Source: Geobacter sp. AOG2
Lineage (GTDB): Bacteria; Desulfobacterota; Desulfuromonadia; Geobacterales; Pseudopelobacteraceae
Assembly: GCF_019972295.1 (NCBI RefSeq)
Contig: NZ_BLJA01000001.1
Location: 3,379,574-3,443,573 of the forward strand
Length of the DNA stretch: 64,000 nucleotides
Reading direction: 5' to 3'
The position numbers were made by a program, and so were the translations under genes. The notes beneath the pieces are model-generated. The model made no database searches, had not been told where the DNA came from, and saw only the letters and a program-made list of their open reading frames with translations. Within the stretch, counting starts at the first letter, position 1; each line of letters opens with the position of its first letter. This document shows positions 1 to 64,000 of the stretch, piece by piece.

Positions 1-254
1 ATGGCCGGGGAGAGCCCTTCGATGGACTCCACGTCCGGTTTTTCCATCTGTTCCAGGAACTGGCGGGCGTAGGCCGAGAGGGATTCCACGTAGCGGCGCT
101 GCCCCTCGGCGTAGATGGTGTCGAAGGCCAGGGTGGATTTGCCCGAGCCGGAGATGCCGGTGATGACGACGAGCTGGTCCCGCGGGATTTCAACATCGAT
201 GCACTTGAGGTTGTGTTCGCAGGCGCCTTTGACGATTATGCTGGAGTGGGCCAT
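1..254 (-). CDS. uvrA: UvrA, excinuclease ABC subunit A (N-terminal part, cut by window edge)
   Basis: The visible 84 residues are the N-terminus of UvrA, the damage-sensing ATPase of nucleotide excision repair. The start is [17 protein letters not shown], followed by a Walker A loop ([12 protein letters not shown], about residues 33-44) and the UvrA-typical stretch [20 protein letters not shown]. The rest of the gene lies left of the window. The GGDEF-EAL gene immediately upstream on the same strand ends 3 bp before this ATG, so the two are probably co-transcribed. The identification rests on strong family-specific motifs despite the short visible length. Confidence 0.95.
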
Positions 255-257
255 GGG

Positions 258-2375
258 TCAGTATTTCAGTCCGTTCTCGAGGATTTTGGTGATCTCTTCG
301 GCCCTGACCGGACGGGAGAACAGGTAGCCCTGCATCTCGGCGCAGTTGCGGGAAGAGAGAAATTCCATCAAGGGGCGCGTTTCGACTCCTTCGGCGGTAA
401 CGCTCAGCTTGAGGGTGTGGGCCATGGAGATGATGATCTCCACGATGGCGGCATCGTCCGGGTTGATGGCGATGTCCCGCACGAACATGCGGTCGATCTT
501 GAGCCGGTTGATGGGGAAGTGCTTCAAATAGGAGAGGGACGAGTAGCCGGTGCCGAAATCGTCGATGGCCAGGCTGATGCCCATGTCCTTGAGCCTGTGC
601 AGCATGCGGGTGTTGCTGTCCGGGTTCTTCATGATGGTGCTCTCGGTGATCTCCAGTTCCAGCCAATTGGGATCGAGCCCGCTTTCCAGCAGGATGGCGG
701 CGACGATATCGTCCAGGTTCTTCTGGGCGAACTGCTTGGCCGACAGGTTGACCGCCATGCGCATGGGAGCAAACCCCTGCTGCTGCCAGGATTTCGCCTG
801 GAAACAGGCGGTACGCAGGACCCATTCCCCGATGGGGATGATAAGGCCGGTTTCTTCCGCCAGATAGATGAACTTGTCCGGGAGGATCACCCCCAGGTCG
901 GGGTGGTTCCACCGGATAAGCGCCTCCAGCCCTATGATCGTGCCGGTGCGGGTATTCACCTGGGGCTGGTACAGGAGGAAGAGGTCCCCGCGTTCCAGGG
1001 CCTTGCGCAGGGAGTTCTCCAGCATCATCCGCTCCAGCACCTTGATATTCATCTCGCTGGAGAAGAACTGGAAGTTGTTGCCGTCCCGCTCCTTGGCCTG
1101 GTACATGGCCTGGTCGGCATGTTTGAGCAGGGTGGCCCCGTCCTCCCCGTCCATGGGGTAGAGGGCGATGCCGATGCTGCCGGTGGTGTAGATCTCATGG
1201 CCGTCGATGAAGATCGGTTCCGAGATCAGCCCCAGGATCTTCTTGGTGACGGCGGTGACGACCTCTTCGCTGGAGACCCCCATCAGGACGATGGCGAACT
1301 CGTCGCCGCCGATGCGGGCCAGGGTGTCGGTCTCGCGGACGCAGGCCTTGAGGCGTTTGGCGATGGTCTTGAGCAGCTTGTCGCCGGCCCGGTGGCCCAG
1401 GGTCTCGTTGATCCCCTTGAAGCGGTCCAGGTCGAGGAACAGCACGCCGACCATCTGGCGGTCCCGCACGGCCTGGGCGATGGCGTGCCTGAGCCGGTCA
1501 TGGAGCAGGGTCCGGTTGGGAAGGCTGGTCAGGGTGTCGTAGTTGATCAGTTGCTGGATCTCGTTCTCGGCCCTGATGCGGGCCGTGATGTCGAGGGTCG
1601 TGCCGGAGACGAGCTGCGCCCTTCCTTCGCCGTCGCGTTCCACCTCGGCCTGGCTGTTGACGACCAGTTCGTCGCCGTTCTGCGATTTGATGCGGTAGAT
1701 CAGGCTGAATGGCTGGCATTGCCGCGCCGCGCTGTTGATGACCTTTTTGAAGGCCGCCTGGTCCGCCTCGTTGATGAGGTCGATGAACCAGTCCATCTCC
1801 ACGTGCGCCGGGTCGCCGGGGGTGAATCCCAGGATGCGGTACAACTCGTCGGACCAGTAGGTTTCCCCGGTCAGGGGATTCCATTCCCAACTCCCCATGC
1901 GGGCGATCTTTTGGGCCCGCGCCAGGCGGGTTTCGCTCTGGCGCAGGGATTCTTCGGCGCGCCGCAGCCGTTCGCGGGTTTCGGCATCGTACAGGGTGCG
2001 CAGGACCGCCGCGGGCAGGCGGTCCAGAAAGCTGGTGTCTTTCAGCAGGTAGTCGCAGGCGCCGGTCTTCATCATCTGGACCGCCAGGAGGGCGTCGTCC
2101 CGTCCGGTGACCATGATGAACGGCACGGACAGCCCCCGGCCGGAGATCTGCTCCAGGATGGCGATACCGGTCATGTCGGGCAGGGAATAGTCGAGGATGA
2201 TCAGGGAGGGGATCGTGGCGGCGAGCAGTTCCATGGCCTCCCGGCCGCTGGCCGCTACGATGGCCTTGAAGCCGTGCTCCTGAACGGTGGCCGATGTCAG
2301 CTCGGCAAAGGCGATGTCGTCCTCGATGATAAGGATGGTGCTGCCGGCCTTTATAGTGTGGGGCGAACCCGTCAT
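258..2375 (-). CDS. Response regulator with PAS, GGDEF and EAL domains (c-di-GMP turnover)
   Basis: A 705-residue cytoplasmic signalling protein. Residues 1-135 form a receiver domain (ILIIEDD at the start, phospho-acceptor Asp62 in LDYSLPD, conserved Lys in LLKD). A PAS domain follows (WEWNPLTGETYWSDELYRIL), then a GGDEF domain with an intact GGDEF signature at residues 356-360. An EAL domain with intact EAL at 484-486 completes the protein (EALIRWNHP, later DDFGTGYSSLSYLKHFP). Both catalytic signatures are present, so it could make and degrade c-di-GMP, with phosphorylation or a PAS ligand setting the balance. It lies 39 bp downstream of glmU and 3 bp upstream of uvrA on the same strand. 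No partner kinase is adjacent; the input is unknown. Confidence 0.9.
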   Translation of the reverse strand: MTGSPHTIKAGSTILIIEDDIAFAELTSATVQEHGFKAIVAASGREAMELLAATIPSLIILDYSLPDMTGIAILEQISGRGLSVPFIMVTGRDDALLAVQMMKTGACDYLLKDTSFLDRLPAAVLRTLYDAETRERLRRAEESLRQSETRLARAQKIARMGSWEWNPLTGETYWSDELYRILGFTPGDPAHVEMDWFIDLINEADQAAFKKVINSAARQCQPFSLIYRIKSQNGDELVVNSQAEVERDGEGRAQLVSGTTLDITARIRAENEIQQLINYDTLTSLPNRTLLHDRLRHAIAQAVRDRQMVGVLFLDLDRFKGINETLGHRAGDKLLKTIAKRLKACVRETDTLARIGGDEFAIVLMGVSSEEVVTAVTKKILGLISEPIFIDGHEIYTTGSIGIALYPMDGEDGATLLKHADQAMYQAKERDGNNFQFFSSEMNIKVLERMMLENSLRKALERGDLFLLYQPQVNTRTGTIIGLEALIRWNHPDLGVILPDKFIYLAEETGLIIPIGEWVLRTACFQAKSWQQQGFAPMRMAVNLSAKQFAQKNLDDIVAAILLESGLDPNWLELEITESTIMKNPDSNTRMLHRLKDMGISLAIDDFGTGYSSLSYLKHFPINRLKIDRMFVRDIAINPDDAAIVEIIISMAHTLKLSVTAEGVETRPLMEFLSSRNCAEMQGYLFSRPVRAEEITKILENGLKY

Positions 2376-2414
2376 GCGCTCTCTTTTCGTTACTCCGTGG
2401 AACCTGTTTGGGGG

Positions 2415-3788
2415 CTATTTTTTCTTCAGCCGCCAGCCGTCCTTGTTTACCTGCGGCACGCGGGAAATGGCCAGGGAATCGGGCGGCACGTCGTTGGTGA
2501 CGGTGGTCCCGGCCGCCACCAGGGAGTTGCGTCCCACGGTGACCGGGGCCACGAGTTGGACGTCGCTGCCGATGAATGCCCGGTCCCCGATGACCGTGCG
2601 GTGTTTGTTGACCCCGTCGTAATTGCAGGTGATGGTGCCGCAGCCGATATTGACGTCGCGGCCGATCTCGGCGTCTCCCAGATAGGTCAGGTGGGAGGCC
2701 TTGGAGCCTTCTCCCATGACGATCTTCTTGGTTTCCACGAAATTGCCGATCTTGACGTGGGCGTGCAGCACCGTTCCGGGGCGCAGGTGCGCCATGGGGC
2801 CCACGGCCACCGCTTCATGCAGTTCGGAATCCTCCAGGACCGACCCCGACTTGATGTGGCAGCCGTCGGCGATGCGGCAACCGGAGATGGTGACGCCGTT
2901 ATCGATCGTGCAGCCGGAGCCGATGATCGTTTTCCCGCCAATATGGCAGTTGGGGTGGATGACGGTGTCGGGGCCGATGACGACGCCCCGGTCGATGTAG
3001 GTCTGGTCGGGATCGATGATGGTCACGCCGGAGAGCATCAGCTCGCGGTTGAAGCGCCGGCGCAGAATGCGCGCGGCTTCGGCCAACTGGCTCCGGTCGT
3101 TGACCCCCATGATCTCCTCGGGGTCGTCGCTCTCCAGGGCCAGGCAGGTCAGGCCCTTTTGGACGGCCACGGCCACCAGGTCGGTCAGGTAGAACTCCTT
3201 TTGGGCGTTGTCGCTTCCCACGCTGTCGATGTTGCCGAAGAGGAAGGCCGCATCCATGCAGTAGATGCCGCTGTTGATCTCGCGGATCTCCTGCTCCTCC
3301 GGGTCGGCGTCCTTCTGCTCGACGATGCGCAGCACCGCCCCGCTGCCGTCGCGCACGATCCGGCCGTAACCGTAGGGGTCGTCCAGGGCGGCGGTCAGGA
3401 CGGTCACCGTTGCCCCCTGGGCCTGGTGGAAGCCTATCAGCCGCTCCAGCGTCTCCGCCCGCAAGAGGGGGGTGTCCCCGCACAGGATCAGCACGGTTCC
3501 GTCGAAACCGGCCAACGCCTCGCGGGCGCAGGCCACGGCATGGCCGGTGCCCAACTGCTCCTTCTGGAGCACGCAGCGGATGTCCTCCGCCCCGCGGTAA
3601 TGCCCCTGCACCGCCTCCGCCTGGTGTCCGGCCACCAGGACCACCGGTTTTGCCCCCACCGTCCGGGCCGCTGCTACGGGGTAATCGATCAGCGGCTGCC
3701 CGGCCGCGGGGTGCAGCACCTTTACCAGGCCTGATTTCATACGGGTTCCCTTGCCTGCGGCAAGGAGTATTGCGGCAACGTGATCCAT
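2415..3788 (-). CDS. glmU: Bifunctional GlmU: GlcN-1-P acetyltransferase / GlcNAc-1-P uridylyltransferase
   Basis: Makes UDP-GlcNAc, the precursor for peptidoglycan and lipopolysaccharide, in the cytoplasm. The 457 residues match the usual family length. The N-terminal uridylyltransferase domain opens with AAILLAAGKGTRM (nucleotide-binding loop) and carries GTGHAV and the LCGDTPLL metal-binding region. The C-terminal half is a left-handed beta-helix of hexapeptide repeats with HLRPG and the acetyltransferase motif NYDGVNKHRT. It is the first gene of a minus-strand group leading into a c-di-GMP gene and uvrA. A sigma70-like promoter lies about 45 bp upstream (separate entry). Confidence 0.97.
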   Translation of the reverse strand: MDHVAAILLAAGKGTRMKSGLVKVLHPAAGQPLIDYPVAAARTVGAKPVVLVAGHQAEAVQGHYRGAEDIRCVLQKEQLGTGHAVACAREALAGFDGTVLILCGDTPLLRAETLERLIGFHQAQGATVTVLTAALDDPYGYGRIVRDGSGAVLRIVEQKDADPEEQEIREINSGIYCMDAAFLFGNIDSVGSDNAQKEFYLTDLVAVAVQKGLTCLALESDDPEEIMGVNDRSQLAEAARILRRRFNRELMLSGVTIIDPDQTYIDRGVVIGPDTVIHPNCHIGGKTIIGSGCTIDNGVTISGCRIADGCHIKSGSVLEDSELHEAVAVGPMAHLRPGTVLHAHVKIGNFVETKKIVMGEGSKASHLTYLGDAEIGRDVNIGCGTITCNYDGVNKHRTVIGDRAFIGSDVQLVAPVTVGRNSLVAAGTTVTNDVPPDSLAISRVPQVNKDGWRLKKK

Positions 3789-3833
3789 CTGGGTCGTACT
3801 CCGATTATGAGGGTATGCAACGCCTGACCGTAC

Positions 3834-3862
3834 ACTTTATGTGATGCCGGAAACGGCGTCAA
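3834..3862 (-). promoter_or_regulatory. Putative sigma70 promoter for glmU
   Basis: Read on the minus strand, TTGACG (3862-3857) is followed after exactly 17 bp by TAAAGT (3839-3834), about 45 bp before the glmU start codon. The boxes match the consensus at 5/6 and 4/6 positions. It is the best promoter candidate in the divergent glmU-prmA gap. Confidence 0.5.
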
Positions 3863-3994
3863 GTATTCTATGTGTTCCACCACTGTCGACGGGCGCGTCG
3901 TCGGCAGCGGCGGCCTCATTTTTATTGCCAATGGCCGGGTGTTCTGCTAACCTTCCGAAATAACGTGAAAATAATCGAGGAGTCCCCGACCGAT

Positions 3995-4927
3995 ATGCAT
4001 GATACCTGGCTGGAGGTAGCCTGCGAGCTGCCCACTGAATTGGCCGACATTCTGGCGGAGTACCTGGCCGGCGTCTCGGGCGCCGGCGTCTGCGTCGAAA
4101 ACCTGAATGTCGACGCCTTTTCCCATTCCGAAATAGCCCACGGTCCGCTCATGACCGTCAAGGCCTACTTCAGCGCCGCCGACGATATGGAGGCCCGCCT
4201 GGCTGAGATCACGGCCTTTCTGGACGATCTGGCCGCCGCCAATCCCGGCGTCGCCATCGGGAAACCGTCCGTTGCGACGGTGAAAAGCGAAGACTGGAGC
4301 ACGAGCTGGAAGGTCAACTTCAAGCCGCTCCGCATCGGGCGGCGGCTCCTGATCGTGCCCTCCTGGGAGCGGGCGGAGGCCGGGCCGGACGATATCGTCC
4401 TCAGCCTGGACCCAGGCATGGCCTTCGGCACCGGCGGCCACGAGACCACCCGGCTCTGTCTGGAGCAATTGGAAGCGATCCTGCCCGGCCGCCCGGCCGC
4501 GTCCCCCCCCTCGGTGCTGGACCTGGGGACCGGTTCCGGCATCCTGGCCATGGCTGCGGCACGCCTGGGCGCGGGTCGTGTCTGCGCCGTGGACATCGAC
4601 CCCGAGGCCGTGGAAGTGGCGCGGGAAAACATGGCGATCAACGGCCTGGCGGAACGGATCGAGTGCAGCGCAACCCCCCTGGATGCGCTGGACGGACCCT
4701 ACGACATCATCCTGGCCAATATCCTGGCCGAGGAACTGGTCCGGCTGGCCCCGCAGCTCACGGCGCGGCTGGCCCCCGGCGGCATGCTGATCCTGTCCGG
4801 CATCCTGGCGGAGAAGGAGGCCTTCGTGCGGAGCGGATTCGCCTCCCAGCCCCTGGCCTACCTGCACACGGCCCATGAAGGGGAGTGGGTGGCCATGCTC
4901 TACCGAAGGGAAGGCGGAGCGGCATGA
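3995..4927 (+). CDS. prmA: PrmA, ribosomal protein L11 methyltransferase
   Basis: SAM-dependent enzyme that trimethylates ribosomal protein L11. The chosen start (MHDTWLEVACELP) is the family start and follows a GAGGAG-like Shine-Dalgarno sequence; an in-frame ATG at 3872 would add 41 unrelated residues. 310 aa, the usual length. It shows the PrmA signature EDW...WK..FKPLRIG, the substrate loop DPGMAFGTGGHETTRL, SAM-binding motif I (VLDLGTGSGILAMAAA) and ILANIL. Its TGA overlaps the ATG of rsmE by 4 bp, so two translation-apparatus methyltransferases are translationally coupled. Confidence 0.96.
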   Translation: MHDTWLEVACELPTELADILAEYLAGVSGAGVCVENLNVDAFSHSEIAHGPLMTVKAYFSAADDMEARLAEITAFLDDLAAANPGVAIGKPSVATVKSEDWSTSWKVNFKPLRIGRRLLIVPSWERAEAGPDDIVLSLDPGMAFGTGGHETTRLCLEQLEAILPGRPAASPPSVLDLGTGSGILAMAAARLGAGRVCAVDIDPEAVEVARENMAINGLAERIECSATPLDALDGPYDIILANILAEELVRLAPQLTARLAPGGMLILSGILAEKEAFVRSGFASQPLAYLHTAHEGEWVAMLYRREGGAA

Positions 4928-5676
4928 GCCGGCGGCGCTTCATGATATCGTCCCGGAATATCCGCGACGGTTACGCGTCCTTTAACGGCGATCTCTTCAA
5001 TCACATGGTGCGGGTGCTGCGGCTCGGCACCGGCGATGGCGTGACCCTGGTGGATGAGGCGGGCAATGAGCATCAGGGGGTTATCGACCAGGTGTCCAAG
5101 GAGTGGGTCGCCGTCAGGGTCGAAGCGCCCTGTCGGCCGGCAGCCGTCGCAGCCGGGGACCGCGGGGTGGAGATCACCATCTGCCAGGCCCTGCCCAAGG
5201 GGGAGAAGATCGACCTGATCCTGCAAAAGGGGACGGAGCTGGGGGTTCACGATTTTCACCTGTTCGGGGGGCTCCGTTCCGTGGCGCGGGTACGCCCGGA
5301 ACAACGGGACGCAAAGCTGGAGCGCTGGCAACGGATAACGGCCGAGGCCGCCCGCCAATGCAACCGGCGTTCGATCCCCGCGGTCTCGTGGTCGCCGTCG
5401 GCGGCCGAAGCGGCCGGGGCGACGCCCCGGGAACTCCGCCTGCTCTTGTGGGAGGGAGAGCAAAAGCAGGGCCTGAAATCGGCCCTTGCCGACCGGGCCT
5501 GTCCCGCTTCCGTCGTCGTGGCCGTCGGTCCCGAGGGGGGCTTCGATCCGCTGGAAGTGCAGCAGTTTCTCCGGCAGGGATACCTGCCGGTTTCCCTGGG
5601 GACCAGGATCCTGAGGACCGAAACCGCCGCTATTGCCATTACCGCAATTTTACAGTATATTTGGGACGCCATGTAG
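4924..5676 (+). CDS. rsmE: RsmE, 16S rRNA m3U1498 methyltransferase
   Basis: SPOUT-class enzyme that methylates N3 of U1498 in 16S rRNA. The 250 aa match family size. Visible hallmarks are ALPKGEKIDLILQKGTELGV, the SAM-binding knot segment VGPEGGFDPLEV, and the C-terminal LGTRILRTETAAI. The start is the ATG overlapping the prmA stop (ATGA), which gives a normal RsmE N-terminus (MSRRRFMISSRNI); an earlier in-frame ATG at 4885 lies inside prmA and is less likely. Confidence 0.95.
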   Translation: MSRRRFMISSRNIRDGYASFNGDLFNHMVRVLRLGTGDGVTLVDEAGNEHQGVIDQVSKEWVAVRVEAPCRPAAVAAGDRGVEITICQALPKGEKIDLILQKGTELGVHDFHLFGGLRSVARVRPEQRDAKLERWQRITAEAARQCNRRSIPAVSWSPSAAEAAGATPRELRLLLWEGEQKQGLKSALADRACPASVVVAVGPEGGFDPLEVQQFLRQGYLPVSLGTRILRTETAAIAITAILQYIWDAM

Positions 5677-5737
5677 CTAAGGGCTCATCCGCAGATACGG
5701 ACCGAGTTCTCAATCTTGAGGTCGCAAGGAGCCGCCG

Positions 5738-6304
5738 ATGAAATGCCCCAAGTGCGGATACAACAGCTTCGAGTACAACGACAACTGCCCCAAGTGCCTG
5801 AACGACCTCACCGGCTACAAGGCCACCTACGGGCTCAAGGCCATGGCGCTGCCCCTGGCGGCCCGGATGGACATGGCCCAGTCGATGGCGGTCGATGCCC
5901 CCCCTGCGGACAGCCATTCCGGGGAGGACGCGGATGCGGCCTCCGATATCTTCTCCTTCGATTTCGGCGATGACGAGCTGGAATCCCCCCAGGGGGGAGA
6001 CGACCCCGCTCGCGATCCCTTCGACTTCGACGTCGAACCGGCCGGCCCTGCGGACGTATTCCCCTTCGGCGAGGAACGGAAGACGGCCCAGGAGCAGGCC
6101 GAAGAAGAAGCCTTCTCCAGCCTCCTGGAAACAACCCCGCAGAAGAGCGCTGCCGCTCCGGCAGCCAAGCCGGCCGCCGCGAACAACGAGTTCGACCTGG
6201 AGAATTTTTCCTGGGACGACACCCCGGACCCCGCCGGTGACGGGACGCCCGCCAAACCCCGCGAGGATGACTTCGACAGCCTGTTCGGCGGCGGCAAGAA
6301 GTAA
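5738..6304 (+). CDS. Zinc-ribbon protein with acidic low-complexity tail, function unknown
   Basis: A 188-residue cytoplasmic protein opening with a four-cysteine zinc ribbon (C3-x2-C6 and C17-x2-C20 in MKCPKCGYNSFEYNDNCPKC). The rest is acidic and poor in order-promoting pattern, with repeated DxFxFD-type patches (FSFDFGDDE, PFDFDVE, EFDLENFSWDD) and an Ala/Pro-rich linker. A good ribosome-binding site (AAGGAG) precedes the ATG. It follows rsmE by 61 bp and could be in that operon. I do not recognise a named family; the ribbon suggests a binding or assembly role. No membrane segments are seen. Confidence 0.8.
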   Translation: MKCPKCGYNSFEYNDNCPKCLNDLTGYKATYGLKAMALPLAARMDMAQSMAVDAPPADSHSGEDADAASDIFSFDFGDDELESPQGGDDPARDPFDFDVEPAGPADVFPFGEERKTAQEQAEEEAFSSLLETTPQKSAAAPAAKPAAANNEFDLENFSWDDTPDPAGDGTPAKPREDDFDSLFGGGKK

Positions 6305-6382
6305 CCCCGGCATGCCACGATAGCCGCCAGGGCCCGTTCCCCCTCTCTCTTCCGGGCGGACGGGCCTTGTCATATCCATCGG

Positions 6383-6564
6383 GTTGTTGAAAAACAGCCA
6401 TCAGGCCTTCGTCCTCGAAAGCCCTTTCGTGCTGCGTAGCGCTGCACCCTCACCCAACCCCTCTCCCTCCGGGGGAGAGCTGGAGGGAGGGCCTGCCTCC
6501 GCGGGGCTTGCCTGGCGGGTGCGACGATCCTACTATTTTTGAACAACCCGGGTTTTTCAACAGC
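6383..6564. repeat. MITE-like element with 13-bp terminal inverted repeats
   Basis: A 182-bp non-coding block between the zinc-ribbon gene and mutL is bounded by GTTGTTGAAAAAC (6383-6395) and its inverted copy GTTTTTCAACAGC (6552-6564), with one mismatch in 13. The inside holds a short hairpin (CTCTCCC...GGGGAGAG) and no plausible coding frame. A second, weaker copy of the end motif (TTTTTGAACAAC) sits just inside the right end. The layout resembles a small non-autonomous mobile or intergenic repeat element. No clear target-site duplication is seen. Confidence 0.45.
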
Positions 6565-6583
6565 CTGATACACGGAGTTCCAC

Positions 6584-8419
6584 GTGTCCCAACGTATCGC
6601 CATCCTGCCCGAAACCATTACCAACAAGATTGCCGCCGGCGAGGTGGTCGAGCGGCCCGCCTCGGTCATCAAGGAGTTGCTGGAAAACGCCCTGGATGCC
6701 GGCGCAACGGATATTGCCGTGGAGATCGGGGCGGGAGGGCGGCGGTTGATCCGCATCACGGACAACGGCCACGGCATGTCCCGGGAGGACGCCCTTCTTT
6801 CCCTGGAACGGCATGCCACCAGCAAGATCAGGACCGACAGCGACCTGGACGGCATCCTGACGTTGGGATTCCGTGGCGAGGCGCTCCCCTCCATCGCCTC
6901 GGTCTCCCGTTTCCGGCTGGCGACCCGTGAAGCCGACAGCCTGGAAGGGACCGAGATCATCGTCGAGGGGGGGCGGGTCCGGGATGTGAAGGCCTGCGGC
7001 ATGGCGCCCGGCACGGTCGTCACGGTGGAGCAGCTGTTCTTCAATACCCCGGCGCGTCTCAAGTTCCTGCGCAGTGTCGAAACCGAGACGGGACACGTGG
7101 GAGACACGGTGGCCCGCATGGCGGTTTCCCGTCCCGACGTGGCCTTCAGCCTGGTGAGCGACGGCCGGGAATTGCTGCGGGTGCAACGCAGCGACCTGCG
7201 GCGGCGTATCGCCCAGACCGTGGGGAAGGAGGCCGCGGACCGCCTCCACGAGGTTTCCGGTTCAGGGGGCGAGGTCGCCGTCACCGGTTTCATCTCCGGC
7301 CCCGCGACCGTCCGCTCGGCCACATCGGCCATGTTCACCTACATCAACGGCCGTTTCGTCCGGGACAAGGTGGTGCAGCACGCCATCATGCAGGCCTACC
7401 GGGGCGTGATCGACCGGGGCCGCTATCCCGTCCTGGCCCTGTTCATCCAACTGCCGCCCGGCGAAGTGGACGTCAACGTCCACCCCACCAAGCACGAGGT
7501 GCGCTTTCGCCGTCAGGCGGCCGTGCACGACGCCCTCCAGGCCGCCCTGGAGGAGGTGTTGCGCCGTTCCCCCTGGCTGGCCCACCGTCCGGAGCCGTCA
7601 GCCGCGGTCCCGGCCGCGCCGCCCGCCGGCCAGGCCTATCGGGAGCGGATCGCCGCCGCGGCCCAGGCGTCCCTGTCGCTTGCGCAGCCGGCGGCGCACC
7701 GCTCGTATCCCGCGACTTCCGTCCCCGGCGTCGGCAAGGGCGCGGAGCCGTCCGCCCCACCCTCCGGCGGACCCGTTTCGGTCCGGGAGGCCGCCGAACC
7801 GTTCCGCCCGGAGCCCACGCCTCCCGAAGCCGCGGGCTATTTTTCCGCCCTGGCGGTCATCGGCCAGTTTCACGGCGAATACATCCTCTGCCAGTCCGGC
7901 GCCGAGCTGGTGATCATCGACCAGCACGCCGCCAGCGAGCGGGTCGCCTACCAGCGTCTGCGGCAACAATTCCGGGCCGGCGGGGTGGAATCGCAACGCT
8001 TGCTCTTTCCCGAGACCCTGGAGCTTTCTTTCAGCGAGGCGGCCCTGGTGGGGCGTTTCCGCGACGATCTCGCCCGCGTCGGTTTCGAGCTGGAACCGTT
8101 CGGCGGCGCCACCGTCATCGCCGCCGCCCTGCCGCGCCTGGCGGCGGGCGGGGACGGCATACGCCTGGTGCGGGATATCCTGGCCGAGCTTGCCGTACTG
8201 GGGACCAGCGGCGCCTTCGAGAGTGCCGTCGACGCCTTGCTGGCCCGTATCGCCTGCCATTCCGTGGTGCGCGGTTTCCATCCCCTGGAGAGCCGCCAGA
8301 TCAACGAACTGCTGCGGGCCATGGACGAGACCGACTTCGCCGCCAGTTGCCCCCATGGCCGCCCCGTATCGCACACCATCACCCTGGGAGAGTTGGAAAA
8401 GATCTTCAAACGGACCTGA
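6584..8419 (+). CDS. mutL: MutL, DNA mismatch repair protein
   Basis: GHKL ATPase that links MutS mismatch recognition to strand incision. It starts at a GTG with GGAG 6 bp upstream. The N-terminal domain is complete: IAAGEVVERPASVIKELLEN, DNGHGM, ATSKI and GFRGEAL (ATPase motifs, residues 20-105). A Pro/Ala-rich linker (about 335-405) joins it to the C-terminal dimerisation/endonuclease domain with ACHS and CPHGRP. The metal-binding endonuclease motif DQHA-x2-E-x4-E reads DQHAASERVAYQ, so the final Glu is Gln. At 611 aa it is of normal length. miaA and hfq follow after the intervening chemoreceptor gene. Confidence 0.95.
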   Translation: MSQRIAILPETITNKIAAGEVVERPASVIKELLENALDAGATDIAVEIGAGGRRLIRITDNGHGMSREDALLSLERHATSKIRTDSDLDGILTLGFRGEALPSIASVSRFRLATREADSLEGTEIIVEGGRVRDVKACGMAPGTVVTVEQLFFNTPARLKFLRSVETETGHVGDTVARMAVSRPDVAFSLVSDGRELLRVQRSDLRRRIAQTVGKEAADRLHEVSGSGGEVAVTGFISGPATVRSATSAMFTYINGRFVRDKVVQHAIMQAYRGVIDRGRYPVLALFIQLPPGEVDVNVHPTKHEVRFRRQAAVHDALQAALEEVLRRSPWLAHRPEPSAAVPAAPPAGQAYRERIAAAAQASLSLAQPAAHRSYPATSVPGVGKGAEPSAPPSGGPVSVREAAEPFRPEPTPPEAAGYFSALAVIGQFHGEYILCQSGAELVIIDQHAASERVAYQRLRQQFRAGGVESQRLLFPETLELSFSEAALVGRFRDDLARVGFELEPFGGATVIAAALPRLAAGGDGIRLVRDILAELAVLGTSGAFESAVDALLARIACHSVVRGFHPLESRQINELLRAMDETDFAASCPHGRPVSHTITLGELEKIFKRT

Positions 8420-8458
8420 TCCCCCGCCGTCGGCGCGGGTTTTCGGGAACGGCGAACG

Positions 8459-8505
8459 AAGAACCCCCACCAATCGCGTTTGCGCGTTTGATGGGGGTTC
8501 TTTTA
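8459..8505. terminator. Bidirectional intrinsic terminator between mutL and the chemoreceptor gene
   Basis: Arms AAGAACCCCCACCAA (8459-8473) and TTGATGGGGGTTCTT (8488-8502) pair with one mismatch around a 14-nt loop. There is a T-run on the right and a run of A at the left edge, as expected for convergent genes. A second GC-rich hairpin (8523-8544) lies next to the chemoreceptor stop codon but lacks a T-tract. Confidence 0.8.
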
Positions 8506-8548
8506 ACCTTCGTGTTTGTGCGCGGCTCCGCTTCGGCGGAGCCGATGA

Positions 8549-10174
8549 TCACAGCTTGAACTGCCGGACCAGGGTCTGGAGATTTTCCGCCTGCCGCGCC
8601 ATCTGCGAAGCGGCCGTGGCCGACTCCTGGGCGCCGCGGGAGGTGTCGTGCACCACTTGGGTGATCATGTGGATATTGTTGGTGATCTCGCTGGTGGTGG
8701 CGGTCTGTTCTTCGGCGGCCGTGGCGATCTGGCTGACCTGCAGGGTGACGGCGTTGACCTGTTCCAGGATTTCGTTCAGGGCCGTCTCGAGCTGGGCCGC
8801 CTCCGTGGCCCCCCGCTCGGTGCCCTTGACCCCCTCCTCCATGGAAACGATGGCCTCTTTGGTCTGGTTCTGGATCGCCTTGATCATGTCGCCGATCTCC
8901 TTGGTGGCGCGGGTGGTGCGTTCCGCCAGGGCGCGCACCTCATCGGCCACCACCGCGAAGCCGCGTCCCTGCTCGCCTGCCCGGGCCGCCTCGATGGCGG
9001 CGTTCAGGGCCAGGAGGTTGGTCTGGTCGGCAATGTCCTCGATGGTGGCGACAATGGCGCCGATCTGGTCCGAACGCTCTCCCAGCGATTCGACGATCCT
9101 GGCGTTGGCGCGGGTGCCGTCTCCCCGTTGGCGGATGCCGTCGACCGTATGCTTGACGACCTCGAACCCCCTGTTCGTCGTGGCGGCGGCCTGTTGGGCC
9201 CCGTCCGCCGCCATGTGGCAATTGTTGGCGATATCCGAGGAGGTGGCCGCCATTTCTTCACTGGCGGTGGCAACGGTGCCGGCCTGGGCGGCAACCTCTT
9301 CGGTGCCGGTGGACATCCGCTCGGCCGCGGCGTTGACCTGGGCGGCGGCCGTCGACAGCTGCGCCGACGTCTCGATGACCCTGCTGATGAGTTCCCGCAG
9401 GTTCTTGACCATGACGCCGAAGGCGGCGCTCAACTGGCCGATCTCGTCGCGGGAGTCCAGCTCGATCTCGACCCTCAGGTCGCCGGCGGCGATCTGGTCC
9501 GCCTTGCGGGCCAGATCCTTCAGGGGGGCGCTGAACAGGCGCGCCAGGATGATCGCCTCAAGCAGGCCGATGACGATGCATACCACCAGGGCGATGATGA
9601 CCCAGGTTCGGGCCGCGGAACTGATCGTGGCCATGTTCCGGCTCTCTGCCGTAGCCTGTTTGCTCTGGTTTTCGACGGTGGCTTCGATGGCCTTGAGGGC
9701 CTGGTTGAAGTATTTGCTCGATGCCCCCCGCACCAGTTCGCTGGCCTCGGCGTCCTTGTTCTGCAGGGCCAGTTCGGCAATCTTCGGGTTCTCGGCCAGG
9801 TAGAGCTGTAACGCTTTGTTGAACTCGGCGTAGAGTTTCCGCTCCTCATCCGAGTCGATCATTTTTTCATAGGCCGCCTGTTCTTTTTTGAGCTTTTCTG
9901 CGGCGTCCTGATTGCGTTTGATGTATTTGTTGATATCCTCCGGGTTGTTGGAGAGGACCATGAGCAACTCCCCGCGCCGGAAGCTGCCGAAGAGGTCGTT
10001 GATGCGGGCGATGGAGAGGATGCCCGGCACCTGCTTTTGGGCCACGTCCTCGGCATTGTTGCGGACCAGGTTCAGCCTCCCGATCATGAAGATGCCCAGA
10101 ATGAGGGTCAGCAGCAGGACCAGCAGGAACGACATGATGAGTTTGGCGCCGATTGAGAGATTTTTGAGCCACAT
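8549..10174 (-). CDS. Methyl-accepting chemotaxis protein (4HB sensor, HAMP, signalling domain)
   Basis: Inner-membrane chemoreceptor of 541 residues. TM1 lies near residues 13-33 ([20 protein letters not shown]). A periplasmic helical region of about 155 residues resembles a four-helix-bundle sensor. TM2 is [20 protein letters not shown], followed by HAMP ([17 protein letters not shown]) and the cytoplasmic signalling hairpin with the invariant tip [20 protein letters not shown]. No C-terminal CheR-docking pentapeptide is present (ends VRQFKL). A strong AAGGAGGA ribosome-binding site precedes the ATG. The ligand cannot be deduced. It is monocistronic between convergent mutL and divergent miaA. 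Confidence 0.93.
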
Positions 10175-10379
10175 AAATCCTCCTTCAGTATAATGTAAGC
10201 GGGATGAAGCGGGCTAGCCGGGGACGTTAATCCGATTTTGATGAATGTGGGAAAAATTAGGGAAGTTTATAACACCAAAAAAAACACATGAAAACCTATT
10301 TAATAATTGCTATGGTGCTTACCCGGCAGGGAGCGGTGCCTGGAGAACGCGGGGCGGCTGGTGAGGGCGGGCGGGTGAC

Positions 10380-11309
10380 ATGAGCGTATCGGGCAAGCCA
10401 AAACTACTGGCGGTCGTCGGCCCGACCGCCACGGGCAAGAGCGAACTGGCCTTGCGCCTGGCCCGCGAAGTGGATGCCGAAATCGTCAACGCCGATTCCA
10501 TGCAGGTCTATCGCGGCATGGACATCGGCACGGCCAAGCCGACGCCGGAGCAGCGCGCCGGCGTGCCCCACCACCTGATCGACGTGGCGGAACCGGACCG
10601 GCTGTTCTCCGCCGCCGATTTCGCCGAGGCGGCCGACGAGGCCATTCGTGCCGTCACCGCCCGCGGCAAGCGTGTCATCGTGGTCGGCGGCACCGGGCTG
10701 TACATCCGCGCCCTGCTGAAGGGGCTGGTGGACTCCCCCAGCGGCGCGGGCGCAGTCAGGAAGGCGTTGCAGGAAGAGGCCGCCCAACTGGGCAACGAGG
10801 CCATGCTGGAGAGATTGCGCCTGGTGGACCCCGAACTGGCGGCCCGCATGCATCCCAACAACCTGGTGCGCATCATCCGCGCCCTGGAGGTGCACCGCCT
10901 GACCGGCGTCCCCCTCTCCCGCCACCAGGAGGAGCACGCCTTCAGCGCCAGGCGCTACGAGGCCCTCCAGGTCGGCATCAGCATTGACCGCGCGGAACTG
11001 TACGCCCGTATCGAGGGGCGGGTCGAGCGGATGCTGGCGGAGGGGCTTGTGGACGAGGTCCGCGGGCTTCTGGCGAAGGGATATGACCGTCAATTGAAGG
11101 CCATGCGCGCCATCGGCTACAAGGAAACGGCCGCGTACCTGGCCGGCGAATGCAGCCTGGAAGAGGCTGTCCAACTCATGAAGCGGGACACGCGCCGTTA
11201 CGCAAAACGTCAATTGACGTGGTTCAATGCCGACCCGGACATATTATGGTTTGAATATCCGGGAAAGTTTGGTAGTATTTTACAGCATGCTATTGAATTT
11301 TTTGAATAA
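10380..11309 (+). CDS. miaA: MiaA, tRNA dimethylallyltransferase
   Basis: Adds a dimethylallyl group to N6 of A37 in tRNAs that read UNN codons. 309 aa, the family length. It has a P-loop (VVGPTATGKSELA), the substrate-binding stretch IVNADSMQVYRGMDIGTAKP, VVGGTGLYIRALL and the C-terminal AIGYKE motif. hfq follows 17 bp downstream, the miaA-hfq order found in many proteobacteria. Confidence 0.96.
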   Translation: MSVSGKPKLLAVVGPTATGKSELALRLAREVDAEIVNADSMQVYRGMDIGTAKPTPEQRAGVPHHLIDVAEPDRLFSAADFAEAADEAIRAVTARGKRVIVVGGTGLYIRALLKGLVDSPSGAGAVRKALQEEAAQLGNEAMLERLRLVDPELAARMHPNNLVRIIRALEVHRLTGVPLSRHQEEHAFSARRYEALQVGISIDRAELYARIEGRVERMLAEGLVDEVRGLLAKGYDRQLKAMRAIGYKETAAYLAGECSLEEAVQLMKRDTRRYAKRQLTWFNADPDILWFEYPGKFGSILQHAIEFFE

Positions 11310-11326
11310 CGGGAGGAACGCCCCTC

Positions 11327-11551
11327 ATGGCAAAAGCACCTTTCAACATTCAGGACCAGTATCTCAACCAGGCCCGCAAGGAACGCGTACGCGTGGTCGT
11401 GACCATGATGTCGGGCGACAAGCTGGAAGGCCACATCAAGTCATTCGACAACTTCTCCGTGCTTTTGGACTTCAACGGCGACATCCTGATCTACAAACAC
11501 GCCATTTCCACCATAACCTCGGCCGACGGCGCTTTCCGTCTGCATCAATAA
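11327..11551 (+). CDS. hfq: Hfq, RNA chaperone
   Basis: Sm-like hexameric RNA chaperone that pairs small RNAs with mRNAs. The 74 residues contain Sm1 (VRVVVTMMSGDKLEGHIKSF-type segment) and the Sm2 hallmark YKHAIST. GGAGG lies upstream of the ATG. It has only a short C-terminal tail (ADGAFRLHQ), as in many Hfq proteins outside the gammaproteobacteria. Confidence 0.96.
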   Translation: MAKAPFNIQDQYLNQARKERVRVVVTMMSGDKLEGHIKSFDNFSVLLDFNGDILIYKHAISTITSADGAFRLHQ

Positions 11552-11560
11552 CCCGTTAAC

Positions 11561-11590
11561 CGCCTCCGGGGCGTTACGCCCCCGGAGGCG
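11561..11590 (+). terminator. Strong GC hairpin after hfq, probably attenuator or weak terminator
   Basis: A 13-bp stem (CGCCTCCGGGGCG with CGCCCCCGGAGGCG, one bulged C) around a TTA loop begins 9 bp after the hfq stop. There is no T-run, so it may partly terminate or stabilise the miaA-hfq transcript rather than end it. Confidence 0.5.
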
Positions 11591-11608
11591 GCCCCCTCCC
11601 CGAACCCC

Positions 11609-12682
11609 ATGAACAAAAGCACAAAAATCCTTCTCGCAACCCTTCTGTCGCTCGTGTTCCTGGCGGCGGTCATCCTCTACACTTCGTCCACCGTATTCCT
11701 GCAACTGTTCCTGGCCTTTGCCCTGGCCTACATGCTCAACCCCGCGGTGGTGTTCCTGGAGCGGAAGAGGGTGGGGCGCGTCCTCAGCATCCTGATCGTT
11801 TTCACCGCCGCGCTGGTGGTCTTCGTCGGTATCGTCGTCTTTTTCGTGGTGTCCCTGGGCAGCGAGCTCTCCAGCATGCAGCTCAACCTGCCCGCCTACG
11901 CCCAACACCTCTATGAGGTCACGCCGGCGGCGGTCAAGTCGTACCTGGGGATAGAAAATCCGACCAGGCTGTCCCTGCGTCTGGATGAAGTCATTACCCA
12001 GGCTCGCGGTATTACGCCGGATATCGTCAAGCCGATCCTGAACCTCCTCCGGGAGGCGTTCACCTCCACGGTGGCCTTCATTCTGGCGCTTCTCGGTTAC
12101 TTCATCATCCCGGTCTACCTCTTCTACCTGCTCGCCGACCTGCCCCGGTTGAAGGAGTTCGTCCAGTCGTTCATCCCCGAGCGCCACCGCGGGGTTTACA
12201 ACGAAAAGCTCGGGGAGATCGACGCGGTGCTGGGCGGGTTCATCCGGGGCCAGCTCTCGGTCTGCGCCATCCTGGCGGTGCTCTACAGCATCGGGCTGTA
12301 TTTCATCGGCATCGACCTGGCCGTCGCCATCGGCACCCTGGCCGGGATCACCTTCATCATCCCCTACGTGGGCACCATCATCGGCATCTGCCTGTCGGTC
12401 GTCATGGCGGTGCTCAAATTCCACGACATGCTCCATCCCCTGCTTTGCCTGGGCTGGTTCTGCCTGGTCCAGGCCCTGGAGGGGACCGTGATCACCCCCA
12501 AGATCGTGGGGGATACGGTCGGTCTCCATCCGCTGGTGGCCATCATTGCGCTCCTGATCGGCGGCCAGACGTTCGGCATCATGGGGATGCTCCTGGCCGT
12601 GCCGGTGACCGCCGTGCTCCAGGTCTTCCTGCGCTCGCTGGCCGTCTGGTACCGCGAGTCCGATTTCTACCGGGGGGTATGA
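11609..12682 (+). CDS. AI-2E family (PerM/YdiK-type) membrane permease
   Basis: A 357-residue inner-membrane protein with about eight hydrophobic segments in the arrangement of the AI-2E exporter family: two N-terminal helices, a long soluble middle region (about residues 75-150), then paired helices. Family-like stretches are AYMLNPAVVFLERK near residue 40, FIRGQLSVCAILAVLYSIGL and the terminal GMLLAVPVTAVLQVF. Substrates of most members are unknown, so AI-2 export should not be assumed. It ends in TGA at the start of the next gene (ATGATGA), suggesting coupled translation. Confidence 0.88.
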   Translation: MNKSTKILLATLLSLVFLAAVILYTSSTVFLQLFLAFALAYMLNPAVVFLERKRVGRVLSILIVFTAALVVFVGIVVFFVVSLGSELSSMQLNLPAYAQHLYEVTPAAVKSYLGIENPTRLSLRLDEVITQARGITPDIVKPILNLLREAFTSTVAFILALLGYFIIPVYLFYLLADLPRLKEFVQSFIPERHRGVYNEKLGEIDAVLGGFIRGQLSVCAILAVLYSIGLYFIGIDLAVAIGTLAGITFIIPYVGTIIGICLSVVMAVLKFHDMLHPLLCLGWFCLVQALEGTVITPKIVGDTVGLHPLVAIIALLIGGQTFGIMGMLLAVPVTAVLQVFLRSLAVWYRESDFYRGV

Positions 12683-14016
12683 TGAGCGGGCTTGTCATCG
12701 AAACGGTTGCGCCCGGCTCCATCAGCGAGGAGATGGGGGTGGAGCCGGGGGACCGGCTCGTGGCCGTCAACCATCATCCCCTGCGGGACCTCATCGATTA
12801 CAGTTACCACACCGCGGCCGCCGACGAACTGCTGCTGGAGGTCGCCAAGCCCGACGGCGAGATATGGGAACTGGAGATCGAGCGGGAGCCGGGAGAACCG
12901 CTGGGACTCACCTTTCCGGCCCCGGAACCGGCCCGGTGCCGCAACAACTGCGTCTTCTGCTTTGTCCACCAGCTTCCCAGGGGACTGCGCAAGCCGCTCT
13001 ACGTCAAGGACGAGGACTACCGCCTCTCCTTCCTCAACGGCAATTACGTCACCCTGGCCAACCTGAAGGCTTCCGAACTGGCCCGCATCATCGACCAGCG
13101 TCTCTCGCCCCTGTACATCTCCGTCCATGCCACCAACCCGGCGCTGCGCGAACAATTACTGGGCCGCCGGGGCATCCCGGCCATCCTCGACCAGTTGCGG
13201 GACCTGGCCGACGGCCGCATCGGCATGCATACCCAGGTGGTGCTCTGCCCCGGCCTCAACGACGGCCTTGAACTGGAGCGGACCGTCGACGACCTGGCCG
13301 GCCTCTATCCGGCGGTGCAATCCCTGGCCGTGGTGCCCCTGGGGCTGACCCGCCACCGCGGGCGTCTGCCGCAGCTAAAGCCTGTGGACGCCGACTATGC
13401 GCGGGACTTCGTCACCACCTGGGGACCGCGGGCCAAGGCTCTGAAGAAGCGCCTGGGCGAGCCGTTCCTCTTTCTGGCCGACGAGTTTTACCTCAAGGGA
13501 AACGTCCCGTTCCCCCCCTTGCGGGAGTACGGAGACCTGCCCCAGATCGAGAACGGGGTCGGCATGGTTCCATTGTTCCAGCGGGATGCCGCCCAGGTGC
13601 TGCGCACGGCCCGGCCGGTGGGCGACGTGCGGGGCACGCTGGTGACCGGCGTCTCGGCCGTGGGCTTCGTGGGGGAGTTCCTGGCGCGGCTGCGGGAGCG
13701 GACCGGCGCGGAGATCGTGCCGGTGGCGGTGGAAAACCGCCTGTTCGGAGCAAGCGTCACGGTCAGCGGCCTGGTGGCGGGCAACGACATCATGGCCGCG
13801 CTTGAGGGGCGGGAGATCGGTGCGGGACTTCTGGTGCCGGATGTGATGCTCAAGGAGGGGGAGGGGCTGTTTCTGGACGACGTGTCCCTTGAAGAATTGC
13901 AGAGGCGCCTCGGCCGGCCGGTGCTGACCTTCGACTGCACGCCCCGCGGCTGCTACCGGGCGCTCCGGCGGTTGGCCCGCCTGGCCGCAAAACTCTCTAC
14001 GCCAGCATCTCCCTGA
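12682..14016 (+). CDS. DUF512 radical SAM protein with N-terminal PDZ domain
   Basis: About 444 residues. Residues 1-60 resemble a PDZ fold (VIETVAPGSISEEMGVEPGD). A cysteine cluster CRNNCVFCFVHQLPRG (about residues 88-103, CX3CX2C) follows, typical of a radical-SAM iron-sulfur site, and then the DUF512 core (RLSFLNGNYVTLANL, AVVPLGLTRHR, LADEFYLKG). The family is widespread in Clostridia and Deltaproteobacteria; its reaction is not established. The start may be ATG 12679 or ATG 12682; both overlap the permease stop. Its 3' end overlaps the convergent kinase gene by 20 bp. Confidence 0.88.
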   Translation: MSGLVIETVAPGSISEEMGVEPGDRLVAVNHHPLRDLIDYSYHTAAADELLLEVAKPDGEIWELEIEREPGEPLGLTFPAPEPARCRNNCVFCFVHQLPRGLRKPLYVKDEDYRLSFLNGNYVTLANLKASELARIIDQRLSPLYISVHATNPALREQLLGRRGIPAILDQLRDLADGRIGMHTQVVLCPGLNDGLELERTVDDLAGLYPAVQSLAVVPLGLTRHRGRLPQLKPVDADYARDFVTTWGPRAKALKKRLGEPFLFLADEFYLKGNVPFPPLREYGDLPQIENGVGMVPLFQRDAAQVLRTARPVGDVRGTLVTGVSAVGFVGEFLARLRERTGAEIVPVAVENRLFGASVTVSGLVAGNDIMAALEGREIGAGLLVPDVMLKEGEGLFLDDVSLEELQRRLGRPVLTFDCTPRGCYRALRRLARLAAKLSTPASP

Positions 14017-16009
14017 TCTTGGTCAGCAGTGCGTCCGCGGTGAAGGGCTTCTGGATGAAGTTCAGCTTTTCGTCGAAGATGCCGTGGTGGACAGCCCCGT
14101 TGTCGGTATAGCCCGACATGTAGAGCACCCGCAGGCCGGGCTGGATCATCGACAGACGGGCGTAGAGCTCGGGACCGCTTACCTTGGGCATGACCACATC
14201 GCTCAGCAGCAGGTCGATCTGCCTTTCCGCCGCCAGTTTCTCGGCTGCGTCGCTATTCTCGGCGGCCAGCACCTCGTAGCCGCTCTCGCTCAACAGTTCA
14301 AAGGCCATGGCGCGCACCATCTCGTTGTCTTCAGCCAGGAGTATGACGCCGTTTTCCCGCCGCACCTCTTTCATTTTACCCGGCAGCTCCTTACGTTCCT
14401 CGGGCTTTTGTTCGACACAGGGAAAATAGACCTTGAACACCGTGCCCCGGGACGGCTCGCTGTAGACCCAGATGTTCCCATTGTGCTGTTTGACGATGCC
14501 GTACACCGTTGCCAGGCCCAGGCCCGTGCCGAGTCCGCTTTCCTTGGTGGTGAAAAACGGTTCGAAGATCTGTTCCAGGGTCTCGGGCGCCATGCCGTGC
14601 CCCGTGTCGCTCACGGAAAGCATGACATACTCTCCCGGCATGATCTTGGCGTGCTGCCGGGAATAGGTCCCATCAAGCGATACCAGGGCCGTTTCGATGG
14701 TTATGGCGCCATTCGCGGCGATGGCGTCCTGAGCGTTAATGGCAAGGTTCATCAGGATCTGTTCCAGTTGGGTCTGGTCGGCGCGGATGCATGGTAATCC
14801 CTGGCCCGGATATACCCTGATCTCGATGCTTTCCCTGATGGTCCTGCGCAGGATATCGCAAAAACCGGAAATGACCGCATTCAGGTCAAGTACCCTCATC
14901 GTCAACTGCTGCTTCCGGCCGAAGCTGAGAAGCTGCTGGGTCAACTCCTTGGCCCGCGATGCCGCCAGCAGCACTTGTTCCAGGCGTTTGTTCGCCCGCT
15001 CGTTGTCCGGGAAATCCTTCATCAGCAGTTGAACGTAGACGATGATCGGGGTCAGCAGGTTGTTGAAGTCGTGGGCAATCCCGCCCGCCAGCCGCCCGAC
15101 GGATTCGATCTTCTGGGCCTGGGCCAGTTGTTCGGACAAGATCCTGTTTTCCGCTTCGGCCTGCTTGCGGTCGCTGATGTCCCGGGCGGCAACGATCAGG
15201 CGTTCGGCGGAGCCGATCATGGCCCGGCGCATATTGACCTCAAGCCAGAAAAGCTCACCGTTTTTACGCTTGCCCAGCCATTCGAATACCTGTGGTTCGC
15301 CGGCTGCCGCCCGCCGCATCCAGGCCATTGCTTCGTTCTGGGAATGGGTCGGTTCGCCGGCGCTGAGCGCCTCCACGTCGAGGCGGCAGGCCTCTTCACG
15401 ACTGTAGCCGAACAGGTCGCACATGGTCTGGTTGACGTCCAGGATCGCCCCGCTGTCCAGATCATGAATAAAGACGGCATCGCCGATCAGGTCGAAGATG
15501 GTGCGAAAGCGTTCTTCGCTTTCCCGCAGGGCATTCTCTGCCTGTTTCCTCTCGCTGATGTCCAGCACCACGCCGACCAGGCCGCGCAGTTCGCCGTTTG
15601 CGCGCAGGATGACCGACTTGTAAAACAACACGTCGTGCAGCGTGCCGTCGGCGTGGCGGAGGGCGGTCTCGTAGACCTGCGTGCCCCCGCGCGCCATCAG
15701 GTCGGCATCGGCGCGATGGTAAATCTCGGCCAGTTCCCTGGGCGCGACGTCGTAGACCGTGCTGCCGATGATCCTCTCCCGGGGGATCCCCATGCTGCGG
15801 GCAAAGGCCTCGTTGCAGTTGAGATAGACGCCGTCCAGATCCTTGTAGAAGACCGGGCTGGGGATGGAGTCGATGACGCTGGCCAGCAACTCGCGGTTTT
15901 CCTCAATCTCTTCGAGCCTGCGCTGCAGTTCGGGGAAAAAACTCTTTCGCCCCGACATGTTGCCCAGGCCGATAACGGCATCGCGTTGCTGTTGCCAGTC
16001 CTGCTCCAT
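13997..16009 (-). CDS. Hybrid sensor histidine kinase (PAS-PAS-HisKA-HATPase-receiver)
   Basis: 670 residues, soluble. Two PAS domains (near [20 protein letters not shown] and [19 protein letters not shown]) precede the kinase core. The phospho-accepting His is residue 313 in [11 protein letters not shown]; the N box [13 protein letters not shown]1 box SDTGHGM and FEPFFTTK follow. A C-terminal receiver domain carries Asp604 ([13 protein letters not shown]). The start ATG overlaps the TGA of the upstream alcohol dehydrogenase (TGATG), which excludes a longer start inside that gene and implies translational coupling. No PAS cofactor can be assigned. It may act in cis on its receiver or through a phosphotransfer protein elsewhere. 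Confidence 0.92.
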
Positions 16010-17169
16010 CAGAGCGCCTCTTCGTAGATGACTTCGATATCCCGCTGATGGCGGGGATGGCGGGGATTGGTGACCATGCAGGCGTCCCGCAACGCATTGG
16101 CCGCCAGGTCGCCCAGATCGCCGCTCCGCACGCCGCGATCCCCCAGGCCGCCGGAGATGCCCGCAGCGGTGCGCAACCGGCGCACCTCGCCGAATACCGC
16201 CGCCCGGCATTCCGCCTGGTCCATTTTTTCCGCGTCGAGCCCGAGCGCGCACCCCACATCGCGGTAACGGTCTCCCGCCTGGGCAAAATTGTATGAGATG
16301 ACATGTTCGAGCAGCATGGCGTTGCACTCCCCATGGGGCAGGTCAAGGAGGCCCCCCAGGCTGTGCGCCATGGCATGAACCGCCCCCAGGCTCGCATTGG
16401 AGAATGCCAACCCGGCCTCAAGGCTTCCCAGCATCATCTGGCTGCGATGATCCAGGTCGTGGGGTGCGGCGATGGAGGGAAGCAGGTGCTTGCGGATCAG
16501 GCGGATCGCCTGCAGGGCATGGTTGTCGGTCAGGGGGGAATGGGCGTTGGACACATAGGCCTCGATGGCGTGCACCAGGGCATCCATGCCCGTACAGGCG
16601 GTCAGGTAGGAATCCATGGTGGTCAGGGTCCGGGGATCGATGATGGCCACGTCGGGGACCACGGCCTTGCTGATGATCGCGATCTTGGTGTGGCGCGCCC
16701 GGTCGGAAATGATGGCGAACTGGGAAACGTCGGCCGATGTCCCGGCTGTGGTGGGGATACAGATCAGCGGCGGCATGGGCACCGGGATCCTGTCGATGCC
16801 CTCGTAGTCCAGGACGTTTCCCCGGTTGGACACCACGATGCCGATACCCTTGGCACAATCCAGGGGGCTGCCGCCCCCCACCGCCACAATCAGGTCGCAG
16901 GCCCCGCTCCGGTGCGCTTCGGCCCCGCACATCACCTCGTCGGTCCGCGGGTTGGGCGAAACGCCCGAGAACGACACGTGATCGATGCCCGCCTCGTTCA
17001 GCGCCGCAAACACAAGTCCGGTCCAGCCGGCCGCGATCACGCCGGGGTCCGATACGACCAGGGCCTTTCGGGCACCGTACAGGGCGGCATACTGGCCGAC
17101 CCGTTCAATCGCGCCGGACCCGAAGATGATCTCGGGTGCCACGAACTTTCGTAGTTCAATCGCACTCAT
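16009..17169 (-). CDS. Iron-containing alcohol dehydrogenase
   Basis: Group III metal-dependent alcohol dehydrogenase, likely NAD(P)-linked interconversion of an alcohol and an aldehyde or ketone in the cytoplasm. Landmarks are VGGGSPLDCAKG (nucleotide binding), IPTTAGTSADVS, and metal-binding His residues in DALVHAIEAY and AVHAMAHSLGGLLDLPHG. A perfect AAGGAG lies 6 bp before the ATG at 17169; the ATG six bases upstream abuts the AAGGAG and is unlikely. 386 aa, the normal size. It is translationally coupled to the hybrid kinase gene. The substrate is not predictable. Confidence 0.92.
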   Translation of the reverse strand: MSAIELRKFVAPEIIFGSGAIERVGQYAALYGARKALVVSDPGVIAAGWTGLVFAALNEAGIDHVSFSGVSPNPRTDEVMCGAEAHRSGACDLIVAVGGGSPLDCAKGIGIVVSNRGNVLDYEGIDRIPVPMPPLICIPTTAGTSADVSQFAIISDRARHTKIAIISKAVVPDVAIIDPRTLTTMDSYLTACTGMDALVHAIEAYVSNAHSPLTDNHALQAIRLIRKHLLPSIAAPHDLDHRSQMMLGSLEAGLAFSNASLGAVHAMAHSLGGLLDLPHGECNAMLLEHVISYNFAQAGDRYRDVGCALGLDAEKMDQAECRAAVFGEVRRLRTAAGISGGLGDRGVRSGDLGDLAANALRDACMVTNPRHPRHQRDIEVIYEEAL

Positions 17170-17261
17170 CCGCATCTCCTTTCATGTACCCGTCTTTCGG
17201 AAGAAAGATTATGAATGCAGGATGTTACGCTGTTAAAGCAAATGCGTGCCGTAGTGTGTAT

Positions 17262-17385
17262 TTGACAATATAGAACATTGTTACATTAAAATCCATCTAT
17301 AAAGTCGCCTCTCCGATATTTGTTGGACTACGGTAAAGGTTTGGGCCATAAAAAAAAGGGCCTGCCTTACGGCACGCCCTTTTTG
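17262..17385 (+). ncRNA. Candidate small RNA (promoter to terminator, no ORF)
   Basis: On the plus strand TTGACA (17262-17267) is followed after 17 bp by ATTAAA (17285-17290). A transcript starting near 17297 would run about 90 nt to the intrinsic terminator at 17350-17385. No open reading frame or gene lies on that strand in between. The same bases overlap the ADH upstream region, where ACAAT (17265-17269) and ATTGT (17277-17281) form an inverted repeat, so they may instead be an ADH operator. Confidence 0.25.
17350..17385. terminator. Bidirectional intrinsic terminator
   Basis: AAAAAGGGC and GCCCTTTTT pair around an inner GCC-TTAC-GGC hairpin, with A-run left and T-run right. On the minus strand it would end the 66-codon gene at 17413-17613. 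Confidence 0.75.
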
Positions 17386-17412
17386 CAAAACCCGGCTTCT
17401 TCTCTATCCAGT

Positions 17413-17613
17413 TCAGTGGGTGGTGACCTCGGTGCATTCCTTGCGCTCCCACGAATCCAGTTCTCCGTTTTCCAACCGTACCTGAATGGTTTCGCCCTCA
17501 TAGGTGCAGCCGAACGAGTATCCTATCCGCCCGCTCTTCAGGTTGCGGAGGGGGATGTGTTCTTCGCGCCGTTCGGTCCAGTTGCACACATGTTCGAATT
17601 GCTTTGTTTCCAT
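17413..17613 (-). CDS. Small hypothetical protein, 66 aa
   Basis: A short soluble protein (starts METKQFEHVCNWTERRE) with three cysteines, mixed charge and no membrane segment. It is supported by a GGGGGGAGA ribosome-binding site 6 bp before the ATG and by an intrinsic terminator shortly after the stop. Its residue pattern (YSFGCTYEGETIQVRLENGE) looks like a small beta-rich domain. I do not recognise a family. Confidence 0.6.
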   Translation of the reverse strand: METKQFEHVCNWTERREEHIPLRNLKSGRIGYSFGCTYEGETIQVRLENGELDSWERKECTEVTTH

Positions 17614-17851
17614 GCTTTCTCCCCCCTTTCCGTTTTTTACTCCTGGCTACTCATACCAAGTATACGCCCTTGGGCAACGCGCCGCAAGCCCCGCCTTCAG
17701 GGGCGACCCGCCCCGGCCGTTGCGGGCGGTTCCCGCCCTGCCGCTAAAATTGCATAGATTTAATGCCGTCTCCATCCGCCTGTAACAATCGTGCGGTATT
17801 TTATACAAAAAGAACCCCGGATACCTCTGCCACGTCCAAAGGAGGGCTGAC

Positions 17852-18034
17852 ATGACAATTCGCCTCGATGAAGATTATTACTACTGGTGTTGCGACTGGT
17901 GCGACACCGAAAACCTCGTGCTCTGGGCGCGGCTGCACACCGGAGCCTACTGCGGCGCCTGCCATCGCCCCGTGAGCCTTGCCGATCCCCACGGCATCGC
18001 CGTTGATAACTCGATTGCCGCGGGGTTGTGCTGA
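17852..18034 (+). CDS. Small zinc-ribbon-like protein, 60 aa
   Basis: 60 residues with two CxxC pairs (WCCDWC near residues 13-17 and CGAC near 34-37) spaced as in a zinc ribbon, preceded by an ideal AAAGGAGGG ribosome-binding site. The N-terminal run of Tyr/Asp (LDEDYYYW) and the Cys at the very C-terminus are unusual. It stands alone between a minus-strand small gene and the lipid kinase. Function unknown. Confidence 0.65.
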   Translation: MTIRLDEDYYYWCCDWCDTENLVLWARLHTGAYCGACHRPVSLADPHGIAVDNSIAAGLC

Positions 18035-18257
18035 AGCCAAGGCGTGCGCTGCACCGCACATTCGCTTTTATCTGAAAACGGCACTTCCGCCGCAGAGACT
18101 GGTCAAACATTCTCAGATCCGCAATGGCGACGGGAAATGAGACCTGAAGAGTGTCCGGCTCTGTGAAATGGTTATCTCAGTGTATCCGTATCTCTGCGGC
18201 ACATGCTTTTTCGAGGTTAAAAGTCTGGATATAACCTGCGACTTTGCTATCATGAAG

Positions 18258-18348
18258 AGCGCCCGAGGGTGACATCCTGCCGGGATGCGCATCCCGGGGG
18301 GCGCTTACTCTCCCAAAGGTGAGCCGTCCGCCGCACCGGGCGGACGGC
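18258..18348 (+). promoter_or_regulatory. Highly structured 5' leader of the lipid kinase gene
   Basis: The 330-bp gap before the kinase holds no supported gene, but its last 110 bp can fold into stacked hairpins. An outer stem AGCGCCC/GGGCGCT (18258-18264 with 18299-18305) encloses a perfect 18-bp palindrome at 18280-18297. A separate 10-bp stem (18323-18332 with 18339-18348) ends 16 nt before the start codon. I could not match it to a known riboswitch class; it could be an RNA regulator or a transcription attenuator. No promoter is certain; TATCAT near 18248 is a possible -10. Confidence 0.35.
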
Positions 18349-18364
18349 GAAATATCCGGACCCC

Positions 18365-19237
18365 ATGTACACCAGCCCCTTCCTGGTCATAAATCCCGAT
18401 TCCGGCAGTTTCAGCCGCAGGCGCATTGCGCAGGTGGTGGACGGCCTCAGGCGTTGCGGTCTGCCTCCCGTCATCCATCCGATCCGGAATCCCGCCGAGG
18501 CGCTCCCGTGTTGCCAGGCGATCCGCCGGGTGCGGGAACACCCGTTCATTATCGTTGCCGCCGGAGACGGCACGTTCAACGCCGTCATCAACGGCCTCGG
18601 TCCCGGACCGGCGACCCTGGCGGTGTTGCCGCTGGGCACCTCCAATGTCCTGGCGGCGGAGGTGGGGATCTCGTCCCTTGCGGACGGGATTGCGCGGATC
18701 TGCGCGGGCCGGACCATGCCGCTGTCGGTCGGGCTTCTGGAACTGGCGGCAAGCCGCCGTTATTTCGCCCTGATGGCGGGCAGCGGGTTGGACGGGGCCG
18801 TGGTGGAGGGCGTGAGGGCACGGGAGAAGCGGGTGCTGAAACAGGGTGCCTATGCCTTGTCGGCATTCAGGACGGCGCTGGGGTGGGACAAGGGCATGCA
18901 GGAGGTCGTGGCGGACGGTGAACGATGCCTCTGCCATACGGCGGTGGTATGCAACGCCTCGCGCTACGGCGGCCCGTTCCGGCTCTCGCCCGGCAGCGAC
19001 CTGTTCCGCCGCGGCTTTGAGGTCGCCTGTGTCACGAGCAGCCACCGGCGGGGGTACCTGACGATCGCAAAAAAACTCCTCATGGGCCAACCGATGCCGG
19101 AGACGGTCGTTACCCGGCTCACCGCCACGGAGGTCGAATTGCGGGGAACGAAGCCGATTCAGCTCGATGGGGATTTTGTCGGGCATGGTCCGGCGAGGAT
19201 CACGGCGGTGGCCGATTTTGCCCGGCTCATCGTTTAG
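18365..19237 (+). CDS. Diacylglycerol/sphingosine-kinase-family lipid kinase
   Basis: 290-residue member of the DAGK catalytic family (YegS/DgkB-like), which phosphorylates lipid hydroxyl groups at the inner membrane. Seen are the N-terminal INPDSGS, the nucleotide-binding AAGDGTFNAVINGL (GGDGT-type loop near residue 67), LPLGTSNVLAAE and the GSGLDG segment. The C-terminal DGDF-type motif appears as QLDGDFVG. No strong Shine-Dalgarno precedes the ATG, which sits just after a stable hairpin. Its 3' end overlaps the next ORF. The true lipid substrate is unknown. Confidence 0.88.
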   Translation: MYTSPFLVINPDSGSFSRRRIAQVVDGLRRCGLPPVIHPIRNPAEALPCCQAIRRVREHPFIIVAAGDGTFNAVINGLGPGPATLAVLPLGTSNVLAAEVGISSLADGIARICAGRTMPLSVGLLELAASRRYFALMAGSGLDGAVVEGVRAREKRVLKQGAYALSAFRTALGWDKGMQEVVADGERCLCHTAVVCNASRYGGPFRLSPGSDLFRRGFEVACVTSSHRRGYLTIAKKLLMGQPMPETVVTRLTATEVELRGTKPIQLDGDFVGHGPARITAVADFARLIV

Positions 19238-21365
19238 CCGCCTGCTTCTCCTGTTATGCGGCCTTGTTGCCGTAACCGCGTGGCCCGCCCGCGCCCCGGC
19301 CGCCTCCGGCCGCCCGCTCGCGATCACGATCCGTGCGCCCCAATCTCTTCTCGGCCGCCCGCCGGCGCGGTTGGCCATCGACGACACCATCGTCCTGCTG
19401 CGCCGCGCCTTCCCCACTGCCCTGATCGGTCCCGGCCGGGGCCGCGCCCAGGTGGTCATCCGCCTGCCGCCGGTTCCCGCCGCCGCCCATCCCGCCGCAC
19501 CACCCGAAGATTCCTATCGCTGGCGGTCGACCCGCCGCAACGGCGTCATCACCCTGGAACTTTCCGCCTCGACCCCGGAGGGGGTGGCAAGCGGCCTCTA
19601 CGGCCTGCTCCAGGAAAAACTCGCCTTCCGGTTCATCCACCCCCGGCAGACGCTTTACCCGTTCTATGGTTCCTGGCCGCTGCCACCGGTCTTCACCTTT
19701 GCGGGAACCCCCCGGTTTCCCGCGAGGGGCTTCCATCTCCATACCCTGCATCCGGTCGAACTGACCGAACCGCTGATGAACCCGGCGCTGGCCGGCGGCC
19801 TGGATGAGGTCAAGGAATACATCGACTGGCTGGCCCGCAACGGTCAGAACACCATGCAATTCTTCCTGCTGCGGGAGATCGACCGTGAGGCCTGGATCAA
19901 CCATGCCGTCCGCATCGTCCAGTACGCCCACCGGCGCGGCGTGCGCTGCGGGGTGGAGGTCTCCCTGGCCATGATCCAGCAGCAGGCCTTTCAGTGCCTG
20001 GCCCTGCTGCGGCCGTATCCCTCCTACGCCAGGCAGGTGGATGCCACCCTGGCCTGGCTGTTCCGGGTCCCCTGGGACTTCGTCACCCTCGAACCGACCA
20101 TGGGTGAGCACCTTCCTTTTCTGGGCCGCCTGCTTCCCGGCGTACAGCGCCACATGGAGCGCCTGGTGGTGCGGCGCTATGGAGCGAAGCTCATGTTCGC
20201 CACCCATGTCATCCCCTCCGACCGGGGCCGGAAGGTGCGCCGCCCCCTGGAACCGACCAGCGGCATCCTGATCCATACGGTCATGTGCTATTCCGTCTCG
20301 GAGCCCCACGCCCCGGTCTACGGCAACGTCAACCAGCGCTTCATGCTGGATGCGGCCCGGGAGGAGGTGCGCCGCCGGGAAACCTGGTACTGGCCGGAAT
20401 CGTCCTATTGGGTGGGGTTCGACAGTCCGGTGCCGCTCTTGCTGCTCCCGTATCTGGACAGTCGCTGGAGCGACATGGACCTGATGGCCCGCCTGGGGGT
20501 GGCCGGGCATCTCACCTTCACCTCGGGCTGGGAGTGGGGGTACTGGCTGATGGACTGGAGCATCGCCCGCTGGTCGTGGCGCTTTGACGACAACGGCGGC
20601 TTGCGCGGCAATGGCCCCCTCGGCCCGCTCGACGATCTCCTGCCCGACCGGCGGCTGCACGGGCTGTGGGATGGAGCGCTGCGCCTGCAGAACCATTACC
20701 TGAAAGAACGCGGCCTCATGCGCTACCTGGCGGCGCTGACCCCCTTCTCCGAACTGCCCCACCCCCTGGACCGTCCCTTCCAGCCCGACCCCGGTTTTCG
20801 TTACTCCTGGCTGCTGAACGATGCGCCCGACGGGGAGGTGCGGGCCGTGCTCGCGGGGCCGGTGGCCGATATGGAGGCCTACGACCGTGCCATGACCTCC
20901 CTGGCAACGCGCATCGATTCCCGGCTGGCGCAGCTCGAAGCGGCGCCGGGGGATCGTTTTCGCGACCCGCTCCGGGTGGCCCGCGAGTTGAACCGCGGGC
21001 TGCGCGTGACCGCCCTGCGCGCCCGCCATCGGGCCCTGACCCTGCGGGCGCTTGCGGCAAAACGGGCGGGGCGGGACGCTGCCCGCGGCCGTGGGGAGGA
21101 TTTTCTCGCCAGGGCCGCCGCGGTGCGGATGGAGGCCCTGACGCTGGTAACCCTGCAGGAGTCGGGTTACCGCTATCCCCTGGAACGGATCGCCCGCCGC
21201 ACCCCCAACCTGACGGCTTACCCCTTCGGCTACCTCTATCCGGCAAGCCGCCTGTTCTTCTGGGAGCGCGAGGAGGAGCAGGTCAGGCGCGGACGCTTCG
21301 ACGCCTTGTTCATGAACCTGTGGGATTTCCGGCGCACGCTCGGGCTGGAGAGCCTCTTTCATTGA
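19185..21365 (+). CDS. Secreted glycosidase-like protein (GH20/GH67-type N-domain, putative TIM barrel)
   Basis: About 726 residues with a clear signal peptide (Arg-rich start, LLLLLCGLVAVTAW core, ARAPAAS cleavage region). The next part resembles the alpha/beta domain that precedes the catalytic barrel in GH20 hexosaminidases and GH67 glucuronidases (EGVASGLYGLLQEKLAFRFI, then RFPARGFHLHTLHPVELTE). A barrel-like region follows (YIDWLARNGQNTMQFFLLRE, DFVTLEPTMGEHLPF, GWEWGYWLMDW) and the last 200 residues are helical. The start is uncertain: ATG 19167, ATG 19185 or TTG 19218, all near or inside the lipid-kinase 3' end. Substrate and activity are unknown; the glycosidase link is inference from motifs. 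Confidence 0.7.
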   Translation: MVRRGSRRWPILPGSSFSRLLLLLCGLVAVTAWPARAPAASGRPLAITIRAPQSLLGRPPARLAIDDTIVLLRRAFPTALIGPGRGRAQVVIRLPPVPAAAHPAAPPEDSYRWRSTRRNGVITLELSASTPEGVASGLYGLLQEKLAFRFIHPRQTLYPFYGSWPLPPVFTFAGTPRFPARGFHLHTLHPVELTEPLMNPALAGGLDEVKEYIDWLARNGQNTMQFFLLREIDREAWINHAVRIVQYAHRRGVRCGVEVSLAMIQQQAFQCLALLRPYPSYARQVDATLAWLFRVPWDFVTLEPTMGEHLPFLGRLLPGVQRHMERLVVRRYGAKLMFATHVIPSDRGRKVRRPLEPTSGILIHTVMCYSVSEPHAPVYGNVNQRFMLDAAREEVRRRETWYWPESSYWVGFDSPVPLLLLPYLDSRWSDMDLMARLGVAGHLTFTSGWEWGYWLMDWSIARWSWRFDDNGGLRGNGPLGPLDDLLPDRRLHGLWDGALRLQNHYLKERGLMRYLAALTPFSELPHPLDRPFQPDPGFRYSWLLNDAPDGEVRAVLAGPVADMEAYDRAMTSLATRIDSRLAQLEAAPGDRFRDPLRVARELNRGLRVTALRARHRALTLRALAAKRAGRDAARGRGEDFLARAAAVRMEALTLVTLQESGYRYPLERIARRTPNLTAYPFGYLYPASRLFFWEREEEQVRRGRFDALFMNLWDFRRTLGLESLFH

Positions 21366-21427
21366 CCGGTGCGGCTTGATGGGGAGCGCCGCGCAGCGCA
21401 CGTAACCCGTCAGAATGATTTTGACTC

Positions 21428-21479
21428 TTGACAGGAGCCCGGCAAGGACGTATTGTCTCTCAAACAGGAATTATTCCTG
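21428..21479 (+). promoter_or_regulatory. Promoter and operator of the PerR-like regulator gene
   Basis: TTGACA (21428-21433), a 17-bp spacer and TATTGT (21451-21456) make a near-consensus sigma70 promoter. A perfect 7-1-7 palindrome, CAGGAAT-T-ATTCCTG (21465-21479), lies across the expected transcription start, an ideal repressor position. The same motif recurs before rubrerythrin at 21946. Confidence 0.75.
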
Positions 21480-21493
21480 GTTAGGAGATTATC

Positions 21494-21919
21494 ATCAAAC
21501 GGGAACAGATCAAAAAGAGCATCATCCAGGGGCTCAGGGACAAGGGGCTGAAGCTCACTTCCCAGCGTCTTGAGATCATAGATGTGCTCACCCGCGACAA
21601 AAGCCATCCCTCCGCCTTGTCCATCTTCAAGAAGGCCCGCGAGAAGTATCCCGCCATCAGTCTGTCCACGGTGTACTATACCCTGGCCCTGCTCAAGAAG
21701 CACCGGCTGATCAGGGAACTGGAGTTCGAGGCCATGGACAACCGGTACGATATGGATACGGCCAATCACCTCAATCTGATCTGTACCAATTGCGGCAGGA
21801 TCGAGGACTTCGCCGACGCCGTTCCGGTGCCGCCCGAGGTGGTGGAGCAACGTACCGGCTTTGCGGCCCGCGATATCCGTTTCGAGTATTACGGGTTGTG
21901 CAGGCAGTGCCGTAAGTAG
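21494..21919 (+). CDS. Fur-family (PerR-like) metalloregulator, apparently with a non-AUG start
   Basis: A Fur/PerR-type winged-helix repressor. The conserved first helix is KGLKLTSQRLEIIDVL, followed by HPSA, STVYYTLALL, and a dimerisation domain with CTNCG and CRQC zinc-site pairs; the HLNL region replaces the usual H-rich HxHH motif. A full-length protein (141 aa from ATC 21494) requires a start between the in-frame TAG at 21482 and the first helix. No ATG, GTG or TTG exists there, whereas AGGAG lies 6 bp before ATC 21494. The GTG at 21584 would cut off the first helix. Rubrerythrin and a peroxidase follow, so a peroxide-stress role is likely. Confidence 0.85.
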   Translation: MKREQIKKSIIQGLRDKGLKLTSQRLEIIDVLTRDKSHPSALSIFKKAREKYPAISLSTVYYTLALLKKHRLIRELEFEAMDNRYDMDTANHLNLICTNCGRIEDFADAVPVPPEVVEQRTGFAARDIRFEYYGLCRQCRK

Positions 21920-21945
21920 GGTCGATATATTTTTTGCCGGACAAT

Positions 21946-21960
21946 CAGGAATCGTTCCTG
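21946..21960 (+). promoter_or_regulatory. Operator of the rubrerythrin gene, same motif as in front of the regulator
   Basis: CAGGAATCGTTCCTG is a 6-3-6 palindrome that matches the operator at 21465-21479 at 13 of 15 positions. It lies 70 bp before the rubrerythrin start. Two copies in one locus support direct control by the adjacent Fur-family protein. Confidence 0.7.
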
Positions 21961-22029
21961 TTTGGCCGGCGCGACATTCCGCGTCCCCGGAGGGGACATC
22001 CGCCAACCACAGAGAGGAGAACAAGAGAC

Positions 22030-22602
22030 ATGTCACTGAAGGGAACCCGCACCGAGAAGAACATCCTCACCGCATTCGCCGGGGAGAGCCAGGCTCGCAA
22101 CCGCTATACCTATTTCGCCGCGCAGGCGAAGAAAGACGGTTACGTGCAGATTGCCGAGATTTTCGAAGAAACGGCCAACCAGGAGAAGGAGCATGCCAAG
22201 CGGCTGTTCAAATTCCTGGAGGGGGGCGATGTGGAGATCAGCGCCGCGTTCCCGGCCGGGAAGATCGGGACCACCGTGGAAAATCTGCTGGCCTCCGCCC
22301 AGGGGGAACACCATGAACAGGCCGAGATGTACCCCGAATTCGCCGCCATCGCCAAGGAAGAAGGATTCCCCGTGCTGGCCGCCGTGTTCACGGCCATAGC
22401 CGTTGCCGAAAAGCAGCATGAAAAACGTTTCAGGGCCCTGCAGGCCAATATCGAGAACGACCGGGTCTTCCGCAAGGACGAGCCGGTGGTCTGGAGATGC
22501 CGCAACTGCGGCTACCTTCACGAGGGGCCTGCCGCCCCGGAGTTGTGCGCAGCCTGCGCCCATCCCAAGGCCCATTTCGAACTGCTGGCCGAGAATTACT
22601 GA
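22030..22602 (+). CDS. Rubrerythrin
   Basis: Cytoplasmic NADH-linked peroxidase of anaerobes. The 190 residues comprise a ferritin-like di-iron four-helix domain (GESQARNRYTYFAAQAKK with its Glu ligand, then EExxxxExxH-like EETANQEKEHAK and AVAEKQHEKRF) and a C-terminal rubredoxin-like FeS4 domain with WRCRNCGY and LCAACAHP. GAGAGGAG precedes the ATG. It lies between the PerR-like regulator and a di-haem peroxidase. Confidence 0.95.
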   Translation: MSLKGTRTEKNILTAFAGESQARNRYTYFAAQAKKDGYVQIAEIFEETANQEKEHAKRLFKFLEGGDVEISAAFPAGKIGTTVENLLASAQGEHHEQAEMYPEFAAIAKEEGFPVLAAVFTAIAVAEKQHEKRFRALQANIENDRVFRKDEPVVWRCRNCGYLHEGPAAPELCAACAHPKAHFELLAENY

Positions 22603-22688
22603 CCGCCATGCGCACACCTTGCTCCCTTGCAGGGTACCGCGGCGGTCCGGATCGAGCCAACCCTATCCCAACCCAAGGAGGAATGCCG

Positions 22689-23732
22689 ATGAAACGTTTC
22701 CGCATGTCGCTCGTTGTGGTGCTGACGCTGGCAGTTTGCGTTGGCCAAGCCGTTGCCGCGGAGGATTTGCAGGCCCGCGCCAAGGCCCTTTTTAAGCCGA
22801 TCCCGGCCAAACCGCCCGTTCTGAAAGGCAATCCGGCCACACCCGCCAGGGTTGAACTGGGTGCCAAGCTCTACTTCGATCCGCGTCTTTCCAGGTCCCA
22901 GCTCATCAGCTGCAACACCTGTCACAATGCGGGGTTGGCCGGAACGGATCTGCAGGTGACCTCGACCGGCCACGGGTGGCAAAAAGGGCCGCGCAACGCC
23001 CCGACCGTGCTGAACTCCGTCTACAATATTGCACAGTTCTGGGACGGCCGGGCCAAGGACCTGGCCGAACAGGCCAAAGGGCCGGTGCAGGCATCGGTCG
23101 AGATGAACAATACACCTGACCTGGTACTGCAGACCCTGAAGAGCATGCCCGGGTACGTGAAGCTGTTCAAAAAAGCCTTCCCCGGTGAGAAGGAACCTCT
23201 GACGTTCGATAATATGGCCAAGGCCATCGAGGTCTTCGAGGCGACCCTGATCACGCCGGATGCCCCCTTTGACCGCTACATCAAAGGGGACCGCAAGGCT
23301 ATGGGCGTACGGGAAACCGCCGGGCTCAAACTCTTCATCGAAAAGGGATGCGTCGCCTGTCACGGCGGCCTCAACCTGGGCGGTTCCGGTTACTACCCCT
23401 TCGGCGTTGTGGCCAAACCGGCCGAGAACATCCTGCCGCGGAAGGACAAGGGGCGGCTTGCCGTCACCAATACCTCGGCGGATGAGTACGTATTCAGGGC
23501 GCCGTCGCTGCGAAACGTCGCCGTCACGGCCCCCTATTTCCACTCAGGCGTGGTCTGGAGCCTGAGAGAGGCTGTTGACGTCATGGGGTCGGCCCAATTC
23601 GGCATCCACCTCAGCGATGAGGAAAGCGGCGACATCGTCGCGTTTCTCGGGAGCCTGACCGGTAAACAGCCCAAGCTCGTCTATCCCCTTTTGCCGGCCA
23701 GCACCGATGCAACACCTCGCCCCACGCTGTAG
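22689..23732 (+). CDS. Di-haem cytochrome c peroxidase
   Basis: Periplasmic peroxidase of the CcpA/MauG family, 347 residues. A Sec signal peptide (MKRFRMSLVVVLTLAVCVGQAVA) precedes two c-type haem sites, CNTCH at 75-79 and CVACH at 221-225. Family stretches seen are ELGAKLYFDPRLS, RNAPTVLNSVYN, FWDGRA and FRAPSLRNVAVTAPYFHSG. AAGGAGG lies 7 bp before the chosen ATG; the ATG at 22683 is too close to it. It reduces peroxide with electrons from periplasmic cytochromes, extending the oxidative-stress block to the cell envelope. Confidence 0.95.
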   Translation: MKRFRMSLVVVLTLAVCVGQAVAAEDLQARAKALFKPIPAKPPVLKGNPATPARVELGAKLYFDPRLSRSQLISCNTCHNAGLAGTDLQVTSTGHGWQKGPRNAPTVLNSVYNIAQFWDGRAKDLAEQAKGPVQASVEMNNTPDLVLQTLKSMPGYVKLFKKAFPGEKEPLTFDNMAKAIEVFEATLITPDAPFDRYIKGDRKAMGVRETAGLKLFIEKGCVACHGGLNLGGSGYYPFGVVAKPAENILPRKDKGRLAVTNTSADEYVFRAPSLRNVAVTAPYFHSGVVWSLREAVDVMGSAQFGIHLSDEESGDIVAFLGSLTGKQPKLVYPLLPASTDATPRPTL

Positions 23733-23742
23733 TCCCGCCACG

Positions 23743-23787
23743 GTCCGTCCCGTTCCTGCCCGCTGCCGGCGCAGGAACGGGACGGAC
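23743..23787. terminator. Long convergent terminator hairpin
   Basis: A perfect 17-bp stem, GTCCGTCCCGTTCCTGC (23743-23759) with its complement (23771-23787), separated by an 11-nt loop, sits exactly between the peroxidase stop and the convergent methyltransferase stop. It has no T-run, but its strength and position fit a shared terminator or barrier. Confidence 0.6.
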
Positions 23788-23788
23788 T

Positions 23789-24352
23789 TCACATCCCCCG
23801 ATCGTTGATCGTATCGTCCCTGCGGTAGATGGCCGCCAAGGCGTGCCGGCGGTAGTAGTGGCTGACTCGCCGCATGCCGTGGGGCAGAAGCAGGGCGTCC
23901 AGTTCCTCGTGGCTGAGGGTCTTGGCGCATGCGCCGGGTGAAAGGCAGCCGCCGCAGGAATCGTCGCATGCCTCGTCCGGTCGGCGGCAGCGCACTTCCA
24001 TCATCAGGTAGCCGCCCGGCTTGAGGTTGGCGACGGCCGTCTCCAGGTAGGTATGCCGCTCGTCCTCTGCCATGATGATATTGAGGACATAGGTGGAAAG
24101 CACCAGGTCGACGCCCAACCGGCTGCCGGGAAGCTCGTCCGTGGCCAGCAGGCGCCGCACCTGTCGGGCTTCGGGGCGGCACCGCAGCTTTTTCACCTGT
24201 TCCGGCAGGTCCGCGGCATACACGGTAAAGCCTTGTTCCGAGAGATAACGGGCATTACGCATGGTGCCGGTGCCGTAGTCCAGCACCGTCAGGGCGTTCC
24301 GGCTTTTGAAGAAACGGTTGTAGCGTCTGACGCTTTCGGCTGCTGCGCACAT
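23789..24352 (-). CDS. Class I SAM-dependent methyltransferase with cysteine cluster
   Basis: 187 residues. SAM-binding motif I is VLDYGTGTMRNARYL, with an acidic residue after strand 2 (YAADLPEQ) and a motif II/III region (LVLSTYVLNII, LKPGGYLMMEV). An unusual cysteine cluster CDDSCGGCLSPGAC near residues 132-145 could bind metal. GGGAGGAG precedes the ATG. It follows a truncated Fur-like gene by 18 bp, at the end of the feo gene group. The substrate is unknown. Confidence 0.8.
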   Translation of the reverse strand: MCAAAESVRRYNRFFKSRNALTVLDYGTGTMRNARYLSEQGFTVYAADLPEQVKKLRCRPEARQVRRLLATDELPGSRLGVDLVLSTYVLNIIMAEDERHTYLETAVANLKPGGYLMMEVRCRRPDEACDDSCGGCLSPGACAKTLSHEELDALLLPHGMRRVSHYYRRHALAAIYRRDDTINDRGM

Positions 24353-24370
24353 GAAAACGATCTCCTCCCG

Positions 24371-24646
24371 TCAGGACCTGTCATCCGCGGCGTGCTCGTA
24401 ACGGGTGGGGCTGCCGTCTCCCCGGACGGCTCCGGCGATCCCCGATCCGGCGAGCAGCTTCAGGGTGCGGTAGACCGTGACGTAACCGACGGCGTGGTGG
24501 TGGGCGCGAAGTTCCCGGAAGAGCTCGTCCGCGCTCAGGCCGTGCCCGTGGGCAAGGAACGCCGTCAGGATGAGGCGCCGCTGCCTGGTCAGTTTGAGGC
24601 CCCTGGTGCCGAGGTAATCGCAAAATTGCTGGTTATGGTCCGGCAT
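24371..24646 (-). CDS. Fur-family DNA-binding domain without the metal-sensing domain
   Basis: 91 residues from the ATG at 24646 (MPDHNQQFCDYLGTRGLKLT). It has the complete Fur winged helix: LKLTRQRRLILTAFL, SADELF, VTVYRTLKLLAGSGI and the wing SPTRYEH. The protein then stops after AADDRS. The dimerisation and metal-binding domain (His-rich and CxxC motifs), normally another 50-60 residues, is absent. No remnant in another frame can fit in the 18 bp before the next gene. It may be a decayed gene or a short DNA-binding antagonist. Confidence 0.75.
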   Translation of the reverse strand: MPDHNQQFCDYLGTRGLKLTRQRRLILTAFLAHGHGLSADELFRELRAHHHAVGYVTVYRTLKLLAGSGIAGAVRGDGSPTRYEHAADDRS

Positions 24647-24756
24647 CACAGCGTCTCTCCCCCGTGTCGTGCCGTGGCCGGGCGGGCAGTCGGGCCTCCC
24701 GTCGCCCGGCGGCGAAGCGTCGTCATTCCGCCGCCGGGCAGCCATCCCATCCGTCC

Positions 24757-24885
24757 TCACTTGTCGTTGCACCCGCCGCCGTCGCAACCGTGACAATGCC
24801 CCTTTTTCTTCCAGAGCGAGCGGTAGAGCACCCAGGCGGCGCCGCCCAGTATGGCGGCCATCAGCACGATATCCATTGTTCCCAT
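24757..24885 (-). CDS. FeoB-associated Cys-rich membrane protein, 42 aa
   Basis: A tiny gene starting 1 bp after the feoB stop. It encodes one membrane helix (MGTMDIVLMAAILGGAAWVL) followed by a basic stretch (RSLWKKK) and a His/Cys tail (GHCHGCDGGGCNDK). This is the layout of the FeoB-associated Cys-rich membrane protein family, which accompanies FeoB in many anaerobes and is thought to help ferrous iron uptake or FeoB assembly. Translation is probably coupled to feoB. Confidence 0.85.
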   Translation of the reverse strand: MGTMDIVLMAAILGGAAWVLYRSLWKKKGHCHGCDGGGCNDK

Positions 24886-24886
24886 G

Positions 24887-27100
24887 TCACACCCCCAATC
24901 CCAGGAGCCGTCCCCCCTGGTAGACGATCATCGCCATGCCCCAGGCCAACACGCTCTGGTAGGCGAAGGCCACGCCGAACCATTTCCAGCCGCCGAACTC
25001 CTGGCGCATGGCGATGGCGACCACCACGCACGGCATGTAGAGCAGGACGAACACCATGAAGGCATAGGCGGAAAGGGGGGTGAAGGTCTGCCGGATGGTA
25101 GCCTTCAGGGGCCCCCGATCCTCCTTCTCGTCCGCCGCCAGGCTGGAGACGCCGAAGGTGGAGACCACGTTGGCTACCGATTCCCCGGCCGCCTTGCCGA
25201 AGGAGACGGCAATCTCCCGCAGATCTTCCCCAAAGCTCGCCTCGGGCTTTTTCTCCTCCTCCTTCCTGGGGGCGTAGATCTCGCCCATGGTGCCGACCAC
25301 GATCTCCTTGGCGATGACGCCGGTGATCAGGGACGATGCCGCCTGCCAGGTGCCGAACCCCAGAGGGCTCAGGACCGGGGCCATCACCTGCCCGGCCTGT
25401 CCCAGGTAGGAATCCTTCTTGTGTTCCACCCCCCAGGGGAGGTTCAGCAGGAACCAGACGAAGATGGAGACCGCGAAGATGTAGGTGCCGGCCTTGATGA
25501 GGAAGTGTTTCCCCTTCTCCCAGGTGTGCAGGCAGAGGCTGGTGAAGGAGGGCATCCGGTAGGGGGGGAGTTCCATGATGAACATGGGGGCCTCGCCCCG
25601 GAAGAGGGTGCGCTTGAAGACCACGCCCATGGCGATGGCCAGGGCGATGCCCATCACATACAGGGACCAGATCACCGTGCCGGGGTTGTTGGGGAAAAAG
25701 ACCCCCACGAAGAGGACGTAGACCGGCAGCCTCGCCCCGCAGGACATGAGCGGGATCAGCAGGGCGGTCAGCACCTTGTCCCGCTGGTTCTCCAGGGTCC
25801 GGGTGGCGTAGATGCCGGGCACGTTGCAGCCGAAGCCGAGCAAAAGCGGTATGAACGACTTGCCGTGGAGCCCCATGGCGTGCATGGCCCGGTCCATGAC
25901 GAAGGCGGCCCGCGCCATGTAGCCGCTCCCCTCCAGAAAGGTGATGAAGAACATCATCATGAAGATGACCGGCACGAACACCAGTACGAAACCGACTCCG
26001 GAGATGACCCCCTCGGTGGCCAGTGAGACCGTCCAGTCCGGGGCGCCCACCAGCCCCAGGACGATGGTCGTCCAATGCTTGAAGGGGCCGCCGGCCATGT
26101 CGCCGATCCAGTCGCCGAAGGGCTTGGAAAGGTCGAAGGTCAGCTTGAACACCAGCCACATGGCGGCCAGGAAGATCGGGATGCCGAGGAAGCGGTTGAG
26201 CACCACCCGGTCGATCCGTTCGGTCAGCTCGACCCGGCGCCCCTCCTTCCTGAAGAGCACCTCGCGGGCCAGCCCGGCGGCCTGGGAGTAGCGGGCGTCG
26301 GCCATGACCGCCTCCAGGTCTTCCCCGTGCCCCCGGCGCAGGTGGTGGAAGATCTCCTCCGGCAGGGCGTCCTGGGCCAGGTTGGTCTCCCGGCGCAACC
26401 GCTCGTCGCCCTCCATGAGCCTGAGCAGCAGCCAGCGTTCCGGGTACAGGCCGAACAGGGCGGGGTGCTCCCGGCGCAGGGTGTCGCCCAGCAGGGCCAC
26501 GGCGGTCTCGATGTCGTCGCCGTAGTTGAGGGTGCGCGGCGCATGTTCCGCCGGGCGCGCGGCCGTCTCCAGCACCCTGTCCAGGAGTTCCGCCAGGCCG
26601 TTCTTCCGGGTGGCCGAGGTGGGCACCACGCCGACGCCCAGCATCGTTTCCATGTCCCCGATGTTGAACCGGTACCCCTTGGCCGTGGCCTCGTCGTAGA
26701 TGTTCAGCGCCATGACCACCGGGATGCCCAGCTCCATGAGCTGCACCGTCAGGTACAGGTTGCGCTCCAGGTTGGTGGCGTCCACCACGTTGACGATCAG
26801 GTCGGGCCGCTGCTTCACCAGGTAGTCCCGGGCGATGATCTCCTCCTGGGTGTAGGGGGAGAGGGAGTAGGTGCCGGGGAGGTCAACCAGCCGGATCTTC
26901 CGGCCGTTGTGCTCGAACAGGGCCTCCTTCTTTTCCACGGTCACGCCGGGCCAGTTGCCCACCTGCAGCCGCGTGCCGGCAATGGCGTTGATCAGCGTGG
27001 ACTTGCCCACGTTGGGGTTGCCCGCCACGGCCACCACGAGAGGGCGCGCCTCCGCGGGGGAAACGGCGTCGCGGCCGGTGTTCCGCGTCTCTTCCGTCAT
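24887..27100 (-). CDS. feoB: FeoB, ferrous iron transporter
   Basis: Inner-membrane Fe(II) uptake protein, 737 residues. The N-terminal G domain has G1 GNPNVGKS (about 28-35), G3 DLPG and an atypical G4 NIYD in place of NxxD with two hydrophobics. A helical GDI-like domain follows, then the membrane core with the Feo signatures GFGCNVPGIYATRT and MSCGARLPVYVLF and a final C-terminal helix pair. Its ATG overlaps the feoA stop by 4 bp. It is downstream of a Fur box at 28792-28814, so iron repression is expected. Confidence 0.96.
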   Translation of the reverse strand: MTEETRNTGRDAVSPAEARPLVVAVAGNPNVGKSTLINAIAGTRLQVGNWPGVTVEKKEALFEHNGRKIRLVDLPGTYSLSPYTQEEIIARDYLVKQRPDLIVNVVDATNLERNLYLTVQLMELGIPVVMALNIYDEATAKGYRFNIGDMETMLGVGVVPTSATRKNGLAELLDRVLETAARPAEHAPRTLNYGDDIETAVALLGDTLRREHPALFGLYPERWLLLRLMEGDERLRRETNLAQDALPEEIFHHLRRGHGEDLEAVMADARYSQAAGLAREVLFRKEGRRVELTERIDRVVLNRFLGIPIFLAAMWLVFKLTFDLSKPFGDWIGDMAGGPFKHWTTIVLGLVGAPDWTVSLATEGVISGVGFVLVFVPVIFMMMFFITFLEGSGYMARAAFVMDRAMHAMGLHGKSFIPLLLGFGCNVPGIYATRTLENQRDKVLTALLIPLMSCGARLPVYVLFVGVFFPNNPGTVIWSLYVMGIALAIAMGVVFKRTLFRGEAPMFIMELPPYRMPSFTSLCLHTWEKGKHFLIKAGTYIFAVSIFVWFLLNLPWGVEHKKDSYLGQAGQVMAPVLSPLGFGTWQAASSLITGVIAKEIVVGTMGEIYAPRKEEEKKPEASFGEDLREIAVSFGKAAGESVANVVSTFGVSSLAADEKEDRGPLKATIRQTFTPLSAYAFMVFVLLYMPCVVVAIAMRQEFGGWKWFGVAFAYQSVLAWGMAMIVYQGGRLLGLGV

Positions 27101-27327
27101 GGCGCCACCTCCACTTCGATCCCTTCCGCCTCCTTCTTGCGCAGGGAAAGGTTGTATCCCTTGATGGTCACCTCCATGGGGTCCCCCAGGGGGGCCATCT
27201 TTTCCACCCTGACCAGCTCGCCGGCCAGCACCCCCATGTCCATCAGCCGCCGCTTCATGGGGCCGACAGCCGTCCCGATGCGCACGATCCTCCCCTGCTG
27301 CCCCGGTTTCATCATTGCCAGATGCAT
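27097..27327 (-). CDS. feoA: FeoA, SH3-like ferrous iron transport accessory
   Basis: 76-residue cytoplasmic SH3-like protein needed by FeoB. It shows PGQQGRIVRIG, RRLMDMGVLAGELVRVEKMAPLGDP and the terminal LSLRKKEAEGIEVE. GGAGGT lies 5 bp before ATG 27327; a GTG one codon earlier is the alternative start. Its stop overlaps feoB (ATGA). Confidence 0.93.
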   Translation of the reverse strand: MHLAMMKPGQQGRIVRIGTAVGPMKRRLMDMGVLAGELVRVEKMAPLGDPMEVTIKGYNLSLRKKEAEGIEVEVAP

Positions 27328-27330
27328 CAC

Positions 27331-27594
27331 CTACCTCCGTATCTTTATTTTCATGGCCACGCCGCGATCGACGGCAATTCGCGATTCATCCACCTTCAGG
27401 AGCACCAGGCTGCCGCTGTTGTTCAGCATCTCCACCTGCTTGCCGACCCTGAGGCCCATATCCTCCACCCGCACGTCACCCGGTTTGCGCTCCTCTTTGC
27501 ACCGGCATCCGCCGCACTCCGGCGTGCACTGTCCCACCTCGACGATCTCGCCCCGTTCCCCGGGGCCCATCAGTCCCAACGGCATCATCGGCAT
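27331..27594 (-). CDS. feoA: Second FeoA-domain protein with an inserted cysteine cluster
   Basis: 87 residues with the FeoA fold pattern (LMGPGERGEIVEVG, VRVEDMGLRVGKQVEMLNNSG, LVLLKVDESRIAVDRGVA). It differs from the adjacent FeoA by an insertion with four cysteines (CTPECGGCRC, about residues 23-32) that could bind a metal or FeS cluster. The two FeoA-type genes lie 3 bp apart. Paired FeoA genes are common in Geobacter-type feo operons; separate roles are not known. Confidence 0.88.
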   Translation of the reverse strand: MPMMPLGLMGPGERGEIVEVGQCTPECGGCRCKEERKPGDVRVEDMGLRVGKQVEMLNNSGSLVLLKVDESRIAVDRGVAMKIKIRR

Positions 27595-27609
27595 GACTTC
27601 CTTTCCTTG

Positions 27610-28461
27610 TTAAAACTTGAGCACCACTCCGTAGAGCAGGGCCAGATCGTCCTCGGGTCTGGTGAGCCCGACCTTGACGCCGGCATCCACATCCAGGAAT
27701 TCGGCGACCTCGTACCGGGCGCCGACCAGGCCATAGCTGCACAATTCGCTGGTCGACCGCTCCTGGGTCGTGGACAGGCCGAAGTCGGTCACCAGCGTCA
27801 GTCCCTTCATGACCTGCGCCTCGCCGGCCAGGGAGCCGAACCAGAGGTCGGAGCGGTTCTCCTCCCGCTGCAGGTCGGTGCGGAAGCCGTGGTGCTCGTA
27901 GCCCACATTGGCGTGGAGCAGGTACGTCCCCTCCAGGAATTCCCTGGTGGCGATGAGCGTGCCGCCGGCGCCCCAGCGGCCGTCCGAGAGCCCGGCGCCG
28001 TACTTGCCGGTGGGCAGGATGACGGTCGGCTTGACGGCCAGGCTCAGCCCCTCGTGCTCGAAGAAGCGGTACTTCAGCTCCAGGGTCATGTCGCCGAAGC
28101 CGTCGTTGGTCCCGGCCAGTTGGCCGTCTTCCCTGACCCGCTCGCTGAAGAGGTAGGGAACCGCCAGGGACACGCCCAGATCCCTGGTGACGCCGGTGGT
28201 GATCTTCATCTCGCCGTCGAAGGCCTCGCTGCGCGTGGAGACCCCGTTATCCGACTCCTTGTCGCAGGTATAGCCGCCGTTCAGCTCCACCTCGGCATGG
28301 CGTGGCTCCACGGTCCCGGTATCGTCCGTGACGAGCGGCGGGCCGGCAAAGGACGGTGCCGCTCCCAGGGCCACCGCGGCCGACAGCGCCGCCGCCGCGA
28401 TCCCCCGCCGCATGGTGTTCCCCCTGGTGTTCTTCCCCTTGGTGATGGTGGTCTCAGACAT
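27610..28461 (-). CDS. Putative outer-membrane beta-barrel protein in the feo operon
   Basis: 283 residues with a Sec signal (RRGIAAAALSAAVALGAAPSFA) and a mature part rich in alternating amphipathic strands (ELNGGYTC, GVSLAVPYLF, MTLELKYRFF, LAVKPTVILPTGKYG, LLHANVGYEHHGF) ending in Phe (YGVVLKF), the usual signature of an outer-membrane barrel. It resembles the transporter/porin group often called MetA-pathway phenol degradation-like. GGAGGAAGG precedes ATG 28461; ATG 28413, directly at the signal peptide, is the alternative. The start overlaps the DUF2325 stop by 8 bp. Passage of ferrous iron across the outer membrane is inferred from context only. Confidence 0.75.
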   Translation of the reverse strand: MSETTITKGKNTRGNTMRRGIAAAALSAAVALGAAPSFAGPPLVTDDTGTVEPRHAEVELNGGYTCDKESDNGVSTRSEAFDGEMKITTGVTRDLGVSLAVPYLFSERVREDGQLAGTNDGFGDMTLELKYRFFEHEGLSLAVKPTVILPTGKYGAGLSDGRWGAGGTLIATREFLEGTYLLHANVGYEHHGFRTDLQREENRSDLWFGSLAGEAQVMKGLTLVTDFGLSTTQERSTSELCSYGLVGARYEVAEFLDVDAGVKVGLTRPEDDLALLYGVVLKF

Positions 28462-28765
28462 CGTTCCTTCCTCCTGTGTGGTTGATGATATGCATACATT
28501 TCAGGCATTCGCGGAGCGTGCAGACCCCGCAGGCGTGGTGCATGAAGACCGGGATGTCGTTGGCCCGCGCCGCCGTCACGGCCTCGTTTCTGGCCCGGTG
28601 GGATACCTTGTTGGTGAAGATCACCACGGCATCGGCGTGTTTCAGTTTCGCGGCAATGCCGTTTTGGGCGGTGGTGAAGACGCTCAACTGCACGCCGGCC
28701 CGCTCGGCCTCCCTCAGGTACTGCGGCTCCAGGCGGTCCATCCCGCCGATCAGCACAACGCTCAT
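28454..28765 (-). CDS. DUF2325 family protein
   Basis: 103 residues, Rossmann-like (MSVVLIGGMDRLEPQY, ADAVVIFTNKVSHRARN, IPVFMHHACGVCTLREC). The C-terminus has a cysteine-rich patch CGVCTLRECLKC that could bind iron. It is the first gene after the Fur box at 28792, with AAAGGAGAGG before its ATG, and therefore leads the feo operon. The family occurs next to iron genes and in regulators, with no settled function; an iron-responsive redox or binding role is inference. Confidence 0.8.
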   Translation of the reverse strand: MSVVLIGGMDRLEPQYLREAERAGVQLSVFTTAQNGIAAKLKHADAVVIFTNKVSHRARNEAVTAARANDIPVFMHHACGVCTLRECLKCMHIINHTGGRNDV

Positions 28766-28791
28766 GGTCCTCTCCTTTTTTCGTGTAATAG

Positions 28792-28814
28792 ATATTGATA
28801 ATCGTTATCAATAT
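28792..28814 (-). promoter_or_regulatory. Fur box upstream of the feo operon
   Basis: Perfect inverted repeat with 10-bp arms, ATATTGATAA (28792-28801) and TTATCAATAT (28805-28814), around TCG. The core GATAAtcgTTATC matches the classical Fur site. It lies 26 bp before the start codon of the first feo-operon gene, where bound Fur-Fe(II) would block transcription. Confidence 0.85.
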
Positions 28815-29253
28815 GAGAGCAAAAAAGAGGGGCGGTGACGCCCTTTTTGCTGTGTATGGTCAGTTCAACTGTTCCGGATTCTCAACGGTGAGATGAATGT
28901 TCGCAAAGCGTCGGGTACGACAGGGGGGCGGACTTCCGCCGCCGGTTGTCCGCTGCGGGGCGTTACCGTGGCCGGCACACCCGGCGCGTATCCCGCCCGG
29001 TCCGGATATGCGGGACTCCCTGTGTGGCGAACCATGCGTGCCGTTTCCTCTGCGTGGGGTAGTGGTGGTGCCGGTGCCGTCTGATTTGATATTGAAAACT
29101 GAAATCAATATACGGATCGACATCCGGGCTGTCAAGCATAAAAAAAGCAGGGTGCGGAAAAAATCCGCCGGCCGGACCGTTCCGCGCAACAGCCACAAAA
29201 CTATTGCACACTCTCAACACGGTTGTAATCTTTCCCTGCTACATATAGCAAAC
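28815..29253. other. Gene-free gap between feo and the PHP-glycosyltransferase gene
   Basis: 439 bp without a convincing gene on either strand; the open frames have no ribosome-binding site and improbable composition. It contains a second Fur-like palindrome (29089-29111). The PHP gene start at 29254 has no clear Shine-Dalgarno sequence. Confidence 0.5.
29089..29111. promoter_or_regulatory. Possible second Fur box (degenerate)
   Basis: The outer arms ATATTGA (29089-29095) and TCAATAT (29105-29111) are identical to those of the feo Fur box and have the same 23-bp overall length. The inner bases (AAACTGAAA) are not symmetric. It is about 145 bp upstream of the PHP-glycosyltransferase start, so iron control of that gene is possible but unproven. 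Confidence 0.4.
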
Positions 29254-31653
29254 ATGAGAGCCTACAAAGCAGACCTGCACGTCCATTCGAGCCACTCCAA
29301 CAAGCCCACCTACTGGGCGATGCGCAAGTTCAACTGCCCCGAAAGCTACACCTCTCCCGAGTACCTCTACCAGACCGCCAGAAGCCGGGGGATGGATTTC
29401 GTCACCATCAGCGACCACAACAGCATCAACGGCGCACTGGAGATCGCCCATCTGCCGGGGGCGTTCGTCAGTTCGGAGATCACCGCCTACTTTCCCGAAA
29501 ATGACTGCAAGGTCCATGTGGTGGTGCTGCACATCACCGAAGCCCAGTTCCGCCAGATCATGGAGCTGCGCAAAAACATCTACGAGATGGTGGCCTACCT
29601 CCACCGGGAGGGGATCGCCCACTTCCTGGCCCATCCGCTCTATGCCCAGAACGACAAGCTGACCACCGCCATCATCGAGAAATCCCTGGTGCTCTTCACC
29701 ACCTTCGAGGTCAGAAACGGCTGCCGGGCGCGGCGGTTCAACGCCTTTACCGAGCAGATCGTCGCCGGGCTCGACCGCGAGACCCTGGAGCTGCTCGCCG
29801 ACCGGCATGATGTACGGCCCTACGGCCCGACACCCTGGATCAAGGGGATGGTGGGAGGGTCGGACGACCACGGCGGGCTGTTCATCAGCCGGGCCCATAC
29901 GGCCGTCGACGGCGCCGACGACGTGGACGGGTTCATCCAGGGCATAAAGGCGGGGCGAAGCCGCGCCGAAGGCGATAACGGCGGCCCCCTGACCATGGCC
30001 CACAGCATGTACGGCATCGCCCACAGCTTCTACCGGGAGCGCTTCGGCGAACGCCGCCGCAGTTCGACCCCCTTCATCAGCGCCCTGATGAATCGTTTCT
30101 TCAATGTCGGTTCGGCCAGGGAGTCCTTCGTGGAAAAGATCAGGCTGTTCATCCTGAAGAACATCCCCGAATCCCGGAGCCACCGCGACCGGAGTTTCGA
30201 GGAGGTCCTGGACCGGGAGGCCCGGGTGCTGCTGAACGACGGCGTGTTCCTGGCCACCCTCAAGGGCGCGGACCAGAACCGCACCATCTTCGCCGTGACC
30301 AGCTATCTGGCCAACCGGATGATCTATATCTACACCAACCGCCTGATGTCCCTGCCGCTCTCCGCCGGTTTCTTCGACTACGTCACCACCCTCTCCACCA
30401 TCGGCCTGGTGCACCTCCTGGTGACGCCGTATTACCTGGCCTTCCACCACCAGCACAAAGGCAAGGATATCATGCGCGGCCTCAGGGAAACCTTCCCCGA
30501 TGCCGGCGCCGGGGAAGGGGACGAGAAGATCGCCCTGTTCACCGACACCCTGGACGAGATCAACGGGGTGGCGATTACCATACGCCGCCTGATCCAGACC
30601 GCCCGCAACCGGGGTGTCGCGTTGACGGTGATCACCGCCGGCGCCGCCGACGCACCGATCCCCGAAGGGGTCAAACGGTTCGAGTCGGTGGGCGATTTCG
30701 TGCTGCCGGAATATCCCGAACTGAAGCTCTCCTTCCCGCCGATCCTGGACGTCATGGACTACATCGAGCAGGGGGGCTTCACCCGCATCCACGTGAGCAC
30801 GCCCGGAACCGTCGGCCTGCTGGGGCTCCTGATCGGCCGGATCATGGATATCCCGGTGGCCGGGACCTATCACACCGACATCCCCCAGTACGTGCGCAGC
30901 CTGACCAACGACGAATTCCTGGAACAGGCGGCCTGGAGCTACATGATCTGGTTCTACAACCAGATGGAAGAGGTCATGGTGCCGTCCAACGGCACCAGGC
31001 AGCAGCTCCTGTCCCGCGGTCTGGCTGAGGAAAAGATGAAGCCGTTGCCGCGCTGGGTGGACACGGAACAGTTCACGCCGGTCAGGCGCAAGGCGGATTT
31101 CTGGACCGGGCGCGGCATCCCGGAAGGGATCAGGCTCCTGTACGTGGGGCGGGTATCGCGGGAAAAGGCGCTGGAGCTTTTGGCGGAAACCTTCCGCGAC
31201 CTGATCGACTCCGGCTTCGAGGCCTCGCTGGTGATCGTCGGCGACGGACCGTACCGCCGGGAGATGGAGGCGTATCTGAAGGGGTATCCGGTCTATTTTA
31301 CCGGCTATCTGGCGGGCGAGGAGTTGCAGGACGGGTACGCCTCGGCCGACCTGTTCGTCTTCCCCAGCGCCACCGATACCTTCGGCAATGTGGTCCTGGA
31401 GGCCCAGTCCTCGGGGTTGCCGGTGATCGTCTCCGATGCCGGCGGTCCGAAAGAGCTGATGGTGGACGGCGAGACCGGCGTGGTCTTCAGCGCCGGCAAC
31501 GGCGCGGGACTGGCCGACGCCATCAGGTATTTCCTCACCAACCGGTCGGTGCTGGCCGAAATGAGCCGCAACGCCCGAAGCTTTACCCTGCTCAAGGCCC
31601 CCGACAGCGGCGACGTCTACAATACCATCCTCCAGAGCGGCCGGGCGGCCTGA
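29254..31653 (+). CDS. PHP-domain / GT4 glycosyltransferase fusion protein
   Basis: 799 residues in two parts. Residues 1-290 are a PHP metal-dependent phosphoesterase-like domain (KADLHVHSSHSNKP, TISDHNSINGA, FLAHPLYAQND, GGSDDHGGLFISRAHT) carrying the expected His/Asp ligands. Residues 400-799 form a GT-B, family 4 glycosyltransferase (DIPVAGTYHTDIPQYV, YVGRVSREKALELL, IVGDGPYRREME, and the donor-site EX7E region DTFGNVVLEAQSSGLPVI). The start ATG at 29254 begins exactly at the PHP motif. It could make a glycolipid or an envelope glycan and hydrolyse a phosphate in one pathway; the substrates are unknown. A strong terminator follows, so it is probably a single-gene unit. Confidence 0.9.
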   Translation: MRAYKADLHVHSSHSNKPTYWAMRKFNCPESYTSPEYLYQTARSRGMDFVTISDHNSINGALEIAHLPGAFVSSEITAYFPENDCKVHVVVLHITEAQFRQIMELRKNIYEMVAYLHREGIAHFLAHPLYAQNDKLTTAIIEKSLVLFTTFEVRNGCRARRFNAFTEQIVAGLDRETLELLADRHDVRPYGPTPWIKGMVGGSDDHGGLFISRAHTAVDGADDVDGFIQGIKAGRSRAEGDNGGPLTMAHSMYGIAHSFYRERFGERRRSSTPFISALMNRFFNVGSARESFVEKIRLFILKNIPESRSHRDRSFEEVLDREARVLLNDGVFLATLKGADQNRTIFAVTSYLANRMIYIYTNRLMSLPLSAGFFDYVTTLSTIGLVHLLVTPYYLAFHHQHKGKDIMRGLRETFPDAGAGEGDEKIALFTDTLDEINGVAITIRRLIQTARNRGVALTVITAGAADAPIPEGVKRFESVGDFVLPEYPELKLSFPPILDVMDYIEQGGFTRIHVSTPGTVGLLGLLIGRIMDIPVAGTYHTDIPQYVRSLTNDEFLEQAAWSYMIWFYNQMEEVMVPSNGTRQQLLSRGLAEEKMKPLPRWVDTEQFTPVRRKADFWTGRGIPEGIRLLYVGRVSREKALELLAETFRDLIDSGFEASLVIVGDGPYRREMEAYLKGYPVYFTGYLAGEELQDGYASADLFVFPSATDTFGNVVLEAQSSGLPVIVSDAGGPKELMVDGETGVVFSAGNGAGLADAIRYFLTNRSVLAEMSRNARSFTLLKAPDSGDVYNTILQSGRAA

Positions 31654-31695
31654 CGGCAGATCGAGTTTTTCACCCGTAGTTCCTCCCCCTGTTAT

Positions 31696-31731
31696 GCCGG
31701 GACAGACGTTCTTGTCCCGGCGATTTTTTTT
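31696..31731 (+). terminator. Intrinsic terminator after the PHP-glycosyltransferase gene
   Basis: A 9-bp stem GCCGGGACA/TGTCCCGGC (31696-31704, 31713-31721) with an 8-nt loop is followed by GATTTTTTTT. Confidence 0.9.
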
Positions 31732-31749
31732 GCCCCGATTGCCGCTTTC

Positions 31750-34725
31750 CTACCGGAGCCGCTTGTTCGCCACCACCGCCGATCCGGGCAGGCTCTTGGC
31801 GGCCTTTTTGACTTCGGTGGCCAGGGAGGCGAGCTGGGCGTAGGAGTTGATCGGCATCAGGAGGGTATTGACGATGCCGATGGAGAGGGAGAGCAGCCCG
31901 AAGGTCTCCTGTTCGCCTTTTCTGTTGACGGCGTTGTAGCACTTCGCCCCGTAATCCGCATCGCCGTGAAAGAGCGGCAGGTGGCCTTCGAATTCCCTGA
32001 CGATCTCGTTCACCAGTATTTGGGCGCCGTGGGGAGGGGTTATGAGGATGAAATCGTCGCCGCCGATATGGCCGTAAAAAATGTTGTCGTTCGTGGGGGA
32101 GCGCTTCACGACGCGTTCCGTAATTTCGGCCAGGGCCTTGATGACCACGTCCCCCCGCTGAAAGCCGTAACAATCGTTGAAGGGCTTGAAGTTGTCGATG
32201 TCGATATAGGCGATATCGAAGGCCCTGCCGGACTCCAGATGCCCGGTGATCTCCCTTTGGATACTTGCGTTGCCCGGCAGTCCGGTCAGAGGGTTGGCCC
32301 CCTTGGCCAGGGAGATGTTGATCTCCGCCATGGCGTTCACCAGTTTTTTTACATCGACGACACCGGCATATCTCCCCGACATGGTGGCACAGATGTTGTC
32401 GATGCGCGCCAGACGGCACTCCCGCAGCTGGATGGCCCGCGCCGCCTCCTCGATGCTCGTATGGGCATCCAGGATCAGCTCGACGGGCGACATGAGATCC
32501 TTGATCCTCTTTGAATGGTTGATGTGAAAGCCGAAACCGTGCCGCCCGATCACATGCTCCTCGAGGAACGTCGCCCGGTTGAGGATACCGACCACGCCGC
32601 CGTTTTCCACCACCGGCAGGACGAGCAGTTCCCGGTCGTTCTGGAAGCGGCTCAATGCGGCCGGAATCGTATCCGAGGGGGCCACGGGAAGCGGGTGGAG
32701 CAGGATCTCGCCCAGGTGTTCCGCCAGCGCCGCCGGAGAGGCGGGCGGGGAACTCGCCAGGGGAAGCGGAAGCGGCCCCGTCTCCGTCCCTGCCGGGCCC
32801 GGGTTCGCGGTTCCGCCGGTGGAGGCGTCCCGTGCGGGCAGGGCCGTCCCGGTACGGATGAAATCCTCGAAGAGGTGCGCTTCGAGCGGCCTGGAGTAGA
32901 AGAACCCCTGTATCTCCCGGCATTTTCTCCTTTTGAAGTATTCAAGCTGTTCCGCCGTTTCCACCCCCTCGGCCACAACCGCAAGGTGCAGGGAGTTGGC
33001 CATGGCAATGATGGCGTCCACAAGTGCGGCATCATCGCTCCGGGAAACGATCTCGCTGACGAACGACCGGTCGATCTTGATCTTGTCGATGGGCAGGTGT
33101 TTGAGATAGGAGAGGGACGAGTAGCCGGTGCCGAAATCGTCGATCGATATGGTGATCCCTTTCTCCTTGAGCTTGAGCAGTTTGGTGACCGTGTCGTCCA
33201 TGTCGCCCATCAGGGCGCTTTCGGTAAGCTCCAGTTCCAGATTTTCGGGGGCGAACCCGGTTTGCAGCAGGATGGCCAGGACCTTCTCCACAAACAGGTT
33301 GTCGCGCAGTTGGCGTGTGGAGATGTTGACCGAAACCTGCAAAGGGGGGAGGCCTGCATCCTGCCAGGATCTGCACTGGCTGCACGCCGACCTGAGCGCC
33401 CATTCGCCGAGCTTCACGATCATCCCGTTTTCTTCGGCAATGGGGATGAACTTGGCGGGGGATATGACGCCCGATCCGGGACGTTTCCAGCGCAGAAGGG
33501 CCTCCATACCCGTGACGTTGCCGCTCTCGACGGAGACTTTCGGCTGATAGCAGAGGTAGAACTCGTTGTCCTCGATGCCCCGCAGCATGCTGGCCTCGAT
33601 CTGGTGCCGTTCGAAGGCCCTGCTGTTCAACTCCCCGGAAAAGAACTGGAAGCGGTTGGCGGCCTCCTGTTCGCGGGCCTGATTCATGGCGATGTGGGCG
33701 TTCTGCAGCAAGATATCCGTCGTGAAGCCGTCTGCCGGGAAGCAGGCCACTCCCATGGCCGCGGTCACCATCATCTCCCCCTGGGGCAGGGCCACCGGTT
33801 CGCTGAACATGGTCTGGAGTTTGCTCAAGATGGTTGCAATATCCGGTTCCTGCACCAACCCGCCCAGCACGATGACGAATTCGTCGCGGCTGATGCGCGC
33901 GACGGTATCGCTTTGGCGCAGCAGCGCCTGGAAACGTTCCGCAAGCGCCCTGGCTATGTCCCTGCTTCCTCCGTGCCCGAATGCATCCACGATGCTGGTG
34001 ACGCCGGACAAGCCGATGTAGATGATGGCGGAGCTGCGGTGCTCCCGGCTGCCGAGGGCAATGATCTGGTTGAGCCGGTCCATGAGGAGGTTCTGGTTGG
34101 GGAGGCCGGTTTCGGCATCATAGTAGACCAGTTGCTGGATTTCTTCTTCGGCCCTGATCCGCTCGGTAATATCGCGGACAATGGTTATGGCGCATTTCTC
34201 GCCGTTCAGCGTGACCAGGCGGGCCGACAGTATCCCGGTGACCAGTGCGCCGTTCTTTTTCCTGAAGGTGGCGGTCTGGTTGTCGACCGAGCCGTGGCGC
34301 TCCAGCAATGCCGCAAGTTCAAACTGGTCTTCGGGATTTTTCCAGAGCCTGATGTGGCGCGGCGTCTTGCCGATGACTTCGGCTTCGCCGTAACCGCTCA
34401 TCAGGGAAAATCCCTCGTTCACATGGATGAAGGCGCCGTCGCTCAACCTGTTGATGTTGATGGAATCGGGGGAGATCTGGAAGGCCTTGTAGAACAGGTC
34501 GCGGGAGAGCTGTACCTCTCCGGTGTAATGCCTGATCAGGACATAGAGCAGAGCGGAGGTCAATACGACAAAGAGGCTGCCCTCGAACAGCACGAACGTA
34601 AGGGGGTGTGCCGCTTTCAGCACCATCGGGTTGGAAGCCATGATCAGGCCCACAGCCATGGCCGCATACAGGATGACGATCCTGCCGGGGGAAAGTATCA
34701 AGAATGTGGAGCCGTTTTCATTCAT
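31750..34725 (-). CDS. Membrane PAS-GGDEF*-EAL-CBS-GGDEF protein (c-di-GMP signalling)
   Basis: 991 residues. Two membrane helices (about 12-32 and 46-72) precede a PAS domain (FYKAFQISPDSININRL), a GGDEF domain whose signature is degenerate (SRDEF in ARISRDEFVIVL), and an EAL domain with intact EAL (VTGMEALLRWKRP) and DDFGTGYSSLSYLKHLP. A CBS pair (LLVLPVVENGGVVGILNRAT and following) and a second GGDEF domain with GGDDF (GHIGGDDFILI) follow. It looks like an active phosphodiesterase plus a possibly active terminal cyclase, with the inner GGDEF perhaps serving as a GTP sensor. ATG 34725 is preferred because TM1 follows directly; an upstream in-frame ATG at 34806 is possible. Confidence 0.88.
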   Translation of the reverse strand: MNENGSTFLILSPGRIVILYAAMAVGLIMASNPMVLKAAHPLTFVLFEGSLFVVLTSALLYVLIRHYTGEVQLSRDLFYKAFQISPDSININRLSDGAFIHVNEGFSLMSGYGEAEVIGKTPRHIRLWKNPEDQFELAALLERHGSVDNQTATFRKKNGALVTGILSARLVTLNGEKCAITIVRDITERIRAEEEIQQLVYYDAETGLPNQNLLMDRLNQIIALGSREHRSSAIIYIGLSGVTSIVDAFGHGGSRDIARALAERFQALLRQSDTVARISRDEFVIVLGGLVQEPDIATILSKLQTMFSEPVALPQGEMMVTAAMGVACFPADGFTTDILLQNAHIAMNQAREQEAANRFQFFSGELNSRAFERHQIEASMLRGIEDNEFYLCYQPKVSVESGNVTGMEALLRWKRPGSGVISPAKFIPIAEENGMIVKLGEWALRSACSQCRSWQDAGLPPLQVSVNISTRQLRDNLFVEKVLAILLQTGFAPENLELELTESALMGDMDDTVTKLLKLKEKGITISIDDFGTGYSSLSYLKHLPIDKIKIDRSFVSEIVSRSDDAALVDAIIAMANSLHLAVVAEGVETAEQLEYFKRRKCREIQGFFYSRPLEAHLFEDFIRTGTALPARDASTGGTANPGPAGTETGPLPLPLASSPPASPAALAEHLGEILLHPLPVAPSDTIPAALSRFQNDRELLVLPVVENGGVVGILNRATFLEEHVIGRHGFGFHINHSKRIKDLMSPVELILDAHTSIEEAARAIQLRECRLARIDNICATMSGRYAGVVDVKKLVNAMAEINISLAKGANPLTGLPGNASIQREITGHLESGRAFDIAYIDIDNFKPFNDCYGFQRGDVVIKALAEITERVVKRSPTNDNIFYGHIGGDDFILITPPHGAQILVNEIVREFEGHLPLFHGDADYGAKCYNAVNRKGEQETFGLLSLSIGIVNTLLMPINSYAQLASLATEVKKAAKSLPGSAVVANKRLR

Positions 34726-35211
34726 GGGGACCCCGTGGTGAAGAGAGGTTGATGCCGTGCCGTGCACGCTGAGTCGAATGGGCCGGCTCCTGCCGTAGCA
34801 TAACATTCGATGGTGACAAGGGTGTTACGGCCCTGTTGCGTTTTTGTGCTAAATGCGCCCTGGTTTTTCCTGCATTTGCGATGACAGGCCGGTCCGGGAG
34901 GTTTGTCCCAAACGTGCAACATCTCGGTTGGCATGCCGGTACGGGCTGCCCGGCGCCACGTCCGCCGGTTCATATCCGGTTCCGGCCAAAGCCGGCGGAC
35001 CCCGTTTCCCCGATCGGCCTTTACATCCGGAACCGGCTCCGGGAGCCGTTCCCCAGGGCAAGGGACCTCTTCCCTTCTTCTCTCCCCGCCGTCCCCGGCA
35101 GATTTTTCACAACCGCAACGCATTCTTCATCAACTGTTTCCAATCCGCACCCCGGATGTAACGTCGCCATGCTTTACTGCCGAAAGCTTGCACGAGAGAT
35201 CAGGAGGCGAC
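34726..35211. other. Gene-free divergent gap
   Basis: 486 bp between the c-di-GMP gene (minus) and the hydrolase gene (plus). Several GC-rich inverted repeats are visible (for example around 34970-35045), but no open frame has a ribosome-binding site and no promoter is convincing. The only clear element is AGGAGG directly before the hydrolase ATG. Confidence 0.4.
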
Positions 35212-36291
35212 ATGAAACCCGTTTCGTCAAAGACCAGCCCGGTAAAAGAGGCCCACCCCGTACTTGTTTCGGCAGCGACCATGGCCCATGGCTTCATGCG
35301 TTCCATGGCCATCAAGCCCTATGCGCCGAAAAACCGCCGCCGCGAGTTCGGCCTGATGAAGAGCTTCCACAGCATGCACAGCATCCGCTGCCAGGTGTTC
35401 CGCGAAAAGAGCGCCGGATCGATGCCGACCATCGTGATCGCCGGTTTCGTGCCCGACGCCACGGAGACGATTGAATTCCAGCGCCCGCTTTTGCGCAGGC
35501 ACGGCAGCATCTACTATCTCAACTATCCCCGCAACGGCTTCTCGGTGGAGATGTTTTCCGCCCAGTTGTCCGACCTGATCGACGATATCCACGCCAGGGG
35601 GAACAAGCCGCTGATCATGAGCATCAGCTTCGGTTCCGGCCTGCTGGTGGATTTTCTCAGGCGGGCCGACGAGCATATCCACGAAAAGATCCGCGGCCTG
35701 CTCCTGGTCAGCCCGGTGATCTGCACCGACGACCTGATCCGTCCCAAGGGCGAGAAACGCGACGGCATCCGTTTTCTGGAGAGCAGCCTGCAGAAGATCA
35801 TCACCGCCGATCCGGCCAAACAGGATGAACTGGAGAAACAGGTGGAGCGTTCGCGCCGCTGTTTCCAGGCCCTGTTCGCCGCCGGCGCCGAAAACCGGGT
35901 ATTGAGCAGCAAGCATCTGGCGATCCGCCGCAAGATCATGGACGTACTGGCCCATACCTCGGCCCTGGGGGGATACGAGCGGGTCAAGGCGTTGCGGGAG
36001 CTTGAGTTCCCCGCGCTCGCCGGTTCGGTCTTCGCCGGCCCGGTTCTGGCGCTTATGGCCGAGAACGAGGAGGATATCCTGGTGCCGCGGTCGCCGACCC
36101 TCGCCCTTTTTGCCGATTCGGAGCGCTATACCAGGCTGTTCCCCAACTGCCGGGTGAAGAAGGTCATCTCCAAGAACGAGGGTGACAACGTGCCCCATGC
36201 CTCCATGATCTTTCACTACGACGCCTACAATCCCCTGCTGGAAAGCTGGTACAGCAAACTTTCGGCGCCGCTTCTGCAGATGGCGGTCTAA
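35212..36291 (+). CDS. Putative alpha/beta-hydrolase, partner of the GH3 gene
   Basis: 359 residues, cytoplasmic, with an alpha/beta-hydrolase-like layout: PTIVIAGFVPDATET (oxyanion-loop strand), a nucleophile-elbow candidate SISFGSGLLVDFL (S-x-S-x-G in place of G-x-S-x-G), VLALMAENEEDILVPRS for the acid, and a late His (NVPHASMIFHYDAYN). CAGGAGG sits before ATG 35212. The stop codon directly abuts the ATG of the GH3-family gene, so the two are surely co-translated and probably act on the same acyl compound. The exact hydrolase family is not recognised. Confidence 0.75.
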   Translation: MKPVSSKTSPVKEAHPVLVSAATMAHGFMRSMAIKPYAPKNRRREFGLMKSFHSMHSIRCQVFREKSAGSMPTIVIAGFVPDATETIEFQRPLLRRHGSIYYLNYPRNGFSVEMFSAQLSDLIDDIHARGNKPLIMSISFGSGLLVDFLRRADEHIHEKIRGLLLVSPVICTDDLIRPKGEKRDGIRFLESSLQKIITADPAKQDELEKQVERSRRCFQALFAAGAENRVLSSKHLAIRRKIMDVLAHTSALGGYERVKALRELEFPALAGSVFAGPVLALMAENEEDILVPRSPTLALFADSERYTRLFPNCRVKKVISKNEGDNVPHASMIFHYDAYNPLLESWYSKLSAPLLQMAV

Positions 36292-37872
36292 ATGGCTCTC
36301 ATCCGACGCGCATTGTGGACGCCGCCCCTGCAAGGGCTGATCAGGCATTCGGCCGCCCTCCGCGCCCAACGCTTTTTGGAGCGCGACCCCCTGTCGGCCC
36401 AGCGGGCCATCTTTCAGCGGCTCGTCTGCGCGGCGGACGGGACGCGCTTCGGCCGCGACCACGACTTTCCGGTCCTGGCGCGTCTCCCCTATGACCAGGC
36501 ATACGACCGGTTCCGGCAGCGGGTGCCGATCCGCACCTACCAGGATTTCTGGGACGAATACTTCCAGGCCGGTTGCCGCACCGGTATCGACGGCAAAAAG
36601 CGCATCCGCCTGGAGGATGTCACCTGGCCCGGCAGGATGAGCATGTTCTGCGAGACCTCCGGCACCACCGCGCCGACCAAGTACATCCCCTTTTCCGGCC
36701 AGATGTTCGACGAAAACCGCCGGGCGGCCACGGACATGATCGCCTGCTATCTCGCCGCCCAGAGCACATCGCGCATCGGTTCCGGCAAGATCCTCTACAT
36801 GTCCGGTTCCACCGAGCTGAACGACATGGGCGACGGCATCTGCTCCGGCGACATGAGCGCCATCACGCTCCGTTTTCGCCCGCGCTGGCTGAATCCCTTC
36901 GTGGAGCCACAGGCGCACGTTTCCGTCCTTCCTTGGGAAGAGAAGCTTCAGGCCATGGCCGAACTGCTGATCAACGACCCGGACATCCGGGTCATCTCCG
37001 GCGTGCCTCCCTGGATCATCCTGCTCCTGAAGCGCTGCGCCGAACTGGGCGGCAGGCCGCTTGGCGAACTGCTGCCGCACCTGGAGTTGATCATCCACGG
37101 CGGCACCAGCATCAAGCCCTATCGCAGCGAGTTCGAGGCGCTCTTCGACGGCCGGCTCCCCAATCTTCTGGAACTGTTGCCTTCCTCCGAGGCCTTCATG
37201 GCCTTTCAGCAGCAGGGCGATGAACAGATGCGCCTGACCCCTTTTTACGGTGCGTTCTTCGAGTTCGTGCGCTTCGAGGATCTGGACGGGCAGGGGCGGC
37301 CGCCGAGGGATGCCGAAGCGATTCCGTTGGAACAGGTGCAGGTGGGACAGCGCTACGCCGTGATCCTCAGCACCTGCTCCGGGTTGTGGCGCTACCACAT
37401 CGGCGACACCATCCGCTTTACCTCGCTCGCGCCGCATTTCATCGAGTTCACCGGCCGGGACCGTTTTCTGGACAAGCTGGAGGAAAAGGTGACCCAGGGG
37501 GAGGTGGAACGGGCCATTGCGGAGTTGAACGACTTCGGAAGGTGGAACGTGCGGGAGTTCATGGTGGGGGCCGACGTGCAGGCCCGGCGGCACGTGTGGG
37601 TGCTGGCCGCGTCAGAGGATGGCGGGAACGTGGACCAGGCCGCGGATGTGCTGGATGCCGCGCTGTGCGGCATGAACGCCGACTACGCCACCTTCCGCAG
37701 CCAGGGGCGCATCAACCCGCCCCAGGTCCTGGTGGCGGGGGAGGGGGCGATCTACGAATGGTCCAAAACGGTGCGCGGCAAGCTGGGCGGCCAAACCAAG
37801 ATACCGCATATCGACCCCACCGCCGATTCGTCCATGATCGCCAGCCTGCGGGAGTTTGCCGGGCGGGGCTGA
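36292..37872 (+). CDS. GH3-family acyl-acid amido synthetase-like protein
   Basis: 526 residues of the GH3 family, adenylate-forming enzymes best known in plants, where they conjugate hormones to amino acids. Visible: the ATP-binding SGTTAPTKYIPFS (about residues 122-134), a second nucleotide-site segment LLELLPSSEAFMAF, SGLWRYHIGDTIRF, and the C-terminal lobe (LEEKVTQGEVERAI, TKIPHIDP). Bacterial members are little studied; the acid and amine substrates are unknown. It begins at the base after the hydrolase stop and is followed by an intrinsic terminator, defining a two-gene operon. Confidence 0.88.
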   Translation: MALIRRALWTPPLQGLIRHSAALRAQRFLERDPLSAQRAIFQRLVCAADGTRFGRDHDFPVLARLPYDQAYDRFRQRVPIRTYQDFWDEYFQAGCRTGIDGKKRIRLEDVTWPGRMSMFCETSGTTAPTKYIPFSGQMFDENRRAATDMIACYLAAQSTSRIGSGKILYMSGSTELNDMGDGICSGDMSAITLRFRPRWLNPFVEPQAHVSVLPWEEKLQAMAELLINDPDIRVISGVPPWIILLLKRCAELGGRPLGELLPHLELIIHGGTSIKPYRSEFEALFDGRLPNLLELLPSSEAFMAFQQQGDEQMRLTPFYGAFFEFVRFEDLDGQGRPPRDAEAIPLEQVQVGQRYAVILSTCSGLWRYHIGDTIRFTSLAPHFIEFTGRDRFLDKLEEKVTQGEVERAIAELNDFGRWNVREFMVGADVQARRHVWVLAASEDGGNVDQAADVLDAALCGMNADYATFRSQGRINPPQVLVAGEGAIYEWSKTVRGKLGGQTKIPHIDPTADSSMIASLREFAGRG

Positions 37873-37897
37873 AGCGGATGGTCGCGCCCGGAACCGT

Positions 37898-37925
37898 AAG
37901 GGCTGCCCGATCGGCAGCCCTTTTT
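37898..37925 (+). terminator. Intrinsic terminator of the hydrolase-GH3 operon
   Basis: A 10-bp stem AAGGGCTGCC/GGCAGCCCTT with a 5-nt loop and a T5 tail (37921-37925). Confidence 0.9.
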
Positions 37926-37957
37926 GCGTTGGCGCAGGGAGGTGTCCACACGGGACA

Positions 37958-38761
37958 CTAGCGCTGGCAGCGGGGACAGTAGACCGTGCTCCGGTTTCCC
38001 AGCCGGATCTCCTCCAGGGCCCCGTTGCAGCGGCCACAGGTTGCCTTGCCCCGCCCGTACACGGCAAACTCCAGGGGGTGGTAGGCGACCGAGTCCTCCG
38101 CCACCCGGTAGGTGCTCCCCTGGTCGATGGACTCCTGCAGCGCCTCCCGGATGGTGAGGGCCAGCCGGCCGCACTCCGGGGCGGCAAGGGAGGAGGCGGG
38201 CCGGTCGGGGCGGATGCCGGCGCGGAACAGCGCCTCGTTGGCGTAGATATTGCCGACCCCGGCAACCGTTGCCGAGTTCATGATAAACTGTTTCACCGAA
38301 ACCTTGCGGGACCGGCTCATCTGGAAGAGATAATCGCCGTCGAAGGCGGAGGTGAGCGGCTCCGGGCCGATGCCGGCCAGGAGCGGATGCCCGGCGGGGG
38401 CGTCCGTGGTCCAGGCCACGGTGCCGAATTTGCGCGGGTCGTGGAAGCGCAGGAGCGAACCGCCGGCAAGGTGGATATCCAGATGATCGTGCTTTCCGGA
38501 CGGCGTGATGTGGGGGAGGAACCGGAGAAATCCGGTCATGCCCAGATGAAGGATGAGCCAACCGGCTTCGCAGTCGAACAAAAGGTACTTGCCCCGCCGC
38601 CCCACGGAACGGATGACCCGCCCCGGCAGCACGTTCGCCAGCTCTTCGGGGATGGGAAGGCGGAGTTTCGGCACCCGCGCCTCCACCCGTTCGATCCTCT
38701 TGCCCACCAGATCCGGCTCCAGCCTGCGTCGGGTCAGTTCCACCTCGGGGAGTTCCGGCAC
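37958..38761 (-). CDS. mutM: MutM/Fpg, formamidopyrimidine-DNA glycosylase
   Basis: Base-excision enzyme for 8-oxoguanine and ring-opened purines. The start must be the GTG at 38761 because catalytic Pro has to be the first residue after Met (M-PELPEVE); GGAGG lies 5 bp before it. 267 aa. It shows the Lys of GRRGKYLLFD, LGMTGFLRF, and the C-terminal zinc finger CGRCNGALEEIRLGNRSTVYCPRC. It lies about 100 bp downstream of hgcB on the same strand. Confidence 0.95.
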   Translation of the reverse strand: MPELPEVELTRRRLEPDLVGKRIERVEARVPKLRLPIPEELANVLPGRVIRSVGRRGKYLLFDCEAGWLILHLGMTGFLRFLPHITPSGKHDHLDIHLAGGSLLRFHDPRKFGTVAWTTDAPAGHPLLAGIGPEPLTSAFDGDYLFQMSRSRKVSVKQFIMNSATVAGVGNIYANEALFRAGIRPDRPASSLAAPECGRLALTIREALQESIDQGSTYRVAEDSVAYHPLEFAVYGRGKATCGRCNGALEEIRLGNRSTVYCPRCQR

Positions 38762-38858
38762 TCTTGCCTCCAGCGGCGTTTCCGCCGTAAAATTTCCACC
38801 CAACACTACCTTAGGCCGCGGCGGTACTCAACTCTTGCGTACCGACCCCCCGTAGTGA

Positions 38859-39149
38859 TCAGGAACAGCAGTTCCCGCCCGGCAGGCGCAGCTTCCGTTC
38901 CTGGAACCATTCGTTGATCATGCCCGAGGCGCAGCCGACCCCGGCGTCCACCGTGATGGCCTTGACCGGGCAGTTGAGGGCGCAGGCGCCGCACTCCATG
39001 CAGGCGTCCCGGTCCCGGAGGGCGGCCTTCTTCTCCGCCAGGGAGAACACCTGGTGGGGGCAGACCTCCAGGCACCTGCCGCAGCCGATGCAGGCCGCCC
39101 GGTCCAGCTCAAGGGTTACCACGTCGCGCAAATATCTGAAGCCTTCCAT
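38859..39149 (-). CDS. hgcB: HgcB, ferredoxin of mercury methylation
   Basis: 96-residue two-cluster ferredoxin that supplies low-potential electrons to the corrinoid of HgcA. It has both 4Fe-4S motifs (CIGCGRCLEVCP and CMECGACALNCP), the HgcB-specific lone cysteine in DAGVGCASGM and the C-terminal vicinal pair (GGNCCS), all three known HgcB features. AAAGGAG precedes ATG 39149. It starts 17 bp after the hgcA stop, in the order hgcA-hgcB known from methylating bacteria. Confidence 0.95.
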   Translation of the reverse strand: MEGFRYLRDVVTLELDRAACIGCGRCLEVCPHQVFSLAEKKAALRDRDACMECGACALNCPVKAITVDAGVGCASGMINEWFQERKLRLPGGNCCS

Positions 39150-39166
39150 CGTCCGCTCCTTTGTGC

Positions 39167-40345
39167 CTACAAAAATCTTCCCGCCAGGAGCAACACCACG
39201 CTCGCCAGCAGCGCGCCGCCCATGGCCGGCAGGGCGATGCGCATCTCTTTCTTCACCCCCGAACGGGAGGTATAGGTGCTGCATCCGGTGAAATTGAGGG
39301 TATGGAAGGCGCTCACCGCGGGCAGGGCCAAAAAGAGCGCCATGGTCGCCGGTATGCCCCAGGCGGGCCCTCCGGCGAGAAGGTAGAATGCCCCGCTCCA
39401 GATCAGCCCCGCCACGGCCCCCTTGACGGAAAAACTTTTGCCCGGCAGCCAGGGGAGGAGCAGGGGGCCGATCACGACCCCGGTCACAAGCGCGCCCGCG
39501 TAGGCCAGAAAGGCCGTGATGCCCGCCGAAAGGCCCCCCAGCGCGGCTGCGAGTAGAAATACGATACCGGCGATGATTGCGCCGGATTTGAGGGCCATCA
39601 CCAATTCCACCGGAATCAGCACCAGCCGTTCGTAGAAGGTGAAGGTCAGTCGTTGCATGGCTGGCGTGGTGACCATGCCGTTATCCAGGTATTCGGGCAG
39701 GTCTGCGGCCCGGATTGAGGCATAGTCGACCGAGAAGCCGCAACGCCGGGCCACCTGGTGGGCCGACACTCCGGGGGCGCCCAGGATCGGCAGGATCAGG
39801 CGGCGGTGGCTGACCACCTTGGCCAGGCCGGTGGCCGCGACCCGGCGCACCACTTCGCCGGTGCCGAAGGTCCCCTTGCCCGCCGCGCACCAGACGTTGA
39901 TCCCGTAGGTCTCCAACACCAGCAGCCAAAGGTTTCGTCCCGTAGCTGTACGACGGATAATGTCGTAACTCATCTTGTAGTTGGCGGTCACCAGCACCGG
40001 CGCCTCCGGTGTCGGCCGGCCAATGGCGTAGAGGCCCGGCGGCACCATGTAGCTCATCCGGCCGATGCCCCAGCGGGCTTTGCAGGCCCCCAGCCGGTCC
40101 CTGAACCCAAGCTCCGATGAAATTACCGGCACCCGGCCGGCCGGGGTCTCCAGCCACTCCATGAAACCGGGTACCTTGTCGGTGATCTCTCCGCCCCCGG
40201 CGGAGGTGGGGGGACCTCAGCAGGGCGGCTTGTCCGGGCCGTCGGAGGAGGTGCCGCATGCGGCGGCCGGCGGGCGATGCTCCGTCTCCGTGGCCCTGCG
40301 GATGCTCTTGATCTTTATGGCTCCACCATTATTTAGTTGCAGCAT
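39167..40345 (-). CDS. hgcA: HgcA, mercury-methylating corrinoid protein, with an in-frame TGA (candidate selenocysteine)
   Basis: HgcA transfers a methyl carbanion from a corrinoid to Hg(II). The corrinoid-binding domain has the diagnostic cap-helix motif NVWCAAGKGTFGT (lower-ligand Cys at residue 153 counted from ATG 40345). About four membrane helices follow, ending with NFTGCSTYTSRSG. GGGAGGT lies 8 bp before ATG 40345 and none lies before the internal ATG at 40162. From 40345 the frame meets TGA at 40219-40217 (codon 43, after Cys) and continues open for 349 codons. The N-terminal extension (MLQLNNGGAIKIKSIRRATE and so on) is Cys/Pro-rich. If the TGA is read as Sec the product is 392 aa; otherwise translation stops early or restarts at 40162 (331 aa). 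It overlaps the marR stop. Confidence 0.9.
40189..40219 (-). promoter_or_regulatory. In-frame TGA codon with candidate bacterial SECIS stem-loop in hgcA
   Basis: On the minus strand TGC-TGA-GGT (TGA at 40219-40217) is followed, after 11 nt, by CTCCGCC-GGG-GGCGGAG (40205-40189), a perfect 7-bp GC stem. Bacterial SECIS elements are hairpins located directly 3' of the UGA at about this distance. selA is present at 52921. The loop is only three G by this pairing (five with the closing C-G pair opened), so fit to SelB needs a fold calculation. Confidence 0.55.
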
Positions 40346-40800
40346 GCAATTTTACCTCCCTGCGACGGGTCGTTGCCGGCCTTGGCCACGGCCTCGTTCA
40401 GAAGCCCCAGGGATCTGACGACCGTCTCGCGTTCGAACCCGCTCATGTGGGAGAAGATGCGCTCGACCGTGGCCGCCATGTAGCGGTCGATCTTTTCCAG
40501 TACCTGCCTGCCCGCGTCGGTCAGGCCCAGGAGGCTGACCCGCCGGTCGCCGGCCGAGACCCGCCGCGTTATCAGCCCCTTGCCTTCCAGGCTTTTGGCC
40601 TGGCGGCTGAAGGTGGTCACGTCCATGCCCAGTTCCTCGGCCACCTGCTGCATGGAGGGGCTGCCCATCCTCCTGATCTCGAACAGGATGTGGCTCTGGG
40701 CCATGGATACCTGCTCGCCGCAACACTCGTCGCAGCAGGACGCGTTCAGCAGGCCGAAGCGGCGCACGAATAGCTGTAGTTCTTCCCTGACTGAATCCAT
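40333..40800 (-). CDS. MarR-family regulator with extra cysteine clusters, upstream of hgcAB
   Basis: About 155 residues from ATG 40800 (MDSVREELQLFV); a TTG at 40833 would add 11 residues but lies beside the operator. It has a winged-helix MarR domain (SMQQVAEELGMDVTTFSRQAKSLEGK, then the basic wing AGDRRVSLLGLTDAG). Unusual are the cysteine cluster NASCCDECCGEQ in the first helix region and a C-terminal ACCN, suggesting thiol or metal/metalloid sensing. It is the first gene of a marR-hgcA-hgcB operon; its TAA overlaps the hgcA start by 13 bp. Two matching palindromes near its promoter and its 3' end are likely binding sites. Confidence 0.88.
   Translation of the reverse strand: MDSVREELQLFVRRFGLLNASCCDECCGEQVSMAQSHILFEIRRMGSPSMQQVAEELGMDVTTFSRQAKSLEGKGLITRRVSAGDRRVSLLGLTDAGRQVLEKIDRYMAATVERIFSHMSGFERETVVRSLGLLNEAVAKAGNDPSQGGKIACCN
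40335..40351. promoter_or_regulatory. Second copy of the MarR palindrome, over the hgcA start codon
   Basis: AGTTGCA (40335-40341), GCA, TGCAATT (40345-40351) matches the promoter-proximal operator AGTTGCA-N3-TGCAACT at 13 of 14 arm positions. It covers the hgcA ATG and the marR stop. It may be a second repressor site (roadblock) or coincidence. Confidence 0.45.
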
Positions 40801-40836
40801 AGAACGGTTCTCCCGGGTGTTCAGGCTACACAATTA

Positions 40837-40882
40837 AGTTGCATTTTGCAACTAATATGTGTATAGCTACGATTGTAGTCAA
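40837..40882 (-). promoter_or_regulatory. Promoter and operator of marR-hgcAB
   Basis: On the minus strand TTGACT (40882-40877), a 17-bp spacer and CATATT (40859-40854) form a promoter. Directly after it lies a perfect 7-3-7 palindrome AGTTGCA-TTT-TGCAACT (40837-40853) over the expected start of transcription. The arsenite transporter reads divergently from 40919, so a bound regulator could affect both sides. Confidence 0.65.
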
Positions 40883-40918
40883 TAGCTTCGAAAAATTCAA
40901 TTTTCAGGTAGACAGACC

Positions 40919-41986
40919 ATGAGCGAACACCTGTCCCGAAAACTCTCCTTCCTCGACCGCTGGCTGACCCTGTGGATCTTTGCCGCCATGGTTCTGGGCG
41001 TGGGGCTCGGCTGGTTCGTGCCGGGGATGGAGGGCTTCATCAACCGTTTCCAGGTGGGCACGACCAATATCCCCATCGCCGCGGGGCTGATCCTGATGAT
41101 GTACCCGCCCTTTGCCAAGGTGAAGTACGAGGAGATGCCCCAGGTCTTTCGCAACAAGAAAATCCTGGGCCTGTCGCTGGTACAGAACTGGTTCATCGGG
41201 CCGCTCCTGATGTTCGTGCTGGCCGCGCTCCTTCTGCCGGACAAGCCGGAGTACATGGTGGGGCTGATCATGATCGGCCTGGCGCGCTGCATCGCCATGG
41301 TGATCGTCTGGAACGAACTGGCCAGGGGCAACACCGAATACGCCGCCGGGCTGGTGGCCTTCAACAGCATCTTCCAGGTGTTGTTCTACAGCGTCTACGC
41401 CTGGTTCTTCATCACCGTGCTGCCGCCGTTGATCGGCCTCAAAGGGGTGGTGGTGGCTGTGGGGATCGGCCAGATTGCGAAGAGCGTCTTCATCTATCTG
41501 GGCATCCCCTGCATCGCCGGGGCCCTGACCCGCCTCGTCGGCCTGAAGCTGGTGGGCAAGGAGCGGTACCACGCGAACTTCGTGCCCAGGATCGGCCCCA
41601 TCACCCTGATTGCGCTGCTCTTCACCATCGTGGTCATGTTCAGCCTCAAGGGGCAACTGATCGTGCGCCTGCCCCTGGACGTGCTGCGCATTGCCCTGCC
41701 GCTTCTCATCTATTTCGTGGTCATGTTCCTGGTATCGTTCTGGATGGGCAAGCGGCTGGGGGCCGATTACGGCAAGACCACCACCCTGGCCTTTACCGCG
41801 GCCAGCAACAATTTCGAGCTGGCCATCGCCGTTGCGGTGGCGGTGTTCGGGCTCAATTCCGGGGCCGCCTTTGCCGCCGTGATCGGTCCGCTGGTGGAGG
41901 TGCCGGTGATGATCGGCCTGGTCAACGTGGCCTTCCGGTTCCAAAAACGCCTGTTCGCCGACGAGGTCCCGTCCCGGAACCTGTAA
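40919..41986 (+). CDS. acr3: ACR3-type arsenite efflux permease
   Basis: 355-residue inner-membrane transporter with ten predicted hydrophobic segments. Family features include the [16 protein letters not shown] start, [16 protein letters not shown] with the conserved Cys, and [20 protein letters not shown] near residue 300. It exports arsenite (and perhaps antimonite) using the proton motive force. It is divergent from the marR-hgcAB operon and followed 83 bp later by an arsenate reductase gene. Confidence 0.93.
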
Positions 41987-42069
41987 CGTCATCGTGACCG
42001 ATCGGCAATCAGGCCTTCACAGATTTTTGATAACATGTCGCAACATCGGTGACCGGGAGGATATGGTTC

Positions 42070-42507
42070 ATGGAAAAAAAGATCAAGGTGCTCTTCGTGT
42101 GTGTCCATAACAGCGCCCGCAGCCAGATGGCCGAGGCGTTTCTCAATCACCTGGCCGGCGACCGCTTCGAGGCGCACAGCGCGGGATTGGAACCGGGCAC
42201 GCTCAATCCGCTGGCGGTGGAGGCCATGGCCGAGGCGGGCATCGATATCTCCGCCAACCGGACAAAGAGTGTCTTCGATTTCTTCAAACGCGGCGCCATC
42301 TTCAACTATGTCGTAACGGTCTGCGACGGCGCCAACGCCGAACGCTGCCCCATCTTTCCCGGCATCACCCACAGGATGCACTGGAGTTTCGAAGACCCGG
42401 CAGCGCTGGCGGGGACGCACGCGGAGAAGCTGGAGGCGGTCCGCCGGATCAGGGACCAAATCCGGGACGCCGTGGCTTCGTTCGTCACGGAGCAGGGCGC
42501 CCCATAG
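42070..42507 (+). CDS. arsC: Arsenate reductase, thioredoxin-coupled LMW-phosphatase type
   Basis: 145 residues of the low-molecular-weight tyrosine phosphatase fold. The P-loop is [14 protein letters not shown] (CX5R), with the NRTKS region and a second thiol region [11 protein letters not shown] that would carry the disulfide relay to thioredoxin. It reduces arsenate to arsenite for export by the upstream ACR3 protein. GGGAGGA precedes the ATG. Confidence 0.92.
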
Positions 42508-42510
42508 TTC

Positions 42511-42539
42511 TTGACAATGGGGACCTGACAAGGTAATTT
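42511..42539 (+). promoter_or_regulatory. Sigma70 promoter of the fluoride-responsive crcB unit
   Basis: Consensus TTGACA (42511-42516), 17-bp spacer, TAATTT (42534-42539). The transcript would start about 8 nt before the riboswitch aptamer. Confidence 0.8.
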
Positions 42540-42553
42540 GACCGAAATCCTAT

Positions 42554-42628
42554 GGCGATGGAGTTCGCCGCAACCGCTTGCCAAAGCTGATGACTCCTGC
42601 TCTTTACACACAAGGGCGGGAGTTTTTT
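42554..42628 (+). promoter_or_regulatory. Fluoride (crcB-type) riboswitch with terminator expression platform
   Basis: The aptamer 42554-42600 carries the conserved pieces in order: GGCGATGG, GTTCGCC, AACCGC, then GCTGATGACTCCTGC. Its last arm (ACTCCTGCTC) can pair instead with GGGCGGGAGT followed by T6 (42623-42628), an intrinsic terminator. Fluoride binding should block that pairing and let transcription reach crcB, about 160 nt downstream. Confidence 0.9.
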
Positions 42629-42790
42629 CATTTTCATGGTTTGTTTGGCGCGCGCAATCATGTATGTATGGGTTTCGGCCGCCCTCGCGCGCCGGGCGTC
42701 GATCCGGGGGTGACATCTCCCGGAAGCCCGGTATACTACCTGGTGTCCCGCAACCAACCGTACGGGCCACCGACAAGGAGAACGTTCCCG

Positions 42791-43168
42791 ATGAAGACAG
42801 CCGCTACGATTGCCCTGTTCTGCGCCGGCGGAGGGCTTGCCCGCTACTATCTCTCGGGTTGGGTCTACGGCTTCCTGGGCCGGGCCTTTCCCTACGGCAC
42901 CCTTGCCGTCAACGTCGTCGGAGCCTACCTTATCGGCCTGGTCATGGAGCTGGGCCTGACCGGCACGGCGATCTCCGGTACCCTGCGGGTAGGGTTGACG
43001 GTCGGCTTCATGGGGGGACTGACCACCTTTTCCACCTTCAGTTATGAGACCTTCAAGCTGCTGGAGGACGGCCAGTTCGGGGTGGCGTTCGTGAATGTCC
43101 TGGCGAACGTGGCGGTCTGCCTGGTCTTTACGTGGCTCGGTATTTTTACCATCCGTTCGATTTCGTAG
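42791..43168 (+). CDS. crcB: CrcB/Fluc fluoride channel
   Basis: 125-residue, four-helix fluoride exporter. Landmarks are FPYGTLAVNVVGAYLIG (conserved Asn) and VGFMGGLTTFSTFSYE (Phe box and TTFSTF motif). The ATG at 42791 has AAGGAG upstream and the reading frame begins after the riboswitch; a longer in-frame start at 42578 lies inside the aptamer and is rejected. It is followed 11 bp later by a DUF190 gene. Confidence 0.95.
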   Translation: MKTAATIALFCAGGGLARYYLSGWVYGFLGRAFPYGTLAVNVVGAYLIGLVMELGLTGTAISGTLRVGLTVGFMGGLTTFSTFSYETFKLLEDGQFGVAFVNVLANVAVCLVFTWLGIFTIRSIS

Positions 43169-43179
43169 GGGAGGCGGTC

Positions 43180-43527
43180 ATGACAAAACTGGTTGGCGAG
43201 AATGTATTGATGCGGATCTTTATCGGGGAAAGCGACCGCTACGGTCACAAGCCGCTCTACGAGGTACTGGTGGAGCTGTTGCGCACGGAAGGGTTTGCCG
43301 GGGCAACGGTCCTGCGCGGCGTGTGCGGGTTCGGCGCCCACAGCGTCTATCACAGCCAGAAGCTTTTGGACCTGTCCGCCGACCTGCCCCTGATCGTCGA
43401 GGTCGTGGATACCCAGGAAAAGATCAACGCCATCATGCCGCGCATCGACGAGATGATGGGCGGCGGCATGATCACCCTGGAAAAGGCCACGGTCATCCGC
43501 TACAGCCACAAGCAGCAGGCGGAGTAG
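43180..43527 (+). CDS. DUF190 family protein (CrcB-associated)
   Basis: 115 residues, PII-like alpha/beta fold (MRIFIGESDRYGHKPLYEVL, AGATVLRGVCGFGAHSVYH, DLPLIVEVVDTQEKINAI, GMITLEKATVIRY). This family is often adjacent to crcB and may modulate the channel or bind a nucleotide; that role is inference. GGGGAGG precedes ATG 43180. Confidence 0.88.
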   Translation: MTKLVGENVLMRIFIGESDRYGHKPLYEVLVELLRTEGFAGATVLRGVCGFGAHSVYHSQKLLDLSADLPLIVEVVDTQEKINAIMPRIDEMMGGGMITLEKATVIRYSHKQQAE

Positions 43528-43615
43528 CCCGGCCCCCGAGCCGCTTGGCGCTCCGGTTTTTGCGGAGGGAAGCCGGACGCGCCGTCGCTGTTTCTGCACG
43601 TACCGCCTTTGTGTC

Positions 43616-43659
43616 TTGACATCTTCCCGGCGGTTGAGTATATGATTATTTAATCATAT
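43616..43659 (+). promoter_or_regulatory. Promoter and operator of the ArsR gene
   Basis: TTGACA (43616-43621), 17-bp spacer, TATATG (43639-43644). A perfect 9-2-9 palindrome, ATATGATTA-TT-TAATCATAT (43640-43659), overlaps the -10 box, the classic place for an ArsR-family repressor. Confidence 0.8.
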
Positions 43660-43676
43660 ATATCCGGAGCGTTCTC

Positions 43677-43988
43677 ATGGTTGCCGCCAACTATCTGGCC
43701 GATGTTCTCAAGGCCATTGCCCAGCCGACCCGGCTGAAGATCATCGACTTCCTGCGGGAGGGGGAGAAGTGCGTTTGCGAGATCTTCCCCGCCATCGGCG
43801 AAGAACAATCCAACACCTCCCGGCATCTCAACTACATGCATAACCACGGCATCCTCTCCCGGCGCAAGGACGGCGTGAAGATCCTCTACGTCGTCAGGCA
43901 TTCCGAGGTTTTTCAGATAGCCGACCTGGCCGCTTCCATCTGCGCCAGAGAAACCAAACACCGTACCAGGGCGTTGAAGGGAAAATAG
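43677..43988 (+). CDS. arsR: ArsR-family metalloregulator
   Basis: 103 residues with an ArsR winged helix (LKAIAQPTRLKIIDFLREGE, SNTSRHLNYMHNHGIL, RRKDGVKILYVV). The helix-3 metal motif appears as EKCVCEIF, close to the ELCVCDL site that binds As(III)/Sb(III). It is autoregulated through the operator over its promoter and leads the ArsP-thioredoxin-CcdA gene group. Confidence 0.92.
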   Translation: MVAANYLADVLKAIAQPTRLKIIDFLREGEKCVCEIFPAIGEEQSNTSRHLNYMHNHGILSRRKDGVKILYVVRHSEVFQIADLAASICARETKHRTRALKGK

Positions 43989-44004
43989 TTTTTTTTGCGC
44001 AGGT

Positions 44005-44030
44005 ATATGATTGCCTGCTCAACTAATCAT
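44005..44030 (+). promoter_or_regulatory. Separated half-sites of the ArsR operator before the permease gene
   Basis: ATATGATT (44005-44012) and TAATCAT (44024-44030) are the arms of the ArsR operator set 11 bp apart, just before the permease start. A second ArsR contact is possible. Confidence 0.35.
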
Positions 44031-44039
44031 GGAGTAGCC

Positions 44040-44993
44040 ATGCTGAAACAGTTCGCCGACTATCTTGTCTTCACCCTCATAGGGCTTGCCCCCGGTTCGC
44101 GTCCGGGCGAGGCGCTGGATTTCTTCGTCTACGACACCCTCAAGATCTTTCTGCTCCTGACCACCATCGTCTTTGTGGTGGCCATCATCCGCTCCTATTT
44201 CTCGCCGGAGCGGACCCGGCGCATCCTTTCCCATAATCGCGAATACGTGGGCAACGTGCTGGCGGCGCTCCTGGGGATCGTCACCCCCTTCTGCTCCTGT
44301 TCGGCGGTGCCGCTGTTCATCGGATTCGTGGAGTCGGGCATCCCGCTGGGGGTGACCTTTTCGTTCCTGATTTCCTCGCCCATGGTCAACGAGATCGCCC
44401 TGATCATGCTCTGGGGACTGTTCGGCTGGAAAATAGCCATGATTTACGTGGGCACGGGCCTGCTGGTGGCCGTCACGGCCGGGATCGCGATCGGCAGACT
44501 CAGGATGGAAAAATATGTGCAGGACTACGTTTGGGAGGTCAAGGTCGGGCAGGCGGGGATCCAGGAACAGAGCTTCCGGGAAAAGATCGACTATGCCCGG
44601 AACTATACCCGTGAACTCCTGAAGAAAATATGGCCCTACGTGGTGATCGGCGTCGGCATGGGGGCCTTTATCCACGGCTATGCCCCGGCCGATTTCCTCC
44701 TGAAATACGCGGGGCGGGGCAACCCCTTTGCCGTGCCGCTGGCCGTGCTGATCGGCGTGCCGCTGTATTCCAACGCCGCCGGCATCATCCCGGTCGTGCA
44801 GGCCCTGATGGAGAAGGGCATGGCGGTCGGGACGGTGTTGGCCTTCATGATGGCGGTAACGGCCCTGTCGTTCCCCGAGGCGGTCATCCTCAAAAATGTG
44901 CTCAAGACCCGGCTGCTGGTCACCTTTTTCGGCATTGTGGCGACCGCTATCGTTATCGTCGGGTATCTGTTCAATGCCATACTCGCAACCTGA
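44040..44993 (+). CDS. arsP: ArsP/DUF318-family permease
   Basis: 317-residue membrane protein with about eight helices. The family signature TPFCSCSAVPLFIGF (about residues 82-96) contains the paired cysteines that in ArsP bind trivalent organoarsenicals; FSFLISSPMVNEIAL and GVPLYSNAAGIIPVV follow. ATG 44040 is chosen by the normal N-terminus and GGAG; a start at 43995 has no site. ArsP exports methylarsenite; other DUF318 members may move other metals. It is followed by thiol-disulfide genes that could keep the cysteines reduced. Confidence 0.85.
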   Translation: MLKQFADYLVFTLIGLAPGSRPGEALDFFVYDTLKIFLLLTTIVFVVAIIRSYFSPERTRRILSHNREYVGNVLAALLGIVTPFCSCSAVPLFIGFVESGIPLGVTFSFLISSPMVNEIALIMLWGLFGWKIAMIYVGTGLLVAVTAGIAIGRLRMEKYVQDYVWEVKVGQAGIQEQSFREKIDYARNYTRELLKKIWPYVVIGVGMGAFIHGYAPADFLLKYAGRGNPFAVPLAVLIGVPLYSNAAGIIPVVQALMEKGMAVGTVLAFMMAVTALSFPEAVILKNVLKTRLLVTFFGIVATAIVIVGYLFNAILAT

Positions 44994-45007
44994 AAGGAGA
45001 TACGAGG

Positions 45008-45235
45008 ATGAAGATCGAAGTTCTGGGTACCGGCTGCGCCAAATGCAAGGCGCTCCACGAGGCTGTGCAAACGGCGGTCAGGGAAAAGGGGGTCGAGGCG
45101 GAGATCGTCAAGGTGGAAGACATTCCCTCCATCATGGGGCACGGCGTCATGAGCACCCCGGCGCTGGTGATCGACGGCAAGGTGGTCTTCTCCGGCAGGA
45201 CCGCCACGGCGGAAGAGATCGGGGGACTGCTGTGA
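45008..45235 (+). CDS. Small thioredoxin-fold redox protein
   Basis: 75 residues of the small redox-active disulfide protein family (MTH895/TM0996-like). Active-site CAKC at positions 10-13 (VLGTGCAKCKAL), cis-Pro in MSTPALVIDGKVVFSG. Cytoplasmic. GAGG precedes the ATG; its stop overlaps the next start (TGATG). Such proteins accompany DUF318 permeases. Confidence 0.88.
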   Translation: MKIEVLGTGCAKCKALHEAVQTAVREKGVEAEIVKVEDIPSIMGHGVMSTPALVIDGKVVFSGRTATAEEIGGLL

Positions 45236-45615
45236 TGCGCCCGCTCGTTGTCTGTGTCGTCCTGTGTGCCACGGTGACCGCCGCGCGGGCCGAGCTGCCA
45301 TCGGCAGGCGAGAGCGTCATCCGCGCCGCCCTGACCTCGGGCAGGCCCACGGTGGCCGATTTCGGCGCCCGAACCTGCATCCCCTGCAAAAAGATGGCGC
45401 CGATCCTGGCCGAATTGAATGGCGAGCTGAAGGGCAGGGGCAACGTCCTGTTCACGGATGTCCGGGAATCCCCCGACCTTGCCGAACGGTATCATGTGCA
45501 GATGATCCCGACCCAGATTTTCTTCGATATCAGGGGCAGGGAGGTAAAACGTCATATGGGCTTCATGGAAAAATCCGCCATCCTGAAGGAGCTGAAGGCC
45601 CTGGGGATGAAATGA
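45235..45615 (+). CDS. Secreted thioredoxin-like protein
   Basis: 126 residues: signal peptide (MRPLVVCVVLCATVTAARA), then a thioredoxin fold with active-site CIPC (FGARTCIPCKKMAP) and cis-Pro (VQMIPTQIFFD). It is likely periplasmic and reduced by the CcdA-like protein encoded next. It overlaps neighbours on both sides (TGATG upstream, ATGA downstream). Confidence 0.88.
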   Translation: MRPLVVCVVLCATVTAARAELPSAGESVIRAALTSGRPTVADFGARTCIPCKKMAPILAELNGELKGRGNVLFTDVRESPDLAERYHVQMIPTQIFFDIRGREVKRHMGFMEKSAILKELKALGMK

Positions 45616-46298
45616 CCTTTCTCGATAACATGGAGCAGATCGTCGCCCTCCATCCGCTGGCGGCCTTTGGTGCGGCCTTCCTGGCGGGAGTGCTTTCCTC
45701 CGCCTCGCCGTGCGTCCTGGCCACCATACCGCTGGTGGTCGGTTTCGTCGGCGGCTACAGCGACGGCAATCGCGTCAAGGCGTTTCGCTATTCTCTGGCC
45801 TTCGTCCTCGGTCTCTCCCTGACCTTCACCGCGTTCGGCGCGGCGGCCGGGTTGCTCGGCACCATGTTCGGCACCCTCGGCGGCCCCTGGTACCTGATCG
45901 CCGGCACCGTGGCGCTGGTCATGGGGGGGCAGATGATGGGGCTGTACGAACTGCGCCTGCCGGTTCGCCCCGACTTCAAACCCAAGCGGGGCGGCATTGC
46001 CGGTGCGTTCCTGCTGGGGTTGTTTTTCGGCGTCGTTTCATCCCCGTGCGCCACGCCGGTACTGGTGGTGCTGCTGACGCTGGTGGCCAGCGGGGGCAAG
46101 GTGCTCTACGGCGTCACGCTGCTCTTTTCCTACGCCCTGGGACATTGTCTGCTGATGCTGTTTGCCGGTACCTTCACCGGCTTCGTGGAGGGGTTCGCCA
46201 AGACCAGCGGTATCGTCAATTTTTCTCTCTGGGCCAGGCGGGTCAGCGGCGGGATCGTCGCCCTGGGGGGCGGCTGGTTTATGTGGCAGGCGTTCTGA
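45612..46298 (+). CDS. ccdA: CcdA/DsbD-type transmembrane thiol transporter
   Basis: 228 residues, six membrane helices, with the two conserved Pro-Cys sites of CcdA (SSASPCVLATIP and SSPCATPVLVV). It carries reducing power from cytoplasmic thioredoxin to periplasmic partners, here probably the secreted thioredoxin just upstream. It is translated in overlap with that gene (ATGA). Confidence 0.9.
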   Translation: MTFLDNMEQIVALHPLAAFGAAFLAGVLSSASPCVLATIPLVVGFVGGYSDGNRVKAFRYSLAFVLGLSLTFTAFGAAAGLLGTMFGTLGGPWYLIAGTVALVMGGQMMGLYELRLPVRPDFKPKRGGIAGAFLLGLFFGVVSSPCATPVLVVLLTLVASGGKVLYGVTLLFSYALGHCLLMLFAGTFTGFVEGFAKTSGIVNFSLWARRVSGGIVALGGGWFMWQAF

Positions 46299-46391
46299 TG
46301 TCTGCCGCCGCGGCCGATCCCCTGTTCCGCGGGGTGGATTAGCCGCGCAGGGCGCCTGGCGGGGGTCCCCTTCTCCCTTGGAAAATTTATG

Positions 46392-46420
46392 TTGACATGC
46401 GAATATGCGGATTGTATTCT
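46392..46420 (+). promoter_or_regulatory. Promoter of the NifX-like gene
   Basis: Consensus TTGACA (46392-46397), 17-bp spacer, TATTCT (46415-46420), about 34 bp before the ATG. ATATGC and GCATAT half-sites around the -10 box suggest a regulator-binding site. Confidence 0.6.
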
Positions 46421-46453
46421 GTGCATATACACAAAATACAAGGAGGTAGTGTC

Positions 46454-46834
46454 ATGAAGATCTGTTTCCCCGTCGCTCAGGATGCGGGCCTGGAAAGCCC
46501 TGTTTATAACCATTTCGGTTCTGCTCCGCTGTTTGTGGTGGTCGACACCGAGACCCGCCAGGCAGAGGCGCTGCACAACAACGACCAGCAACACCAGCAC
46601 GGCGCCTGCAGCCCCCTGAAAGCCCTCGGCACGGACCGGTTCGACGGTATCGTGGTCACCGGTATCGGCGGGGGGGCGCTGAACGGCCTGCACCGCATGG
46701 GGCTCAAGGTCTTTCAGGCGTTTGACGGCACCATTGCCGAGAATGTGGATCTGTTCGTGAAGGGCGGGCTGCCCGAGTTTCTTCCCCAGCAGACCTGCGG
46801 CGGGCATGCGCAAGGAGGCGGCTGCTGTCACTAG
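46454..46834 (+). CDS. NifX/NifB-type (FeMo-cofactor-binding fold) protein
   Basis: 126 residues with the dinitrogenase iron-molybdenum cofactor domain (MKICFPVAQDAGLESPVYNH start, FVVVDTETRQAE, DGIVVTGIGGGALNGL) and a His/Cys-rich tail (CGGHAQGGGCCH) likely to bind metal. AAGGAGG lies before ATG 46454. Together with the DUF134 gene it forms a pair seen in many anaerobes; it need not relate to nitrogen fixation. Confidence 0.88.
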   Translation: MKICFPVAQDAGLESPVYNHFGSAPLFVVVDTETRQAEALHNNDQQHQHGACSPLKALGTDRFDGIVVTGIGGGALNGLHRMGLKVFQAFDGTIAENVDLFVKGGLPEFLPQQTCGGHAQGGGCCH

Positions 46835-46860
46835 GCCGACACAGGGAACCCGGGAGCCAT

Positions 46861-47145
46861 ATGTCACCACGAAACAAAAAACCGCGTACCTGTACCTGTC
46901 CGCTGCGGGCTGAATACGAACAGGTTTTCAAACCTGCCGGTACCCCGCTCGGACAGCTGGAACAGGTCATCTTGTACCACGATGAATTGGAAGCGCTCTA
47001 TCTGTGCGATGGCGAGCACCTCCGGCAGGAAGAGGCCGGCGAACGCATGGGCGTTTCCCGGGGGACCGTTCAGCGCCTGCTGGCCGCGGCACGAGCCAAG
47101 GTTGCGCAGGCGCTGGTCACCAACAAGGCGCTCTGCATCAAGTAG
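46861..47145 (+). CDS. DUF134 (UPF0251) HTH protein
   Basis: 94 residues: N-terminal cysteines (RTCTCPLRAEYEQVFKPAG), then a sigma-4-like helix-turn-helix (ALYLCDGEHLRQEEAGERMG, SRGTVQRLLAAARAKVAQAL). This matches the UPF0251 family, proposed DNA-binding proteins. It may control the neighbouring NifX-like and oxidoreductase genes. Confidence 0.88.
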   Translation: MSPRNKKPRTCTCPLRAEYEQVFKPAGTPLGQLEQVILYHDELEALYLCDGEHLRQEEAGERMGVSRGTVQRLLAAARAKVAQALVTNKALCIK

Positions 47146-47177
47146 CGCCGCTATTTTACGATCAAGGTGGGCACGTC

Positions 47178-48845
47178 ATGAAGATTGTGGTCATAGGGGC
47201 CAATGCCGCCGGAGCCAAGGCGGCGGCCAAGGCCAAGAGGATCAATCCGAAGGCCGGGATAACGGTCATCGACCAGGGAAGTTTTATCTCGTACGGCGCC
47301 TGCGGCATACCGTACTTTGTGGCCGATACGGTGCGCGATGAGAAGGAGCTCATGAGCACGCCGGTCGGCGTGGTTCGTGACCCTGCCTTTTTCCGGAAGG
47401 TCAAAGGGGTTGAGGTCATTACCGAAACCAAGGCGGTGGCGCTCGACTGGCGGAATAAGAAGGTTGAACTCTGGACCGCCGAGAGCGGTACGACCTCCTT
47501 CCTCGACTATGACCGTCTGATCCTGGCCACCGGAAGCTCGCCGCTTGTCCCGCCGCTTGAGCAATGCGAACTTCCCGGTATCCTGACCGTCAAAAGCATG
47601 GAGGACGCCACCCTTCTGAAGCAGCAGGCGATTTCCGGCAAACGGGCGTGCGTCATAGGCGCGGGCCTGATCGGTCTCGAGACCGTCGAGGCTCTGGCGC
47701 TGCGCGGGATGCAGGTAACGGTGGTCGAGATGTGCGATCAGGTCCTGCCGGGTGTTCTGGATGAGGAGATGGCGACGCTCCTTGAGCGGCATATACGGAC
47801 CCACGGCGTCCAGGTGATGACGTCCTGCCGTGTTTCAGGTTTTGCCGGAACCGGGCACGTGGAAAAGGTCATGACCGACCGTGGCGAAATCACGGCCGAT
47901 CTGGTGGTGCTGGCGGTCGGAGCGAAGCCCAACGTGAGCCTTGCCCGCGATGCCGGGCTTCGGATCGGGGAATCCGGCGCCATAGCCGTGGACGACCGCC
48001 TGCGGACCTCCGTGCCGGACATCTATGCCTGCGGCGACTGCTGCGAAACCACGAGCCTGGTAACGGGCAAAAGCATGCATGTGCCACTGGGAAGTACGGC
48101 CAATAAGCAGGGGCGGGTTGCCGGGATCAACGCGGCGGGAGGCGATGCCGTTTTTGCCGGGGTGGTGGGGACGACCATCGTCAAGGTGTTTGAATTCAAT
48201 GCCGGGAAGACCGGTTTGACCGAACTAGCCGCCCGTGCCGCGGGCTACGACGTCGAGACCGTGCTGTCTCCCGCCCCGGACCGGGCCCATTTCTATCCCG
48301 AAGCAAAGCCGATAGCGCTGAAACTGGTTGCCGACCGGAAGGACGGCCGGCTGCTCGGCCTTCAGGCGGTCGGTCCCGGCGCCGTCGATAAACGGATAGA
48401 TGTCGCGGCCACCGCCATTACCTTCCGTGCCACCGCCGAACAGATCTCCCAGCTCGACCTCGGCTATGCGCCGCCCTTTGCCGCGGCCATGGACAACCTG
48501 ATCGTCGCCGCCGATATTCTGAAAAACAAACTCTCCGGCCATGCCAGGGGCGTGTCCCCCCGGGAGGTCAGAGAAAAGATGGAGGCGGAGGAGGACTTCA
48601 TCCTGCTCGATGTCCGCTCTCCGGGCGAACACGAGGCGACGCGGATCGCCGGGGCAAAGCTGGTTCCGCTCGGCGTGCTGCGGGAGAAACTGGACAGCCT
48701 CCCCAAAGACAAGGAGATCATCGCCTTCTGCAAGATCAGCCTGCGGGGCTATGAGGCGCAAAAAATCCTCGATGCCGCCGGTTTCACCAACGTCCGGTTC
48801 ATGGATGGCGGCATCCTCACCTGGCCCTACGAACTGGAGAGTTAG
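47178..48845 (+). CDS. CoA-disulfide reductase-like flavoprotein with rhodanese domain
   Basis: 555 residues. The FAD/NAD(P) oxidoreductase part (VVIGANAAGAKAAAKAK, GAGLIGLETVEALALRG, YACGDCCETTS) has the single active Cys42 (SYGACGIPYF) typical of CoA-disulfide reductases and NAD(P)H persulfide/polysulfide reductases. The C-terminal 100 residues are a rhodanese domain (LLDVRSPGEHEATRI) with active Cys518 (AFCKISLRGYEAQ). It likely reduces CoA-persulfides or polysulfides. It starts 32 bp after the DUF134 gene. Confidence 0.92.
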   Translation: MKIVVIGANAAGAKAAAKAKRINPKAGITVIDQGSFISYGACGIPYFVADTVRDEKELMSTPVGVVRDPAFFRKVKGVEVITETKAVALDWRNKKVELWTAESGTTSFLDYDRLILATGSSPLVPPLEQCELPGILTVKSMEDATLLKQQAISGKRACVIGAGLIGLETVEALALRGMQVTVVEMCDQVLPGVLDEEMATLLERHIRTHGVQVMTSCRVSGFAGTGHVEKVMTDRGEITADLVVLAVGAKPNVSLARDAGLRIGESGAIAVDDRLRTSVPDIYACGDCCETTSLVTGKSMHVPLGSTANKQGRVAGINAAGGDAVFAGVVGTTIVKVFEFNAGKTGLTELAARAAGYDVETVLSPAPDRAHFYPEAKPIALKLVADRKDGRLLGLQAVGPGAVDKRIDVAATAITFRATAEQISQLDLGYAPPFAAAMDNLIVAADILKNKLSGHARGVSPREVREKMEAEEDFILLDVRSPGEHEATRIAGAKLVPLGVLREKLDSLPKDKEIIAFCKISLRGYEAQKILDAAGFTNVRFMDGGILTWPYELES

Positions 48846-48851
48846 CAAAGC

Positions 48852-48886
48852 AAAAACGGGGCGGCGCGGTATGGCCGCCCTGTTTT
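48852..48886. terminator. Bidirectional terminator between the oxidoreductase and galE
   Basis: AAAACGGGGCGGC and GCCGCCCTGTTTT pair with one G-T mismatch around an 8-nt loop, with A-run left and T-run right, between convergent genes. Confidence 0.85.
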
Positions 48887-49874
48887 ATCGTTTCCCCGCC
48901 AGTTTGCTCTCCCATCTCCAGGCATCGGCCACGATGCTCCGCAGGTCGTCGTAGCGCGGCTGCCAGCCGGTGAGTCGCCTGATCCTGTCGGCCTGCGCCA
49001 CCAGCGAGGCCGGGTCGCCGGGACGGCGCTGCGCCTCCACCACCGTGAAATCCACACCGCTGATCTCCTTCACGACCTTCAGCACCTCCCGCACACTGCC
49101 CCCCCGGCCGTAGCCGACATTCATGGCGGTGGGCTCGCCCCCGTTCTCCAGATACTGCAAGGCGCACAGGTGTGCGGCGGCCAGGTCCTCGATGTGGATG
49201 TAGTCGCGGATACCGCTGCCGTCGGGGGTCGGGTAGTCCGTGCCGTAGATGGCGACGCTCTCCCGCATCCCCAGGGCGGCCTGGCAGGCCACCTTGATCA
49301 GGTGGGTCGCCTCGGGGGTGCGCTGCCCCATGCGGGCCTGGGGATCGGCGCCGGCCACGTTGAAGTAGCGCAGCGCCACGTACTGCATGCCGTGAGCCGC
49401 GGAGGTGTCCCGCAGCATCCACTCGCTCATCAGCTTCGAGGTGCCGTAGGGATTGATGGGGGCCAGGGCGCTCTCCTCGGAGGCGGCGCCTCCGTCGGGA
49501 ATGCCGTAGACCGCGGCGGTGCTGGAAAAGATGAAGCGCCGCACGTCGAACTTCGTGCAGGTCTCCAAAAGCCCCAAGGTGTTGCGGGTGTTGTTGCCGT
49601 AGTACTTGAGCGGCAGGGAGACCGATTCCGGGGCCACGATGGAGGCGGCGAAGTGCAGGACCGTGGTGAAGCGGTGGCGTTCAAAGGCCGCCTCCAGGGC
49701 CTGGCGGTCGGCCAACTCGCCCACGATCAGCTCTTCGCCGTGGATCAGGGCGTCGCGAAAACCGGTGGAGAGGTTGTCGTAGACGACCACCTTGCGGCCC
49801 GCTTCGCTGAGCTGCCGGACGACATGGCTACCGATGTAGCCGCAGCCCCCGCTTACGAGAATGGTTTCAGGCAT
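48885..49874 (-). CDS. galE: GalE, UDP-glucose 4-epimerase
   Basis: 329-residue short-chain dehydrogenase that interconverts UDP-glucose and UDP-galactose for envelope glycans. NAD site GGCGYIGSHVVRQL, catalytic SSTAAVYG and YGTSK, substrate region RYFNVAGADP, and RPGDPASLVA. It lies 9 bp downstream of the isomerase-like gene on the same strand. Confidence 0.94.
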   Translation of the reverse strand: MPETILVSGGCGYIGSHVVRQLSEAGRKVVVYDNLSTGFRDALIHGEELIVGELADRQALEAAFERHRFTTVLHFAASIVAPESVSLPLKYYGNNTRNTLGLLETCTKFDVRRFIFSSTAAVYGIPDGGAASEESALAPINPYGTSKLMSEWMLRDTSAAHGMQYVALRYFNVAGADPQARMGQRTPEATHLIKVACQAALGMRESVAIYGTDYPTPDGSGIRDYIHIEDLAAAHLCALQYLENGGEPTAMNVGYGRGGSVREVLKVVKEISGVDFTVVEAQRRPGDPASLVAQADRIRRLTGWQPRYDDLRSIVADAWRWESKLAGKR

Positions 49875-49883
49875 GATGCCTCC

Positions 49884-50651
49884 TTACAGGTAGTTTTCGA
49901 TATTCTTCAGCGCCCGTTGCAGGTGCGCGGTACTGTGGGCCTCGATGGTCCAGACGGCGTCGGGGGCATAATGCTTCAGCAGGCCGAAGAGCAGGTCGAA
50001 GTCGATCTCCCCCTCGCCCAGCGGCAGGTGTTCGTCGGTCTGGCCGTGGTTGTCGTGGATGTGGGTTTCGGCAATGTACGGGCCGAGTTCGGCGAACCAC
50101 TCCTCCATCCGCACGGTGGTGAACATGTTCCAGTGCCCGCCGTCGAAGCAGTGCCGGAAGCAGGGGTCGGCTATGGCTTCCAGCAGGGCGCGCAGGGTGG
50201 AGGGCTCCTTTTCGAAGATGTTTTCCACGGCGATCACCGTATCCAGGTCCCTGGCGCAGGGGACGAACTCCCGCCAGAAGTCGATGCTGTTCTTCAGCCA
50301 GACCAGCCGGTTCTCGCCGTAGTGCAACTCGTCGAAACCGGGGTGCACTACGATCACCCGCGGCCGCAGCAGTTCCGCCGCCTTGAATACCTGCCGGATC
50401 CGCTGCCGGGTCGCCTCGCGGATGCTGGCATCCAGGGCGCCGGGATTCAAATCCATGAAGGGAGAGTGGATGGTGACGGCAAGCCCCGCGGAATGGAGAA
50501 CACGGGCCTGGGCGGCCAATTCTTCCCAAATCATGCGGTCCAGCGCTTCCGCCGGCAGATAGATCTCGGGGTTGATACGCTGCTCGACAAGATAATCCAG
50601 GTGTTCGGACAGTTGGGGATAGGGGACGTGGGCGTGGATCTTATTTTTCAT
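49884..50651 (-). CDS. Sugar phosphate isomerase/epimerase-like TIM-barrel protein
   Basis: 255 residues of the xylose-isomerase-like / AP endonuclease 2 superfamily. Metal-ligand patterns are visible on successive strands: VTIHSPFMDLNPG, VIVVHPGFDEL, VIAVENIFE, HCFDGGHWNMF and ETHIHDNHG. The substrate is unknown. Its start overlaps the channel gene stop by 11 bp, so channel, isomerase-like protein and galE form one operon. Confidence 0.85.
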   Translation of the reverse strand: MKNKIHAHVPYPQLSEHLDYLVEQRINPEIYLPAEALDRMIWEELAAQARVLHSAGLAVTIHSPFMDLNPGALDASIREATRQRIRQVFKAAELLRPRVIVVHPGFDELHYGENRLVWLKNSIDFWREFVPCARDLDTVIAVENIFEKEPSTLRALLEAIADPCFRHCFDGGHWNMFTTVRMEEWFAELGPYIAETHIHDNHGQTDEHLPLGEGEIDFDLLFGLLKHYAPDAVWTIEAHSTAHLQRALKNIENYL

Positions 50652-51696
50652 GGTCGCTGTGCTCTTTCCGGTGTTGTTTGATGATGCTGTCCGTGGCGGG
50701 ACGTACCACCAGGTCGTTCAGCTTGGCGATGGCGCCCGGCTCTCCCAGGACGATCAGGGTGTCGTTTTCCTCGATTTTGGCCTGGGAATGGGGGTTGAAG
50801 ACCATCTTGCCGTGGCCCTTCTTGATGCCGACGATGATGACGCCGATCTCCTTGCGGAATCCGGAGCTGACCAGGGTCTCCCCCACAAAGGCGGATTGGG
50901 GGGGGATGGTGATCTCCTCCATTTGCAGGTCCATGTGTTCGCTGCCGGTGGCGATCTCGATGAAATCCACCACATTGGGGCGCAAGACCGATTGGGCCAT
51001 CCTGCTGCCGCCGATGAGGTAGGGGGAAACCACCTTGTTGGCCCCGGCCCGTTTGAGCTTGATGTCCGACCCCTCCTCGCCGGAACGGGCCAGGATGTAC
51101 AGTTCGGGGTTCAGGCCTCGGGCGGTGAGGGTGATGTAGACGTTCTCCGTATCGGAGGTGACCACCGAGATAAGCCCCTTGGCCCGCTTGATCCCGGCCT
51201 TGAGCAGGCTTTCGTCCAGGGTGGCGTCGCCTCTCATGTGCAGATAGCCTTCGTCCTGGATCTTCGTAAGGGTGTCGCCATCCTTTTCCACCACCACGAA
51301 CGGGAGGCCGTTGGCCTTGAATTCCCGGCAGATCAGCGAGCCGATCCGGCCAAAGCCGCAGATGATGTAATGGTCCCGGAGCGCCTCGATCTTCTTCTCC
51401 ACTTTTTTCCTCCCGATGACCCGCTGGATCTGTCCTTCGAACATGATCTGGGCCAGGCTGCCGACGATGTAGCCCAGGACGCTCACCCCCACCACGATCA
51501 GGCACATGGTGAAGATCTTGCCGCTATCGGACAGGTCGTGTATCTCCCTGAATCCCACGGTGCTCAAGGTAATGACCGTCATGTAGAGGGCATCGAGCGG
51601 CTGCCAGTGCTCGATAGTCATGAAGCCGGCCGTGCCTGCCGATACCAGCAGCAGAAGCACCAACACCGATATTTTAAGGTGCCGTACAGGGTCCAT
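50641..51696 (-). CDS. Two-TM potassium channel with TrkA-N/RCK and TrkA-C domains
   Basis: 351 residues. TM1 (ISVLVLLLLVSAGTAGFMTI), pore with selectivity filter TLSTVGF, TM2 (IFTMCLIVVGVSVLGYIVG), an RCK domain with NAD-type loop ICGFGRIGSLICREF and a TrkA-C domain (EENDTLIVLGEP). ATG 51696 (MDPVRHLKIS) has GAGGAAA upstream and begins just before TM1; a longer start at 51813 adds a basic stretch without support. A ligand-gated K+ channel of the MthK/Kch type. Confidence 0.92.
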   Translation of the reverse strand: MDPVRHLKISVLVLLLLVSAGTAGFMTIEHWQPLDALYMTVITLSTVGFREIHDLSDSGKIFTMCLIVVGVSVLGYIVGSLAQIMFEGQIQRVIGRKKVEKKIEALRDHYIICGFGRIGSLICREFKANGLPFVVVEKDGDTLTKIQDEGYLHMRGDATLDESLLKAGIKRAKGLISVVTSDTENVYITLTARGLNPELYILARSGEEGSDIKLKRAGANKVVSPYLIGGSRMAQSVLRPNVVDFIEIATGSEHMDLQMEEITIPPQSAFVGETLVSSGFRKEIGVIIVGIKKGHGKMVFNPHSQAKIEENDTLIVLGEPGAIAKLNDLVVRPATDSIIKQHRKEHSDHEK

Positions 51697-52025
51697 GGAT
51701 TTCCTCGAGCGGGTTGCCGAAATCTGCCGCAGGGTCGCACGGCGTCGCCGCCTTATCGTTCGCTTGCGTCCCGCCGATCTTCCGGCCCATGACGATTCCC
51801 GGCAACCTGCCAAATTTTCTGAAGATTACCCGCAGAACCCGTAAAATTCAAGGATGATTATTCTTTTCTCACGAGAGGGCCCGGTGTCGGCGGCGCCGGA
51901 ACCGGCTCAAAATATTTTTTTGGTGGAGGCAAACACACAAAAAACTGCAATACCGTAAGGTTACGGTTGACAAATGGTGCATACTGTATACAATACGTTA
52001 AAATATTATTTGGAGCCCGTCATCC
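51697..52025. other. Divergent control region between the K+ channel and the GntR gene
   Basis: 329 bp without a supported gene. Its right third carries the GntR promoter and two palindromes (separate entry). The left part, next to the channel gene, shows no clear promoter to my eye. Confidence 0.4.
51952..51994 (+). promoter_or_regulatory. Promoter and palindromes of the GntR gene
   Basis: ACCGTAA-GG-TTACGGT (51952-51967), a perfect 16-bp palindrome, ends at the first base of TTGACA (51967-51972). The -10 TACAAT (51989-51994) follows after 16 bp and is part of a second inverted repeat around GTATAC (51986-51991). Both are good operator candidates, probably for autoregulation. Confidence 0.6.
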
Positions 52026-52715
52026 ATGAAAAAGCCGATGGAAAAGCATCTTACCTTGCGGGAAAAAATTCTGGAAAACATTCGCGACGCAATCATTTCC
52101 GGGGCTCTCAAGGCCGGCAGCCGGGTTTCCGAGCCCGATCTGGCGGAGCGTTACGGTATCAGCCGGACCCCCATCCGCGAAGCCTTCCGTCAATTGGAAT
52201 CGGAAGGGTACCTGACGGTGATCCCCCGCAGGGGGGCGGTGGTCAGCGAGTTCAGCGAGAAGGATGTGGAAGAGTTCTACGCCATAAAGAGCATCCTGGA
52301 GGGATATGCCGCCCGCCGGGCCTGCGAGAAACTGACGGCCAAGGAAGTGGAACGGCTTCAGGCCATCAATGACCGTTTGGCCGAACTGGCGCTGCATAAC
52401 GATATCAAGGCTTTTTTCAAGACCCATAGCGATTTCCACGACGTCTTCATCAGGGCTGCGGACAATGAAAAGCTCCGGGAACTGATCGCCAGCCTGGTAA
52501 CGCGATTTCAGCGCCTGCGCCTGATGTCGATCTCCCTGCCCGGCCGCATGGACATCTCGGTGCAGGAACACCAGAAGATCATCGAGGCCTTCCGCCGGAA
52601 GGACGGGGAAACCGCCGAGTTGCTGGTGCGCAAGAATGCCGAGTACGGCGGCAAGGTGCTTATGGATGGCGGCATTGGCTCTTCCCAGGCCGCGGCTATG
52701 CAGATGGACCTTTAG
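52026..52715 (+). CDS. GntR-family (FCD domain) transcriptional regulator
   Basis: 229 residues. The N-terminal winged helix (LTLREKILENIRDAIISGAL, SEPDLAERYGISRTPIREAFRQLESEGYL) is joined to an all-helical FCD effector domain with a metal-binding pattern (HSDFHDVFIRAA, QEHQKIIEAF). FCD members usually respond to organic acids. No target operon is adjacent downstream; selA follows after about 200 bp. The start is the first ATG of the frame. Confidence 0.9.
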   Translation: MKKPMEKHLTLREKILENIRDAIISGALKAGSRVSEPDLAERYGISRTPIREAFRQLESEGYLTVIPRRGAVVSEFSEKDVEEFYAIKSILEGYAARRACEKLTAKEVERLQAINDRLAELALHNDIKAFFKTHSDFHDVFIRAADNEKLRELIASLVTRFQRLRLMSISLPGRMDISVQEHQKIIEAFRRKDGETAELLVRKNAEYGGKVLMDGGIGSSQAAAMQMDL

Positions 52716-52920
52716 TTCTGGCCTTTCCGTCGTCCCGGTAACGCGGTCAGAGATCTCCCGTTTCCGTTTTTCCCCGGCGGTTCTCCCCGCTTAGGGCAGC
52801 ACCCTGTTTTTTTTTGCACTTTCCCTGTTTGTATGGTTTAATCGACCCCATTCCCAGTGTCCTGCTTATTTCCCTGTTTTGTCCATAATTCCATGATAAA
52901 AAACGATCAGGAATGCCATC

Positions 52921-54330
52921 GTGCCACAAGAGATATTGAGACAGATACCGAAGGTTGACCGTGTCCTGGCGTGGGCCGGGACGGCCTCGCTCGTCGCTTC
53001 CCATCCGCGCCCGGAACTGGTGACGGCGATCCGTGAAGTACTGGAACGGTTGCGTGCCGCCGCCCGCAGCGGGGTTTCCTGCGACCTTTCCGAGGAGGGT
53101 GTCGTTGCCCTGGTAAGCGCCGAGCTCGACCGTCGCTGCACGCCCAGCTTGCGGGATGTGGTCAACGCATCCGGCGTGGTGATTCACACCAACCTGGGGC
53201 GCTCTCCCCTGGCCGATGATGCCGAAGAGGCCATCCACCGGGCCTCCCGCGGTTACTCGAACCTGGAATTCGATCTCACCACCGGGGAGCGGGGTACGCG
53301 CTATGCCCACGTGGAGGGCTTGATCTGCGAACTGACCGGCGCCGAAGCGGCCCTGGTGGTCAACAACAATGCCGCCGCGGTTATTTTGGCCCTGTCGTCT
53401 TTGGCCCAGGGGCGGGATGTGATCGTCTCGCGGGGGGAACTGGTGGAGATCGGCGGGTCGTTCCGGATCCCCGAGGTGATGCTGCAGAGCGGGGCCCATC
53501 TGGTGGAGGTCGGTGCGACCAACCGGACCCACGTCCGGGACTACCGTGGGGCGATCAACGACGCCACGGCGCTCCTGCTCAAGGTGCATACCAGTAATTT
53601 TGCCGTGGTCGGCTTTACCGCAGAGGTCACGACGGAAGAGATGTCGGCCCTGGGGCGCGAGGCCGGGGTCCCGGTCATGGTGGATGCCGGCAGCGGTTGC
53701 CTGATCGATCTGGCCGCCTACGGCATTGCCGGTGAACCGACCGTGCGCCGCTACCTGGCTGCGGGCGCCGACGTGGTTACCTTTAGCGGCGACAAGCTCC
53801 TGGGCGGTCCCCAGGCCGGGATCATCGCCGGGAAGCGGGAGATCGTGGTGCCCATGAAGCGCCACCCGCTCCTGCGCGCCCTGCGGATGGACAAGCTCTC
53901 CCTGGCGGCCTTGGAGGCGACCTTGCGGCTCTACCGCGACGAGCGCCGCGCGGTCCGTGAAATCCCGACGCTCCGCATGCTGACGGCGACTCCGGCCGAC
54001 CTGTCGCGGCGTGCCGACCGCATCCTCGGGATGCTGCGCAGGCGTCTTCCCAAGACGGTCACCCTGGTGAAGCAGCAGGGTGAATCGAGCGCCGGCGGCG
54101 GATCGCTTCCCCTGCTCGGGCTGCCCACGAGCCTCATCGAGGTGCGCATCGGCGGCGCGTCAGCGCAGCAGATCGAACAGCGCCTGCGGCAGACATCGAC
54201 CCCGGTAGTGGGGCGTATCCAGCGGGACCGGTTTCTGCTGGACGTCCGCACCATCCTCGATCACGATTTTCCCAACCTGGCGCTCTCGCTCGGCGAAGCG
54301 GCGGCCTTATTGTCGGAGAGTGGCCAATGA
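52921..54330 (+). CDS. selA: SelA, L-seryl-tRNA(Sec) selenium transferase
   Basis: Pyridoxal-phosphate enzyme that converts Ser-tRNA(Sec) to Sec-tRNA(Sec) using selenophosphate. GTG start, 469 aa. Landmarks are [66 protein letters not shown] and the PLP-binding Lys292 in [13 protein letters not shown]. It shows the organism uses selenocysteine, which matters for hgcA above. selB and selD are not in the window. It overlaps ispD (ATGA). Confidence 0.96.
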
Positions 54331-55046
54331 CCGCTTTTAAATCCTTTGCCTTGATCCCCGCCGCCGGCATGGGCAAGCGCATGGGCGCCTCCATCAATAA
54401 GCAGTACCTCCACCTGGCGGGCATGCCGATCGTGGCCCGCACCATCTCCGTATTCGAAAACGCCCCCTTCATCGACGGCATCTTTCTGGTCACCCCGGCC
54501 GACGAGATTCCCTACTGCCGCGAGCAGGTGGTTGAGGCCCACGGGTTTCGCAAGGTCGTGGAGATCGTACCGGGCGGCAGGGAACGCCAGAACTCCGTCA
54601 TGAACGGGTTGCGGGCGCTCCGGGACCGGGCGGACGACGATGATGTGGTGCTGATACATGACGGGGTGAGGCCGCTCATCAGCCCGGAACTGCTGAGGGA
54701 GTCCATCGACGTGGCCCGCGTTTGCGACGGAGCCCTGGTGGCGGTGCCGGCCAAGGATACCATCAAGACGGTCCGGGAAGGGGTCGTCATCGGAACCCCG
54801 GATCGAGACACCCTCTGGCAGGCCCAGACACCCCAGGCTTTCCGGTTCGGGCTTATTTTCGCGGCACACGCGGCTGCGGAACAGGAAGGATTCATGGGGA
54901 CCGACGACGCTTCCCTGATTGAGCGGCGCGGCGGCGCGGTCCGCATTGTACGCGGAGACTATCGCAACATCAAGATCACGACGCCCGAAGACATTCTCCT
55001 GGCCGAGGCGTTCCTGGCCGGTAGCGGGCAGAATGGAGTCCCCTGA
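54327..55046 (+). CDS. ispD: IspD, 2-C-methyl-D-erythritol 4-phosphate cytidylyltransferase
   Basis: 239 residues, third step of the non-mevalonate isoprenoid pathway. CTP-binding loop [51 protein letters not shown] and GTDDASLIE are present. IspF is not adjacent. It is tightly packed between selA and the sensor kinase (4-bp and 1-bp overlaps). Confidence 0.96.
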
Positions 55047-56233
55047 TGGCCGTGCAACAGCCTGTCGAAAAAATTCTGGTGGTGGACGACCAGGCCGACA
55101 TTGCCCGGCTGATCGTCCTGCAACTGCAGGAAGCGGGCTTTGTCGCCGTCTGGGCAGGTGACGGCGAGGCGGCCATCAACATGCTGGACGCGGACGGCTA
55201 CTCGCTGGCGCTGCTGGATCTCAGGCTGCCCAAGGCCAACGGGATCGAAGTGCTCAGCCATATTCGGGAAACCGGGAAGGATACGGCGGTCATCATGATG
55301 ACCGCCCACGGTAACGAAAACCTTGCCGTGGAGTGCATGAAGGCCGGAGCCGTGGATTACCTTTCCAAGCCCTTTGCCATGGACGACATGCTCCAGAGGG
55401 TCATGCGCGCCACCGTCAACCGGCGCGTGCTGTTGGCGAAACAACGCCTCGAACAGGAGAAGGACGATTTCGTCTCCATGCTCTCCCATGACATGAAAAA
55501 CCCCCTGACCGCCGTGATCGGCTCCATCGACATCATACGGGAGGGGCGGTTGGGAGCGGTGAACGAGGAACAGGCGGAATACCTTCACGCCGCCATCGAC
55601 AGTTGCAATGAAGTCATCGCCATGATCGACAACCTGCTGGACATCCATCGCTTCGAGGCGGGCCGGATGCAGATAAAGATCGCCGGGTACAGCGTGGCGG
55701 ACATTCTGCGGGGCGTCACCCGGCGCTTCATTCGGATCGCCGAACACGACGGCATCAGGCTCAAGGAGCGGTTCTCCCACGAAATGCCCCAGATTGCCGT
55801 CGACAAAAACGCCTTCAGCCGGGTTATCGGCAATCTGTTGGCGAACGCCGTAAAATTTACCCCCGAGGGGGGCGAAATCGTGGTGTCCTGCCGCTGCGTC
55901 AAAAGCTCCGAGACGCCCTTGTCCCCCGTGCCGGGCTATGTGACGGTGCCCGATGGCTTTATGGAGCAGGGTTGTCTCGTGAGAGTGAGCATTCGCGACA
56001 CCGGCAGCGGTATCCCCGCCGACGACCTGGGCCGTATCTTCGAGCGGTATGTCCAATCGCGCGGCGGCGTGGGACGGGAACGGGGCGGAGCCGGCCTGGG
56101 GCTGGCCTTCTGCAAGATGGCGGTGGAGAGTTGCGGGGGGATCATCTGGGTGGAAAGCGAGGCCGGGGCCGGGAGCGAGTTCATCATCCTGTTGCCCTGC
56201 CATTTTAATGGCGCGGAGTGTGACGGACAATGA
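55046..56233 (+). CDS. Receiver-histidine kinase (REC-HisKA-HATPase) signalling protein
   Basis: 395 residues. An N-terminal receiver domain (ILVVDDQADIARL, Asp58 in LLDLRLPKANG, LSKPF) is followed by a HisKA dimerisation domain with His148 (MLSHDMKNPLTAVIG) and a HATPase domain (VIGNLLANAVKFTPEGG, RDTGSGIPADDLGRIFERY, GAGLGLAFCKMAVES). Soluble, so its input comes through phosphorylation of the receiver. Its ATG overlaps the ispD stop and its stop overlaps the next gene. Confidence 0.92.
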   Translation: MAVQQPVEKILVVDDQADIARLIVLQLQEAGFVAVWAGDGEAAINMLDADGYSLALLDLRLPKANGIEVLSHIRETGKDTAVIMMTAHGNENLAVECMKAGAVDYLSKPFAMDDMLQRVMRATVNRRVLLAKQRLEQEKDDFVSMLSHDMKNPLTAVIGSIDIIREGRLGAVNEEQAEYLHAAIDSCNEVIAMIDNLLDIHRFEAGRMQIKIAGYSVADILRGVTRRFIRIAEHDGIRLKERFSHEMPQIAVDKNAFSRVIGNLLANAVKFTPEGGEIVVSCRCVKSSETPLSPVPGYVTVPDGFMEQGCLVRVSIRDTGSGIPADDLGRIFERYVQSRGGVGRERGGAGLGLAFCKMAVESCGGIIWVESEAGAGSEFIILLPCHFNGAECDGQ

Positions 56234-56736
56234 ACAACGGAAAACGTTTCACAGGGTGTTTCTGCGGGGCGCTGGTGGTGATGGTGGCGGCATTGCTGTT
56301 GTGTGCCGGTCCGGTGTCTGCATCGGATATGGATTTCAGCAAGGCGATCGTCATCGGCTCCGGGCCCAAGACGGTTGTTGAGTTCACCGACCCCGACTGC
56401 CCCTTCTGCCGCAGGGCGGCCAAGTATTTCGCGGGGCGTAGCGACGTAACCCAGTACATCTTTTTCTGGCCGCTTCCCCGGCATCCCAAGGCCAGGGAAA
56501 AGGCCCGGTACGTCCTTTCCCAACATGACAAGGCCAAGGCCTACCACGAGGTGATGTCGGGCAGACTGGACGGCCAGAAGGTTTTTACCGCGACGCCCGC
56601 GGGAATAAAGTTGCAGGAAGAACAGGCGGAGATCGCAAAAAAGAGCAAGGTTTCTGCCACACCGACCTTCATGCTGTTCGGCAGGATTATCGAAGGGTTC
56701 GATCAGAAGAAGATCGAAGAGGCATTGGGGAGGTAA
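56230..56736 (+). CDS. DsbC/DsbG-like thiol-disulfide protein
   Basis: 168 residues with an N-terminal signal sequence (FCGALVVMVAALLLCAGPVSAS) and a thioredoxin fold carrying CPFC (FTDPDCPFCRRAAKYF) and cis-Pro (VSATPTFMLFG). It resembles the catalytic domain of DsbC-type isomerases but lacks the dimerisation domain. ATGA overlap with the kinase gene; a strong terminator follows, ending the selA-ispD-kinase-dsb group. Confidence 0.88.
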   Translation: MNNGKRFTGCFCGALVVMVAALLLCAGPVSASDMDFSKAIVIGSGPKTVVEFTDPDCPFCRRAAKYFAGRSDVTQYIFFWPLPRHPKAREKARYVLSQHDKAKAYHEVMSGRLDGQKVFTATPAGIKLQEEQAEIAKKSKVSATPTFMLFGRIIEGFDQKKIEEALGR

Positions 56737-56767
56737 ATCCGCGGGTTTTTTTAAGGCAGATACGTCG

Positions 56768-56802
56768 ACGGGAGCGGGCTTGCAAGCCTGCTCCCGTTTT
56801 TT
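56768..56802 (+). terminator. Intrinsic terminator after the DsbC-like gene
   Basis: ACGGGAGCGGGC and GCCTGCTCCCGT pair (one G-T mismatch) and are followed by T6. Confidence 0.9.
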
Positions 56803-57028
56803 CATCAGGCTTGCCGTATCGTTTTCAGGAAACGGTTGTCTGTAGGATTTTCTCCACAACGTGTCGCATATTCGTTAACGGCACAAGCGAAGGCAAAGAG
56901 GGATAACAGGGTAATAGTGCCGTTGTCAAGGGGTGTTGCGCCAACGCCTCCATCCTGGCATGGTCATTGAATTACCCCATGACAGTGGAGAAATACGATC
57001 ACATGTGCAAGAAAAGGAGAGTTTCACA

Positions 57029-57337
57029 ATGAAAAGGAATATGGTCATGGGAATTGCCATTGCGCTGGGGATGCTTTCAACCGGCGCCGTATCCGCTTCG
57101 GCCGCCATCGCCGCCGAGGGCGCCTGCTTCGATAAGGCGTCTGAGCAGCAGTACCGGCAGGAGACTGCTGCGCTGGCCGATGCCGTGAGGGTCAAGGAGA
57201 TGCAACTGTCCGAACTGCTTGGCTATGATTCAAGGATCATTGAAGCGCGCCAGCTTGAAACCGAGATTAAAGAACTCAAGGACAGGATCGGTGTTGCGGC
57301 GAAAAAACACGATATTCGGGATTGCTGTCACGATTGA
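57029..57337 (+). CDS. Small secreted coiled-coil protein, function unknown
   Basis: 102 residues with a good Sec signal peptide (KRNMVMGIAIALGMLSTGAVSASAA) and AAAGGAGAG before the ATG. The mature part is one long helical, charged segment (RQETAALADAVRVKEMQLSE, ARQLETEIKELKDRIG) ending in CCHD. The layout is like small periplasmic metal-binding helical-hairpin proteins (CpxP/ZraP-type), but I see no specific signature. It stands alone, convergent with the flx operon. Confidence 0.7.
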   Translation: MKRNMVMGIAIALGMLSTGAVSASAAIAAEGACFDKASEQQYRQETAALADAVRVKEMQLSELLGYDSRIIEARQLETEIKELKDRIGVAAKKHDIRDCCHD

Positions 57338-57348
57338 AGGACATACGG

Positions 57349-57378
57349 AGGTGAGCCGGGGGTCCTCACGGCTCACCT
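57349..57378. terminator. Convergent hairpin at the end of the flx-hdr operon
   Basis: AGGTGAGCC (57349-57357) pairs with GGCTCACCT (57370-57378) around a 12-nt loop, between two convergent stop codons. It has no clear T-run. Confidence 0.45.
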
Positions 57379-57381
57379 GTT

Positions 57382-58227
57382 TCAAAACTCCGCGGGCATG
57401 GCCTTGACCTGTTTCGCCGTGAACACCGGGCCGTCCTTGCAAACATAGACGTTGCCCACGTTGCAGCGCCCGCACTTGCCCAGGCCGCACTTCATGCGGT
57501 TTTCCAGGGTGGTGTAGACCTGCTCGTCGCTGAATCCCAGCTTTTCCAGCACCGGCAGGGTGAATTTGATCATGATCGGCGGGCCGCATACCAGGGCGAT
57601 GGTGTTCTCCGCGCCGGGGGCCGTTTCCTCCAGAATGGTCGGCACGAAACCTACCTTGCCGTCCCAGTTGACCCCGTTGCCCCCCGGATCGACGGTCTTC
57701 ACCAAACGCACGTCGTCCCGTTCCTGCCATTCCTGCAACTCCCGCTTGTAGACCAGGTCGGCCTCGGTGCGGGCGCCGTAGACGATGGTGATGTCGCCGA
57801 ACTTGTCGCGCCAGTCCAGGCAGTTCCAGATCAGGGTGCGCAGCGGCGGCAGGGCGATACCCCCGGCCACGAAGACCAGGTTCTTGCCGAAGAATTCCTC
57901 GATGGGGAAGGAGTTGCCGTAGGGACCGCGCACCCCCATGGTGTCCCCCGGCTCCAGGCGCCGCAGGGCTTCGGTCACGCGGCCGACGGCGCGGAAGCAG
58001 CACTCGATGGAACCCTTGCGGGTCGGTGAGGAGGCGATGCAGAACGTGGACTCGCCGGCACCGAAGGCGGAATATTCGGCAAACTGCCCGGCCCGGAAGT
58101 CGAAGCCGTCCCGTATCGCCTCGTCCTGAAAGACCAGCCGCAGGGTGCGCACATCCGGCGTTTCGTCGATAACCTCGGCAACGGTGGCCAGGTGGGGGAG
58201 GTAGATGTTTTTGTTGTGATCACACAT
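57382..58227 (-). CDS. flxA: FlxA-like FAD/NAD(P)-binding electron-transfer subunit
   Basis: 281 residues, ferredoxin-NAD(P)H reductase type. FAD site (FRAGQFAEYSAFG), substrate loop STFCIASSPT, NAD site (VFVAGGIALPPLRTLI, VYGARTEADLVYK, LVCGPPIMIKFTL), and a C-terminal [2Fe-2S] site CGLGKCGRCNVGNVYVC. It is the NADH-oxidising module proposed for Flx-Hdr complexes. ATG 58227 (MCDHNKNIYLPHL) follows AAAAGG by 8 bp; the GTG at 58248 lies inside the palindromic repeat and is less likely. It is the last gene of the operon. Confidence 0.88.
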   Translation of the reverse strand: MCDHNKNIYLPHLATVAEVIDETPDVRTLRLVFQDEAIRDGFDFRAGQFAEYSAFGAGESTFCIASSPTRKGSIECCFRAVGRVTEALRRLEPGDTMGVRGPYGNSFPIEEFFGKNLVFVAGGIALPPLRTLIWNCLDWRDKFGDITIVYGARTEADLVYKRELQEWQERDDVRLVKTVDPGGNGVNWDGKVGFVPTILEETAPGAENTIALVCGPPIMIKFTLPVLEKLGFSDEQVYTTLENRMKCGLGKCGRCNVGNVYVCKDGPVFTAKQVKAMPAEF

Positions 58228-58240
58228 GTAGAAAACCTTT

Positions 58241-58331
58241 TTTGCCACGGAGTCACAGAGGCTCGGAGAACGTCACAAGCAAAAGCGCTTTGCTTTATGG
58301 TTTTCTCCGTGTCTCTGTGTCTCCGTGGCAG
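58241..58331. repeat. Intergenic palindromic repeat, copy 1 (short form)
   Basis: Arms TGCCACGGAGTCACAGAGG and CTCTGTGTCTCCGTGGCA fold on each other across an inner segment of about 50 bp. It fills the gap between the 122-aa gene and flxA, ending just before the flxA ribosome-binding site. Confidence 0.85.
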
Positions 58332-58342
58332 ATTATCTGAGA

Positions 58343-58711
58343 TTATGATGTTTGCAGTTTCGCCGCCATCTCTGTAAAGGCCTGCGCCTTGACCTTCAAC
58401 TCCACCGGCCGGTTGTTGTCGCCGAAACCGATGGTGATGACGCCCCCCACCAGTTGATGCTCCATCTCCGCGAACAGGACCGCCGCCGGATCGACCAACA
58501 GGTTGCCGGACTGGATGAAGCCCCGCTCGCGGAGCGCAGCCACGAACGCCTCCTGCTCCACCTTGGACACCTTCTTGAAGAGCTGTTTCCTGACTACCGG
58601 GCCGCCGAACCACACATCCATCATGCGGGTGGTATCCGACACCAGGGGATTGTCCTCGGGGGTGGTCATCTGGGCGGCGATGACGTGCCGTATATTGATG
58701 AATCGTTCCAT
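58343..58711 (-). CDS. Uncharacterised 122-aa protein within the flx-hdr operon
   Basis: A soluble alpha/beta protein (MERFINIRHVIAAQMTTPED start; VSKVEQEAFVAALRERGFI; GGVITIGFGDNNRPVELKVK). It has no cysteines, so it is not itself an FeS carrier. GAGG precedes the ATG. Its place between two electron-transfer genes suggests a structural or assembly role. No family recognised. Confidence 0.78.
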   Translation of the reverse strand: MERFINIRHVIAAQMTTPEDNPLVSDTTRMMDVWFGGPVVRKQLFKKVSKVEQEAFVAALRERGFIQSGNLLVDPAAVLFAEMEHQLVGGVITIGFGDNNRPVELKVKAQAFTEMAAKLQTS

Positions 58712-58721
58712 TCGAACCTCG

Positions 58722-58880
58722 TTTTTGCCACGGAGCCACAGAGACCCGGAGGAAAAGCAAAAGAGAAAAAAACAAAATCAATCAGGGTAACGGCAAAAAA
58801 CTACATAAGGCGTTGAGGTTTTTGCTTTTCTCTCGATGTGTCTTTGAATTTCTCCGTGCCTCTGCGGCTCCGTGGCAAAT
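58722..58880. repeat. Intergenic palindromic repeat, copy 2
   Basis: Begins TTTTTGCCACGGAGCCACAG and ends CTCTGCGGCTCCGTGGCAAA. About 159 bp, with an AT-rich centre. Lies between the flxB-like gene and the 122-aa gene. Confidence 0.88.
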
Positions 58881-58891
58881 ATGGTGTTTTC

Positions 58892-59896
58892 TTATTTTTT
58901 GCTGATCTCCGAAACGATCGCGGCGATGTCGATCCCCACCGGGCAGAAGCGGATGCATCTGCCGCAGCCGGTGCACAGGGTCTGGCCGAACTTGTCGTCG
59001 TAGTATTTGAACTTGTGCATGATGCGGTTGCGGTACCGTTTGGGCTGGAGGTCGCGCGGGTTATGGCCCGAGGCGTGGTGGGTGAATTTCCAGAAACCGC
59101 AGGCGTCCCAGCTCTTGCGGCGCTTGCCCGCCTTCTCGGTCCCCTCGTCCACGATGTCGAAGCAGTGGCAGGCAGGGCAGAGGAAGGCGCAGGCCCCGCA
59201 ACCGACGCAGCGCACGGCGATGCCGTCCCAGGCCGGGTCTTCGAAATGGTCGTCCAGCCAGGCTTTGACCTTTTTCAGGTCGAACTTCTCCGTCTGCGGT
59301 TCGGCCGGGGGAAGGGCCGGTGCACCGTTCGGCTCGGCGAACAGTTCCCTGTTGCCGTTGACCAGCGTCTCCCCTTTTTCCGTGAAGGTCTCGCAGGCGT
59401 AGCCGCCCCCCTCCACCGGGGTCAGGAACAGGTCGCTTCCCTTGGGATCGGCCGGGGAGAGCCCCACGGCGGTGCAGAAGCAGGCGTCGTCGGCTTGCGT
59501 ACAGGCCAGGCCGATGATAGTGGTCTTTTTGCGGCGCTCCAGGAAAAACTCGTCCTTGTAATCCCAGGAGAATACGGCGTCCAGTACCGGGATCGCGGCG
59601 GCGTCGCAGGGGCGCACCCCCACCAGCACCGTTTCCGGGAAGCTTGCGGGGTTTACGTCCGTCAGCGTGACCTGCTGCCCTTCCTTATCGTAGGACATGA
59701 TGTCCTCGCAGACGGGGAAAAAGGCCTCCTTGGCCGAACGGCGGGGCAACTGGTCGAGCACGACCCCGGCGGCGTCCGCAAGCGGTCCGTAGAGCGGGGT
59801 GCCGGCGTCCAGGCGCGGCGCAATGACCCGCTTGCCGCCGGCGATCAAGCGATCAAGAAGTGTCTTCAGGTTGTTTTCCGATAAGTACGTTTGCAT
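58892..59896 (-). CDS. flxB: FlxB-like 4Fe-4S dicluster protein
   Basis: 334 residues. A long N-terminal domain like anaerobic sulfite reductase subunit A / hydrogenase beta-type proteins (VLVGVRPCDAAAIPVLD, TTIIGLACTQADDACFCT) precedes two cluster motifs, CVGCGACAFLCPACHC and CTGCGRCIRFCPVGID. ATG 59896 follows AAAGG. It is probably an electron relay between FlxA and the Hdr subunits. Confidence 0.85.
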   Translation of the reverse strand: MQTYLSENNLKTLLDRLIAGGKRVIAPRLDAGTPLYGPLADAAGVVLDQLPRRSAKEAFFPVCEDIMSYDKEGQQVTLTDVNPASFPETVLVGVRPCDAAAIPVLDAVFSWDYKDEFFLERRKKTTIIGLACTQADDACFCTAVGLSPADPKGSDLFLTPVEGGGYACETFTEKGETLVNGNRELFAEPNGAPALPPAEPQTEKFDLKKVKAWLDDHFEDPAWDGIAVRCVGCGACAFLCPACHCFDIVDEGTEKAGKRRKSWDACGFWKFTHHASGHNPRDLQPKRYRNRIMHKFKYYDDKFGQTLCTGCGRCIRFCPVGIDIAAIVSEISKK

Positions 59897-59909
59897 AAAG
59901 ACCTTTAGG

Positions 59910-60067
59910 TTTTGCCACGGAGCCACAGAGACACGGAGAAATTCAAAGACGAAACGAGGGTAAAACAAAAAGCTTCAAAGCCTTATATCGTTCCTTGTCG
60001 TTACCCTGACCGATTTTGTTTTTCTCCCTTTTGCTTTTCCTCCGGGTCTCTGTGGCTCCGTGGCAAA
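59910..60067. repeat. Intergenic palindromic repeat, copy 3
   Basis: Begins TTTTGCCACGGAGCCACAGA and ends TCTGTGGCTCCGTGGCAAAT. About 158 bp; fills the gap between the flxC-like and flxB-like genes, 3 bp from the flxC-like stop. Confidence 0.88.
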
Positions 60068-60070
60068 TAA

Positions 60071-60991
60071 TTATTTTATAAAGCTCTGGTCATCCTTTTC
60101 GTCGTACATCGCCAACGGTCCCTTTTCCCTCACCTCGAACCCGGCCTCGTAGTCGTACAGCTCCTTCAACTCCTTGGCCATCTTGCGGTTCAACAGGTTG
60201 AGCGGGATGTCCATGGGGCAGACCCGTTCGCACTCGGCGCAGCCGGCGCAACGGCCGGCCAGGTGCATGGCCCGGACGATGTGCCAGGCCGTGTTGCCGG
60301 CCGGGCGGGGCGTGGTTTCCACCATCTGGGGCTTGTTGCGGTCGCACAGGCATTGCTCGCAGAAGCAGAACGGGCAGACCTGGCGGCAGGCGTAGCACTT
60401 GATGCACTTTTTGAACTGCTCTTTCCAGTAGGCCCAGCGCTCGGCCGGGGTCATGGCCTCCAGGCGGGCAATCTCGGCGCTGTATTTTCCCGCCAACTCG
60501 ATGGAAACCGGCCGCTGGTCCGGCACGAAGTCGCACCCGGCCGGCAAACGGGCGTCGCATTCGCGGCACTTGGGGGCGATGGTGTCGCCGGTCAACTCCT
60601 GAGACGGCTGGGCCGTGGAGGCCAGCACCCCGGCGCAGGGAACGCCGATCAGATACAGGTCCTCCCGTTTGAGCTGGGATTCCCCCATCAGCCCCACCAA
60701 CGCCTTCAGGTCGCATCCCTTGACCACGATGCCGATCTTCCCGGTCTTGGGGATCTCCTTCTTGGCCTTGGTCAGGTAGACGGCCAGGTTGTTGACGCAG
60801 GCGGCGGAGAAGACAAGCTCTTCCGCCCGGGCGGCATCGGTGATGACGATCGGCTGGGCAGAGCCTTTACGCCGCGCGGCGGCATAGCCGACCACGGCGG
60901 AGACGCTGCCTTCCGACAGAATGCGTCGCACCTCGCCCTGTATGGCCTCGGTGACGGCGGCGTAGATGGATGTATCGATGGTATTTGTCAT
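60071..60991 (-). CDS. flxC: FlxC-like iron-sulfur protein
   Basis: 306 residues. The N-terminal part resembles the F420-hydrogenase/dehydrogenase beta-subunit family (GIVVKGCDLKALVGLM, LIGVPCAGVL). A CxxC pair (CRECDARLPAGC) and cluster motifs CIKCYACRQVCPFCFCEQC and CAGCAECERVCPMDIP follow. It would pass electrons within the Flx-Hdr complex. AAAAGG precedes the ATG. Confidence 0.85.
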   Translation of the reverse strand: MTNTIDTSIYAAVTEAIQGEVRRILSEGSVSAVVGYAAARRKGSAQPIVITDAARAEELVFSAACVNNLAVYLTKAKKEIPKTGKIGIVVKGCDLKALVGLMGESQLKREDLYLIGVPCAGVLASTAQPSQELTGDTIAPKCRECDARLPAGCDFVPDQRPVSIELAGKYSAEIARLEAMTPAERWAYWKEQFKKCIKCYACRQVCPFCFCEQCLCDRNKPQMVETTPRPAGNTAWHIVRAMHLAGRCAGCAECERVCPMDIPLNLLNRKMAKELKELYDYEAGFEVREKGPLAMYDEKDDQSFIK

Positions 60992-61002
60992 ATCGTTAAA
61001 CC

Positions 61003-61161
61003 TTTTGCCACGGAGTCACAGAGGCTCAGAGGAAAGCAAAAACAGAGAAAATCAACCATTCCGGGGTAATGTCAAAGACTAAAAAGTGGTGTATGTCTGC
61101 AGCCTTTCCACTCTCGTTTCTTGCCTTTGCCGTTCTCCGGGCCTCTGTGGCTCCGTGGCAG
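61003..61161. repeat. Intergenic palindromic repeat, copy 4
   Basis: Begins TTTTGCCACGGAGTCACAGA and ends CTCTGTGGCTCCGTGGCAGA. About 159 bp; between the mvhD-like and flxC-like genes. Confidence 0.88.
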
Positions 61162-61168
61162 ATATTAT

Positions 61169-61666
61169 TTAGATAGAGTCGTACGCCTCTCGCAGCTCCG
61201 GTGTGTCGATAGCCCCGGACCACTGCTCTTCCAGGCCCAGTTCCTTGAATTCCCGCATCGGCCCCATGCCCCTCACCCGTTCGGTCAGGTCGGTAACCAT
61301 CTCCACCCATTTGCCCCCTTCGGCGGCCGAGACCCAGGAGAATTGCAGCCGGCCCAGATCGACCCCCACGAACTCCAGGAGCTTCCTGAAGGCGGCGAAC
61401 CTGCGGCGGGCGTGGAAATTGCCCGCAATATAGTGACAATCGCCGGGGTGGCAGCCGGACACCAGGACACCGTCGGCCCCCTGCTGGAAGGCCTTGAGGA
61501 TGAAGACCGGATCGATGCGCCCGGTGCAGGGGAACTTGAGCACCCGCACGTTGGCCGGGTACTGCATGCGGCTGGTGCCGGCCAGGTCGGCCCCGGCATA
61601 GGTACACCAGGTGCAGACAAAGGCGATGATCTTCGGTTCGAATGCGTGTTTTTCTTTATGATGCAT
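61169..61666 (-). CDS. mvhD: MvhD/FlxD-like hydrogenase iron-sulfur subunit
   Basis: 165 residues of the MvhD family (FVCTWCTYAGADLAGTSR, VRVLKFPCTGRIDPVFILKA, GADGVLVSGCHPGDCHY), a [2Fe-2S] protein that links a hydrogenase or dehydrogenase module to HdrA. ATG 61666 has AAGGA upstream; the frame extends further only through the repeat. Directly follows the hdrA-like gene. Confidence 0.92.
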   Translation of the reverse strand: MHHKEKHAFEPKIIAFVCTWCTYAGADLAGTSRMQYPANVRVLKFPCTGRIDPVFILKAFQQGADGVLVSGCHPGDCHYIAGNFHARRRFAAFRKLLEFVGVDLGRLQFSWVSAAEGGKWVEMVTDLTERVRGMGPMREFKELGLEEQWSGAIDTPELREAYDSI

Positions 61667-61683
61667 TTTGAAATCCTTAGGCG

Positions 61684-61850
61684 GTTTGCCACGGAGCCAC
61701 AGAGGCCCGGAGAACGGCAAAGGCAAGAAGCCGGAGGGAAAAGCAAAACAGATAGTTTTGAAGACTTTCCCCTATTGATCTCGGCCTTTGGTTTTACACT
61801 TGGTTTTATCTCTTTGTTTTTCTCTGAGCCTCTGTGGCTCCGTGGCAAAA
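61684..61850. repeat. Intergenic palindromic repeat, copy 5
   Basis: Begins GTTTGCCACGGAGCCACAGA and ends CTCTGTGGCTCCGTGGCAAA. About 167 bp; between the hdrA-like and mvhD-like genes, 8 bp from the hdrA stop. Confidence 0.88.
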
Positions 61851-61858
61851 TGAAGTTT

Positions 61859-63856
61859 TTATAAAGACTCGATCATCGCTACTATTTGCTCGTCGGTATA
61901 CCCATCCAACTCCACCGATTTGGACGGGCAGGTGGCCTGGCAGGTGCCGCAGCCGCCGCAGACGCCGGGGTTGACGTAGGCCACGACCTTCACCAGGTTG
62001 CCCTGGCGGTCGCGGATCTCCTTCTCCTCCACCGCACCGTAGGGGCAAACCTTTTGACAGTAGAAGCACCCCACGCAGCCGGCCTCGCGCACGCGGGCCA
62101 CAATCGGCTCCCGCTCCAGCTTGTCCTTGGCAAAGAGGGTCATGACCTTGGCCGCGGCGGCCGAGGCCTGGCTGACGGTGTCGGGGATATCCTTGGGTCC
62201 CTGGCAGGCTCCGGCCAGATAGATGCCGGCCGTGGCGCATTCCACGGGACGCAGCTTGGCGTGGGCCTCGGAGTAGAAATGGTATTTGTCGTAGGAGATG
62301 CCCAGCTTCTGGGCCAGGGTATCGGCCCCCTTCTGGGGCTGCACGGCCGTGGCCAATACCACCATGTCGGCCTCGATCTCCACCTGCACGCCCACGGCGA
62401 TGTCGCTCCCCATGACCACGATCTTGTTCCCTTTTTGATAGAGGCGGGAAACCATGCCCCTGATGTACACCGCTTCTTCCTCCTCGATGGAGCGACGCCA
62501 GAATTCGTCGTAGCTCTTGCCCGGCGTGCGGGCGTCCATGAAGAAGACGTAGGCCTGGCCGTCATGCACCTTGTGGTGGTAGAGCATGGTGTGCTTGGCG
62601 GTGTACATGCAGCAGATCTTGGAACAGTAGGAGATGCCCTTTTCCCGGGCGCGGGAGCCGACGCACTGGATGAAGACGATCTGCTTCGGTTCCCTGCCGT
62701 CGGAGGGGCGCAGGATCTTGCCGCCGGTGGGGCCGGAAGCCGAGGCCAGGCGTTCGAAGGTCATGCCGTCGATCACGTCCGGAATCTTGCCGTGGCCGAA
62801 TTCACCGTACCCCTTGATGGCGGAGCCCTTGGGCTTCTCCTCGATGGAGTAGAGGTCGAAGCCGGTGGCGACCACGATGGCGCCCACCGGTTCGACGATC
62901 AGTTGGTCTTCCTGCTCGTAGTCCACGGCGCCCGGTCCGCACACCTTCTGGCAGACCCCGCATTTGCCGGTCTTGAACTTGGTGCAGTTCTCCCGGTCGA
63001 TGACCGGCGTATTGGGCACCGCCTGGGGGAACGGCACGTAAATGGCCGGGCGCATGCCCAGGTTCTGGTCGAATTTGTTCGGGATCTTCTTTACCGGGCA
63101 CTTGGTCATGCAAACCCCGCATCCGGTGCACTTGTCCTCGTCCACCGAACGGGCCTTCTTGCGTACCGTAACCTGGAAGTTGCCGATGTAGCCCTCCACA
63201 TGCTCGATCTCGGCATAGGTGTAGAGCTTGATCCGGGGATGGTTTGCCACGTCCACCATCTTGGGGGTCATGATGCATTGGGAGCAGTCCAGGGTGGGGA
63301 AGGTCTCGGAGAGCTGGGCCATATGGCCGCCGATGGAGGGCTCGCGTTCCACGAGCACCACCTCGTGGCCGGCGTCGGCGATATCCAGAGCGGCCTGGAT
63401 GCCGGCAATGCCGCCGCCGATGACCAGGGACCGCTTGGTGACCGGCACGGTGATGGTGGGCAGCACCCGGTTCTTCTTGACCCGCTCCACCATCATGCCC
63501 ACGATCTCGATGGCCTTGGCCGTAGCCTCGTCCCGGTCCTCGTGGACCCAGGAGCAGTGCTCGCGGATGTTGGCCATCTCGCACAGGAAGGGATTCAGCC
63601 CGGCCGATTCCACCGCTTTGCGGAAGGTCTTCTCGTGCATGCGGGGCGAGCAGGCGGCCACGACCACGTGGGAGAGCCGCTGTTCCTGGATGGCCTTTTT
63701 CAGGAGCCCCTGGCCGGGGTCGGAACACATGTACTTGTAGTCGGTGGAGAAGGCCACGCCGGGCAGTGTGCCGACCTGGGCCGCGACGCGCTCCACATCC
63801 ACGGTCCGGGAGATGTTTTCACCGCAATGGCAGATAAATACGCCTATTCTGGACAT
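61859..63856 (-). CDS. hdrA: HdrA-like heterodisulfide reductase subunit A (flavoprotein, bifurcating type)
   Basis: 665 residues. The N-terminal HdrA domain (GVFICHCGENISRTVDV, KYMCSDPGQ, ACSPRMHEKTF) is followed by a thioredoxin-reductase-like FAD fold (VIGGGIAGIQAALDIADAG, EPSIGGHMAQLSETFPTLDC), the CTGCGVCMTKCP motif, and C-terminal clusters CVGCFYCQKVCP and CGGCGTCQATCP. HdrA houses the bifurcating flavin in methanogens and in Flx-Hdr complexes. hdrB and hdrC are not in the window; they may lie upstream beyond 64 kb. AGGAAG precedes the ATG. Confidence 0.94.
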   Translation of the reverse strand: MSRIGVFICHCGENISRTVDVERVAAQVGTLPGVAFSTDYKYMCSDPGQGLLKKAIQEQRLSHVVVAACSPRMHEKTFRKAVESAGLNPFLCEMANIREHCSWVHEDRDEATAKAIEIVGMMVERVKKNRVLPTITVPVTKRSLVIGGGIAGIQAALDIADAGHEVVLVEREPSIGGHMAQLSETFPTLDCSQCIMTPKMVDVANHPRIKLYTYAEIEHVEGYIGNFQVTVRKKARSVDEDKCTGCGVCMTKCPVKKIPNKFDQNLGMRPAIYVPFPQAVPNTPVIDRENCTKFKTGKCGVCQKVCGPGAVDYEQEDQLIVEPVGAIVVATGFDLYSIEEKPKGSAIKGYGEFGHGKIPDVIDGMTFERLASASGPTGGKILRPSDGREPKQIVFIQCVGSRAREKGISYCSKICCMYTAKHTMLYHHKVHDGQAYVFFMDARTPGKSYDEFWRRSIEEEEAVYIRGMVSRLYQKGNKIVVMGSDIAVGVQVEIEADMVVLATAVQPQKGADTLAQKLGISYDKYHFYSEAHAKLRPVECATAGIYLAGACQGPKDIPDTVSQASAAAAKVMTLFAKDKLEREPIVARVREAGCVGCFYCQKVCPYGAVEEKEIRDRQGNLVKVVAYVNPGVCGGCGTCQATCPSKSVELDGYTDEQIVAMIESL

Positions 63857-63870
63857 CGATCACTTCCTTT

Positions 63871-64000
63871 TTTTGCCACGGAGCCACAGAGACTCAGAGA
63901 AAAGCAGGAGAAAAACAAAAAACTTTGGAAAAAAACAAAATCAAAAAATCTTTTTTGGTGTTACCCGAAAAGCCTTTTGTTTTTCCCGTCGCATTTATGC
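63871..64000. repeat. Intergenic palindromic repeat, copy 6 (cut by window edge)
   Basis: Left arm TTTTGCCACGGAGCCACAGA followed by the AT-rich centre; the right arm lies beyond the window. It sits upstream of hdrA, which suggests the operon continues to the right with the same repeat spacing. Confidence 0.8.

Follow-up and report, generated by a model that had tools for sequence, protein, structure and literature searches.

HgcA produces methylmercury that enters food webs, and relatives of Geobacter are important methylators. Selenoprotein forms of HgcA and of its partner HgcB have been described: the relevant parts of a 2026 review (PMC13188914) give HgcA as a selenoprotein with the motif CU and HgcB as a selenoprotein with the motif GVGU, in both cases citing Haft and Gwadz (2023), and a passage of a 2024 paper (PMC11588087) that cites the same work states that some hgcA and hgcB homologs may be selenoproteins. 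A term search of the main text of a 2008 paper that the review cites for HgcA (PMC2398784) returned no CO dehydrogenase. In HgcB, a C-terminal tail carries the pair Cys94/Cys95, which has been proposed to transfer Hg(II) or CH3Hg+, and loss of both tail Cys lowered Hg methylation by 95%, as stated in the sections consulted of that study (PMC7305189). A selenoprotein HgcA with CU is therefore already published, and the gene described below is a well-supported addition.

The window (the whole stretch of 64,000 nucleotides from Geobacter sp. AOG2 that was analyzed) contains the following features, with positions counted within it:

38859..39146, minus strand: hgcB, a ferredoxin in the Cys form (GVGC, C-terminal CCS), matching NF040864 at 130.3 bits (cut-off 99)
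39167..40345, minus strand: hgcA as it would be read through its TGA as Sec, 392 residues with Sec at 43
40189..40205, minus strand: SECIS-like hairpin CTCCGCC-GGG-GGCGGAG, with a 7-bp stem and a GGG loop, placed 11 nt past the TGA
40217..40222, minus strand: TGC-TGA (TGC 40222-40220, TGA 40219-40217), the putative Cys42-Sec43 of the tail motif PPCUGP
40333..40833, minus strand: MarR-family regulator with the Cys cluster SCCDECCGEQ, its end overlapping the hgcA start by 13 nt
40354..40360, minus strand: GGGAGGT, the likely hgcA ribosome-binding site, within the final part of the MarR gene and called from sequence only
42545-42606, plus strand: fluoride riboswitch, 60.6 bits
52936..54291, plus strand: selA, encoding selenocysteine synthase (coordinates as spanned by the family match; G000:C1:3432509-3433864)

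The hgcA frame opens at ATG 40345, reaches TGC at codon 42 and TGA at codon 43, and then runs through 349 open codons to a TAG ending at 39167; this layout, including the ribosome-binding site, had been described in an earlier note on this DNA and was confirmed in every part. The product matches NCBIfam NF040863 at 456.6 bits (cut-off 275) over residues 72-391, carries the cap-helix motif NVWCAAGK, is encoded next to hgcB, and clusters with Oryzomonas japonica in trees. The putative Cys42-Sec43 lies in an N-terminal tail, 109 residues ahead of the Trp of NVWC, and PPCUGP contains the CU motif by which the published selenoprotein HgcA is recognized. A Cys-Sec pair is thus common to the window protein and to the selenoprotein HgcA of Haft and Gwadz (NF040863), as that work is cited in the sources above, and the NF040863 match in the window HgcA starts after the tail. 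Because NVWC, the motif of the domain, offers only one Cys, we infer that the published CU is the tail motif PPCUGP. Details of the tail were not found in the literature searched, outside of which Haft and Gwadz (2023) falls, and we make no claim that they are unpublished.

The HgcA of Pseudodesulfovibrio mercurii ND132 has the same corrinoid domain with a Cys ligand, and a membrane domain, but its ligand Cys is residue 93 (as given in the part of PMC11588087 that treats it) as against residue 153 in the window HgcA; with the ligand at residue 93, the ND132 protein would have no room for a tail at the same distance. The selenoprotein HgcB (NF040864, GVGU, as outlined in PMC13188914) is likewise encoded by the partner gene of hgcA, whereas HgcB in the window has GVGC. 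Since GVGC carries Cys, HgcB was rejected as a Sec protein in the window. The GVGC form was found in 70 of 81 loci including the window's own (the others being the best 80 of 118 relatives), that is, in all loci where an HgcB match was found, with TGAs at the end of the HgcB tail taken as terminators.

The in-frame TGA of hgcA is almost certainly read as selenocysteine, and hgcA very probably encodes a selenoprotein in which UGA 40219-40217 would be decoded by SelB, tRNA-Sec(UCA), SelA, and SelD, directed by the hairpin 11 nt downstream, for which the support is comparative. The earlier note had proposed this decoding and the resulting Cys-Sec pair in an N-terminal extension; alternation with Cys at the same site, covariation of the hairpin, and the presence of sel genes all support it, and most of the checks suggested in that note that were carried out favored it.

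A scan of the genome collection yielded 118 relatives; the comparison kept the best 80, such that the sample leans to close relatives (two loci, L025 and L069, come from one MAG). Among these best 80 of 118, the site matching codon 43 holds TGA in 68, Cys in eight, identified as CC followed by Gly-Pro, and no motif in four. The alignment of CC against CU that the earlier note had called for therefore finds Cys in place of the TGA. The same note had regarded homologs lacking Cys or Sec, or lacking the tail, as evidence against its proposal; the four loci without the motif are L025, which is cut by its contig end, L074 and L080, which have other Cys-rich N-terminal stretches (CSCC and CCCG) that do not place the motif at the matching position, and L079, whose HgcA has no tail. 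The distance from the TGA to the Trp of NVWC is 109 residues in 65 of the 68 TGA loci and in the window, and 110 in L068, L070, and L075. The protein alignment is invariant at residue 43, but its rows had been picked for having the site, and the invariance was therefore not used as evidence. Across the window's order, HgcA was identified in 97 of 141 genomes, with at least one in-frame TGA anywhere in the HgcA match in 85, none in 11, and one genome (G110) uninformative, its HgcA being a fragment that ends short of the site. That TGA is the usual state of HgcA in this order is an addition of the present analysis. One Sec form (L064:3025) reads C-L-U instead of C-U ahead of Gly-Pro.

Bacterial SECIS elements comprise a hairpin that lies directly 3' of the UGA and whose loop opens with a G. 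The perfect 7-bp stem-loop reported earlier was located at 40205-40189, and its covariation was evaluated with 500 shuffles in 67 of the 69 Sec rows, the distant L075 and L078 being omitted. In these 67 rows, 94.0% of hairpin cells were paired, with 29 double-change cells, whereas versions of the hairpin slid along the alignment reached at most 74.2%. The covariation score was 0.280 against a shuffled mean of 0.161 and was matched by none of the 500 shuffles, a statistic to be read with the caveat that kin sequences may beat shuffles without any structure. Pairs with changes on both sides numbered three in the 67 Sec rows, a count that does not exceed the shuffled expectation, since 203 of 500 shuffles also attain it. 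Among Cys rows, of which six of eight were used (L076 and L081 omitted), 61.9% of cells were paired, equal to shuffles. The SECIS-like character first proposed for the hairpin is thus borne out by covariation in the Sec forms (n = 67) and not in the Cys forms (n = 6), and the Sec rows support a hairpin directly downstream of the UGA whose loop begins with G. The hairpin G22 is conserved in at least 90%, and a subclade has a variant hairpin with loop GGTCA and a 6-bp stem. When folded alone, the hairpin sequence of the window did not exceed its shuffles in stability (z 0.37, with 126 of 200 shuffles folding equally well); its minimum-energy fold is a different one, and the hairpin appears in the centroid. 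Because single-sequence folding gives no support, support for the hairpin is comparative. The hairpin also overlaps codons of a conserved Gly-rich stretch, and its conservation is therefore partly a protein constraint. A search of the whole window with Rfam at gathering thresholds gave the fluoride riboswitch as the sole match.

Switches between Sec and Cys numbered at least six on the best tree and five to six in bootstraps, with three forced by well-supported branches; the tree was built from 75 rows of the protein body without the tail (L069 and L077 omitted as short, and four rows lacking the site unused). A second CC pair, mostly 14 residues ahead of the site, is present upstream in six of the eight Cys forms, an observation added by the present analysis, as compared to two of the 68 Sec forms that have at least 22 upstream residues, one Sec locus being too short (Fisher p 3.4e-6). 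At least one Cys occurs in the same stretch in 58 of those 68 Sec forms. On independent tree pairs, the association was not significant (1.9 for, 0.6 against), and the sequences are for this reason only suggestive of a second Cys pair that compensates for the loss of Sec.

An AlphaFold model of HgcA (mean pLDDT 86.1; 69 sequences, with three of 71 prepared rows omitted) assigned mostly low confidence to residues 1-50, high confidence to 51-60, and a first strand to 61-67, with the folded part beginning at about residue 51 and five membrane helices at 237-391. The best PDB match was the HgcAB model 9a0b_A. The Cys-Sec pair is predicted to sit in a flexible N-terminal tail ahead of the corrinoid domain. 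The cobalamin loop (150-156) was also of low confidence, and the model is therefore silent on whether tail and loop meet.

By analogy with HgcB, and in line with the Hg-handling site suggested in the earlier note, this tail could act as a chalcogenolate arm, binding Hg(II) or CH3Hg+ and handing it to or from the cobalamin/Cys153 site jointly with the HgcB C-terminal Cys pair, a role that we consider to have slightly less than an even chance. Like the HgcA tail, which is predicted to be flexible, the Cys94/Cys95 tail is flexible and bears a vicinal chalcogen pair, and it can reach cobalamin; it differs in being C-terminal and in containing Cys only, whereas the HgcA pair is N-terminal and Cys-Sec. 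Compared with a thiolate, a selenolate would bind Hg with higher affinity and faster exchange. The tail is dispensable in some HgcA, since L079 has none. The main rival to a role in Hg transfer is that HgcA is a selenoprotein whose Cys-Sec pair serves redox rather than Hg binding, either as a selenenylsulfide switch or in keeping cobalamin or HgcB reduced, which is a serious possibility if a less than even one. Sec is usually a redox residue, and the partner HgcB is a ferredoxin. However, the pair is placed in a tail for which no fold is predicted and resembles the C-terminal Cys pair for which the HgcB study proposes Hg transfer in the portion cited (PMC7305189), and a second vicinal pair is commoner in Cys forms, as metal binding predicts, albeit non-significantly on independent tree pairs.

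Without Sec decoding, only a 42-residue peptide would be made, and HgcA output in such cells would therefore depend on selenium supply. If most Geobacter relatives need Sec for full-length HgcA, the availability of selenium could directly restrict methylation. A broader scenario for the Geobacter order, combining an ancestral selenoprotein HgcA, a tail acting as an Hg(II)/CH3Hg arm, selenium-dependent methylation, and gain of a Cys pair about 14 residues upstream on loss of Sec, is rather unlikely to hold in its entirety.

The window's own genome, a single contig of 3.92 Mb, encodes one selA, within the window at about 52936-54291 as previously noted, together with two selB over cut-off (G000:C1:468021 and 514567), two tRNA-Sec genes with anticodon UCA (G000:C1:514103 and 2649465), and one selD over cut-off, itself with an in-frame TGA. 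The look for selB, selC, and selD that had been advised thus recovered all three, and with selA the genome holds the full set. The start of SelD reads A-A-G-Sec-A-A-K, a pattern shared with known SelD proteins that contain Sec.

Genomes behind chosen loci numbered 26, 15 with Sec forms and 11 with Cys or motif-less HgcA. Among the former, tRNA-Sec was found at 56 bits or more in 15 of 15 and SelB over cut-off in 14 of 15; the L024 genome has tRNA-Sec, with no SelB over cut-off and no SelA. SelB and tRNA-Sec co-occur in 8 of the other 11, the L031 genome having no SelB and a single tRNA-Sec match of 47.8 bits (cut-off 47), and the L076 and L079 genomes yielding neither. Across the window's order, SelB was detected at 1e-70 in 77 of 85 TGA genomes and in 8 of 11 without TGA. 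Its absence at this threshold (8/85 versus 3/11; p 0.11), and the absence of SelB, tRNA-Sec, and SelA together (3/85 versus 3/11; p 0.019), were compared among related and hence non-independent genomes. Five SelB-less TGA genomes (G040, G048, G075, G076, and G087) have tRNA-Sec or SelA. None of the three parts was found in the TGA genomes G042 (78% complete), G107, and G118 (each 99% complete), or in G115, G131, and G139, which lack the TGA.

The MAGs G107 (the genome of L023) and G118 (that of L040) both carry the TGA and the hairpin, and at 99% completeness they show no SelB at 1e-70, no SelA, and no tRNA-Sec above its cut-off, which is the main result against the Sec reading. Absence of selB or selC, which the earlier note had counted against its own proposal, does not apply to the window's genome, and neither gene was found in these two MAGs. 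They are also what favors reading of the UGA by near-cognate suppression or another tRNA, and not as Sec. Yet the TGA alternates with Cys, the hairpin covaries, and SelB is present in 77 of the 85 TGA genomes of the order, and we regard suppression as very improbable. Because SelA is present in all three sister MAGs of L040 (L030, L032, and L071), bin loss or recent loss is the likely source of the gap in L040.

The two SelB proteins of the window's genome are 76% identical and accompany two tRNA-Sec genes, yet only one selA, and one selB match starts about 370 nt past a tRNA-Sec. Two SelB matches occur in 7 of the 141 genomes of the order, and a literature search on duplications of selB or tRNA-Sec found no paper.

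A further alternative is that the TGA is a true stop that ends a 42-residue peptide, with HgcA beginning internally, for example at ATG 40162. Such a start would keep the entire matched part of the HgcA profile, which opens at residue 72, and L079 is a relative whose HgcA has no tail. Nevertheless, an ATG stands at the place of ATG 40162 in no more than 4 of 69 Sec loci, window included, which agrees with the earlier note in disfavoring this start, and an in-frame start with a ribosome-site match of at least four bases within 60 codons occurs in only 12 of the 69. A start at residue 62 would moreover cut into the fold, as the predicted first strand spans 61-67, and the Cys forms read through the same residues uninterrupted. 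Between close Sec locus pairs, which overlap and are non-independent, changes at codon positions 1/2/3 numbered 13/21/76 in codons +1 to +10 past the TGA and 29/26/120 in codons +11 to +20, suggesting that the stretch between the TGA and ATG 40162 evolves as coding sequence does. Ahead of the TGA, codon positions show little bias (141/100/169, and 88/84/127 in codons -14 to -2), and translation of the first 42 codons therefore rests on the ribosome site and the conserved motif. Considering these observations, a true stop is a most improbable reading, slightly more so than suppression. A sequencing error, which the earlier note had entertained, or a disabling mutation has a negligible chance and is refuted by the comparison, since nothing favors either save that TGA is a stop codon and the same TGA recurs in 68 of 80 related loci (best 80 of 118) from many separately sequenced genomes.

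If most of these relatives do require Sec for full-length HgcA, gene callers that take TGA as a stop would start such hgcA genes too late, and laboratory constructs may miss the tail or fail in hosts that lack a compatible Sec system. The alternation of Cys and Sec provides natural pairs for probing tail function.

In 27 of 81 loci including the window's own (one a partial match), hgcA is immediately preceded by a MarR homolog of at least 57% identity. With its conserved Cys cluster, the MarR-family protein is a candidate sensor of thiols or metals for hgcAB. For Geobacter daltonii, a MarR gene in this upstream position has already been mentioned in a passage of PMC10349881. On the plus strand at 40919-44993, hgcAB has arsenic-type genes as neighbors. 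They encode an ACR3 efflux protein over its cut-off, an ArsR-family regulator, and two proteins that score below the NCBIfam cut-offs: an ArsC-like phosphatase and a permease of the ArsP type with distant similarity to SaoE.
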